DNA of 64,000 nt from Zingiber officinale. Lineage: Eukaryota > Streptophyta > Magnoliopsida > Zingiberales > Zingiberaceae. The stretch covers positions 5,355,705-5,419,704 of the forward strand of contig NC_055987.1 in NCBI RefSeq assembly GCF_018446385.1, read 5' to 3'. A program made the translations under genes and the position numbers. Below are positions 1 to 64,000 of the stretch, piece by piece. The notes under the pieces were generated by a model. That model was not told where the DNA came from. It saw only the letters and a list, made by a program, of their open reading frames with translations, and did no database searches. Positions within the stretch are counted from its first letter, which is position 1; each line of letters opens with the position of its first letter.

Positions 1-42
1 AATAATAAAAAAGGGGGGAAAAAGAAAAAAAAAAGAGATTTA

Positions 43-326
43 GGTTTTTCAAAACCTCTGGTTCACCACTAGAAATGCCGAAAATAACAATGGAGAGTAT
101 ATTTGGATTTCTTGCAATTTTAGAAATCTACAGGACCTGAAATAGCTGCAATCTGAGGTCTCTAGGTCGATCAGTGAGTTTCGGTCAAAACCCACTGATG
201 GACCTAGAGAGCTCCGATTGCACCCATTTCAGTTACTGTAGATTTCTAATATTGCAAGGAGTTCAAATATACTTTCCATTGTTATTTTCGACATTCCTAG
301 TGGTGGACTAAAGGTTTTGAAAAACC
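43..326. repeat. Foldback MITE, copy 1
   Basis: The two halves are inverted copies of each other. GGTTTTTCAAAACCT (43-57) mirrors AGGTTTTGAAAAACC (312-326). The arms continue through CACCACTAG, the AATAACAATGGA block and the GACCTAGAGA block, meeting near position 185. Arms are about 140 bp, so the unit would fold into one long hairpin. No coding potential is seen. The superfamily cannot be assigned because no clear target duplication is visible. Confidence 0.75.
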
Positions 327-410
327 AAAAATGTATAGGGATTATTTTGCTGATTCTTTCTTTTTATATTTTAAGATCTTTTAGAAGTTGAAATAAATAA
401 TAAATATCAT

Positions 411-620
411 ATTTGAACTCCTTGCAGCATCAGAAATCCACAGGAATTGAAATGAGCCCAATCGGAACTCTCTAGGTCCATCAGTGACTTTTGACCGAAA
501 CCCATTGATCGACCTAGAGATCTCAGATTGTAGTCATTTTAGATCCACTGGATTTCTAAAATTGCAATGAGTCCAAATATGCTCTCCATTATTATTTTCG
601 GCTTCCTAGTGGTGGACTAA
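411..620. repeat. Foldback MITE, copy 2, left end missing
   Basis: This is a second, diverged copy of the unit at 43-326. It keeps part of the left arm (from about 411), the centre, and the right arm ending in GTGGTGGACTAAA. The outer GGTTTTGAAAAACC terminus is absent. Its right edge runs directly into the FAR1-like coding fragment, so it probably caused or accompanied that truncation. Confidence 0.65.
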
Positions 621-786
621 ATTCAGCTTCTCGTGCATATTGGTTATAGAACGAATATGTTTCCTCTAGTGATGAGAATTCCATTCCAATTTTTGGCTTT
701 CTATCATCTGCAACTTGGGGAATGAATTCTTGATCATCAACTCTATTTTCTTCCATTTCTAAGAGTCCTCGCATTATATTTGACAA
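621..786 (-). pseudogene. FAR1/FHY3-related N-terminal fragment
   Basis: The minus-strand frame opens with MSNIMRGLLEMEENR and reaches PKIGMEFSSLEETYSFYNQY. This is the start of a FAR1 DNA-binding domain (usual pattern P-x-IGMEF-S-x-EEAYxFYNxYA). FAR1/FHY3 proteins are MULE-transposase-derived transcription factors. About 55 codons remain. At 620 the frame runs into the foldback MITE and then stops within a few codons, so the zinc-chelating part, the MULE domain and the SWIM finger are missing. No further exon is seen on this side within the window. It is best called a remnant; a 5' exon of a gene continuing beyond the window is less likely. Confidence 0.6.
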
Positions 787-999
787 TAGATAAGTATATA
801 AATAAATAAAAATTATAACTTATTTTTTATAAAGTAAAAATGGCAAACAATTTGATAGAGAAAAGTCCTAAATTTAATAAGAAGAAATAAATATCCTATA
901 TCTCTGTTGCATTGAAAAACTAAATAAGTCCTTAAAGATGCCCTCTAAGTGAAACACAGCAAAGTATAAGTCCTTAAAGATGTTACCCTAGCTTCAGCT

Positions 1000-1235
1000 T
1001 ATCGCGACGAAAGAGGAAGGCGCCTGTGGGTGTTCCTCTTTTGCAGTTGCGTCGCGACGAAGGAGGAAGGGGCAGAAACCCTAGCTTTGGGCGGCCTGTG
1101 GGTGTTCCTCTTCTGCGGTCACATCGCGACGAAGGAGGAAGGAGAAATGAGGAAGGAGAAATCTGTGGAGTTTCCTCGCGGCTGTGGGTGTTCCTCTTCT
1201 GCGGCCGCGTCGCGATGAAGGAGGAAGGAGGAAGG
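1000..1235. repeat. GC-rich tandem repeat
   Basis: Three to four imperfect copies of a unit containing GTGGGTGTTCCTCTTCTGC, then GTCGCGACGAAGGAGGAAGG, occur in direct orientation with spacing of about 60-90 bp. Reading frames across it are simple products of the repeat and are not taken as genes. The flanks (787-999 and 1236-1360) hold nothing recognisable apart from a short TA run at about 1357-1370. Confidence 0.6.
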
Positions 1236-1360
1236 AGAAATTAGGGCTGCGGAAAACAGTGGAAAAAAACTAATATACTCTAAAAAAAAAGTGACGTAGA
1301 CCTGCCACGAGGGTAGGTCCGCAACAGTCCGGAAGAAACGTTCCGCAGCGGAACGATTAT

Positions 1361-1779
1361 ATATATATACTGTCTTTTAAAATTTTAAAACTAGCTCAAG
1401 TATCTCATCTTTACATTATTTTTTGTTTCAAACCTACCATCTTTTACTTTCTCTCGTCTTCTTTATAAAAAAAATTAATCATTCTTGGAAAAAAATCTAG
1501 GAAGCTTACGGTCGTTCAAAGTGCGAGCATTTGCTATCCATAGACTAAGTTTATAACTCTAATTAAATACTGTTAGTTGATAGATACAATTTTTTAGCAT
1601 GGAGAGGAAGGGAAAAAAAACTATGGTTAGGGAGTCTTAAATAAAAACCAACCAATCGATAATAAAATTATGACTTGTTAGCTATCAGCTTATAATTGTT
1701 AGATGCTCACTGGTCATGCGAAAGGCCGTCGTATCAGTCTTTTGTGATTTGTCTTCTTTTAAAATATGTAGGACTGTCC
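1361..1779. other. Intergenic, nothing recognised
   Basis: AT-rich sequence without a supported reading frame, RNA gene or repeat boundary. Confidence 0.5.
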
Positions 1780-2119
1780 TAGGGATCGCTAAGTTACCGA
1801 TTTGATACAATTTTTTTCACGTTCTTCTTAACAAAAACTGAGAGTAATAAAAGCAGCTAAAATAAAAAGATAAATTTTACACTTACAGTTTTATTTAGTT
1901 CGGGGCATGTGGCAACTCTTACTTCAAGGTCCGCGATCGACGATTATTTTCGTTGAACAATTGACTAGCAATTCGATAATTACAAAGAACATAAAAAAAG
2001 ATAATTACAAGTTTGCATAAAATAAATTATAATGACAATACAAAAATTTGATGTAGAGTGTAGTTGTCGGTGCAGCATCGTAACGTTGTAGTTGGAAGTC
2101 AGAGACGCACGACAAGCGT

Positions 2120-2923
2120 TTGAGCTTTGCAAGGCTAAGTAAAGTTAGGAGCACAAGAAGTCGAGCGAAAGACACAGCTAGCGAAAAGGATGGCACGGGA
2201 CATAACCGGCGGACTCGATGGGTCTGAGATATGAAGTGATGCGGAAGAATACGCGGGAGGACGAGAAGGAGGTGCACGGCGTTTTCGTGGGACGAGAAGT
2301 CGGAGCAGAAGTTTGTTCGAAGGTCGGAAGTTGGTTCGGGTGAGCTCTATTCCGGATGACCGAGATCACCCAAGCGGAGCTGGAGTCGGAGCGGAAGACC
2401 CGAACCCAAGTAAGCGGAGCCATAGTGGAAGAACCTCGAACCAAATAGTTAACATGAAGTTAACTTGGATCCGGGCGCCCGAAGCAAGCTTTTATCCGGA
2501 ACGCGACATAGTGCGTTCTGGTGCGACGGGGATAAAAGTTTATCCCTTCCCAGGTGGCTGGAACCCTTCCAGGCGCCCCGACAGACACCTCAACTAGGGC
2601 TATCAATACAGCTCTGGTCCCAGAATGTCAGAACAACACTTGTAATTCATTTCTTTTCAATCTTGTTCTGTAACTAAGTGCTTTAATTGCTGTAAAAAGG
2701 CTTCTCCGCCTGAAGGAGAGTTTAGTGTGCTTTCATCTTCCTTGGATTAACAACCTCTCCGGTTGTAACTAAGTAAATTCTGTTGTGTCTCTTCCTTTCT
2801 TTAATTAGTCTTTTATTTTTTATGCAAGTGTTAGATTTATTAAAGCTATAAAAGTTCGAGGAAGGTTTGTTTTTATTTGCAGGTTCATTCACCACCCTCT
2901 AGCCGGCTGCCAAGGATCCAACA
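2120..2923 (+). mobile_element. A-type LTR fragment, plus orientation
   Basis: The stretch resembles the reverse complement of the A LTRs at 45789-46668 and 50716-51582. Shared blocks include GAGCGAAAGACACAGCTAGCG, TGGTTCGGGTGAGCTCTATTC and GATGACCGAGATCACC. The end has the usual R/U5 look: CTTCTCCGCCTGAAGGAGAG, then TTCATTCACCACCCTCTAG, ending GATCCAACA at 2923. The palindrome CGGGCGCCCG occurs near 2470. The left edge is not sharp and I found no target duplication, so it may be truncated. Reading frames inside it are shadows of the LTR. Confidence 0.6.
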
Positions 2924-3740
2924 CCTCTAACTTGGTCTGAGGCACCTCCAACTGCAAGAGTTATCCCCTAAGCTTTAGACTTGATAAACCTAGTAAATTG
3001 TGGTTTCTATCCATTGGAGGGCACCTCCCAAGTGCTCCGAGGTGTCTCCACATCAAGCTCCAGGGCACCTCCAGCTACATGGGAGGCACCTCTGCCCTTT
3101 CTGCGCGGGGTCTTCAGCCAAGACATCCAAGGCGCCTCCAACAACACAGGAGGCGCCTCGAGCACTATTCACCTGAGCTATTCTTTGTGCATTCCACTCC
3201 TGCAAAATATGCTAGTAAAAATACCAATGATACTCTGCAAAATAAATTAGCATAATATAAAATAGTATTTATTAATTAATTTGATAGTATCAGAACTGTC
3301 TGATTTTGACTTTTAGATTTCCCATAAAATCCTAGGTCGAACCGGCATCTATTGTTCCCTTAATGGGGAATGTATCCCCACCTACTCCTCTTAAGAGAGT
3401 TTACCTGATGTTAAATCGGTCCCCTAGATCGTTTGAACTTTTGTTTAGCGATCTTGACTCAGGACTTCCACTGGATGTTCGATCCCCGATCTGTCCAAAC
3501 TTCTGCCTTATGTCTATGACCCCCAAGACTTTCACCAACTGTCCTCGACCCATAGGATTTTCCACTCGACATCCTCGATTAGCTAAGACTTCTGCCCAGT
3601 CCTTTGGACTAGGATTTCTTTGCCTAGCCACAATTAAGGCTTTCCACCTCCACTTAGGGATTGGTACCTCCATGGGGGTGCTCATGGGGGCCAGAGCCCT
3701 GGTCAACTGGTTGGAATTCTATCGGAAAAGGGCATGTCGC

Positions 3741-4324
3741 TAGGGCTATAAACAAGTCCAGCCGAGCCGAGCTTTGGGGTGTTCTAGCTTGTTTGATAAG
3801 ATAACCAAGCCGAGCCGAGCCGAGCTTAAAATGAACCAAGTTTTTAAAATAAGTGTTCAAGCATGGCTTCGTTTATTTTTTATGAGCTTGAGCTTAGTTA
3901 GTTTAGATGTTATCAAACTCTCAATTCAAGCTTGGCTTGAGCTTGGTTCGAGGTTGGCTTGAGCTTGGTTCGTTTAGATGTTATCAAGCTCTCAATTCAA
4001 GCTTGTTTGATTGTTTGAAACTTTTAGTTGTTTGATTGGTTATTGAGCTTGATAATTTAAATTTATTTATTTTATTTTATTGTTTATTTAACATATTGAA
4101 AAGAGTTTTATTAATGAATATAGTTCTTGAATATTGTTCACGAACATTGTTCACGAATGTTAACAAGCTGAACACATATGTGTTCAACCTTGTTTATTTA
4201 GCTTAACGAGATGTTCAAGCTTGTTTGTTTAATTAATCTTATGTATATTGAACGAACATAAACAAACTCTTATCAAATCGAACACCAAGCTTGTTCATAA
4301 ACGCTTGGTTTATTTACAGCCCTA
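3741..4324. mobile_element. hAT-type MITE
   Basis: The terminal inverted repeats are TAGGGCTATAAACAAG on the left and, read inward from the right, TAGGGCTGTAAATAAACC. The 8-bp flanks are CATGTCGC (3733-3740) and CATGCAGC (4325-4332), 6 of 8 identical, which suits the 8-bp duplication of hAT elements. The inside is repetitive (GCCGAGC, GAGCTTG and GTTCACGAA motifs) and has no transposase. It is therefore non-autonomous, and old, since the target duplication has decayed. Confidence 0.75.
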
Positions 4325-4871
4325 CATGCAGCTAAAGAAGGGTTGTGCACTTTTCGATCTCCCACATTATTTAGTACCCGGAGATCGCTTCCAGATTAGC
4401 TCAGGATAGCTGGAGATATAGGAAGATGTCGAGACAACGTGATTCAACAATGATTAGATGCCATGATTACTGTGATTACATGTGCGATGATGGAGCACAT
4501 GGATGTGTGAGATCGATGTGCGACTGTGATAGTCTATGTATTCATGATAGGTTTGAGATTCTGTTGACGGTGATGTAGGTTGGTGTATTTGCGCATACAA
4601 TAGCCCATGTAATAGGTGCTCTACCTCGTGCACCAACCACTAAATAGTACGACGAGTACCTGTTGGGGTAATTTCCCTAGGTCAAGGTTAACCAGTTTGA
4701 CTAAACTTGAGTTGAGTCAAGCTTGAGTCAAGATTTGAGTTTTGATATTTGATAATATAAGGAGATTGCTGGAGCAATCATCCGATTATGGAGATGATCA
4801 AAGGGTTGACCAGGTTGATGAGAATACAAGTCAAGTAGGTCAAGGTTGATAGGAGACTTGATTGGGAAAGT

Positions 4872-5190
4872 CCTAACTGGATGTTGGGCATTTGGAAAGT
4901 CCTGGTGTGGAGCCAGGCAGTTGGAAAGTCCAAGTCTGATCTTGGCAAAGGAGAAAGTCCTGGTGAGGAGCCAGGCAATTGGAAAATCCTGGTAAAGAGT
5001 CAGGCAATTGGAAAGTCCAAGTGTGATCTTGGCAAAGGAGAGAGTCCTGGTAAGGAGCCAGGCAATTGGAAAGTCCAAGTGTGATCTTGGCAAAAGAGAA
5101 AGTCCTGGTGAGGAGCCAGGCAATTGGAAAATCCAAGTGTGATCTTGGCAAAGGGTGTAAGTCCAAGCATGTGGTCTTGGCAAGGCAAGT
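4872..5190. repeat. Covarying inverted-repeat array in LTR H
   Basis: Short stems follow one another: CCTGG(4901)/CCAGG(4913), CCAAG(4930)/CTTGG(4941), CCTGG(4959)/CCAGG(4971), CCTGG(4988)/TCAGG(5000, one G-U pair), CCAAG(5017)/CTTGG(5028), and more up to about 5190. Loops are 6-8 nt. Two arm sequences alternate and each is matched by its own partner, so both sides of the stem have changed together. Confidence 0.75.
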
Positions 5191-5433
5191 CATGGTGGTA
5201 TGACTTGACAAGGAAGACCCGACAACTAGGATGAGGCCGAAGGAAACCCCTGAAGGCAAGGCGTGAAGGATGGGGAGATATTCGAGGGGCGCAAGACTAA
5301 TGGAGGAAGCTAGAAGGCTAGTTCGAGGTTGGTCGGGTGTGGCCAAATGCTAGGCATGGAGACCCAACAGGTCATGGTTGACCGAAAGTTGGGTTTGGGA
5401 CTTTGAACTTGAGTTTGAGTCAAGTTCAAGGTG

Positions 5434-5790
5434 TTCAATCGATCGGGCGATCGATTGAACAGGGTCCAAATCGATCGATCGATCGATTTGGATTGTGCTG
5501 TGATTTTAAGAAGGCCTAATCGATCGGTCAATCGATTGGGATGTGAAATCGCGAGCACAGAGACTTTTCCAATCGATCGGGCGATCGATTGGGAGCTGTC
5601 AATCGATCGGTCGATCGATTGGGCAGCAGAAGCTCTCGCGTGATCGCGAGAGCAGAAAGGTTCTGAATTGATCGGTCGATCGATTGGAAAGTGACCGTTG
5701 CGCAGGATGCAGGTGATGGACGGCTGCGATGAAGCGGTGCTGACGTGACAATCGATTGGGTATGAATTGGATCGATTGGGAGCATTGTTT
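5434..5790. repeat. ATCGAT-type palindrome array in LTR H
   Basis: At least six long palindromes built on TCGA or ATCGAT cores occur here, about 30-60 bp apart. The one at 5466-5491 is a perfect 26-bp palindrome. Others lie near 5434-5459, 5518-5541, 5569-5592, 5600-5623 and 5667-5690. Most have the form CAATCGATCG-NN-CGATCGATTG. Confidence 0.85.
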
Positions 5791-6505
5791 AAAGCCTGGG
5801 AGAAGCGTTTTCTCCGCATATCTTTGCGATTTCTTCCTGCGGTTTTCTGCGATCTTCACCAGCGATTTCCTCCGAGTTTCTTGCTTGTTCTTGAGGGTTC
5901 TTGGAGTGCATCTCTAAGATTCAAGAGGCAACAACAACACACATCAAGTAAGCAAGAAGAGTGTGTTTTCACTTGTATTTTTTTATTTCTCTTCTTGTGT
6001 GAGTTGTATTTGTGTGTTTGGGTTTATACGAGACTTCTCCGCCTCCGGCTGCAATCGAGAAGGAGTATTTCATAGTGGAGGAGTGAGTCAGTGTGTGGAT
6101 CCTTGGATTAGTCATCTCTTCTTGAGGTGGATACCAAGTAAATCCTGCTTGTTAGCATTGTATAGTTTGTCTTCAAGTTGTATTCCGCTGCAAACCATCA
6201 AGACAAACTATACACCGCTATTCAACCCCCCCCCCCCCTCTAGCAGGTACAAAGGTCCCTATAGTACCCACACTGATCCAATAGTTGTCTAGATGTGATG
6301 TGATTGGGGCTCACCGTTTCATTGGCATGTATGTGTTTTTTCGATGATATCTATTTACCTTTTCATAAAAAAAACTAGGGGTTCCCACCTGCCTCGTATT
6401 CACTTAGTCAAACTTATTAAAACTACAATAACCTTTAATTTTGAACCCTTTATCATTATCAAAACTTGAGTTCAATCATCTAGTATTTCCTACACCAACA
6501 CTTGG

Positions 6506-8019
6506 ATGGTAGATTGCTACATAGAATGAATTCCTAGGGAATAATCTCTTGGAAAATACAATCTCTCCTAGCTAAAGAGGTTGTTCGCAAGCACCTATCA
6601 TAATCCGTCTCAAGTTATATGAAGAGAGATGAATTATGGAGTCAATTTATAGGTGACCGTCAAATGACTAATGAGTGGAAAGTATTTTTTTTCCTAAGTA
6701 TATGCACCCGCCACCCATAGTATATTTAGAAAATATTATGAGATTTTATATATGCTATTAAATCACTTCTTGGTATAATTTTCAAAAATATGAAAGGTAA
6801 AACGTAATCTATTACATATTTACTGTACAAATATTTGCAAAATAAGGGGCAAAATGTAATTGCATCCTTCTGTCCGCCCGAACCGAGAGAGTTGAACTAA
6901 TTTTAATCCCAAACTACCGTCGCGATCGCCAATTCCTCCCGTGCCCTAGACGCTCCCTCTCTTCTCCCCGCTCACTGCTTCACGCTGCCCTCGCTTTCCT
7001 CCTTAGCCCCGCACGCATCCCGTAGGCGATCTCCTGCCCACCTACCAGAAGCTCCGGCGATCGCCCTCATCTTCAATCGGTACTTCTTCTCTTCGTGATT
7101 GGAACATCGAGCATGCATCCCCGCGTACAAGTTTGCCTTTTGAACTTCAAACGGTAACATTTTTGTTATTTTGGCTGCGATATGTAGCGCCCATTCTCGT
7201 TCCGAGCAATAAATAGGTCGAAGGCACAAATTGGTTTCGTTTTGGATCTTTTCCCGTGATTGAATTGTAATAGTTACATTTCTGTAACTTGTCACTGTGA
7301 GTTTGAAAAGCATTGATTCCAGAACCAGAAATCTGTGCACAGCAACACTTCTCGTAGCAAGATTTCATTTTTATAATCGAATTCGTTTTCTACTGCCCCT
7401 GTTCTTTTCTCCTGGAAACGATGTCTTGACATATAAGATGAATATAGCTTGGCATTTTTTTTATTCTGTAATAGTTGTATTTTTTCTTACGATACAAAGT
7501 TTGTCATGCATGCTAGATAGTGATTATTAGACCCAGTTGTGTTTCACGGTTATGTACCTGTTAATTCATGTTAAAGAAAGAAAGTAAAGAAAGGATGTCC
7601 TTCACTTGGATCATGTCTTCACTCAGACTCTCAGAATGTGTGTGGGGTGCAATCAACTGCCACATGGCTAATCCAGCTGAAGCATGAGCAATTAAGGGAA
7701 CAGATTGTAATGGATATGAATTTACATTTTAATTCTTAATCTGAATTTGATGCTATATATTTGCTTTATCAAGATTATTGTTAATTGGTGATATTTTGGT
7801 ATTTGAGTTGTTGAGTTATAATGGGTTTCTTTTGTGACATAAAAGCAATAATATATTCTTTGGTTGTTTACTATGTTTTAAACTTTACTCTGTTTCATTT
7901 TTTTTTATACTGCTTTCAGCAGAAGTTGTAACAAACAATAGGAAGACGTCAATTATTGCATGGTGGCATAATCATCAAATGACTGCAGTGGTGCCATTTT
8001 GTTACCATATGTCGAAATT
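6506..8019 (+). promoter_or_regulatory. Probable 5' UTR and promoter of the Harbinger-derived gene
   Basis: 6506-6840 holds nothing recognisable. From about 6880 the sequence turns pyrimidine-rich and GC-rich (CTCCCTCTCTTCTCCCC), which is typical of a plant 5' UTR. A branch of pyrimidines ending TTTCAG at 7919 precedes the first coding exon, so one or more 5' UTR introns probably lie between about 7080 and 7919. Exact transcription start and splice sites in this leader cannot be fixed by eye. Confidence 0.4.
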
Positions 8020-9961
8020 ATGAAATTAATGGAGGTACATTGTGACACCCATCAGCATGTTGACAAACCATTGTTGGAAAGTAGCGAACGTAAAGCAAAG
8101 GTTCGTCTTGAGTTGTTAAGGAGATTGACTAATGATCCTGAGTTGTGTCATAATACTCTTAGAGTGAGTCCACCGGCGTTTGTTCAACTTTGTAATCTTC
8201 TAAGAGCTACAAAACTTGTGAAGGCTAATAAGAATTCATCAGTGGAGGAAAAAGTAGCAAAATTCTTGTACTTGATAGCACATGATGTAACCACTAGACA
8301 ACTTTCATTTTTTTTCCGACGGTCAACTAGAACTATAAGTACCCATTTCCATGAAGTTCTAAGAGCAGTTATTAGCATGCACGAGAAATTTATAAAACAA
8401 TCAGATCATAGATCAGAACTACCACCAGAGATTGGCAATAGTAGTCCATTCACATCATATTTCAAGGTAAATTCATGATGAACTCTATCAATTGCTAACC
8501 GTCATATGTGTTAACATCCATTTAATTCATGGATATAAATGCAGGACTGTATTGGTGCAATTGATGGTATACAAGTTAGAGTAAAGATACCTAGTAAGGA
8601 TGCACCGAATTTCAAAGGAAGGAAAGGATGGCCTACAACAGACATTTGGGCAGCATGTTCATTTGATTTATGTTTCACGTACATTCTCACTGGTTCAGAA
8701 GAGACTGCATCAGATTCAAGAATTTTGAAAAATGCCATTATAAGAGATGAATTGGTAATACCAGAAGGTATTTTTCTATTGAGAAAAAAAAATATCTCTA
8801 ATTCACTTTGAAAGAGTTTAACAAATATTTCCATCATCTTATTCCTATAGGAAAATTCTACTTAGTTGATGATGATTTCATGTTGAAAAGTAATCTACTT
8901 GCACCATATCCTAGAGTTCGTTATCACTTGAAAGAATACTCGCAGTGTGGTCCAGAAAATGCAGAAGAATTATTTAACCTTACACATGCATCCCTTCATA
9001 TGGCAATTAAACGTGCATTTGGGGTGTTGAAGAAAAGATTTCCTATTATAGCTAGTGGAACTGAACCAGATTATCCTATTCGTACCCATATCTGTATCAT
9101 CGTAGCATGTTGTATTTTGCACAACTTCTTAATGGGTGTTGACCCGAATAACCGATTGATTGAAGAAGTAGATGCAGAATTGATGAATGCTACTATTGGT
9201 AGCTCTGCTGCTATTGGTCTTGGTAATGAAAGACAAGATGAAGAATTTAGAAGGGGCATGCTATTGAGAGAAAACATAGCTAGAGCAATGTGGAGCGATT
9301 ACACAGTTAATGAACTTATTAAGGTTTGTTATTTATTTCATCATGCATATTTCTTTGCAAATGTTTCTATTATGATTATATCAATGATGTGTTTTTTATT
9401 CTAATGTAAATATAGGAGAAACCACAGGTAAAAGAATGGTGGACAGCACCCATCCACAACTACGACAAGTTGTATACACCCTTTGCCCCTGATCGTGCAG
9501 CAGCTGAAGATGTTTTTGCTGGTGCATTCTTCAACACCGCTCCTGAAGAGGAGACTCCACAAGACCCATTATTGGAGTGTAATGGTGTCAATTTTATAAA
9601 ACCATCTGGTGAAGGAAGCCCAATTTTAGATGACCAAATGCCCAGCAAGTTCAAGAGGAAAAGATCAGCAATGAATGAGACAAATGATAAAAATCTTCAG
9701 GATTCAGAAATCAGACTACTTCGAATAGCAACAGCTCTTGAAAAAGGTAAACTCAAGATCAAGGAAGTTGACAATCCTACAGCTGAAGAGTTCTCAAGAA
9801 AGGAAATTTTTGCAGAGCTAGAAAGATTGCAAGTTGATTCTTCAAAGATCATAGATGCATACTTGCTCCTCTCAGCAGACAAAGAGAAAACAAAGACATT
9901 TTTTGGAGCTCCCGAATCATACCGATTGAGTGTGATTTATAAGATGATGTCTCAACTCTGA
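8020..9961 (+). CDS. PIF/Harbinger nuclease-derived protein fused to MYB/SANT-like partner tail
   Basis: Coding exons are 8020-8466, 8545-8767, 8851-9323 and 9416-9961. All junctions are GT-AG and keep frame, giving 562 aa. Exons 1-3 encode a HARBI1/ALP1-like DDE nuclease (DDE_Tnp_4 type). It has an N-terminal helical region with a FFRRSTRTISTHFHEVL segment, then IGAIDG (Asp156), ASDSRIL (Asp206), YLVD (Asp230), and FNLTHASLHMAIKRAFGVLK. In relatives the position before RAFG or RxFG is normally Glu; here it is Lys277, so cutting activity is doubtful. Exon 4 looks like the C-terminal part of the separate Harbinger ORF1 MYB/SANT-like protein (YDKLYTPFAPDRAAAEDVF, a basic KFKRKRS stretch, and FFGAPESYRL near the end) without its MYB domain. 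ATG 8020 is chosen because the frame upstream has no other ATG after the acceptor. No terminal inverted repeats are seen, so a domesticated gene is plausible; a recent pseudogene remains possible. Confidence 0.7.
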
Positions 9962-10794
9962 AAAGGACAAGTTAGTATTTGTGTGATGTGGCTTTGTATG
10001 AACGTCTCCTCTGCATGGTTGCTGGTTTTGAGACTCAACTAGTAAATATTTGTTACTCCAGTTCCTAGTGCTCGAGAAAAGTGTAATTGTTTTTTGAGTT
10101 GTTTTTAGTTTGCTAATTATTTGTCGATAGTCATGCAACGTTACTGAATTCCAGAAGATTTAGTCATGTTCTTTTTGCAGCTCATGCTGGTCCTACCGTA
10201 GCAAATTATCTGCTACAAGAGTTCCAAGTTCTATATAGATTGTGTGGAGTCTTTTCAAACTTTGTTATAAAAAATTGCATCGCATTGTCACTAGCTTGGC
10301 AGTGACTATATAAAATTTTTTTCCCCCCTATTGTTCTATTTTGAGGTGGAGAAGAATCTTGAAATAAAATTATTACTTTGTGATAAAAAAATTACAAATT
10401 CAAATCCTAAAAATAACCTCTTGTATAAATTAAAATAAAATTACATACAATGTAACCTTCCTCAAGACCTCACATGACTGTAAACTTTGTGCACCGGATT
10501 ATTTTTTTTTTTTATCTTTTTTAGGTGGAATTTTTGCATTCCAATTGCACAGATTTTATAATAAACCTTTTTGGCCATGAGTAATTACTTTTCATAATAG
10601 TTCTTAATCCAAAATCCACTTACAATATGAAAATAACTATTGTCAAAAAAGGTAGGGGTTTAATATGCGTTTCAATCCTCTCTTCATAAAATTCTAAAAG
10701 AGAAAAAAGGTATCAGAAATAGACTTTGGAACATGATATGTTTCCAATTTTTTTTTAAGCAATTGAAACAGATCCCCAAGTTTTTGAGAACGGC
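9962..10794. other. Convergent 3' flanks
   Basis: This holds the 3' UTR of the plus-strand gene (AATAAAAT near 10362 may be its poly(A) signal) and the 3' UTR of SRP68 on the minus strand. Between them is AT-rich sequence with T runs at 10500-10515. No further gene or repeat is recognised. Confidence 0.45.
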
Positions 10795-13700
10795 TTAACC
10801 CCAAAACCTGCTGAATATACCCTTCTTGTCCTTCTTCATCCTGTTATCAAGAGATGGGAAGTCAATCGAGCTGTAAGCAATGTCCAGGACGATTGGATTG
10901 CATGGAACCGCTTGGAATGGAGGTGGAAACTGGGCAATGCGTGCCACGACTTTGGAATTGGGTTCGCCTACTGCTGATTCATAAACATCAAGTGTCTCCA
11001 AAAGGAACTTCTGCTCCTGCATAAGAAAGCTCCCAATTTGTCAGTTTGAGCAAATGCATGTGTGCTATTTCAATATATGTAAAACTAAGAACCAGAATAT
11101 TTGACATTTTATGAATAGGTATTTCTATAATGAGTAGAAACGATCAAAACCTTTTTCTCCTGTCCTGCCAATGAGATGGCTGAAACCCTTTTTGAAAGAT
11201 TTTCTGGTATCTTCTCCTCCTCCATGATCCCAGCTGCATGTTCAATACAAATGCTTGATCTGCAGATGTCTAATAGTACCTTCAGATCTTGGGCTAAAGC
11301 CTGCCATGTTAATGAGCATCCGCAGTGAGTAAAAAATAGCAAATTTATTTGTCCAGTTAAATATCTATTTGTCTCATTAGTAAATTTACACAAATAAGAA
11401 AGCTTATTCATTTATATCAGGCTTTCAGTCAATCACGGCAATCACTAGAATTCCATTTTTGTAGCAAGCAGGCTTAAGCATAGTTGTAGTAACATACTCC
11501 ATTGTAGTCACATAAAAATGGAACCAAGATTATGAGGCAAATCAATATCCTAAAATAAAGTGTGATTACCATAATTAAGGACTAAACAAGTTTTAGGATA
11601 CTATATATGGGAGCAGGTTTGAAAAAGGATCTTAGAGTGTCTATGGTTGGGCTGGGAGGGTCTCTTAACACCTTTTTTCTTCCCATCAGAGTTATTTCAC
11701 AAATACTTGTTGAGGTGAGGGAGAAGAGGGAACAAACACACTTGAAGAGTGCAGTGCAACAGAGAGTTGTATGCTGCATTCGGGAAGAATGAATCGCTCC
11801 CGAAAAAGAATATATTGATTCTCTCTCAATTGGTTGGATCATAGGTGCGACGATTTACTTCACAGGCGAGTTCTCTGGTTCAAGTCCAGGATGGACCAGC
11901 TGCGCCAGAGAAAAGAATAGAAGAAGCGTCTGTAGGATTAATCATTCAAGATAAACTAATCATTCAGGATGAAATCTGCATCTAACCAGTGATGATGTTT
12001 AACCAAAAATCATTGCTGATCCTACAAAGCAGTTAATTATGGAGAATTATATTTCTAGTTGTTTACATAATTTTAACAGAAGTACTCTTCTATCAGCACA
12101 AGGCGTTACCATAAAACCATCATCCCGACTACACAAGTTAGAAAAAAAAAACATAATAACATAATCAGGAATACAAAAAGTGCTAAACAAGAAAAGAACC
12201 TGATCAGGATTAGTTGCCATTTGAAGCTTCTCTAGGGCATTATTTGCAAGAGAACGTGCATGACAAAATAACAAATATGCTTCAGCCCTTTTGCCAGCTG
12301 AACTATAGGATTTAGCCAAGTAAAAGCACCTGTAATTTTGAGAAAATAGTTTTAACAGCCAAGCTAACAGGGGCCCTAAAAATTGTAATGAATGCAAAAA
12401 TCCAATAGCAATATTAAATTAGGCATGTAGCACTGAAACAGGTCTTGATCTTCAAATACAGCATGGTAAATTAATCCATTCAGTTTCCCTCCCAAAAGTA
12501 CAGATAAATCTAATATTTCTGAAGAATCAACTAGGACACACCTTTCAGCTCTAAACACTGAACTCTTAATCTCACATTCTTCAACAAATGCAACTTCTTC
12601 AGAGTTCCTGTTCTTCCCGGAACTGACTAAGTCAGATAAATCAGATGCATTCTGTCATTAGGAAAGGATTAGTTCCACTTGCACACTCAAAAGAGATGGG
12701 AAAACATTAACTCTGGTAACAAGCTCAGAGAAACACTGAGAATCAAATGATATTAACCTGTATTAAGAGATCATATAGGCGAACAAGTTCCTCTGGTTTT
12801 GTTACTTTATCAACCTTGTCATCACGGTGTTTTTTGAATTTACTTTTAGCAATGACAACCAGTAACTGGTTGCGTTCGATGGTGCGCTGTGTTAAAACAG
12901 CACTTACTGCCTTATCCAGACCATTTAAATCATCTTTTGCATTCTCAGCATTCCCTGCAGTAGCCTAAAATCAGAATGCAGTTAGATACTCACATAAAGA
13001 ACTAAATCTAAGAAAGCCCATTTCAAACTCATCGTTGAAGAGTTTAGTAGACATTGACATGCAAGAATAATTCATACTCAAAATCCAGACTCATCCAACA
13101 AGCCAATCACATAAAAGATTTGCTAATCTAGACAAATATGGAAATTTGAGGCTAATTTAGTTCCTGGTTAGAAGTATTTTGACATGTAAATAAAAGCCTC
13201 ATAAAGCAAGAGCAAAAGATGAACATGATGTTAACATACCAAGTCACTACGGATGCAGCCTCTAGCATCATGATATGCAGAAAATATTTTGTCAAACATG
13301 GCAAGCTTCTTCTCTGCTGGAAGTGAATCTGATGCTGACCCATGTAGATCTTTCTCTAGCTCCTGAGCTGATTAAATTTCTCAAGTAAGAGAATTTTTGA
13401 CAAATATTAAGTAATTTTACTCAAAATGAAATGCAACATGAAGTAAATTACACAAGACAGGCTATTGATATAAATCTTAGGGAAAGGATCAAAAAGCTTT
13501 GTCATGCTAATTTCATGAGTGCAAGCACAATATATTCTGTGTGTATATATCACCACTTATCTATAGATCTGTAATCTCCATGAGAAATGGTTGGCAGGTA
13601 ATGAACTCAAAGTTTACAAGGAACTAAAAAATGTAATAGTTTGAATGTATTACATACCCAAAAACATTTATTTATGTTCATGAAAAATAAAAACACAACT

Positions 13701-16700
13701 CCAAAGAAACCGCAAATAGAAATTAGAAATCAAACTCACAAGGTAGAGGCTGTATGCAACATACATTCATTCATTCTCAAAAAAACCAAAACAGTTAAGG
13801 AGAACAAACAAGTACCCAATGAGCTGGCTTCTTATTCTACCAGATACTTCAGAAATTTCATGAACGTATCCTTATTTACATTTTTTTAGGCGTACAACTG
13901 TCCCTAATGAGTATTCCTCTTATCATGTCATATGTGAAATATAGATTGAGAAGAAATGTAAGTTAAAAGCGACAGCACTTAGCCATTAGATCAGAAAAGG
14001 GGTAACCTCATATAGATCCCTACAAAATTGTTGATTTAGTAGCTCCAATAACAATGATATCCTTAGTGGAAAATGTATGATTGTGAAATCAGGCATATCT
14101 AAAAAAATTAATTATGCATTTCAATTGATGTTAAGATTGTTAAACAAACAAAAGAAAATATAACCTGAATAAAGATTAAATCAATATTTATTCTAAAATT
14201 TATTATGAATTAAATTACTATCAATAATTACAATGATATACTTATATTAATTTAATTTGAATTAAAAGATTAGATTATTGGTAGCATATATGGAAATTTA
14301 AAATATCTATAATGGAATATATGAGATTTTATGTTTGTAACTTTATGATGACAAATATTTAATTTCCTAATTTTCAAAGGATAAATGCTCAAAACCACTT
14401 AGAAAGATATTCGGTGAATATGTTATATAATGACTAAGAAAAATAAGAATTTATCTTGCACTAATCTTTTACATAAAATATGTATATTTATTGCAATCTA
14501 TACCAAAAAAGTGAAGGGCAACAAGAACACCAGTAGACAAAAGTTACGACTGTGTAACAAAGCATAACTGTGTTATCATACTAATAAAATCTTAAGACAT
14601 ACATAGTAATGAAATCTCTTGAAAACATAGAAAATCATTATAAAAAAAGGTGCAATGGTTCCTCATTTTTTCAACTAAAGTAACATGTCACAAACCTTTC
14701 AAAATAGAAACACGAGTCTTAGCATTATTGATAGGAAATCTGTGACCGAGCCAATTGAATTCTGTCATTGATGCTGCTTGTTGAGATCTTGCCTCGGCCA
14801 TCACAGCCTAAAGTTACAAGACAAATGAAGATAGCTTGAGCAAGTGGGGAAAAAAAATGGGGTGAAACAGTTTTTAATTACATCTCACTAGTGTTTAATA
14901 TCCTAGTATTAAAATAGAAAAAGACATGAAATAAATCAAATACAAAATTGTAAGGAATCAGGATAAGTAAATGGAATAAGAACTGAAGTTACAGCAAACA
15001 CTGACATGAAAGCCATCATAATTTTGATGAGCATTCAAATGTATTTGACTTTCAGTAAGGATGTTAATAAAAAATGTGTGTTCAAATGTACTTGATAAGG
15101 TGGATGGACTGAGCTTGGTGTTTTGATATACAAAACGATAGGTGTCATAGTTTATCCAGCAAGTTGTTTATTTGAATGGATGGATGATGAATAAGCAGCA
15201 TTCTAATCTTTACTCTTTGTTATTAAAAATATAATAAGATGAATGGATGATTAAATTTCATAAAAAATGACTACAATACAAACTAAATTTTCCAATTTTT
15301 ATTTACTCATCACCCATGCTATTTCCCCTTTATCTCGTTGCTTCCCTTTTCCACTAGAGGCGTTTATATGCTCCAAACCAAAACAAACTGACCTGAGCAT
15401 AAATAGACCACATTTTAAGTTGCAATTTCGTTTACAAGCTGAATAGCACAGATTGAATCAACCAAATAAAATTTTATTTGCAATTTCGTACAAAGTAAAC
15501 CAAGCCAATCAAATTTCTTCTTCATTTAGATCAAACCAAACCAAAGTTCTTCAATTTGATCTGTTTCAATTAGGTTTGAATTGAACTTGTCTAATTTTAG
15601 TTAATTCTTATTAAATATTTAATAAAATTTTAATTCCATAAATACTAAATTTACCAAATTTATTAAAAAAAACTCCGTTCTTTCAAATTTATTTGGTTTC
15701 AAATAGTGAAATTAAACCAAATAAAGTTTTTTATAAGTATTATCAAACAAACTGAACTTTAACTGTTTTGCATGGAAACCTCTAAAAAACCTCTCTTCAC
15801 ATTTAACTGATGATTAGTTTACACCTTAGCAAATCATTATTTTGGTGCAGTATTAGCATGAAAGGTTAACTAATATTCAATTCCCAATATGAATAACAAA
15901 GTTCGTGTTGACAAGTTGATCGTGAGAATTCATATTTTCTAATACTCTCACTTCAATAAATATGATTAAAAGTTTAAAACTATTATAGATTGGGAACAAG
16001 TCACATGCTTTGCAAGGGGCTTTTGCTTTGATGAGAGATAAGGGCTACAATGGAATTGTATTAAATTCCATAATGGTCTTTTTGAAAACAATAGTAGTTA
16101 ATTGTCGATTCTTCTTTGATGTGCCCAATCTGGCAGATCAAACACGAGAAATAGTTACAATATTTTATTTATTCACTTCACCCACTCCAAATGGATGAAA
16201 ATATTAGTATTTCATCCACCCTACCATTCATCAAATCACTTATCCACCCAACTAAACACAGCCTAAAGCTCACAGCCTCAATCCATTCTAGAACACTCCT
16301 ACTTATCAAAAAGTTTATGCCATAACAATTAAATGGTGATTGTACAACAAACTTAAAGAACAAGCACAATTTTCAATTATAAACAGAGAAGTATATAGTT
16401 CTAGGTGGCTAAGATAGACTATAACTAATCAACAGATGCATATAAGCACACACTAAAGAAACAAATAAAAAAAAGAAAAGCATATAGGAAATTTAGAGAG
16501 TAGAAGGAGAAGAAACAAATCTACCTCTAATTTAGATTTGAAGAGGTCTAAGGCCGGTCCTTCCATTTCTCCAATGTCAAGAAGCTCCGAAGTTTGCAAT
16601 TTTGACTCACCTACTTTATGTAAACAATATCTGATACTGGGTTCTAGTTCTTCAACACGTTCACGGCATAAAACTTGATTTTCTATGGTTCCATACTTTC

Positions 16701-19700
16701 CAAGCTCTTCATAAACAGCCCTTCAAGGGAAAAAAATTTAGATTTGATCAAAGGAAGCTGAAGCAAGAAGAAAGTATTTCAAAACAAGAGTAAATAACAA
16801 TCAAACAATAGGATATAAATCAGGATAAGAAACAACTATGATTCATAGGAGCAACCCAGCTGAGAACTAAGCACCAGTCATGCCAGGCACAATAAAAACC
16901 ATAGATCAGACTGAAGGTAATTAGTTGGACATTTTGATTTCTGTAAACCTTGCATTCTTGAAGTTCATTAATGCAGTTTGCCAATTATGATCTTGTTCAA
17001 ACAATAGAGATCCTTTCATGTAGGAAGCATATGCCTGCATGCAAAAAATCTGGCTCAAGATTCTGCAATTTGATGTATGTCTGATAAAAGATGCCAAAAG
17101 AAAGATGAAGAAAAAATGTCGAGACCAGAAGCAAAGTAAATTGAGGAAGAATGCTCTTTCATACATTTTCCAATGTGATCACAACAGCTAAAATTGTTTA
17201 TAAAGGAAAATCATTCCAACATCAAATTGCACTAAAAGGGAAAGGAAAAACATGCAAAGTCAGCTCTCTCATTGTTCAAGCCACTTTTCTCCCTTTAGCA
17301 ATGTAACACCCTCCAAATCAGCATGATTAACATTACACAATAACAAGCCAGTAAGGTGATGACACAGGCAATGCTACAATCCGTTGACATAAATGCATGT
17401 ACATGGATATGCTACCCAATGATCTATATACCAATGTAGTACCATGCAATTATTCAAACCAGTGGTAGGAAAAAAAAGGTTGGAACACTACTTCAGCTTC
17501 AAGAGAAGTTCTTGAATCTCCTTTAACAGCACAGAGCTGTGAAAAAAGTGTTGCCCATTTAACAGCCTTTCTCAATCTACCAAGCAAGTGAATGCGTTGA
17601 CGAGAATTTGGTCCATCAGGCAACTGTTTTTTCTCCATGGCATAGCTCCAGGCTCGCTCAGCCATGTATAAAACAATATGGAGAAACCTATAAATGAAGC
17701 AGTCAAAAACATATATCAATAGCTCTGGAAGGGTGTAGATCCATCATCCATGAACATATAAATACAAAAATCCAAGGTGCATATGTGGCATTTACAACCA
17801 CATGATTGCAATTTAAAAGAACACTTCAGAAAAAAATGGTAAACAAGCTGGATCATTTGAGTACTCATTATATTAGGAATGAAAATTATCCCCTATGGAT
17901 AATGTGAAACAATATGTGAAAAAAAATGATTTTGTAACCATCAATATCCCTAAAAATTACACAGAAAATATTTCCATAAATCATGGAATTCTGATTCCGT
18001 AAATTATAGGATACAATAGTGTAGCTAATTTCCATAAAAGGTTATTTACTTTTTTTTTAGAAAAGTATGTTATTTTATAAAGAATAAGTAGTGTTACCAA
18101 TCTATAAACAGAGGTTAAGATCTAATATATTAGATAAGTTGTTGAATTAATACAATTTTCAATTTTCATCACAACCTTTTGCGAAATCCATAAGTGATTA
18201 CTCTATGTCATAGTCATAATTTCACGTTATACAAATTGAACCTCAAACTAGTAAAGTATAACTGCATTATTGCAAAGTTCAAGATTATTTCATACTTAAA
18301 ACTAAAAGTCAACTGACCTTAATCATATTTGAATTTTCCATGTAAATTTCAAAAAATTTATCATGATTAATTGCAACAAAAAAAAATTGTAAGATCAATA
18401 AATGGTCATTCATGTAATGGTTACAATGACAAATTACACAAATGAACTTAAACTATCTAGGAACAATCATTCATCGTTCTTACAAGAAGAGACCCTAATA
18501 ACCTAGATTCAGCTAGGAATCATACAACAGTGAGTTCAGCAAGATTTATGTAGAACTTGAGTAGAAGCAACTCCATTTTTCCTATCTTGTAACACTACTT
18601 GGTTTGTTCTTATTTACAAATTCATCTCTTATGAGGATACCATCACATACAGGGAAAAATCAATGGCACAGTCTCGAAGAAGCAAGAGAAAAATAATAAT
18701 AATGACAATTAAACAATATTAATGTCTATAGTTCAACTTTCTTTGCTAGAAAAACTCCCCCCAATGTCAGGTGTATTCAAGTCTGAGAAATTTAAGAATA
18801 ATATGCCACCAAATAATTTTAATGATACAGGTACATAGAAAAAAAAAAGTAAAACCCCTAGCAATTAGTAGCTCATTGATAGACAATCAAAGAAAATATG
18901 TGACTTCACAGATAATGTAGCATACACTAAATGTAACTGAACAGGTATAACACAAAATTCTTCTGAGACAAGGAAGAAATGCAAACCTCACATCAGTGAC
19001 AGTGGACTCTGTTATTGCCTTCCGTGTATATTTACCACGACCATGTAAAAATTTCAATGACTTATACAATCTTCTCAAGCGTGCAGTGCAATATCTCCTA
19101 CAACACCAAATACTCTTCTTAAGACAATAAAAACAAAAAATAATAATAATCATTTTAAAAAATGGAAACACAAAAGATGGCAAGCACACCACAAATGATT
19201 AACAAAAATCTGATAGAAAAAAGTGTAACTGATAATTATAATTATTGGACAAAGGCATACTATATCTACTGGGATTTAATGCAATATTTATTCCTAAATT
19301 TAGGATAAATTATAATTTAATATTATTTGCCACGTGCAAACCATCAGCAAGACTTGAATGCCTGAGTCCAAACAGATTTCGCTTTAGACGGATTTCATAT
19401 CAAGGTTAAAATACATATAAAAGAAAAATAATGCTAGCAATCAGATCCTCAACAAAAATAGAGAAACATATGTTCATTCTTAACAGTGGAAGAAAAATGC
19501 TTAATCTATGCATAGATCCAACCACACTTTTCTCATGCATGTTTATCAGAGAAAAAAACTTTGCAAATCTCGAAAATACAAGTAAACTGACTATTATAAG
19601 TCTGGCCGTACCGTAAAAAGAAATTGATGAGCAAGAGTATTCTCATTCCACGTCATAGAGCATACTAACAATTTCACATATAGAAAATCCTCGTGCAGTC

Positions 19701-19985
19701 AATCGAACAAACAGAACATACCTGTACCGAGTGTAATCTCGGTGCCTCAAACCGTGCTGCATCTGAGCAGATTTTACTAGCTGCAACACTGACAACAAAA
19801 AAGAAGAAGCCGGATTGTTAAATTTCACGAAATGATTCTCAAATCCAGAAAGAGCGTAAAGGATCGCAGATCAACGAGAAGTGGTGGGAGATCGAACCGT
19901 TTATGGAGAACTTGGGACTGATCTGCTCCACAGCGACAGGCTTGTCCTCGTCGATCTCCATCGCCGTCGCGTCCTTTTTCGCCAT
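10795..19985 (-). CDS. SRP68: Signal recognition particle 68 kDa subunit
   Basis: Thirteen coding exons join in frame to 600 codons plus stop: 19985-19898, 19788-19722, 19097-18987, 17687-17492, 17034-16949, 16720-16525, 14807-14696, 13367-13240, 12964-12758, 12651-12542, 12329-12200, 11300-11151 and 11016-10795. All junctions fit GT-AG. The protein starts MAKKDATAMEIDEDKP and contains LQLVKSAQMQHGLRHRDYTR, the RNA-binding-region segment ARLRRLYKSLKFLHGRGKYT and RLRKAVKWATLFSQLC. It ends DFPSLDNRMKKDKKGIFSRF plus WG. Length and both ends match plant SRP68, which with SRP72 binds the SRP RNA and supports targeting of secretory proteins to the ER. The exon 8 acceptor (at 13368) is chosen over a nearby AG because only it preserves frame. 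No stop or frameshift was found. It is divergent from the VQ gene, sharing about 570 bp. Confidence 0.95.
14808..16524 (-). other. Longest SRP68 intron
   Basis: A 1.7-kb AT-rich intron. A plus-strand frame at 16010-16198 contains a stretch vaguely like a LINE RNase H segment, too weak to call. 16190-16290 is a pyrimidine-rich piece with TCATCCACC repeats. The other long introns (13368-14695 and 17688-18986) hold only AT-rich sequence in which I recognise nothing. Confidence 0.4.
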
Positions 19986-20551
19986 GATTCTTCCGGTAGA
20001 ATATCAGAGAAAAATGATCCTTCGGTTCCAATCTAGGGTTCATGTACTCTGAAGATCTGCTGGCCGTTTCAGGGTCGGTGCGGATTCGTAAACGGATCCT
20101 CATCGAATGGTTTGAATCCTATAACAAGACCCGACGAGATCCGAGTTAGTCCGGGTCGGATATGATACGTAAGTGGGGCCACAACAATAACGAGGAATAT
20201 GGGCCTCCTCTTCGACGGCCTCAATACGTAAGTGGGTCCGTACGTGACAGTTACTTGAGGATGACCTCAATGAACTCATTTAAGTCTTCGGTTAAAGCCA
20301 CGCAGACGCAAGTGAGAACCCGGCACTCGCTCAAGCTGTCGACTACGCCGCCTCGACGACCCAGTGGCAACGCCACTGCGGAGGGCACCCCGCACGTGAC
20401 GTGGCGAAACTATAACACTGAAAAAAAATTGGGAAAAGAAAGAGAAAAATAAAATGCCGCCTTTCTTCTCGCTCACTGCATGTTCGATCAAATGCTTCAG
20501 AGCTAAAAGGAGGTGTTAACATAAACCTAAATCGTCGAGCGGAGATCGAAG
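19986..20551. promoter_or_regulatory. Shared divergent promoter, SRP68 and VQ gene
   Basis: The two start codons face away from each other across 566 bp. A tandem ACGT element CACGTGACGTGGC (20393-20405) contains a G-box (CACGTG) overlapping an ABRE-like ACGTGGC, about 150 bp before the VQ start codon. Known bZIP and bHLH factors bind such sites; which gene it serves is an inference. A TACGTAAGTGGG motif occurs twice (20166 and 20225). Confidence 0.55.
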
Positions 20552-21034
20552 ATGGAGAACAGCGCGATCCCAGAACCGTGGGTGCACCACCGCCCCTACG
20601 CCTTCTCGGGCGACAGCGACGCCCCCTCCCTCCTCTCTGGCTCCACTTCCTCAGTCGTCGGCTCCTCCCACCCGAGGCCGACTCACCGGGATGCGCCTGC
20701 CGACGGGCGCCTACCGAAGAAGCGCAAGTCGCAGGCCTCCAATTCCAAGCGCTCGCCGGTCGCTTACTTCACTGCGGACCCGGCCCACTTCCGCGAATTG
20801 GTCCAGCGAGTCACCGGCGCCACCTCCACGGCCGCAGGAGCGTCCCCGCTGTATCCGCCGGAGGCGGCAGGGAACTTTCCTCTCCCGACCCTCGACGAAT
20901 CATCGTCGCTTGATCCGGCCGGCTTTGTCCAGCCTGCGGTTTTCGGACCTGATCCGGCTCTCGCTGAGTTCGATCCGTTGCTTTTTGTCTCGGGTTCTCC
21001 GACGCCAGAGCTGGATTTGTGGGGCGTTTTGTGA
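20552..21034 (+). CDS. VQ motif-containing protein
   Basis: A single-exon frame of 160 aa starting MENSAIPEPWVHHRPY. The VQ motif FRELVQRVTG lies at residues 80-89 and fits FxxxVQxxTG exactly. It is preceded by a basic nuclear-localisation-like run PKKRK (55-59) and a serine-rich N terminus. The C terminus is acidic and ends ELDLWGVL. VQ proteins are small plant cofactors that bind WRKY factors, MAP kinases or calmodulin. Small size, lack of introns and GC-rich codons are normal for this family. The start is the first ATG in frame and begins the conserved PEPW segment of one VQ subgroup. Overlapping frames 20578-20913 and 20691-21071 are GC-driven shadows. Confidence 0.88.
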   Translation: MENSAIPEPWVHHRPYAFSGDSDAPSLLSGSTSSVVGSSHPRPTHRDAPADGRLPKKRKSQASNSKRSPVAYFTADPAHFRELVQRVTGATSTAAGASPLYPPEAAGNFPLPTLDESSSLDPAGFVQPAVFGPDPALAEFDPLLFVSGSPTPELDLWGVL

Positions 21035-21897
21035 GCGAAAAATCTGTTTTTTTTTTTTAACAGACGTCTGATAGGCAACGAACGGCTTTAAACCGTTCAG
21101 TTCATGAAGCGTCAGAGCTGTGTATTACAATACCAGATCGTAACTAAAAGATCTTATTTATAAAAAAAAAAAAAAACAGACGAAAGAAAAACTAAAATCA
21201 AGTTGCTCTGTAGATTCCCCCTAACAATTAAAGATAAGCAAAAAAAAAAAAAAAAAAACAACAACAACAACAACAAAATTCCGGTCGTTGATTTTTTAGA
21301 AAACAAGAGAAACAGCATTTGTTTTTTTTCAAACATATCTTTATACGAAAAATAATAGCATAACAGATATACCGAACCTTCAACAAAATTAATTTTAAAT
21401 TCTAGTTAAATTAAAATTTAAAAATCTCATCTCATGTCTCAACTCTCAATCTCTATACGCCAATAAATTAAACTCAGAAAAAGAAACAATATTGCTTCCT
21501 TTTGTTATTATTGTTGGTCCAGCTCACTTATTGAAATAGCGAACTAAACCTGTCCCCAGCAGAGAACTTCTCATACAAATACGCAAAAGATCAAATCCAC
21601 TGCCAACAGAAAGATGCAAAATCTAAGTTGTGCAACCAAATGCTAATACAAAATTCAAGATACATAAGCGAAGAATCTTCCGACTGTTCAAATATAGTTA
21701 TCATATAAACAATAAAATACAACAACAGTCTGATGAGTCTGCAGTGGACACTTTTTCTAGCTAATTTTTAAGTCAGTTACGTGACACAAGCAGCACAGTT
21801 CGATTTGAATGTTATAAATAATTCTTATAAATAAATAGCTAATACAACCATCACAGACACTGAACCAAATGGAACTTCCAACTTTCTTTGGTGTGTC
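21035..21897. other. Convergent 3' region with simple repeats
   Basis: This is the 3' UTR of the VQ gene followed by that of the E2 gene. It holds poly(A) runs at 21163-21176 and 21241-21258, the latter continuing into an ACA trinucleotide run to about 21276. No gene is seen. Confidence 0.5.
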
Positions 21898-26240
<4,343 letters not shown>

Positions 26241-26667
26241 GAACGATGATCTAATCGTTCAAAACCTGCCAAAATCAAAGATTCAAGAGCGTGAAGGGAG
26301 CTCGATCGAGATAGAAAAGGACAGGAATCCAGAGAGAAATAGAGGGAGAGACTTACAACTCGCCCTTTCCCTTTGTCGCGGCTGGAAAGGGCAAAGCCGA
26401 ATAAGAAGAGGAAAGCGGACAGAACTGCGGTATTTTGACGCGAGTACGATTTAATTTAAATGATCCTTTCCTTTTAGGACCACTCATACTCACGGACAAA
26501 TCACGTGATGATGATTTATTTTTATCAAAAAGAAAAAGAAACACTAAGCTGCCAAACATACTTGTGCTGGATTTGCTCCAATATTTACAGAAATAAAATT
26601 AAAATTTTTTTAAACAATGTATATTTTGATGGGACGATAGACAGAGGTCTACTTGATATGGGGTTAA
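26241..26667 (-). promoter_or_regulatory. E2 gene leader and promoter region
   Basis: The leader contains an acceptor TTTTGGCAG (AG at 26267-26266) just upstream of the start codon and a donor GTT|GTAAGTC at 26357/26356. A non-coding first exon of perhaps 70 bp precedes it. Upstream to 26662 the sequence is AT-rich. I see no certain TATA box. Element D begins at 26668, so the promoter is short or extends into the transposon. Confidence 0.45.
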
Positions 26668-27951
26668 TGTTGGATCGAGATCGTGTTAGAGGGGGGTAAA
26701 TAGTACTCGTGACTTTCACACGTTTCGTAATCGGAAAACTATCGATTTATAAAAGTATCGGAGTAATGCAACGGAACTTTTAAAGACACAAAAGACAGAC
26801 ATCAAGATTTACTTGGTTCGGAGCCTTGGGCGACTTCTACTCTAAGGCCCGTGATCGTTAATCGCTTTCGGTGGGCAATAACTATAATATCGTTAAATAT
26901 TACAATTTTAAAGTACAATCTTAAATTTGAAATGACAATTATACCGACGAAAAATGACAATCTTGAAGCTTCGGATCGTCGGGGACTTGTCGTAGCTCAA
27001 CCAGAATGTCTCGTTAGCAGTGTACTGAAGAAGGATTGCTTTTTTACTTGAATTGTTAAGTTGCTGGTCGAAGTGGCCTTAAATAGCTTGTTGAGGGCAC
27101 CTCCAAGCCTATTCGAGGCGCCTCCAACTTGTCGAGTCAGTCGCACGGATCAACACAGAAGTGGTCGCAGCTTATCTGGTTGAAGGCACCCCCATTACCC
27201 TTTGAGGCGCTTCCAAGCCCGTCTAAGCCGCCTCCAGATCCGTCCGAGGCACCTCCAGCCCTGTTGCGTGCGCTGTATTTGCCTTGCACCCAAGGCGCCT
27301 CAAGCTCCATGAGGGCGCCTCGGGTACTGTTTATTCGAGGTAAAAATTTGTGTTTTAGTACCTACAAGATATGTTAGTCCCAAGATACCATGCAGCACAA
27401 TGTTAGCACATAACAAACATAATAGATGAAATGTTTGACAACCTCTAAGTTGTCCAGTTCTTACTTCAGATTTTCAATCGGAACCCCTAAGTCAAACCGA
27501 CGTCTATTGTTCCCTCTTCCAGGGAACGCGTCCTCACCTACTCAACTCAGGAGAGCATACATGTTTGCTAGTCCGGTCCTCCAGATCGATTGGACTTTCT
27601 GCCTAGGGTTATCACCCCTTAGAACCTAGGGTTACTGCCCCCTAGGATTTTTCTCCACCTAGGGTTACCACCCCTAGAACATAAGGTTACCCCCCTTAGA
27701 ATTTTCCTCCACCTAGGGTTACCACCCCCTAAGACCTAAGGTTGCCGCCCCTTAGAGTTTTTCTCCACCTAGGGTTACCACCCCCTAGAACCTAAGGTTA
27801 CCACCCCTTAGAATTTTCCACCTGCCTAACCACAGTTAGGACTTTCCTGAAACCTCATTCAAGCACGTTAGAACACAAATAATCTTAACTTTGAATTCCT
27901 TTGTCATTATCAAAACTAAGGTTTGATCGTCAGATGCTTCCCGCACCAACA
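26668..27951 (-). repeat. Element D 3' LTR
   Basis: It runs TGTTGGATCGAG to GCACCAACA. It contains GAGGCGCCTC-like palindromes (near 27116 and 27294-27325) and a block of degenerate direct repeats CCTAGGGTTACCACCCC (about 27600-27810). The sequence just inside it (27952-27970) reads as a purine tract on the minus strand, the expected polypurine primer site. 27952-28830 inside the element is non-coding, with several CTCCCCC tracts. Confidence 0.85.
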
Positions 27952-28830
27952 ATTTCCTCCTTTTTTATTATGGAAACCAAAATTCAAAGTTAAGCAAAAG
28001 AATAATAATGAAATGATACAAAGCATTACCAATCATAGACACAAGCATAAAGATAGCACAAATACAACGATAAGCTCCCCCTTAATTATAGTTCCCCCTT
28101 TTAGAAAAAAAAAATTAAATTTTTAAAGCTTTCTTTGAATTTTCTTATACTCTCCCCCTTTTCCATATATCAAAATAACTAAGGGAGAAAAAGAAGGAAA
28201 ATAATTGAACAAAAATAGGGGGTTAAATAAACGTTTAGCTTTTAAAGAGAGAAGGACCATAAATGCTTTTAAATAGAGGATTAAACATGCTTTAATAAAC
28301 ACTTAGCTTGTTGGAATTAAAATTATTTTGAAAAATACTTAACTTGAAAAACTTGTAAAATTATAACTAAGGTCATTTTTCACTTTGGAGAAACAAAACA
28401 ACAACAAAAATATTCTTAAAGTCCAAGCATGAGTAACTAAAAGGTAAATACTTAGATTCCTTGGCTACATGTCTAACCATTAGCTACTAGTTGATTACCT
28501 AGAGGGCAACAACTAAGACTGGATAGCTTAACGTGATTAATATATGTTGGTATTTATTGTCCAGACTTGCTGCGATGCACAATAATAAGCATTCTGAAGT
28601 CTAGACTGTACCCTATGCATCTCACCCCATTCTAAGTGTATCAAACACAAACAAGTTAAGCCTAGTGTACTTGTGAGATGTTCTGGCTGAAAACTAGGGG
28701 AACATGATTTCTAGGTGTAAAATCCTAGACTAACCCGGATTTTTGAAAAACTAATAAAATTTGGAATTTTGAAAAAAGTGTTTTTCCTAAGATTTAAAAT
28801 AAGTTGAGAAAAGTAAGCAGAAAATGAGTT

Positions 28831-30219
28831 CTATTCTACTAAGCACATCCCTATTTGTCTTCTAAGTGAGTTGAACTCAAGTTCAGGTAAGGGGTTTGTG
28901 ATTATGTCAACTAGGTTTGATTTTAACTCAACATAGTTAAGTACAATATCACCCTTAGCTACGTGATCCCTTACAAAGTGGTGTTTTACTTTTATATGTT
29001 TAGTCCTTGAGTGGTGAATTGGGTTTTTGATTAGATTAATTGTACTTATGTTATCAATTGATATTTTAGTATTCTGATATTCTAATTGGTAGTCTTTTAG
29101 GGTATGCACCATCCATAACAGTTGAGATGTACATTCAACTAGAGCTATATACTCAGCTTTAATGGTAGATAAAGCAACATAGTGTTGTTTTCTGCTTGAC
29201 CAACTTACTAGGCACTGGCCTAAAAATTGACAGCTACCACTTGTACTTTTTCTATCTAACTTGCACCCGACATAGTCTGAGTCAGAGTAACCAGTTAGAT
29301 CAAGGGTGCAAGATCTAGGGTACCATAATTCTACATTTAGGGTCCCTTTAATATACCTTAGTATTCTTTTAATGAAGGTTAAGTGAGACTCTTTTGCACA
29401 AGATTGGTATCTTGCACACATACCTACTGCGAAAAGAATATCTGGTCGGCTCGTAGTTAGGTATAGTAGGCTCCCTATTGCATTTCGATAATATTTCAAG
29501 TCTACTGATTTACCTTCTAAGTCTGAGTCAATTTTAATATTAGTGGTCATAGGTGTGTTAATATTTTTTGAGTTTTCCATTCCAAAATTTCTAACTAGTT
29601 CCTTAGCATATTTAGTTTGATAAATGTAAATTTCATCTTTGGTTTGTTTAATTTTTAAACCTAAGAAAAAGTTCAGTTCACCTACCAGACTCATTTCAAA
29701 TTCATCTTCCATTAATTTGATAAATTCTTGTAAAAATTTGGAGTTGGTTGATCCAAAAATTATATCGTCTACGTAAATTTGGGCTACAAAGAGTGTTGGA
29801 TCTATTTGACCTTGGTTGAATCCTTTTGATATTAGATAGTTGGACAAGCATTCATACCAAGCCCTATGAGCTTGTTTTAGTCCATATATGGTCTTTTTTA
29901 GTCTAAAGACATGATTTGGATATTCTAAGTCCTCAAATCCTGGGGGTTGACCTACATATACCTCTTCTTTAATAAATCCATTTAGAAATACGGATTTTAC
30001 GTCCATTTGGTATAGCTTGAATCCCTTGTGTACTGCATAGGCCAGCAGCATCATAATGGATTCAAGTTTGGCTACAGGGGCATAGGTCTCATCATAATCT
30101 GACCCTTCTACTTGATTGAATCCTTTGGCTACTAATCTAGCTTTGTTTCTGACTATATTGCATTTATCATCTAATTTGTTCTTAAAAACCCATTTAGTAT
30201 CAATTATGGTATTGTTCAT
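28831..30219 (-). CDS. Element D reverse transcriptase-RNase H
   Basis: An open frame of 462 codons without an internal stop. Early motifs are [30 protein letters not shown] and [20 protein letters not shown]. The polymerase box is YVDDIIFGS, with both Asp present. The RNase H part contains [19 protein letters not shown] and [12 protein letters not shown]. About ten residues usually found between DPTLF and the YVDD box seem to be missing, which would damage the palm. The N-terminal part linking to integrase lies upstream in broken frames (30220-30530). Confidence 0.85.
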
Positions 30220-30529
30220 GGGTTTAGGTACTAATTCTCAGACCTGATTTCTTTCAAATTGAGTTAACTCTTCCTGCATCGCTAAGGTCCAGTCTGGGTC
30301 TGGTAGGGCTTCATCTATAGTTTTGGGTTCAATTTTAGAAATAAGGTCTATCTGTCTTAGGTTCCTATAGGATGACCTAGTTCTGACTCCTTAAGTTGGA
30401 TCACCCAAAATTTGGTCAGATGGGTGATTAGTACTTGTTCTAGTTGGCCTTATATTTGGGTTAGTAATTGGTTCCTGTGAGTCACTAGGTTTAAGTAGGT
30501 TTTCTTCATCATCTTCTATAGTTAACATT

Positions 30530-31388
30530 TTATGTATTATTTTCATTTATTACATTGGGTATTTTATTTTCTTCATTAAATATTATATTTACAGTTTCTT
30601 CAACTTTTAGGGTGTTTTTGTTATAAACTCTGTATGCCCTACTGGTTGTTGAGTACCCTAAAAATATTCCTGGGGTTGTTTTTGATGAAAAATTTTCTAA
30701 GTAATCTTTGGTGTTTAAGATGAATACTATACGCCCAAATACTTTCAAATAGTTTAAGTTAGAAATTTTATTATAATATATTTCATACGGTGTTTTATTT
30801 TGACTTTTATTAATTAAAATTCTATTTTTGTATATAACAGGTTGTATTAATTGCTTCAGCCTATAATTGATTAGATAGTTTGTATTCATTTAACATGGTT
30901 CTAGCGGCTTCTTGTAGGGTTATATTTTTACGTTCTACTAGATCATTTTTTAGGGGGGATTCTAGGGCAAGAATATTCATGCTTATACCCATTAGTTTCA
31001 CAGAATTCAATAAAGTTATGGTTTTCAAATTCTCCCCCATGATCACTTCTAACTCTTTTTATCTGAGTGTCTTTTTCATTTTCTATTAATTTGCAAAAAA
31101 AAAAATTAATATTTCAAAGGTTTCATCTTTTATTTTTACAAATTTTACCTAAGTAAATCTTGAGTAGTCATCGATTATTACTAAGCAATATTAATTTTTG
31201 CTTAGTGACTTGGCTCTATGTGAATCAAACAAGTCTAGGTGAAGGAGCTCAAGTATTGAAGTTGTTTTGTTTAGGTTGGTTAACTTATGGTTTGACTTGA
31301 TTTGTTTACCTTGTTGACAAACATCACAAGTTGAATTTTCAATAAATTTTAATTTAGGCAGACCTCTAACTAGACCATTTCGACTCAT
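30530..31388 (-). pseudogene. Element D integrase, broken
   Basis: Fragments in different frames: a GAG-pre-integrase or zinc-binding part (CDVCQQGKQ near 31320), the start of the catalytic core (ELLHLDLF), and the C-terminal part GRIVFILNTKDYLENFSSKT with KVFG upstream. Frameshifts and stops separate them, so no functional integrase is encoded. Confidence 0.75.
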
Positions 31389-31739
31389 TTTTGAAATGAG
31401 TCTAATATGAGTATGCCCCAGTCTCCTGTGTCATAATTCAGTTTCCTCTTGTTGTGTTAATAAACACTCTAGTGAGGAAGTTGGTAGGTCTATAGTATAA
31501 ATATTCTTTTTCCTAATACCCTTAAGTTTTATTTCAAGATTATTAATATTCTTAATTATACATTCAGTTTTTGAAAATGTGACTAGATATCCTAAGTCAC
31601 ATAACTGGCTAATACTAAGTAAATTGAAACTGAATTGTTCAACTAATAATATTTTTTAAATGTAAAAATCAAAATTTAGTTGGATGTTACCTATTTCGAT
31701 TACTTTAAGGGTTCCGTTATTGCTGAACGCAACAGACCC

Positions 31740-31815
31740 TAGGTTCTTGAATTTCAGTATATCTCCAGTCATGTGTCGGGAGCATCTACTATCTAACATC
31801 CATTGATCCAAATCT
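31740..31815 (-). pseudogene. Element D protease active-site segment
   Basis: The minus strand encodes WMLDSRCSRHMTGD. Copia proteases normally have D-S/T-G at the active site; here the glycine is arginine (DSR). This is one of several lesions in the element. The surrounding frames are interrupted. Confidence 0.7.
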
Positions 31816-31954
31816 TTATGTTCCTACATAAAATATTTGACTTGGGTCAATTTCTGGATATAGAAGATAGTTTGACTGAAATTATCTTAATGTTCCATCT
31901 CACCCAAGCTAGATGATCAATCATGGTATTCCTATGGCTGTTTGTGAGATGGTT

Positions 31955-32360
31955 TATTAAGTTAATTAACTCAATTGAGTTAAGTTAAGTCAATTCAATT
32001 GAATTATTAAATTACATTGTCAGACTAATTAATTTGAATTATTAAATTGATTAATTAAAATAGAATAATTAAGTTAAATTATTAAATTAAGTTAGATTAT
32101 TAATTAAGTTAAATTATTAAATTAATTAAGCTAAATTATTAATTAATTAATTGAGTTAAATTATTAAATAGATTAATTAAGTTAAATTATTAAATTAAGT
32201 AAGTTAAATTATTAAATTAAGTTAGATTATTAAATTAATTAAGTTAAATTATTGATTAATTAAGTTAAATTATTAATTAATTAATTGAGTTAAATTATTA
32301 AATAGATTAATTAAGTTAGATTATTAATTGAGTTAAATTATTAAATTGATTAATTTGCAC
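31955..32360. repeat. AT-rich tandem repeat inside element D
   Basis: About 400 bp made of variants of TTAAATTATTAAATTAATTAAG, with units near 20 bp and no GC above trace. It lies between the gag tail and the protease segment, where coding sequence would be expected, so it is a local expansion after the element died. Confidence 0.75.
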
Positions 32361-33051
32361 TAAGTTTAATCTAAATCCATCTCATCCGATTCTAAGTTAT
32401 CAATCAGGGAACCTTAAGTAGTTTTTGTAAGATGGTTATCTTTGATTTAGATTATTTCTAAGACTTAATTTACATTTGAGTTAAACTTAGATTTTCCAAT
32501 TAGTCAATTAAATATGTATTTCAAGGATTGGTTCCCAGGTCGTGGCGAGACACTAGACCTTCTTGGGTATAGGATCATCCACCACTTCCTAGACAGAACC
32601 GCTCAAAGAAATATCATAATTAATTTTCTTTTTGAAATCCCTAGGTTTAACTGAACAAGTGTAAATTATGTCTAGGTCCTTAATCTATCTTAATCTAATC
32701 ATGCATATTAACAGGAAAGTAAATAAACAATCATCAAATAATTTATTTATTTATTAAGATAGTTTTTCTATTGGCTTCCCCTGGATCATAGCCTCGATAT
32801 GATTTATCAAGGTAATGTACTTGATCCTTGGGGACCCAATATTGACCAAGTCCAACTTGGTTGACCAAGTTGGACTTAGGTACCCATGCTTGGACTAACT
32901 TACTATTCAGTTTGTTAATAAGCGATAAATACGACCGATATTTCTTTTTAGCTTTATATCCTAGTCCGGATTGATTGTATACGGTTTTCTATTTTTCAAG
33001 AATCAAGTCAAGATTCTTGGAACCCAGTGTAAACCATTCCAATGTAGTCTT

Positions 33052-34106
33052 TGTTGGAGCAATCCCAATGGTCCGCGGGACCATGTGTTTTGGTGTTTGG
33101 GCAAAGGGTTTAAGTTAGGTTTACCCTTGTTATTTGATATGTGTACTTGAGTTGTGCAGGACTGCAGGTGACACATATGACTCAGGTTGACGGCTTCGGG
33201 TCCGGTGAAGGATGGAGCATCCGAGGGACCGTGGACAAGGTAGCGAGGACAAGGGCCGAGGGAAGCAACTTCGAGGCATACGCGAAGGATGGCATTGGGA
33301 CGAGCCGCGGGCTTGGATGCATCCGAGGGACGAGAGCCAAAGGAAGTAAGCTTGAAGGCAAGAGGTCAAAGTTGCAAAAGAAGAGTCAAGTGAGTCGTGA
33401 GGGTCCGAGTGCGAGAGAAATGTACTCGGGATGGGAAACCCTAAGTTTAGGGTTGTACCAGTCGACTGGTACTGGAACCAGTCGACTGGGGGTAAGCACA
33501 GAGAGGTTCTGTGCCCGAAATGGCTGGGATCAGTCGACTGGTCCTGGGATCAGTCGACTGGTCCTGGGACCAGTCGACTGGTAGATAGCCGTTGGAGAGC
33601 CGTTGGGCTGGCATCAGTCGACTGGTGCAAGGACCAGTCGACTGGTAATGGGCAAATCAGGTTCTGATTTGTTCCAAGCTCTATAAAAAGGAGCTTGGTA
33701 TGGCCGGCCAAGGCGACGAAATTAGACTTGGTTAAAGCCTAATTAGTAGTCACCAAAGTGCTCAAGGTTCTCTTGTGTCCAAGTGTTCTTGGTTGGAGTT
33801 GTGGTGAGGTTTCTCCACCCACAAGGAGGTTGAGCTAGCCGGAGTTTGCCGGGGACTAATCCACCGACGGATTGAGGGATCGTCCACCTTACGGACACAC
33901 CGTGGAGTAGGAGCAAATTATCTCCGAACCACGTAAACGAACGTGTTAGCGGTTTGCTCTCTTGTTCTTGTATTTGTATTTAGCTTTCGTATTTGTGTTG
34001 TATTATTTGTATTCCGCTGCGCAACTAACAAATACGTAGAAAGCGATTGATTTGGGGGCGCCGTCTATCCAACCCCCCTTTAAGCCGGCCGCAAGATCCT
34101 CCAACA
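33052..34106 (+). repeat. Element E 5' LTR
   Basis: It starts TGTTGGAGCAATCCC and ends GATCCTCCAACA. Seven copies of the palindrome core CAGTCGACTG lie between 33458 and 33650. The TATA-like box TATAAAAAG sits in the loop of a perfect 8-bp inverted repeat CCAAGCTC (33674-33681) / GAGCTTGG (33691-33698). The palindrome TGGCCGGCCA follows. The long frame at 33141-33584 is a shadow of the repeats. Confidence 0.9.
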
Positions 34107-34107
34107 A

Positions 34108-34120
34108 GTGGTATCAGAGC
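34108..34120 (+). other. Element E primer binding site
   Basis: TGGTATCAGAGC, one base after the LTR, complements the 3' end of initiator methionine tRNA, the usual primer for Ty1/copia elements. Confidence 0.88.
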
Positions 34121-34160
34121 GAGACCGCTCTCCATTGGACTAACCGCCAAGGAAGCAAAG

Positions 34161-35759
34161 ATGTCCGGCTTGATAGATCCGCCAAAGTTCGAAGGAGAAA
34201 GCTTATGGGACATCACCTTTTGGATGGTGAAGATGAAGAACTTTTTCGAGACGGATTGGGACACAATGATGGTGGTGGAAGAGTCATTTGAAGTCCCTAA
34301 AGACAAGAAAGGGAAGAAGCTCCGACCACGACATTGGACGGAGGAGCAAACCACACGATCGGAGGCAAATTCAAAGGTAATATCAATATTGATTGAAATT
34401 TTGCCTTCTAATGTGATAAATCGTGTAGGTGAATACAAGAACGTCCACGAGTTGTGGAGTAAGGTAAAGAAAGTTCTAGGAGAAGAACTTTTGCCTACAC
34501 ATGATAAGATAGAGCCCAAGGAGATGAGCTTAGTAGCTCAAGAAGAGGAGGAGGAGCAACCGAAAGGTGACGAGCACTCAACTTCCGAGGAGAAGGAGGA
34601 GAAGGAAGATGAGGCATTATCAACATCCTCAAGGGTTGAAGAAGAGTCCAAGATGAATGAAGAAGAAATCTTGGAAGAAGTCAACCTAGTGAGCACCTCC
34701 ACCGAAGCAAATTCAAAAGATCACATTGTGTGCTTCGGGTGCAATGAAAAGGGGCGCTATAAGAGTAGATGCCCTTTGGGTAAGAAAGAGGTATATCCTA
34801 AACTCAATTCAATTCATTTTGTATCTAATTTGAGTTGTAGGAATAAGAAAGAGAAGAAGCATATTAGATGCTTCACATGTGGAGAAATGGGTCACTACTA
34901 CACCAAATGCCCAAGGAAGGGAGAGCTCAAGAAATTGGCGCATTTGAAGATGTGGGAAAAGAAGTGGAGGAAGAATGGAGGCTCAAGTCAAGGGGGAGAT
35001 TCAAAGGTAAAGGGTAAGGTAAACCCTAGTTTAAATTTGAAGTCAAATTTAAATTCCTCCATGCATGCTAGGAATAATTCTTATTATTTACCCATGTAAA
35101 ATTTTGGATTTAAATATCATGATAGGAATAGGGTAAAAATCGATCATAACCCTAGGAGACCTATGCATGATAAACCTAGGAAAGTTAAATTCTCATTACC
35201 TAAGGAGAAGAAGGTAATAGAGAACCAAGGCATTAATCCCAAGAAGGGGAGGCATATGCCTAGGAAGGGTAGGTCTAGGAATGTCCAAGGTGGACATGTT
35301 GACTCTAGGGTTAGGAACCTAGAGAGGGAGAATCAAGCTTTGAAGTCAAAGCTTGTTAATTTGGAGAAATTCCTTAAGAGATTCACTATTGGATCTAAGG
35401 GATTAAGTATGGTGTTGGGAAGTCAAAAACCCAACAATGATAGATCGGGTTTGGGATACCGATCTAGTGTCTCCAAGGTTAAAAGAAGATCATGTGCTAG
35501 GGTGGCACATAATAAGGGCAAGGGAGAGTCATCCAAGGTCAAAAATAAATATGCTAGGGTTGCATATGATTATGGCAAGGATGATGTGTCCAAGGTCAAG
35601 AAGATAAGGAGATCTTCTAAGGGACATCATTATGGTGTAGCCACAATAGATGAGTCACCTAGGGAGGTGGCTAAGGCTAAGAGCTCTAGGGAAAGCTCAA
35701 AGAGTAAATTTGAGACCCATGGCCAATGGATCTCAGGTGGGTTCTACTTGGGATTCTAG
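34161..35759 (+). pseudogene. Element E gag with one in-frame stop
   Basis: The ATG at 34161 (MSGLIDPPKFEGESLWD) starts a copia-type gag. It has the LPSNVINRVGEYKNVHELW segment, an acidic Glu/Ser region, and two zinc knuckles CFGCNEKGRYKSRC and CFTCGEMGHYYTKC. In the first, Tyr stands where the usual GH is expected. The frame stops at TAA 35097-35099 but stays open in the same frame to 35759, with a coiled coil NLERENQALKSKLVNLEKFL. A single point change therefore separates it from a frame of about 530 codons. No pol follows. Confidence 0.8.
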
Positions 35760-36189
35760 ATGAGTCATGGAATGTGCCAAAAGGTTTAGAGACGGATTTG
35801 AGCCTCAACCTTAGGGAATTGACACAATTGGTGTGTGTTTCATGCAAGAAAATATGACATTGGGGTCATATAGAATGATAAATGATTTTGGATGTATAGA
35901 TGTCATATAAACCAATGCTAGGGATGCATTGTGGGTTGGTATGGGCAAATACATCAAGAGGAAGCCAAAACTTGGACTTTAGGTCAATGTTCAATTGAAC
36001 AATTTATCTAGTTTTGGATTTTGTGTCAATCTTGGGATTGGTAATAGATACATTTTGTAATGTATTTTTCCCAAGTATACAAGGGTACAATAGACCTCTC
36101 CACAAAATTTGGAAATTTTTGGAGGTCTAGGGAATTTCTGGTGCATTTCTGAAGTTGGCCTGAAAAGGTTGATTTTTTCAGAAATAGGA

Positions 36190-36375
36190 TACCAGTCGAC
36201 TGGTACAGATACCAATCGACTGGTAACAACATTTTTTAGCACAGAATGTCTCTGTAAGCTCATTTTGTCGATACCAGTCGACTGGTAACAGTAGATTTCG
36301 ACTACAGAATATTTCTGTAAGGTTCTGTCGAAGGGGGCAGTTGACTAGCACTTAGGGCAGTCGACTGATACCAGT
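36190..36375. repeat. Internal CAGTCGACTG palindromes of element E
   Basis: Three good copies (ACCAGTCGACTGGT and ACCAATCGACTGGT forms) near 36191, 36213 and 36272 and two decayed ones near 36340-36370 repeat the palindrome of the LTR, though this part is outside the LTR. 35760-36190 and 36376-36690 contain no frame or repeat I recognise. Confidence 0.8.
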
Positions 36376-36690
36376 CTGAAACTGTTTTCAGCATTGGTTT
36401 GTGACCATGTCAACTCGCTTAGATGTATGGGATCCAAGGGGGATTAATACATGAGTTTAGGGTTAATTTGGATGATAAGTTTTCAACAATTGGGATATTA
36501 TTGGAGAACTTTTTGGATGTTAGGCAAAGGGGGAGAAGTAAGGTTTAGTTGGGAAAACCTGAAAGTGCCTTTGAGTAGGGGGAGCCTTGGGATAGGTTCT
36601 TAAAAAGCCCTGTGGGAAAATCCTAGCTCAATGGGGAGCTTAGGTGTAGGGGGAGCCTTGTGATAGGTTCCAATGCTTGGTGCTTGTTTC

Positions 36691-37032
36691 GGCGGTTGCC
36701 AAGTGTGTAGCCTTGGCAATGTAAGTCCATTTGGCGGTGTAAGTCCAAGTGTGTAGCCTTGGCATCGTAAGTCCATTAGGCGGTTGCCAAGTGTGTAGCC
36801 TTGGCAATGTAAGTCCATTCGGCGGTTGCCAAGTGTGTAGCCTTGGCAACGTAAGTCCATTCGGCGGTTGCCAAGTGTGTAGCCTTGGCAATGTAAGTCC
36901 ATTTGGCGGTGTAAGTCCAAGTGTGTAGCCTTGGCATCGTAAGTCCATTCGGCGGTTGCCAAGTGTGTAGCCTTGGTAATGTAAGTCCATTCGGCGGAGT
37001 AAGTCCAAGTGTGAAGTCTTGGCATCGTAAGT
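36691..37032. repeat. Inverted-repeat array upstream of E 3' LTR
   Basis: Eight tandem units of 40-50 bp. Five have the long stem TTGCCAAG/CTTGGCAA with loop TGTGTAGC (for example 36696-36719, 36784-36807, 36826-36849); the one near 36957 ends CTTGGTAA, allowing a G-U pair. Three have CCAAG/CTTGG only. Units are joined by GTAAGTCCATTCGGCG. The frames read across it on the minus strand are periodic artefacts. Confidence 0.85.
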
Positions 37033-37110
37033 CCATTGTTTTTAGCATGTTTATTTGCTATATGTTTTCCCTAACTTAAACGTATTGCCAAACACCAAAA
37101 AGGGGGAGAT

Positions 37111-38114
37111 TATTGGAGCAATCCCAATGGTCCGTGGGACCATGTGTTTTGGTGTTTGGGCAAAGGGTTTAAGTTAGGTTTACCCTTGTTATTTGATATG
37201 TGTACTTGAGTTGTGCAAGACTGCAGGTGACACATATGACTCAGGTTGACGGCTTCGGGTCGGGTGAAGGATGGAGCATCCGAGGGACCGTGGACAAGGC
37301 AGCGAGGACAAGGGCCGAGGGAAGCAACTTCGAGGCATACGCGAAGGATGACATTGGGACGAGTCGTGGGCTTGGATGCATCCGAGGGACGAGAGCCAAA
37401 GGAAGTAAGCTTGAAGGCAAGAGGTCAAGGCTGCAAAAGAAGAGTCAAGTGAGTCGTGAGGGTCCGAGTGCGAGAGAAATGTACTCGGGATGGGAAACCC
37501 TAAGTTTAGGGTTGTACCAGTCGACTGGGGGTAAGCACAGAGAGGTTCTGTGCCCGAAATGGCTGGGATCAGTCGACTGGTCCTGGGACCAGTCGACTGG
37601 TAGATAGTCGTTGGGCTGGCATCAGTCGACTGGTGCAAGGACCAGTCGACTGGTAATGGACAAATCAGGTTCTGATTTGTTCCAAGCTCTATAAGAAGGA
37701 GCTTGGTATGGCCGGCCAAGGCGACGAAATTAGACTTGGTTAAAGCCTAATTAGTAGTCACCAAAGTGCTCAAGGTTCTCTTGTGTCCAAGTGTTCTTGG
37801 TTGGAGTTGTGGTGAGGTTTCTCCACCCACAAGAAGGTTGAGCTAGCCGGAGTTTGCCGGGGACTAATCCACCGACGGATTGAGGGATCGTCCACCTTAC
37901 GGACACGCCGTGGAGTAGGAGCAAGTTATCTCCAAACCACGTAAACGAACGTGTTAGCGGTTTGCTCTCTTGTTCTTGTATTTGTATTTAGCTTTCGTAT
38001 TTGTGTTGTATTATTTGTATTCCGCTGCGCAACTAACAAATACGTATAAAGCGATTGATTTGGGGGCGTCGTCTATCCAACCCCCCTTCAAGCCGGCCGC
38101 AAGATCCTCCAACA
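37111..38114 (+). repeat. Element E 3' LTR
   Basis: It is the partner of 33052-34106. It starts TATTGGAGC instead of TGTTGGAGC, so its terminal TG is mutated. It has five CAGTCGACTG palindromes rather than seven. The TATA hairpin is kept (37681-37705, TATAAGAAG in the loop). Confidence 0.9.
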
Positions 38115-38119
38115 GTCTT

Positions 38120-39480
38120 CAAATCCTTAACTTGATTTTTCAGGCTAAAATTCTCTTCCTCGAGTTTTTGAGCTTGAGTTGAGGTTCCAGCCTGAATAGG
38201 GTCAAGCAAGGATTCGGTATTAGTCACTTCTTTAAGGAATGTTATCTCCTTTAGAAGTGACTTGATCTGAACATTAGACTTAGCTAATTTGCACATTAAG
38301 TAATTTATTAAATTATATAGACGGTTTGTACTTACAGAGGGGTTTGACCCTTTGGAAACGGATGCGGATTCGTGGCTTCTCTCGGACTCAGCCTCCGATT
38401 CGTCCTCGCTTCCGAATTCGTTGATCTGGTCCCGGGTCATCATTGCGAGAAAACTCGTCTGCTCGAGTTCTTCATCGTCGGACTCCTCTGAAGACGACTC
38501 GTCCCAAGTTGCCTTCAGGGCCTTCTTCCTTCTTGCCTTTTTTTTTGCATCTTTCTGGTTTGGACAGTTGACCTTGATGTGACCCTTTTGGTTACACCCG
38601 TAGCACGCCACCTCGAACTTCACCTTTGGTTGAGTCTCCTTGGATTGGACTACCTTTTTCACGTCCTTCTTGTTGAAGTCCCTCTTTTTTCTATAGAGTT
38701 TCCTTACTAGGTTGACGAGTTCGGTCGTGAGCTCGTCATCGTCATCATCGTCATCCGAATCTGGTTCTTCTTCTGATTCCGGTTCGGTTCTTCGCTTTGT
38801 TTTAGTTTCCCGGGTTCTTCTTGTACCTGCAACCAAAGTAATCCCTTTCTTACCCGGACGTGAGTTAATCTGTTCATGTAACTCAAATTATGTAAATAAT
38901 TCATCTAGTTTAATTGACGAAAGATCCTTAGAGGCCTTGTAAGCATCTACCATGGATGCCCACAAGGTGTTCCTCGGAAAAGCATTTAAGGCATACCTCA
39001 ATATGTCGCAGTTCTCCACTTTCTGTCCAATCGCATGAAGCCCGTTGAGCAAGTCTTGTATCCGGGCATGGAGTTGGCTAGCCGTCTCGTTTTCCTACAT
39101 TTTAATATTATATAGTTTATTAAGTATTAAATCTCTTTTACTTACCTTGGTGTCGGACGCCCCTTCATGAAGATCGATCAGCTTCTCCCACAATTCCTTG
39201 GCGCTAGAGAAAGGGCTGACGCGGTTCAGCTCCTCCTTCGATAGGCCACACTGGAGGGTGCAAGTCGCCTTGGTGTTCACTTCTACCTTTTAAATAAGTG
39301 TTGCGTCCCAGTCCTCGTATGGTAGTGGTTTGCCGACGCCATCAGTTGGTAGTTGAAGCCCGGTTTTGACGATCATCCAGACTTCAAAGTGAGTCTGGAG
39401 ATACGCCTCCATCCGACCCTTCCAGTACCCGAAGTCGTCTCCGGTGAAGAGTGGTGGGCTTCTTGGAAAACCATTTTAGA
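38120..39480 (-). pseudogene. Element D gag, interrupted
   Basis: The N-terminal part lies near 39480-39095 in broken frames (AKELWEKLIDLHEGA is the conserved gag segment). The frame from 38836 contains an acidic run, the zinc knuckle CYGCNQKGHIKVNC (CX2CX4HX4C) and a coiled coil ending near LEEENFSLKNQVKDL. The frame then enters the LTR of element E at 38114, and codons beyond are E sequence. The missing tail lies on the far side of E below 33047, where an in-frame stop is also present. Confidence 0.8.
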
Positions 39481-39738
39481 TCTAGCACAAGGAAAACGAA
39501 CGAAAAGAATGTCCCAGGACTTGATCCTGGAGTAGCAGTGCGGTATAAAAATAAGAGTAAATTACGTTCTCAAGTGGTGTTACACCAACTTCGAGAAAAG
39601 AGTATGATTACGAAAAAATAAGATCGGAAGACGACAAGAATACCGATTCCGATCGACTCTAAAAAACTGAAATCACCACGAAAAGAATGCTTGATTGGTA
39701 GTTGCACCAAATCGAAGCTAGCCCGCTCTGATACCAAT

Positions 39739-40949
39739 TGTTGGATCGAGATCGCGCTAGAGGGGGGTGAATAGCGCTTGTGGCTTTCACGCGTTTCATA
39801 ATCAGAAAACTATTGATTTATAAACGTATCGGAGTAATGCAGCGGAAATATTAAAGACACAAAAGACAGAGACACCAAGATTTACTTGGTTCGGAGCCTT
39901 GGGCGACTCCTACTCCAAGGCCCGCGATCGTTGATCGCTTTCGGTGGACAACAACTATAATATCGTTAATTATTACAATTTTAAAGTATAATCTTAAATT
40001 TGAAATGACAATTATACCGACGAAAAATGACAATCTTGAAGCTTTGGATCGTTGGGGACTTGTCGTAGCTCAACCGGAATGTCTCATTAGCAGCGTACTG
40101 AAGAAGGATTGCTTTTTTGCTTGAATTGCTAAGCTGCTAGTCGAAGTGGCCTTAAATAGCTTGTTGAGGGCGCCTCCAAGCTTGCCGAGTCAGCCGCATG
40201 GATCAGCACAGAAGTGGTCGCGGCTTATCTGGTTGAAGGTGCCTCCATTACTCTTTGAGGCGCCTCCAAGCCCGTCTGAGGCACCTCCAGATCCGTCTAA
40301 GGCGCCTCCAACCCTACTGCGTGCGCTGCATCTGCCTTGCACCAGAAGCGCCTCAAGCTCCATGAGGGTGCCTCGGGTATTGTTCATCTGAGGCAAAACT
40401 TTATATTTTAGTACCTGCAAGATATGTTAGTCCCAAGATATCCTGCAGCACAACGTTATCACATAACAAACATAATAGATGAAATGTTTAACAACCTCTA
40501 AGCTGTCCGATTCTGACTTTATATTTCCAACCGAAAACCTTAGGTCAAATCGACGCCTACTATTCTCTCTTTCGGGGAACGCGTCCTCACCTACTCCACT
40601 CGGGAGAGCATACCTGTTTGTCAGTCCGGTCCTTCAGACCGACTGGACTTTCTGCCTATGGTTACCACCCCCTAAGACCTAGGGTTACCGCCCCCTAGGG
40701 TTTTTCTCCACCTAGGGTTACCACCCCCTCAGACCTAAGGTCACCCCCCTTAGGATTTTCCTCCACTTAGGGTTACCACCCCCTAGGAGCTAAGGTTACC
40801 ACCCCTTAGGATTTTCTACCTGCCTAACCGTAATTAGGACTTTCCTGAAACCTCATTCAAGTACGTTAGAACACAAATAATCTTAACTTTGAATTCCTTT
40901 GTCATTATCAAAACTAAGGTTTGATCGTCGGATGCTTCCTGCACCAACA
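39739..40949 (-). repeat. Element D 5' LTR with primer binding site
   Basis: It is the partner of 26668-27951, about 70 bp shorter through indels in the GGCGCC-rich and CCTAGGGTTACC-repeat parts. Just inside, 39725-39736 reads TGGTATCAGAGC on the minus strand, the primer binding site complementary to the 3' end of initiator methionine tRNA. Confidence 0.88.
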
Positions 40950-40954
40950 ATTAA

Positions 40955-41710
40955 TTGTCGTGACAGAGATCAAAGGCAAGGTAATCAACACCCGGATGTC
41001 TAAGGACAATGGCAATGATCGGTCGGGCAGTCAAACCCTGATCGATGAGAGATAGGTCCGAGTAGACCTACAGTCTAGCTCGGGATAATATGCAAGACAG
41101 CCGACACTCAATACGGAACGGCAGGACGTCGAGGGAGACTGGGTAACCTGTCCGAACAGGGGGAAGGTAGGTGCTACAAAACTATCGCATAGGAGAGCCA
41201 CCGAGGTCGACCGAACGAAGAAGTCCCAGCCGAGCGACTACCCCTCTCGACCAAGCAATGGGACCTGGCCGCAGATGGAGCAGAGTCCCGATCGAGCGAC
41301 TATCCCGCTCAGTCTAGCAAGGGGACCACTATGGTATCTTTCGACATCGTTTTGGAAGGTGGTGTCACTGACACGAGGCATGGTCGACAGACAGATCATA
41401 CGGCAGAAGCTTTTACTGACTTATTAGAGATATGCATGCCCTGTTAGGTATAGTGTCGGAGGTACTTTCCTGACAGATCCTTTATAGAACACATTAGAGA
41501 GCATGTTCATACCTCGAGAAGCATGCATGTCGCCCATATAGGCTCTATATAAAGGGGGCTCCATCACTAGCAGAGATACGCATAATTCTCAAGTTATACT
41601 GTTGCTATTGTTGTTCTATTTTTCTACACATTCCAGTGATTGACTTGAGCATCGGAAGGCCAACGCTGGGAACTTCTTCCCTGGTCCGACACTGACATCA
41701 TTTATTTTAT
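40955..41710 (+). mobile_element. Gypsy-like LTR fragment 1
   Basis: GC-rich sequence unlike the neighbouring copia LTRs. It has CTCTATATAAAGGGGG (TATA-like, near 41545) and a terminal block GACTTGAGCATCGGAAGGCC...CTTCCCTGGTCCGAC (41640-41690), familiar from plant Gypsy LTR ends. No coding domain or flanking duplication was found, so the superfamily is an inference. Confidence 0.45.
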
Positions 41711-41784
41711 AGAATGGAGCAAAGTCCACATTCGGTTAGCGGAATCATCACATCACTTTTCATTTTCCCACTTTCAGACAAAAG

Positions 41785-41826
<42 letters not shown>
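41785..41826. repeat. (AC)n(AT)n microsatellite
   Basis: About fourteen AC units run straight into seven AT units. Confidence 0.95.
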
Positions 41827-42604
41827 TGATCTGGTGGTAAGAGCCCGGGACCCCCTAACGAGGGGTCAACACCACGTGGAGGTCAAAAGGTCAGGTGGTC
41901 CGTCGAAGAAGGGTGAGCCGACCGGACTCAGGAGAAAAGGGCAAGCCGATCGGTCTGCCAGTAAACATCTGATAGTAAAAGGCGCCCTGACAGGGATCGG
42001 GGTTCCGACGCTCTATGAAACAGTAAATAATGACCGAGCGGAAGGCCTAAGAGAAGGCAGGACATAATGGGCGCGCCGCCCGGCCGGCGCAGGGAATTAA
42101 AGCCTTCCGGACGACACTCTTCATCTAGCCGGCCGGATGGACGCCCTGGCCGGCGGTGGGTAAATAGGGACAGGAACATCTGCTGACAGCCGTTAAGTCG
42201 TATGGCTAAGCCATACTCCTAGTCTGACAACGGGGTGTCCTGTTGTCCCATCGAAGGCGCGATGGGACTGTTGCAGTATGGCGTCAGGTAAGCTTTCTGA
42301 CAAACACATACCGAGGTATGGGCTGCGGACACGTACACGCCTCGGTGGGCGTGTAGAAGCTCTTTCACCGCTCTATATAAAGAGCCGCAGATTTCGCCGG
42401 AGGTACGCATTCTACAAGTTTTGGAGCTACTTTTTCCACCATCTGCTTGCCTGACTTGAGCGTCGGAGGGTCGCCGCCGGGAACCCCTTCCCGGCCCGAC
42501 TTCTGTGCAGGTCCGCCGGAGCTTCGTACGACTAGCCGGAGGCCCACGTCATCGATTAGGAGAGCACCACGTGCCCAGCATCCGTTGAGTCAGCGTTCGG
42601 ACAG

Positions 42605-42606
<2 letters not shown>
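41827..42606 (+). mobile_element. Gypsy-like LTR fragment 2
   Basis: It resembles fragment 1 in layout: GC-rich body, GCTCTATATAAAGAGC (TATA within an inverted repeat, near 42370), then GACTTGAGCGTCGGAGGGTC...CTTCCCGGCCCGAC (42457-42500). It ends in the TA microsatellite. No coding part is present. Confidence 0.45.

Positions 42607-42686
<80 letters not shown>
42607..42686. repeat. (AT)40 microsatellite
   Basis: An uninterrupted 80-bp AT dinucleotide run. Confidence 0.97.
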
Positions 42687-42688
<2 letters not shown>

Positions 42689-43723
42689 CAAATTTAAGAT
42701 TATTCTCAAGTAATAATCGAATTAAGATTAAGTGGAGAATAAATAAATTTTAAGTTTTATATTAATTAGGTGGTAAAAAATAAAATAAAAATTTAAAACT
42801 GTAACAATTATATACTAACCAGTGGACGTTGAGTAAGTGTAGGATTTGCTGATGTCAATATTAATTAAAAGTATTATAATATAATTAAAATTAATTTAAT
42901 TTAGGGCATCTTCTATCGTTAGAATTTTAAATGATTTTTTTATGATTTTAATATACCATATTAATATTATAAAAATTTATTAGGATATTTTTAATGGTTA
43001 AAATTTTAAGTGAATTTTTTATGATCCAATTTATAGTTACTCCATATATTATATCAATTTTAAGGTAAAAGACTTTTTCATTCACCCTTTGTTTTATTTT
43101 ACAAACATCTCCCAAACTTTATATTACCCTTAATTAAAATTGCTCTTCCAGGTACTCATGATTTGAACCCAGTTATAATAAATTTATAGAATTTGTTCTC
43201 TAAATAATGTGTGCAACTAAAGAACGTTGTGCTCTTGAACTGCTGACTGCGAGCGTTTCTCGATTTACTCTAATGGCTGGTGGAAAATTTTCATGGGACC
43301 GAATCGATCATCCCAGACTCGACGTTACCCAACCTGATTAATCATTTAATTAAATATTCTCTAACATTATATAATTTAGCTAAAACTAGTATAATAATAG
43401 TGAGTTTAATTACAAAATTTTTAATAATTTTAATCAAAAATATAATTATATATGAATCAGACACTTATTAAGATAAAAATAATTTTTTTGTGTTTGTTTA
43501 ATAATAAATAAACTTAAAACAGAAATTTGATTTATTAATATTTATAAATAAAATTTATAAAATCATTTATGAATAACCTTAATTATTAATTTATATAAAT
43601 TTTAAGTTTATTTTATTTAAAGTACATAAATTAAAGTAATTTTATAAATTTTTATAATATTATATTAATTTTTTACAATATATTAAAAATAAGAATAAGA
43701 ATATTTTGTATAAATAAGACAAA
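42687..43723. other. AT-rich intergenic, nothing recognised
   Basis: Very AT-rich sequence with no supported gene, RNA or repeat boundary up to the target duplication of LTR C at 43724. Confidence 0.5.
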
Positions 43724-46700
43724 AATATTGTTATGATATATAGAGAGCTAGAGAGGGACGAATAACTTTGTTCACCTCTTCGATGATATTTACAACGGAT
43801 ACTCGAAGTGAAGATTTTCACAATGCTAACACCCTTAATTTGACTTGGTATCCACCTCCTTAAGTTGACTAATCCAAAAGTACACTCCTCACTCATAGAT
43901 ATACTATGAAAATATCTTTCCAAGAGGTGGAGACATCTCGTATAAGCTTAAGCATAAGAAATACAAACAAGAAACGGAAACTAGGTTAAAAAAAATCGAA
44001 AATGACTCACAACATAAACCTTGCTTTACTTGCTCTTTTCTTCCTTTGTTAGCCTCTTGATGCTTGGAAAGTGTAATAACACTTGTCGCCTAAAACTCAA
44101 GAACTGGCGTGAACCATTGTTGTTCAAAATGTCCACAAGAACTCTTTTATAGGGTTCTTCGATGCCTCACAATCAATTAGGGTTTTGCCCATTCAAACCT
44201 TTAAAATGGTTCTTTTCGAACATCTTATTGATTCGTAAGTCATACTAATCGATTCAACAACTTCTAATTGATTGTCCCAATCTATTCAACAACTTTCTAT
44301 TTATGAGAGAAAGTAACCTAATCAATTCTCAAGCTCTTTGTTCTTTCACAAAAAAGGTCCCAATCAATTAGCCTAATCAATTAGAGAATGGCGAATTGAT
44401 TTCTCTAATCGATTTGGCTCTTCTTCTCTCTCGCAAAAACACCTTGAATTAATTCACATAAGGCTGAATCGATTAGCCAATTGATTCCACGCCTAACTGT
44501 GCTTCACGAAAAGGCCTAATCGATTGGTCTTGGGCTAATCGATTGTCCAATCCTAAACTCTGAACTCCAGTTTAGGGTTCCTTTGCTCGACATCCGGTCA
44601 TCCATTACTCATTAGGATTTCTCCACCAAGTGTTCGGTCAACTCTTGACCCACTTGATCTTTTCATCTCATGTCAAATGTTTGCTCAACCTTGTTGGTGC
44701 AGTTAGCACCAATAGTTAAACTTAAGTTTTGATAAATAACAAATTGATTAAAGTTAGATGTTGTATTGTCTAACCTTGTTACTAAGTATGCAAGAATTGA
44801 CGGATCAAGAGGACTTGACACCAGGCTGAAGCTCAGTTAGGTCTAAGGACCTGATAACTGATAGGAAGTCCAGATAGGTCAAGGAGTGACCCAATATCTG
44901 GCAAAAAGTCCAGTTGGGTTTACGGGACTCGACAATTGGCCGAAGTTTAGTTAGGTCTGTGGACCTGACAACTGGTAGGAAGACCTAGTGGGTCAAAAGG
45001 CAAGTCAAATAACTGTAAATGGTAAGTGAGGTAATTCACTGAAGGAGAGTGATCCAGTGAGAACGAGTCCTGGTGGGACTATAGACGCTGGTCTAATTTA
45101 GATATATTTTGAAGTCTAAATTGAGACCATGACTAGATCTCGATCTTAGTATGTTGACTCTGTTTTGTAAGGTATAGTATGTTATTTGGACTAACGTATT
45201 TTATAGAGGTGAAAATAACTTTAAGCCTCGGATGAATAATGATCTAAGGCGCCTCCAAACACACCTATGCTTTGGAGGGCCCTCGAATGCCTCAATTGAG
45301 ATTTTGTGCAAAAAGGTATGGAGCGCCTCATGTGTGTCGAAGGCGCCCTGAAGCTTGGCACGGAGGCTCCTCAGAGCACTTGGAGGTGCCCTCAAGGAGA
45401 TGAGATTGGCGGATAAGACGTCGTGGCACAGAGGCAGCCTGGCACCTCGGAGGTGCATTGTAGGCACCTTAGAGAGCTTGGAGGCACCCTCGCATAGATA
45501 GAAGCCGAAGGTATCGGAGGTTATCGAGTTCGTTTTCCTCGAGATCAGCTCTGAGGTTGGAGGTGCTCCGTGGAGGTTGGAGGCATCCTCAATAGCATAT
45601 AAATGCCCTATTCGACTAGCAGAATGAATGAATTTATCCTCAAGCCTTAAAGATCCTTTTGCTGCTCCAACCAAGTATGATTTGTTGTACTGCTACCGTG
45701 TTACTCCTTTGCGACATCCGACCATTGTTGGTAAATTGACACCAACACAAGAACTCAATCAAGTTCACATCTTCTAAGTGTTGGTAGCTATTGATCTTTT
45801 GTGACAGACAAGAGGGGATGAATTTCTTTGCAAAAAAAAAAAACTTTTCTCGATCTTATAGCTTGATTAAAACACTTATACAAAAAAATTAAGAAACTAA
45901 TTAAAAAGAAAATAGAGGCAGATTTTTTACTTAGTTTGCAATCAGAAGATTATTAATTCAAGATAATTAAAGCTCACTAAAAAATTTCTTTAGACTGAGT
46001 AGCCTCTTATAACGTTGACAACTCACAAACAAAATAGTAGAACAGAAAGAGAATCGTGTACAAGTGTTGTTCTAAACTACTGGAATTAGGGCTATATTTA
46101 TAGCCCTGATTCGGACGCCTAGGTGTAGATAAACTTTTATCCACGCTGCAATAGATCGCAACAGCGTGGCAAACGATAAGTTTTGTTATCCAGGCACCTG
46201 GACCTAGTCCGAATGCCCGGACCGGGCTGACCTAGGCTCTGGCTGTCCCAGGTGATCCGGGCGCTCAGACTAGGTTTGGGTGTCCGGACTAGAGTCAACT
46301 CCCAGTTGACTTTTTATCCGGGTCTTCTACTCCAATTCTGCTCGCTTCGGTGATTTCGGTCATCCGTAATAGGGCTCACCCGAACCCATTTTCCGACCTT
46401 CTCGAGCAACCTTCTGCTCCGGCTTCTCGCCCCTTGGAACCGCAGCGCACTTCCTTCTTATCTGCTAACGTACTCTTCCGCAATGCCTCGTCTCTCGGAC
46501 GCACTGAGTCCGTCGACTCTCTCCTATGTCATCCTTCTCGCTAACTGCGTCTTTCGCTCAACCTCTTGTGCTCCTAAGTTCCTGCACGCTCAGATACAGG
46601 GCATCAAAATATAACATGACCTAATTTGACTTGGTTGATCACATCAAAATGACCACGGGGTACTTACAATCTCTCTCTTTTTGATGTGAGTAACTCAAGT

Positions 46701-48057
46701 TAAGTTAGGGTAAACTAAAAATAAATAAGAGGAAAATAGAAAGTATAAATTTTGTAACTAAAAAAATGTGTAAAAATCAAGATGTTACACTCCCCCTAGA
46801 CTTAAACTATACTTCTCTCCTTTTGATCACAATAAAAATAGGGGTATGCCATGAAAGCAACTTGAAAAAAAATTAAAATAAAGTCTACAGTAACTAGTAT
46901 CCAGAAAAATCATCAAGTTTAAATTTTGAAAATATATATTTTTACTATTTATAAATAATTTTTGGAAAAAATAATTTTAGAATTATGTTTAATTGTTCAA
47001 AAATTCAAAAAAAAAATTGCAACAGGAAAGCAAATATATCCAAAGTTGTGATAAAATTTTCATGGAATTATGGATTTGATTTAAACAATAATAATTTATC
47101 TTCAAAAAAATTAAAATTTTGAAATAAATGTTTAAAAATAGTTTCCATGTTAAAAAAATCATGAAAAATTTTCTAAAATGTAATAAAGCAAGTATTTTTA
47201 TATAAAAATTATTTTTAAAAAATTTAACAAAAATAATTTTTTTTATATTTAAAATATAATTTTTGTAAAAAAATCATAGAAAAATAATACAATAGTAAAA
47301 AAAACTAAAATTTTTTTATTTAATCGATAACATGATAAGAGTTCACATAAAAATGAGATTTTCAAAAATTACTTTAAGAATTATTTTTAAATTTAAAAAG
47401 ATATTATTTTTTATTAAAAAAATTTAACAGCAAAAAAATTTTAAAATTTTTCTACAAATAAGTGATGAAATTTTATTCCTTAAAAAAAAAATTTAATTAA
47501 TTTCTAAAATAAATATTAGATAATTTAAAAAAATACTTTGAGAATTATTTTTAAATTAAAAAATATACTTTTTGTTAAAAAATTATAAAAAATAATTTAA
47601 CAGTCAAAAAATTTTGAAATTTTTCCCACGAATAAGTGATAAAATTCTCTGTCTTGAAAAAAAATAAATTCTAATTAATTTATAATAGAAATTATGCAAA
47701 ACAATTTATTTAAAAATATTAGACAGTTTAAAAAAAGACTTTAATTCAATTTAAAAATATGGAATGCATAAAAATTTAATTTAAACATGATTTTGGAACA
47801 CAATATAGGTTACTACCTACTAGATTAATCAGAAATTTGTTTGGAATATATTTTTGTAATAATTTTTTTGATTTGACCCTTATGATATCCAAGATGCTAA
47901 TTGAGTCCTTGAAAATTTCTAAAATTTGAATGAACAACATTCGAACATGCAAAATTTTTCAAATTTTATATTTATTCTTTTAATTTTTAATTTTTAATTT
48001 TTTATTTTTAGTTTGATGAAATCTTCCAATCGACAAGTTGTTGCTACTGCTCCTTTT

Positions 48058-49430
48058 TGTTGGCACAAGGTGCAACAGAATCAAACATGAGTTTTGATGT
48101 TGTCAAAGGTTCAAGTTAAATCTTGTTGTTATCTAACAAGTTGACTGAGTGTGTAGACTATTTATCGAACCTGGAAAAAGTTTTAGCAGATCGTGGAAAT
48201 CAAGCAGAAAGTCCAAATGGGTCGAGAGGATCCGACACTTGGTAGCAATTGGCAGGGAAGGTCGATAGGTCTGGAGGACCGTAGATCGAGGGAAAGTCCT
48301 GGTAAGCCGATCTGATGCTAAGCAATAAAGTTCAAACAGGTCTGGAGAACCAATGTTTGGCAGGTAGGTTGAGATAAGCAGCTGGAGGGAGCAACAATAA
48401 GGTCATGTTCTGTAAAGGAACAAATCCTAGGTCGCTAATCCAACTAAAGAAATCAGGAATCTTTCCAAGTTGAGATTAAGATAGTGTTACTGTTTGTTAC
48501 TACTCATGCATCTTACTATATTACTGTGCTAACATTTGTTTTGTAGAGAAATATTATCTAACTCTGTTTTGCAGGAAATGACCTAATTGGTCGACCGAAC
48601 ACAAGGATCGGTCAATCGAACAAGGCTAACTCAGACCAGAGACTAGTTCAGACCAAAGCAGAGCAGAGTCTGATCGAACTTTGATGATGTGGCACAGATC
48701 AGACCGAGCCAAAGCAGAGAAGGAAACTTGGTAGATCAATCAACTGAACAAGGAGATAGGTCGACCGAACGATCATCACATTAAAGGTGCATTAATGAAG
48801 AATTTCGACGAACGGGGAAAGTGCATCGTTTGGTCAACCGAACAAGGTTATCGGTCGAACGAACCATTAAAGATCATAAATGCTCAAAGATCATATCTCA
48901 ACGAAGAAGGAAGGGAGCATGTTCAGTCGACCGAACCTGAGGATAGGTCGACCGAACGGTAACGATGCTTATAAAAGAAGAGTTCGAGATCCAAGGCTGA
49001 TCATCAATTTTCCAATTCACCTCCGTGCTAAATCCTTGTTCGTGCAACTGCTCTGCAATACTTCTTCAATCAAGCTACTACTCCGATTAAGTGCCAACAA
49101 TCTGCAACGCTTCTTAAATAATTCTGTATATTTTTTATTTAGTTTGCTTTGTACTTTATTTCAAGTAAGATAGTAGGTTATTACTATCTTGCACATTTTA
49201 TTGTACGAATTATTTTTTCCCCAAGATTTCGGAAAGAATGGTTTTAGTGAATTACCCAATAGTGCAATTGATGATCACGAGTTTTGGAGTAGGAGTCGTC
49301 TTAGGCTCCGAACCAAGTAATTGAAATGAGTTTTTTATTTTCCGTTGCACTACTCGTGTTTTAAACGCTTCAAAAGAAAAGTTTTAAAAAGCAATATTCA
49401 CCCCCCTCTATCGCATCTTTCAATCCTTCA
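48058..49430 (+). mobile_element. Solo LTR F
   Basis: It starts TGTTGGCACAAGGTGC and ends CAATCCTTCA, with a perfect CTTTT duplication at 48053-48057 and 49431-49435. It carries GGTCGACC-type palindromes followed by GAAC (about 48592, 48751, 48916 and 48946, with decayed copies at 48832 and 48855). An inverted repeat based on CCAA/TTGG lies near 48212-48242, and a TATAAAAG box near 48970. The TTCACCCCCCTCTA tract marks its 3' end. It is nested in the gag region of element A. Confidence 0.85.
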
Positions 49431-50661
49431 CTTTTAACGCATTATTTTCTTTTAATAGTTTCTTATTATCATGTTCTAATTGACAAGAATTTTTTGATAA
49501 AATTTTAATACATTTAAATAATTGGTTAGGAGGTAGAAATCGTACCTGACTTACCTTGTCGATCTCTGATACTTTCCTTGTAGAGTTATTTTCTTTTGAC
49601 GTTATTCCCTCTTCATCGATGTTCTCAATGCTCATCTCCGATGAACTTGCTCCATTGTCTTCTTGGTGACTTGCCATCAATGCAAGTCCAGCATAGACTA
49701 CGACGTCCGAATCTGATAAAGGTGTTTCATCCCATGCCGCCTTTAGATTCTTGTGCTTCTTCTGGGTCGCTATTATATCTTTTTCCTTGTCCTTGTCCTT
49801 ATTCTTCAGTTTTTAGGCAGTTATCTTTGATGTGCCCTTCTTTATTACAATGATAGCATCTTACTTTCTTCTTTTTTTTTTCTTTTTTTAGCCTGCACTT
49901 GATTAAATTTATTAGTTTTAACAAACTTTTTGAACTTTCTTACCATAAAAGTCGTTTCATCATCATCAAGAGATGTTTCAGATTTTGGTTCGTCCATTTT
50001 AGCCTTAAAGACAATGTTGTGCTTTGACTCCTTCTTTAGATCTGCGCATCTAGACTCATGAATTTTAAAAGTGAAAAATAACTCTTCTAAATTACTTACC
50101 TTTAAATCTCTAGAGTGTAATATGCATCTACTAGAGTTGACTATTTAGGAATTCTAGGGAAAGCGTTAAGTTCATACCTTAGCGAATTTCGGTTGGTTAC
50201 CTTTTCTCTGAGATTCATGAGTTTGATGACTAGTTCTTTAAGCTTGGCATGCAATTGAGATACTGTTTCACCTTCCTTGAGTCGCAGATTCGTCAGTTGG
50301 TTCTGAAGAAGATTCTTCTTGCACACTTGGCTTTAGAAATTTCTTCGTGAAGCTCTAGGATTTTTTTCCCAAAGATCTTTGCAGACTCGTAGACTCTGAT
50401 TTGGTTTACCTCTTATGGGGGTAGCGCATTTAGCAGATGGAACTCTACTTTTCCATTCGCCACAAATTTGGCTTATTCCTTTTTCGTCCAATGGTCATCT
50501 TTCTTTAGCTTGTCGTTGCTATCGGTAGATACTGTAAAACCATTTTTCAAGATTAGAAATATATCGAAGTCAGTTTTAAAATATACCTTCATCTTCTTCT
50601 TCCAGTGTGTGAAGTCTCCCTCGAACTTTGACGAGTGGATACATGTTCCGGTCATCATCTT
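49431..50661 (-). pseudogene. Element A gag remnant
   Basis: The minus-strand start MMTGTCIHSSKFEGDFTHWK is followed after about 60 codons by a stop. Later parts are QNQLTNLRLKEGETVSQLHAK near 50300, a zinc knuckle CYHCNKEGHIKDNC near 49855-49810, and a coiled coil ending near LLKENNALK at 49436, where LTR F begins. Stops and shifts separate the parts. Confidence 0.75.
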
Positions 50662-52559
50662 TTGTGCTTAAGTCGGTGGTTAGTCCTTCTGAATCTGTTG
50701 GGCTCTAATACCATTTGTTGGTCCCTTGTGACCGACAAGAGGGGGGTGAATTGTCTTGTAAAAAAAATAAATACTTTTCTCGATCTTATAGCTTGATTAA
50801 AATACTTGTATAAAAGAATTAAAAAACTAATTAAAAAGAAAATAGAGACAAATCTTTTACTTGGTTTGCAATCAGAGGATTACTAATCCAAGGTAATTAA
50901 AGCTCACTAAAAATCTCCTTTGGGCTGAGTAGCCTCTTACAATGTTGACAATTCACAAACAAAGTAATAGAACAGAAAGAGAATCATTTACGAGTGTTGT
51001 TCTGAATTGTCGGATCAGGGTTGTATTTATAGCCCTGATCTGGGCGCCTAGATGTAGATAAACTTTTATCCACGGGGTTGAACCAACCCGTGACTAGGGC
51101 TCTCACCTAGGGCACCTTGGTTGCCCCAGGTGATTCGGCTGCCCGGACCAAGTCTGGGGGTCTGGAGTCCGAGCTCCTGAAATAGCTTCGGGCGCTTGGA
51201 CCAGAGTCAACTCCTAGTTGACTTTCTATCTGAGTCTTCTTCTCCATTTCCGCTCGCTTGGGTGATTTCGGCCATCCAGAATAGAGCTCACCCGAACTTA
51301 TTTTTTGATCTTCTCGAGCAACCTTCCTCTTCGCAACTTCTCATCCCTCGGAACTGTCGTGCGCTTCCTTCTAATCCACCAACATACTCTTTCCCAACGT
51401 CTCATCTCTCGGACGCATCGAGCCCATCGACTCTCTCCCCTATCATCCTTCTCGCTAGCTGCATCTTTTGTTCGACCTTCTATGCTCCTAAGTTCCTGCA
51501 CACTCAAACACAAGACATCAAAACACAATAGGACCTAAGTTGATTTAGTTGATCACATCAAAATGACCACAGAATACTTATAGTAACAACTTATTTTACT
51601 GTACTTTTATTTAGACTTGCAATAAAAATGTGCAAGAATGTTATACTTTTCTTATTCCTTATACTCGATTCCCTTTTCTGACGGTTCCAGAAAAGGTTTT
51701 TAGTGGATTGTCCATTGATATGATCCAACGGATTGTGGGTCTTGGAGTAGGAGTCGACGAAGACTCCAAACCAAATAACTGATCGTATACTCTATCTTTT
51801 CTTGTGTTTTATTTTCTTCCGCTATGCACTTTGTTTCAAAGTTTTATAAAGATAACAGTTTTTACAAAAAAAAGTCACATGATTCACCCCTCCCACACTT
51901 CTCTTACGTGCACCGATTCTATAGACCTTTGACCCACTTAGACTCTATCTTTGCCAACTTCTCGTTGGACTTTCGATTATTAAATGCGCTCCTCCTTGAA
52001 CTACTTGAATTTTTCTCTTGTCTAACCTCCAGTAAGGAATAATCATTTGTTAAACTTCCACCCTACCTAACTTCAGTTAGAACTTTCCCTTGCCTAATCG
52101 TAGTTAAAGCTTTCCTTTATTAACGTGCGATCCTTCTGACCCACTTAGACTTTCCTTTGCTTAACCTCGATTAGGACTAATCACTTCGTAGACTTCCACC
52201 ATGCCTAACCTTAGTTAGGGGTTTCCATGCCTAAGCACAGTTAAAGTTTTCTTTTGTCAACATGCGATCCTCTTTCACTCATTTAAATTTTCCTTTGCAT
52301 AACCTCAGTTTGGACTAGTCACTAGGTATAATTCTTCCTTATCTAACCTCAGTTAAGGTTTTTCCTTATCTAATCTCCAATTAAGATTTTCCGTTATATA
52401 ACCTCTAGTTAAAACTGTCATAGACAAGTATACGATTATCTCTTGATCTATTTAACTTTTCTATCACGTATTATTAAATATCAAAACTCAAACTCAAGTC
52501 AACTCAAGCTTAGTTAAATTGATTAACCTTAATTTAAGCATGATTACACCAACAAATAT

Positions 52560-53908
52560 TTAATTAGATAATAATACTATTAGTAGTAAATAAATAATTT
52601 TGAACATGACTAAATTTTATTTGATTTGGATTTAACTTATTTTTACTCTTAGTCAAAATTATTGCATCTTGACTTATTTATGTACTATTATTAGTACATA
52701 AATATTTTTAGAATGAAAATTAAAATACAAGTGTTGTTTTGATATTTTTTAATATATATATCTTTGGGATAGTCAAATAATAAACTCATTAAGCGGTGTA
52801 TTAGATCAACTATAAATCTAAAAATCAATTTCTTAAGACATAATATCCACCATTTCATTGGAAAAACTAAAGGATACATATTTTTATAAGGTTAAAATTA
52901 TATATATATACTAGTGATCGTACACACGCGTCGCGTGTATAATATAATACATTGAAATCATATTGACCCTTTATAATTTCTAATTAAAACATTTTAGCAT
53001 TAAAATACCAAAGTAGAGTCATTAGGGTAAACTACCTGACTTTTGAAAATATGAATTATTTGGGTCTTTGAAAATCCGAATTGTTTGAATTTCGAGTATC
53101 ACCCTTACTACTTCCCTATGAAAAAATTAATTTAATTTAATATTATACTTATTTTAGTAAAAAAAAACTAAGAAAAGTATATTTTTTAACATTGTCTGCC
53201 TAAAATATTTATAGAAGCTTCTTTGATCGTAGTGTTGCCAATTCTAAGATGTGAGATTAAAGAGAACTATATTTTTTTATATAAAACAACCAGAGAAAAT
53301 TAATGATGAGAAAAATTCATAATAATATGCCACAGCTGAGTCTCGAACTCTAGATCACTGATTGTTTTGTTTGTGAAATTACTAATAAACTTTGGAATTA
53401 TTTTTAGTGTGAATAGAAAAAAGGATATTAACTTAAATTTATTTTAGGCTTCACCAAAGTTAGTTAGTAAAAGGAGGAGATTTTTAATAAAATAGTAAGA
53501 TATATATATTAACCTCATAAAAATATAACACTAATTTAATTTAATTTGTTAATTTCAAATTTTAAAATTAAAAAATTTAAATTTAATTAAATTTTAAAAT
53601 TTTAAAGAACTCATCTGGCACGCGCACCAAGTAAGATATTTTTTTAATAAATAATATTTTATTATTATTATTATTTTTATATAAAGAAAGACATTGAGGG
53701 TGGTATTAACACCCACCAGCATTGGTTTTAACACATGAAATGCATCCTTAAGGTGTAGCACAGACGGTGGGTGTATGATATTTTTGATATAATAGTCAAA
53801 GGTCGATTTTTAAGAACCGACGATATGGAGTTTACCCCACCATACGCCTGATGTCTGTGTACCTGTATGTACTTCCCTCTATATCCGTAGGGTCGGCAAT
53901 AGGAGGGC
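52560..53908. other. AT-rich spacer between the two C blocks
   Basis: Mostly AT-rich with no gene. The last part (about 53690-53908) includes GGGTGGTATTAACACCCACC, an inverted repeat, and a GC-richer piece with CCTCTATATCCGTAGGGTCGG that looks repeat-derived but that I cannot assign. Confidence 0.45.
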
Positions 53909-54324
53909 CTCAATCGATTCAAAAACTTTTTGTTTATGAGAGAAAGTAGCCTAATCAATTGTCCAATCGATTCCCAAACTCTCTATTCTCTTACGAAAAA
54001 GACCCCAATCAATTAGAGAAGGATGAATCGATTTCCCCAATTGATTTCGGCTCTTCTTCTCTCTCGTGAAAACACCTTGAATCAATTCACATAAGGTCGA
54101 ATCAATTAGCCAATCGATTCCACGCCTTACTGTGCTTTGCGAAAAGGCCTAATTAATTGGTCTTGGGCTAATCGATTACCTAATCCTAAACTCTGAACTC
54201 AAGTTTATGGTTCCTCGGCCCAATATCCGGTCATCCATGACTCATTAGGATTTCTCCACCAAGTGTTTGGTCAACTCTCGATCCACTTGAATTTTTTATC
54301 TCGTGTCAAATGTTCGCTCAACCT

Positions 54325-56365
54325 TGTTGGTGCAATTATCACCGATAGTCAAACTTAAGTTTTGATGAATAACAAATTAATTAAAGTTAGATGTTATATT
54401 GTTTAACCTTGTTATCAAGTGTGCAAGAATTGACGGGTTTAGAGAACTTGACACCAGGCTGAAGCCCAGTTAGGTCTAAAGACCAAATAATTGACACGAA
54501 GTCCAGATAGGTCAAGAAGTGACCCAATATCTGGAAGTAAGTCCAGCTGAATTTGCGGGACCTGACAGCTAGCCAAAGTTTAGCTGGGTTTGTAGACCTG
54601 ACAACTGACAGGAAGATTCGGTGGGTCAAAAGGCAAGTCAAATGACTATAAATGGTAAGTGAGGTAAGCCACTGAAAGAGAGTGATCCAGTGAGGACGAG
54701 TACTATAAGCGCTGGTCCAATTTAGGTCCATTTTGGAAGCCTGAACTAAGATCATGATTAGATCATGATCTTGATAAGATAGGATCTAATAAATAATGCT
54801 ATAATTTATTATTGTGCTAACTTTGTTTTGTAAGGTATAGTTTGTTATTTGGACTAATGTTTTTTGTAGGGGTGAAAAACATTTTAAGCTTCGGATGAAC
54901 AGTAATCTGAGGCACCTCTAAAGCACTCCTATGCTTTGGAGGGGCCTTGGATGCCTCAACTGAAGATTTTATGCATAAAGACACAGAGGCACCTTATGTG
55001 TGTCGAAGGGGCCCTGAAGCTTGGCACGAAAGTTCCTCGGAGCACTTGGAGACGCCCTCAAGGAGATGAGATTAGCGGATAAGACTTCGTGGCGCAGAGG
55101 CGCCCTAGCACCTCGGAGGTACATTGGAGGTGCTTTAGAGAGCTTGGAGGCACCTTCGCGTGGATAGAAGTTGAAGGTATCGGAGGTTATCAAGTCCAAT
55201 TTCCTCGAGATCAGCTTTGACGTTGGAGGTGCCTCCGTGGAAGTTTGAGGCGTCCTCAACAACCTATAAATGCCCTGTTCGACCAGCAGAATGGACTAAA
55301 TTTATCCTCGAGCCTCAAAGATCCTTTTGCTTCTCCAACCATATACGATCTGCTGTGTTGCTGCTGCGCTACTCCTCTGCGACATCCGACCATTGTCGGT
55401 AGACTAACACTAACACAAGAGCTTGATTGACTTCATGTATTCTAAGTGTTGGTAACTGTTGGTCCCTTGCGACCGATAAGAGAGGGGGGAGGGTGAATTG
55501 CTCTGCATAAAAAAAAAAAATACCTTTCTCGATCTTATAGCTTGATTAAAATACTTATACAAAAGAATTAAGAAACTAATTAAAAAAAAGGTAGAGACAG
55601 ACTTTTACTTAATTTACAATAAGAGGATTGTTAATCTAAGACAATTAAAGCTCACTAACAATCTCCTTTGGGCCTAGTAGCCTCTGACAACGTTGATAGT
55701 TCACAAATAAAGTAGTAGAACAGAAAGAGAATCATTTACAAGTGTTATTTTAAACTACTGGGATCAAGGTTATATTTATAGCCCTGATTCGGGCGTCTGG
55801 AAAGGTTTCGGATGCATGAGTGTAGATAAACTTTTATCCATGGTGCAATGTGGATTGCGACAGCATGGCAAACAATAAGTTTTACGGTTCGAGAGCTCGG
55901 ACTGAGCTGAACTAGCCCGTGACCAGGGCTCGCACCCGATGCGCCCTGGCTGCCCTAGGTGATCCGAGCGCCCATACCAAAGTCAACTCTTAGTTGACTT
56001 TCTATCCAAGTTTTCTGCTTCGGTTCTGCTCACTTGGGTGATTTCGGCCATTCGGAATAGGGCTCACCCGAACCTATTTTTTGGCCTTCTCGAGCAACCT
56101 TCTACTCCGGCTTCTCATCCCTCGGACGCACCGAGCCAGTTGACTCTCTCCCGTGTTGTCTTTCTCGCTAACTGAGTCTTTCACTTAACCTCCTGTGCTC
56201 CTAAGTTCCTACACATTCAGACACAGAGCATCAAAACATAATATAATCTAACTTGATTTGGTTAATTACATCAAAACAATCACGGAGTACTTACAGTAGT
56301 AACAACTTATTTTACTGTACTTTTATTTAGATTTGCAACAGAAATGTGTAGGAATGTTACACTTT
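54325..56365 (+). mobile_element. LTR B copy 2, 3' part lost
   Basis: It starts TGTTGGTGCAATTATC and aligns with 44692 onward, with many substitutions and indels. The inverted repeat CCAGATA...TATCTGG is kept (about 54505-54536). It contains solo LTR A at 55457-56295. B sequence stops at about 56365, where the internal tail of element G begins. Confidence 0.72.
55457..56295 (-). mobile_element. Solo LTR A in the second block
   Basis: TGTTGGTCCCTTGCGACC to TACTTACA, preceded by GTAAC (55452-55456). GTAAC recurs at 56299-56303 after a 3-bp GTA. It occupies the same point in B as full element A in the first block but has no internal region. A therefore recombined to a solo LTR in this copy. Confidence 0.78.
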
Positions 56366-56687
56366 TCGTATTAATCACAACGAGTGAAGTTGTGAACAAC
56401 GATGAGCAACTCTTCAGGGGGAGAGTTTTCAACAAGTGAGTTTGTTGATGTGTGCCCAAAAATGGGGCATGGTTTGATGTGTGCCAATAAGGGGAGAATG
56501 AAAGGGAGTAAGTTAGGATTTCATTACCTAGAGGGAGTTTGCCCTCTTAGGAGGAGAATGAAGAGCTTAACTTATGTATTCATTGCCCAGTGGCATGAAG
56601 CAGGTTTAGGCTATGGGATTAGCCTAACTTACACGTGGTATTGTAAGTGATAGTGTTGGTATTGCCAAACATCAAAAAGGGGGAGAT

Positions 56688-58153
56688 TGTTGGTGCAACA
56701 TCCCTCAGGTCAAGGTTGACCTGGTTGACCAAGTTTGAGTCTTGGTTTGGGTTTCGATGTTTGACAATGCAAGGCTGATTGAAGAAGAGTCAAGTAGGTC
56801 AAGGATGACCGGATACTTGAATGGAAAGTTCTAACTGGGATGTTAGGCAGAAGAAAATCCTGGTGAGTGAAGCCAGGTGAAAATCCTAGTGAGTGAAGCT
56901 AGGTGAAAGACCTGGTGAGTGAAGCCAGGCAGAAGAAAGTCCTAGTGAGTGAAGCTAGGCAGATTGGAAGTCCTGGTGAGTGAAGCCAGGCAGAAGAAAG
57001 TCCTGGTGAGTGAAGCCAGGCAGAAGAAAATCCTGGTGAGTGAAGCCAGGTGAAAATCCTAGTGAGTGAAGCTAGGTGAAAGACCTGGTGAGTGAAGCCA
57101 GGCACGGGGAAATTCAGATGGGTCAAGATTGACCAGACATATGGTGGAAGTCCAAGTAGGTCAAGGGAGTGACCGGATACTTGGCACGAAGAGAAAAGTC
57201 CAAGAGGGTCAAAGGGATTGACTGGACACTTAGTGGGGAGTCCTGGCAGGTCAAGGGAGTGGCCAGATGTTAGGCATGATATACCAACAGGTCAAGGTTG
57301 ACCGAATGTTGGTTTGAGAGGCTGGGGACTTGGTTTTGGGCAAAAACCAAGAGCTAGATCGATCCAGGCTTTTTCTAGCGAACAGAAAGCCTCTGGATCG
57401 ATCAGTGGATCGATCCAGGTCTTTCCCAGCGAACAGAGAGCCTCTGGATCGATCAGTGGATCGATCTAGAGGTCCCAATCGATCAGCCGATCGATTGGGA
57501 CGCTGCTGGTTCGCGCGATAAGCGCTGGATCGATCTGTGGATCGATCCAGGCGTTTTTCCAGAGCATAGAGGCGCTCTGGATCGATTCGTGGATCGATCC
57601 AAAGCCTCCCCGATCGATTGGGACTTTTCGAATCGATCGGGATCCGACCGTTGCGTCGTATTTGAGCTGCAGGCGTGCGATGGCTGCGACAGAGCTTTAC
57701 GATTTCATCTCAGATCACACCAGCGACTTCTCCACACTTCTCTCAAGCTCAGATGGCCAGTTCTTGAAGGTTCTTGGAGGCTTCCCAAGTCAAGAGGCGG
57801 ATCAAAAGCAAGTAGAAGAAGTTAGGGTTAGGGTTTTTATTGCACATCTTGTAAGCTTTTGCTTATCTTGTATTTCCCTTTCTTCTTCTTGTATTGAGAG
57901 TGTTGTAGGGCTTCTCCGCCTTTGGTAGTTACCATAAAGGAGTGTTATTCATAGTGGAGGGTGCGTGAGTAGGTGTGGATCCTTGGACTAGTCACCTCTT
58001 GTGAGGTGGATACCAAGTAAACCAACCTTGTTAGCGTTGTGTGGTTTGTTTCTTGTATTTTCGCTGCGCATCTTTGAAGAAACAAGCAACGACGAGCACC
58101 TAGCACACGAAGAGCTATTCACCCCCCCCTCTAGCTACTTTTCGGTCCTAACA
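56688..58153 (+). repeat. Element G LTR, first
   Basis: TGTTGGTGCAACATCCC to TTCGGTCCTAACA. It contains the hairpin array (56831-57107), a longer inverted repeat CCAAGTA-GGTCA / TGACC-TACTTGG (57152-57184), and palindromes of the GGATCGATC type (57355-57620). The end has CTTCTCCGCC, then TTCACCCCCCCCTCTAGC. The primer site TGGTATCAGAGC follows at 58156-58167. Confidence 0.88.
56831..57107. repeat. Covarying inverted-repeat array in LTR G
   Basis: After CTAAC/GTTAG (56831-56846) come nine units with loop TGAGTGAAG: CCTGG/CCAGG at 56859, 56911, 56972, 57002, 57032 and 57084, and CCTAG/CTAGG at 56885, 56941 and 57058. In every unit of this copy both arms match. In the second LTR (62610-62870) three units have lost a base pair. 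Confidence 0.88.
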
Positions 58154-58228
58154 AGTGGTATCAGAGCGAGGTCGCTCTTCACCGGAATCATCGCCAGAAG
58201 GGGCAAACAAAACAAGCAAAGCTAGAGG

Positions 58229-60096
58229 GTGAAGAAGTTGGAGCAATTCTACAAGTCGAAGACTTCATCACAAGAAGCTCAACTTCAAAGGGAATTCCGA
58301 GATGGACTCGGATTCGACACGAGGGTGCCTCCACCATACACATCTACAAGCTTCGACCTTTGGAAATCAAGGATCGAAAACTTCTTAATGGTGGAGATAG
58401 AGCAATGGTTTGCTCTCATGGAAGGTTTTGAAGCTCTCATAAATTCCAAGGGCAAAGTACTCAAGAGGAGCAAGTGGAGCCAAGACCAAATCCAAAGATG
58501 TGAGGCCAATGACAAAGTGACCAAGCTTTTGGTCAATTTATTGCCAAGCAACATCCTGGAGCAAATTGGAGAGTTTGAAGATGCCAAGGAGCTTTGGAGC
58601 AAATTGACAAGGATTCATGAGATCCCCTCCACTGTACCAAATCAAGGAGAATCCAAAGAGGGCAACTTAATGGATTAAAACCAAGAAGAGGAGGACTCCG
58701 AGGTTGAGAGATGCTCAACCTCCGAAGAGGAAGTCCAAGAAGCTTCATCCTCAAAAGAGAGCAATCAAAAGAGCAAGGAAGAAGTATATTCCTTGTTTCA
58801 TGTACAAGAGGATGAAGATGAAGAAGAAGGTGAAACCTCCACCTCTAGGATTGAGGGGGAGCAATCTTCATTGACACCGAAACAAGGGCAAGAAGAATCC
58901 TCCACATCCGGGTTAAGAGAAGAAGAGGATGAAGAAGCTTCCACCTCCACAAGTCAAGCAAAATCAAATGGAGGAATATCATCTTCGGATCAAGAGGAAG
59001 CTTCTACCTCCGAATCCAAAGGAGAAAGTGTCATCCCTACACAAAAAGGTATAAACATTTCAATTAATAATAAAAATCATATTATATGCTTTGAATGTAG
59101 GGAACATGGGCATTACAAGAGCAAATGTCCTAAATTGGCCAAGAAGAAGGGCCAAGTGGCATTAAAGGGCAAGGAGAAGCCCAAGGAGACCATCCCCGGA
59201 ACAAAGAAGAGCAAGGAGCACATTGTGTGCTTCTCTTGCAATCAAAAGGGGCATTACCGAAGTCAATGCCCTAATGGGAAGAAGGTGATCAAGGCTCATG
59301 GAGGAAGCTCAACTCAAGGGGGAGCCTCCAAGGTAAAAAAGAAGGTATCTTTTATTGAGCCTATTTCCTTGCAAAATGGTAAAAAGCATGCTAGGTCAAA
59401 TTTATATCATTTTAATGCCATTTACCATGAAAATAGGAAGCATGATAGCGTTAAGGAAAAACATATAGCTTTTCATGCTAAAACTACCACATCTAGGGTT
59501 AGGAAGGTAGATGAAAATCTAGGCAAGAAAACTAAGGGTTTTAGTTATAGACCTAGAAATAAAAATGCTCATGGGTTTAATGAAAAATCAAAATCTAAGG
59601 ATTTATGGGAAGAAAATCAAGTCTTGAGGTCAAGACTTGATAAAATGGAAAAGACCCTAAAAAGGATGGAAAATATCCTAAAAGGGAAAAATGAACAAAA
59701 CCTAGGTTTAAGGGTACAAAAGCCATCCATTGACCATAGAGGTTTGAGATACAGACTCAAAGCTAAAAAGGATGTGCCTAGTTATCATAGGGTTCCATAT
59801 AGGTATGGAACAACCCTAAGTCTAGAGGTCAAGTCAAGGATACAAGGGAAGACATCCCTAGAAGTATCTTTGCAACCAAAGTGACTAAGACTTCTAAGAA
59901 GTCTAAGAAAGTCACTAACAAGGTCACAAGGGAGTCTATCCCTAGAGTTGACCTAGAAAATGTGACCAAGGCTTCTAAGAAGCCCAACAAGGTCACTATG
60001 AAGGTATCTAGGGAAGTTATCCCTGGTAAATACCTAGAGCATCCAAGGAGCACCAATAGGTTTTGGGTTCCTAGGAGCATCTTCTCTACCCCATAG
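58229..60096 (+). pseudogene. Element G gag with one stop and one frameshift
   Basis: The frame starts MKKLEQFYKSKTSSQEAQ. It contains the gag segments SFDLWKSRIENFLMVEIE and LLPSNILEQIGEFEDAKELW, and stops at TAA 58676-58678. The same frame is open again to 59884: an acidic Glu/Ser-rich region, zinc knuckles CFECREHGHYKSKC and CFSCNQKGHYRSQC, and a coiled coil LWEENQVLRSRLDKMEKTL. A shift near 59881 leads to a short Lys-rich tail that ends RFWVPRSIFSTP at 60096. No protease or later domains follow. Confidence 0.8.
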
Positions 60097-62446
60097 ATGG
60101 GTTAGAGAGTGTCAACTCTAAAAAGAAGGGTAGTTAACCCAACTTTGAAGAAATTGACGCTCAAGGAACATTTTCAAGGTTATTATTCACCTTTGAAAAT
60201 AAAATGGATTTACATTTACTCTTTGGAAGAGTAAAATGTGCCAGAAAATTGAAAATATTGATTTTAATCTTATTTGGCACAATTTGGAAAAACATAAGAA
60301 ATACCAAGTTGGGATTTTGGCATTTTCTTAATATTTTAAGGCAAATCTTAGCCTTAGTTTAAAGTGTTTCTCTTATGAAAAAATGAAATATGCCAACACT
60401 TGAGGAATATGCTTAATTTAAATTGACATAAATTAATCAAGAGAATTAGAAATATTAAATTAGGTTTTGACACTTTCTTGAAGCACTTTGGGCAAATCTA
60501 GGGTTTAAGTTCTAGGATTAGCTAAGATTAAGGATACTTAGATAGACAATCTAGGTATATTTTATTTACGCTAAATCTTGCCATGATTGTTTGCCCATTA
60601 TATGTCATGACATCATGTTTTATTTTTGCACTCATGCCTTATTATAAAAATACAAAAATACCATGTCATGTCATACATACATCATGTAATTATAGGAATC
60701 TTTCTTTTGAAAGCTATCTCATTTTGATGTATGCCATAACATTATCATGCATCATGTTTAATTTCTTAAAAGCAAGGACAAATGGCATTTATCAACAAGT
60801 GTTTTCAACTAGTGTTGTCAACAAGTGGTATTAAAAAGTAACATCCTAAGTGGATGTTCAATATCCACAAAATGCCTAGATAGATATGCATGATCCCTAG
60901 ATTAGGGCAAAACCAAAATCTCACATCTCACAAGGACTATAAGGTGACTTGTATGTGTTTTAGTGCACATTAGATACAAGTAAGATGTTAGGAAGATGAA
61001 CAAAAGTCAAGATGTTGATTTAGTGCATTCTTTTGAGTTTTAGGTTCATCAAAACACATAGTTATGTGTTTTCCCATCATTGGGAAAGCTAATGTACAAG
61101 TCATGTGCATTAAGCCCAAGGAATGTGATGGGATATTGGTTTTGAAAATTATTTTAAAAAGGCTTTTGGAAAACCTTGGTGAAGGCTACCTTTTGATAGT
61201 AATCACCATTGAATAGTTAGACACAAACTTGAAGAAAATGCTAAAGTTTTAGCAAGTTTTCAAGCTTGTGTCAATCTTTGAAAATATGATGTATTTTCAT
61301 AGAAAACTATTTTTCCACGATAAAGTATACCCTAAATAATGTCTATACGAAATTTCGTGATTTTTGAATTTTTGTAGAATTTTCTAGGGGTTTCTGAAGT
61401 TGGCTGAATTTGAAATTCAGCAACTATCAGAGCTCCGATCGATCCATGGATCGATTGGAGTGTCTGAATCGATCAGTGGATCGATTCAGAAGGCAATTCT
61501 AGCGAGCAGAAGCTCGCTGGATCGATCAGCCGATCGATCCAAGAAGACTGAATCGATCAGTGGATCGATTCAGCAGGGTTCAATCGATTGAAACCCAACT
61601 CCAATCGATCGAAGATGCTGATTTTGGCTGGGAAGGTATGATTTCAGCATCTTTGAACCCGTTTTAGTCTAGTTAATCATTCCTAACCCCTCAAAATACA
61701 TTTGTATACATAAAAAGGGTGTTTTCATGTTGAAAACAAGGATGGATTGCTTAAGGAAGGCTAAGTTGAAGTTTAGGTTGAGGTTTGTTTTAAATTTTGA
61801 ATATTTGAACCTCAAAACTTCTAAAATTGGGTTTCCTAAAGTTTTAGGGATTCCAAGTCATTGTTGGTGCAATGATAGAAGAGACCACCATGTCTTTAGG
61901 GGGAGGGATTCTTTAAAGACATGAAAATTATTTCTCATGAACCTTTGAAGGTGGTTAATCTTCCGTTAAGAACATGCTCAAGGTTGAGCGTTTGAACTTT
62001 AATGGGGAGTGGATATCCTCATTGTTCAAGTGGTTTCAAGTGGATAATGCTCAAGGATGAGCATTTGCCTACATTGGGGGAGAATGTAGGGTTAAGGATA
62101 ATGAAGGGTATGGGACCTTCATTATCGTATTAATCACAACGAGTGAAGTTGTGAACAACGATGAGCAACTCTTCAGGGGGAGAGTTTTCAACAAGTGAGT
62201 TTGTTGATGTGTGCCCAAAAATGGGGCATGGTTTGATGTGTGCCAATAGGGGGAGAATGAAAGGGAGTAAGTTAGGATTTCATTACCTAGAGGGAGTTTG
62301 CCCTCTTAGGAGGAGAATGAAGAGCTTAACTTATGTATTCATTGCCCAGTGGCATGAAGCGGGTTTAGGCTATGGGATTAGCCTAACTTACACGTGATAT
62401 TGTAAGTGATAGTGTTGGTATTGTCAAACATCAAAAAGGGGGAGAT
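60097..62446 (+). other. Element G non-coding internal region
   Basis: No long frame. It includes ATCGAT-type palindromes at about 61433-61610 (same family as in the LTR). A short frame starting MSNSSGGEFSTSEF at 62161-62397 is duplicated at 56402-56650. The purine tract AAAAAGGGGGAGAT lies just before the LTR at 62447. Nothing else is recognised. Confidence 0.65.
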
Positions 62447-63922
62447 TGTTGGTGCAACATCCCTCAGGTCAAGGTTGACCTGGTTGACCAAGTTTGAGTC
62501 TTGGTTTGGGTTTCGATGTTTGACAATGCAAGGCTGATTGAAGAAGAGTCAAGTAGGTCAAGGATGACCGGATACTTGAATGGGAAGTTCTAACTGGGAT
62601 GTTAGGCAGAAGAAAATCCTGGTGAGTGAAGCCATGTGAAAATCCTAGTGAGTGAAGCTAGGTGAAAGACCTGGTGAGTGAAGCCAGGCAGAAGAAAGTC
62701 CTAGTGAGTGAAGCTAGGCAGATTGGAAGTCCTGGTGAGTGAAGCCAAACAGAAGAAAGTCCTGGTGAGTGAAGCCAGGCAGAAGAAAATCCTGGTGAGT
62801 GAAGCCAGGTGAAAATCCTAGTGAGTGAAGGTAGGTGAAAGACCTGGTGAGTGAAGCCAGGCACGGGGAAATTCAGATGGGTCAAGATTGACCAGACATA
62901 TGGTGGAAGTCCAAGTAGGTCAAGGGAGTGACCGGATACTTGGCATGAAGAGAAAAGTCCAAGAGGGTCAAAGGGATTGACTGGACACTTAGTGGGGAGT
63001 CCTGGCAGGTCAAGGGAGTGGTCAGATGCTAGGCATGATATACCAACAGGTCAAGGTTGACCGAATGTTGGTTTGAGAGGCTGGGGACTTGGTTTTGGGC
63101 AAAAACCAAGAGTTGGATCGATCAGTGGATCGATCCAGGCTTTTCCCAGCGAACAGAAAGCCTCTGGATCGATCAGTGGATCGATCCAGGTCTTTTCCAG
63201 CGAACAGAGAGCCTCTGGATTGATCAGTGGATCGATCCAGAGGTCCCAATCGATCAGCCGATCGATTGGGACGCTGTTGGTTCGCGCGATAATCGCTGGA
63301 TCGATCCGTGGATCGATCCAGGCGTTTTCCCAGAGCACCGAGGCGCTCTGGATCGATCCGTGGATCGATCCAAAGCCTCCCCGATCGATTGGGACCTTTC
63401 GAATCGATCGGGATCTGACCGTTGCGTCGTATTTGAGCTGCAGGCGTGCGATGGCTGCGACAGAGCTTTACGATTTCATCTCAGATCACACCAGCGACTT
63501 CTCCACACTTCTCTCAAGCTCAGATCGCCAGTTCTTGAAGGTTCTTGGAGGCTTCCCAAGTCAAGAGGCGGATCAAAAGCAAGTAGAAGAAGTTAGGGTT
63601 AGGGTTTTTATTGCACATCTTGTAAGCTTTTGCTTATCTTGTATTTCCCTTTCTTCTTCTTGTATTGAGAGTGTTGTAGGGCTTCTCCGCCTTTGGTAGT
63701 TACCATAAAGGAGTGTTATTCATAGTGGAGGGTGCGTGAGTAGGTGTGGATCCTTGGACTAGTCACCTCTTGTGAGGTGGATACCAAGTAAACCAACCTT
63801 GTTAGCGTTGTGTGGTTTGTTTTTTGTATTTCCGCTGCGCATCTTTGAAGAAACAAGCAACGACGAGCACCTAGCACGCGAAGAGCTATTCACCCCCCTC
63901 TAGCTACTTTTCGGTCCTAACA
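62447..63922 (+). repeat. Element G LTR, second
   Basis: It is the partner of 56688-58153 with few differences. The palindromes are at 63112-63400 and the hairpin array at about 62590-62870. It ends CCTAACA, after which host LTR C sequence resumes. Confidence 0.88.
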
Positions 63923-64000
63923 CTTTATCTTTGGCAACTTCTCATTGGACTTCCGATCATCAAATGCGCTCGAACTACTTGAATTTTCCTCTTGCCTAAC

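Follow-up and report, generated by a model that had tools for sequence, protein, structure and literature searches.

The nine tandem hairpins in an LTR from Zingiber officinale, together with the hairpins that neighbour them, have arms that compensate for each other's changes, lose their pairing after insertion and, in the LTR pairs sampled, carry more inherited G.U than inherited A.C mismatches on the sense strand. Taken together, the evidence fits selection on the folding of the sense RNA better than it fits DNA palindromes, or template switching by itself. We give roughly an even chance to the complete reading, in which foldability of the sense RNA is selected during replication within a multi-hairpin U3 domain of a Sirevirus-type LTR, and the inserted copies are then free to decay.

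The array and the element that carries it

The window, that is, the whole stretch of 64,000 nucleotides analysed, contains two LTR copies and the region between them (Table 1). The array spans 172 to 415 bp into LTR copy 1. A sequence-only reading had described nine tandem hairpins with a shared loop and two different stems, and this is confirmed: the TGAGTGAAG loop is exact in all nine units, six of which have CCTGG/CCAGG stems and three CCTAG/CTAGG stems. Its further claim that the arms match in every unit of this copy is also correct, each stem forming five out of five pairs; the interval that it gave, 56831..57107, does contain the array, but takes in a tenth hairpin of another type as well. 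Similarly, the three unpaired units that it noted in the second LTR are indeed broken, with 3' arms reading CCATG, CCAAA and GTAGG.

Table 1. Positions of the features in the window
Feature	Position	Strand	Remarks
LTR copy 1	56688..58153	+	1466 bp; bounded by TG..CA ends, PBS after
LTR copy 2	62447..63922	+	1476 bp
Internal region separating the two LTR copies	58154..62446	+	~4.3 kb
Polypurine tract (PPT) and AT ahead of LTR copy 1	56674..56687	+	
Primer binding site (PBS) TATCAGAGC	58159..58167	+	
PolyC integrase-type signal close to the end of LTR copy 1	58122..58134	+	
ORF with weak copia-type gag match	58229..58678	+	PF14223, E 1.3e-5, under the curated cut-off
ORF with CCHC zinc knuckle	58793..59884	+	PF00098, E 6.9e-8
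Hairpin D0, nested	56791..56819	+	outer CAAGTA/TACTTG, inner GGTCA/TGACC
Tenth hairpin	56831..56846	+	stem CTAAC/GTTAG, different loop
Array of nine TGAGTGAAG hairpin units	56859..57102	+	19 bp each; all fully paired
Array unit starts	56859, 56885, 56911, 56941, 56972, 57002, 57032, 57058, 57084	+	
Hairpin D1	57115..57143	+	A-T/G-C compensated inner pair between copies
Hairpin D2	57152..57184	+	outer stem CCAAGTA/TACTTGG
Hairpin D3	57200..57233	+	CCAAGTG/CACTTGG type, imperfect in the window
Hairpin D4	57242..57274	+	CCTGGCA/TGCTAGG type, inherited G.U pair in related elements
Hairpin D5	57284..57312	+	CCAACA/TGTTGG, three compensated pairs between copies
GGATCGATC/GATCGATCC palindromic boxes	57357..57641	+	nearest in look to published Sirevirus motifs
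Nine-unit array of the second copy	62618..62861	+	three broken stems

Tested against 200 dinucleotide shuffles, the 277-base stretch folds better than all of them on either strand (sense z -7.25, antisense z -3.77), which is more than chance would give. The order of the units within 56831-57107, G A G A G G G A G, allows distant units of the same type to pair and, thus, the best predicted sense fold is a long rod of inter-unit pairing rather than nine local hairpins alone, which places local and long-range pairing in competition. Across 510 distinct units, the loop begins with T and ends with G in 484, the two end bases being CG in 13, TA in 11 and TT in two; a U.G pair between the loop ends (e.g. 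56864 with 56872) would extend the RNA stem to 6 bp.

Judged by its sequence, the element is of Sirevirus type, carrying most of the marks of this Ty1/copia genus that were tested. As described in the available text of PMC2829016, these comprise more than one PPT copy ahead of the 3' LTR, a terminal PPT that is followed by an AT/TG attachment site, an inverted repeat about the PPT/3' LTR junction with its left arm adjoining the PPT, a CA/ATTGG (or AGTGG) junction followed by the PBS TATCAGAGC, and a polyC integrase signal at a mean of 21 bp from the LTR end. Here, AGGGGGAG-like tracts lie at 61898, 62175, 62248 and 62436 (judged by the description and not by the octamer letters); both LTRs start within GGGGGAG AT TGTTGG; TTGTCAAACATC precedes the PPT of copy 2, with GATGTTTGACAA inside the LTR, the former arm having one base different ahead of LTR copy 1; the end of LTR copy 1 reads CA AGTGG TATCAGAGC; C-runs are seen at 58122 and 63893, with ~24 bp separating the end of the first from that of the LTR; and the gag-like region encodes a CCHC zinc knuckle (Table 1). 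The exception is the TATA box, placed near mid-LTR in the same text, which also records two published members without it: TATAWA is absent from LTR copy 1. Among 22 related LTR loci, TATAWAW follows the array within 600 bp in four, only beyond 1.1 kb in another four, and is lacking in 14; the TATA-like box lies 475-593 bp past the array in L045, L061, L065 and L070. These four loci, together with the published Sirevirus layout, in which the palindromes are upstream of the TATA box (PMC2829016, available text), suggest that the array probably sits in U3. In the genomic RNA, this would probably place it close to the 3' end and not in the 5' leader. Retroviral packaging signals are usually found in the 5' leader.

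Ahead of LTR copy 1, there are 322 bp of internal 3' end including the PPT (56366-56687; 98.8% identity to 62125-62446), and the match to the internal region ends there. This points to a rearranged or tandem insertion, and the LTR copies in the window may not be a clean 5'/3' pair. The only sense ORFs of at least 90 aa between the LTRs are two, both gag-like and, thus, on ORFs of this size, the window copy is probably non-autonomous or degenerate. At 57354 of LTR copy 1, the second copy has 12 additional bases, inside GATCGATC palindromes.

Covariation of the arms across the genome

The degenerate 19-mer CCTRGTGAGTGAAGCYAGG matches 222,737 sites in the 3.09 Gb, 211-contig assembly, in which alleles are counted twice if both haplotypes are represented, and its reversed control matches none. 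At pair 4, these sites comprise 110,714 G-C (by subtraction), 99,394 A-T, 7,846 G.U and 4,783 A.C, such that mixed arms make up 5.7%, against 49.9% expected under independence; these site counts tally relatives many times over. The low share of mixed arms is largely inheritance and, therefore, the comparisons of inherited and private states given below are the better tests. At pair 3, both middle bases are other than T-A at 3,069 sites; the U.G wobble form accounts for 8,858 and the C.A form for 1,242. The genome listings used here give the first 100 matches per pattern, nearly all on contig C1; the 100 listed both-changed sites at pair 3, all on C1 and inspected by eye, are without exception complementary there, being of the CCAAG/CTTGG and CCCGG/CCGGG kinds or pair 4 variants of the latter. 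One and the same loop is found with matching arms for the stems CCTGG, CCTAG, CCAAG, CCCGG and CCCAG. An array with the loop TRAGGAG occurs at 4,966 sites genome-wide and, among the 100 listed, pair 4 is G-C in 66, A-T in 19, G.U in nine, A.C in five and other in one.

Mutual information over the 903 position pairs of the 510 distinct units ranks pair 4 first and pair 3 tenth, with hardly any covariation at array pairs 1, 2 and 5. Stem types mostly travel with their flanks, only 5 of 197 flank contexts holding more than one paired stem type and, consequently, few double changes are needed inside the array. In-situ stem switches in identical flanks are thus few in these 197 contexts, so that the array alone yields little independent covariation; the matching units seem, from their sequences, to be copies of a few unit lineages and not independent covariation events.

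The neighbouring hairpins provide further compensated pairs. D1 pair 9 is A-T in 23, G-C in 19, G.U in five and A.C in none of 47 distinct copies, and D3 pair 7 is G-C in 29, A-T in nine, G.U in one and A.C in none of 39 distinct copies. Over 52 copies of D5, three pairs vary: pair 2 (C-G 25, A-T 16, T-A 4, broken 6), pair 4 (A-T 28, G-C 18, A.C 4, G.U 2) and pair 5 (C-G 29, T-A 17, T.G 3, broken 3). The references for D2 and D4 partly match each other's copies and, therefore, the A-T/T-A and T-A/C-G differences seen with these lie between paralogous hairpins.

Changes before and after insertion

The LTRs of one element are identical at insertion, and thus states shared by both can be read as inherited and differences as later, private changes, although gene conversion between the LTRs could mimic inheritance in the former class. 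We compared 35 LTR pairs holding 241 units, a sample that is not random and whose cells are not independent: the pair in the window and those found by similarity to its array make up 13 (40 of 3,029 candidates scored), another 12 lie within the initial 2.5 Mb of contig C1, and the remaining 10 were taken for a rare paired stem type that both of their LTRs carry. Of the 28 candidate pairs aligned, L044/L045 (87.6% identity), L046/L047 (only 324 bp aligned) and L108/L094 (142 kb apart) were dropped; 8 of 211 units were removed as spurious, and the 35-pair count uses a stricter loop rule.

Private stem-pair changes number 97 in the 35 pairs. A mismatch is involved in 94 of them, which bears out the decay of inserted copies proposed in the sequence-only reading, and three remain Watson-Crick, one of them a clean switch whose alignment has many gaps (49 blocks). 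Thus, neither selection nor repair is apparent in inserted stems. Among the first 25 pairs, with eight false units still included, private differences per site amount to 3.1% and 4.9% for the two arms, 2.3% for the linkers and 0.7% for the loops. Independent arm changes would, by the terms of that reading, count against it; in the 35 pairs, they are present among the changes after insertion but hardly occur among the inherited states.

The inherited stem cells comprise 1,091 Watson-Crick, 14 G.U, one A.C and two other pairs, in contrast to the private mismatches of the array, with 38 G.U and 35 A.C (Fisher p 0.003). The 138 modules of D1 to D5 have 38 G.U, 10 A.C and 17 other inherited mismatches, as against 18 G.U and 25 A.C private ones (p 0.0005), and none of their 57 private changes is compensated. 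For the array and D1-D5 combined, Fisher's test gives p 6e-6, albeit with related cells that are not independent. Counted once per distinct class (module, pair and bases), the inherited G.U:A.C ratio falls to 19:10, which weighs against an RNA reading; the classes seen more than once are 10 G.U, one A.C and no other.

In a control set of 1,222 LTR alignment columns from 13 elements, the inherited changes are strand-symmetric (C>T 0.435 and G>A 0.391 per column), and thus a general mutation bias is not an easy explanation of the G.U excess. The private changes are uneven at single pairs (15 G.U and four A.C at pair 5; six G.U and 11 A.C at pair 1), indicating that local mutation rates differ between the arms. 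Additionally, among the listed places, a same-strand partner 3-8 kb away is seen at pair 4 for 24 of 100 G.U and 18 of 100 A.C units, and at pair 3 for 31 of 100 U.G and 10 of 84 C.A units (16 places on contig C2 excluded); these counts point the same way as the G.U excess, but more weakly.

Proposed selection on RNA folding, its alternatives and published Sirevirus palindromes

That the folded form matters or mattered, as RNA or as cruciform, was the central suggestion of the earlier reading. Its first part is supported, as the arms covary and the fold appears relevant during replication; in the second, the sense-strand asymmetry of the inherited wobbles argues for RNA rather than a cruciform. 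Dimerisation of the genomic RNA, Gag binding or packaging, named there as examples, would be candidate roles. The array would belong to a domain of many hairpins within U3 of a Sirevirus-type (Ty1/copia) LTR, in which, during replication, stem changes would survive where a Watson-Crick or G.U pair is retained; after insertion, selection would be off and the arms would decay independently. Selection would act on the sense transcript, with U3 near its 3' end, and the fold may serve replication through binding of zinc-knuckle Gag, or through RNA stability or export. The element's own zinc-knuckle Gag as the partner is a guess, and stability, export or a role as silencing decoy may apply equally. 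The broader proposition, somewhat short of an even chance in our estimation, is that U3 in this Sirevirus group is a large cis-acting RNA domain of at least a dozen hairpins per LTR, in which pairing in the sense RNA and not sequence is selected in each replication cycle, the LTR palindromes long known from Sireviruses being RNA elements first and DNA motifs second.

Several observations run counter to the RNA reading. The sampled LTR pairs have, at pair 4 of the array, no inherited G.U mismatch but one A.C and one other; at D5 pair 4, A.C exceeds G.U (4 against 2 of 52); and A.C units are also inherited in some elements, as the partners of 18 of the 100 listed show. Moreover, when 26 elements are compared with shuffles, the array folds no better in the sense than in the antisense orientation (mean z -4.77 and -4.71, respectively; p 0.62), and an ab initio inverted-repeat scan allowing one mismatch gave no strand signal (G.U:A.C of 14:5, against 62:25 in shuffles).

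Template switching, whether by reverse transcriptase or by DNA polymerase at the hairpin, would copy one arm onto the other with no selection on the fold. Matched multi-base changes around an unchanged loop, such as CCAAG/CTTGG beside CCTGG/CCAGG, are as expected from it, and both this mechanism and the compensatory traces that it leaves have been described: in the available text of PMC8794818, RNA hairpins maintained by template switching resemble the array in the compensatory changes of their stem arms. The array is unlike them in its strand-biased inherited mismatches (in our sample) and in that its inserted copies go almost unrepaired, paired private changes being 3 of 97 and 0 of 57; neither the sense-strand G.U excess nor the predominance of the U.G form at pair 3 (8,858 sites) over the C.A form (1,242) and over all both-changed forms (3,069) is predicted by template switching, which we regard as unlikely.

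We also assign a low probability to the possibility that the units are DNA palindromes, serving as tandem sites for dimeric transcription factors in a U3 enhancer, whose half-sites must match and hence covary. Sirevirus palindromes upstream of the TATA box have been interpreted in this way in print, by authors who also suggest that different factors may recognise the variant motifs (PMC2829016, available text). The array is similar in position to those palindromes. Furthermore, the GGTCA/TGACC cores are W-box-like. However, at least five stem sequences accompany one loop, and several more one frame, which is hard to reconcile with a single half-site, and DNA palindromes predict inherited G.U and A.C in equal numbers, from which the sample differs.

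Descent only, in which a small number of ancient double changes were multiplied through unit duplication and transposition bursts under no constraint, would fit the tie between stem types and flanks, which makes few unit lineages the apparent source of the 222,737 matches, but is very improbable, as D1, D3 and D5 have compensated pairs of their own between copies, arrays with other loops, which may be related, also show compensated pairs, and breaks are depleted among the inherited states, with inherited:private ratios of 17:94 in the array against 13:13 at loop/unpaired sites (p 0.0004) and 65:57 in the D hairpins against 100:21 (p 1e-6), site classes between which mutation rates differ.

Selection on sense-RNA folding has to be set beside what is known of this part of the LTR. 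Repeated motifs of palindromic sequence (RM boxes) have been published for the upper half of the LTR in Sireviruses (Bousios et al. 2010, PMC2829016; available text here and below), and thus, of the compensated palindromes described from the sequence alone, the covarying arms stand, but palindromes in this location were already known. The array shares with RM boxes a high copy number, dyad symmetry and a location in the upper LTR half, upstream of a TATA box: RM boxes are palindromic with at least eight copies in the upper half, and the array has nine units. It is unlike them in its 5-bp variable stems, fixed 9-base loop and at least two alternating stem versions, and in the absence of the CGG-CCG core, its stems being CCTGG/CCAGG and CCTAG/CTAGG; for want of that core, the array is not classed as an RM box, although Tnd-1 is also without it (PMC2829016). 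The GATCGATC boxes in the window do resemble the Tnd-1 motif ACAATCGATTGT (PMC2829016). In maize, the hairpin region of Sirevirus LTRs is a small-RNA hotspot (PMC5311732, PMC10760457; available text), and resembles the array in being a hairpin-rich, variable and fast-evolving part of the LTR with strong predicted folding, in the same element group; the maize motif is, however, quoted as a single consensus palindrome (PMC10760457), unlike the alternating stems seen here. The main text of PMC2829016, in the part available, makes no mention of covariation or compensation, nor does that of PMC10760457 of covariation, compensation or wobble, and the literature searched, by title and start of abstract and with Bousios 2016 outside its scope, contained no earlier report of covariation in plant LTR hairpins. 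This suggests that the compensated arms about a fixed loop, the split between inherited and private states and the asymmetry of the wobbles are without an earlier report, whereas the palindromes themselves are known.

Hitherto, the palindromes of Sirevirus LTRs have been regarded as promoter motifs and as structures that set off silencing by small RNAs; what makes elements retain structures that attract silencing has been posed as an open question (PMC10760457, available text). With more than 200,000 matching units and many datable LTR pairs in one genome, it can be asked what was selected before insertion, and the inherited/private split with its contrast of G.U and A.C is a simple test that is applicable to maize, barley and other Sireviruses.

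Arrays with other loops in the window (4887-5180 and 27602-27812) share the design. The first alternates CCTGG/CCAGG with CCAAG/CTTGG and has at least one broken unit; a first look at the genome gave 3,666 candidates for it, of which 40 were scored. On the minus strand, 27602-27840 and 40655-40816 hold an array alternating CTAAGG/CCTTAG with CTAGGG/CCCTAG, which may, from its sequence, be a separate instance of stems with A-T/G-C compensation; at 27602-27812, eight units were found, three of them imperfect. A more degenerate minus-strand array of the CTAAC..GTTAG type lies at 52023-52412, and eight CCAAG..CTTGG hairpins in 42-46 bp steps (36688-37037) stand just ahead of a PPT-like tract near 37100. 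Finally, 20-bp tandem boxes at 33524-33582, 37562-37654 and 36188-36225, with CAGTCGACTG-like palindromes, resemble the repeated motifs of Sireviruses.
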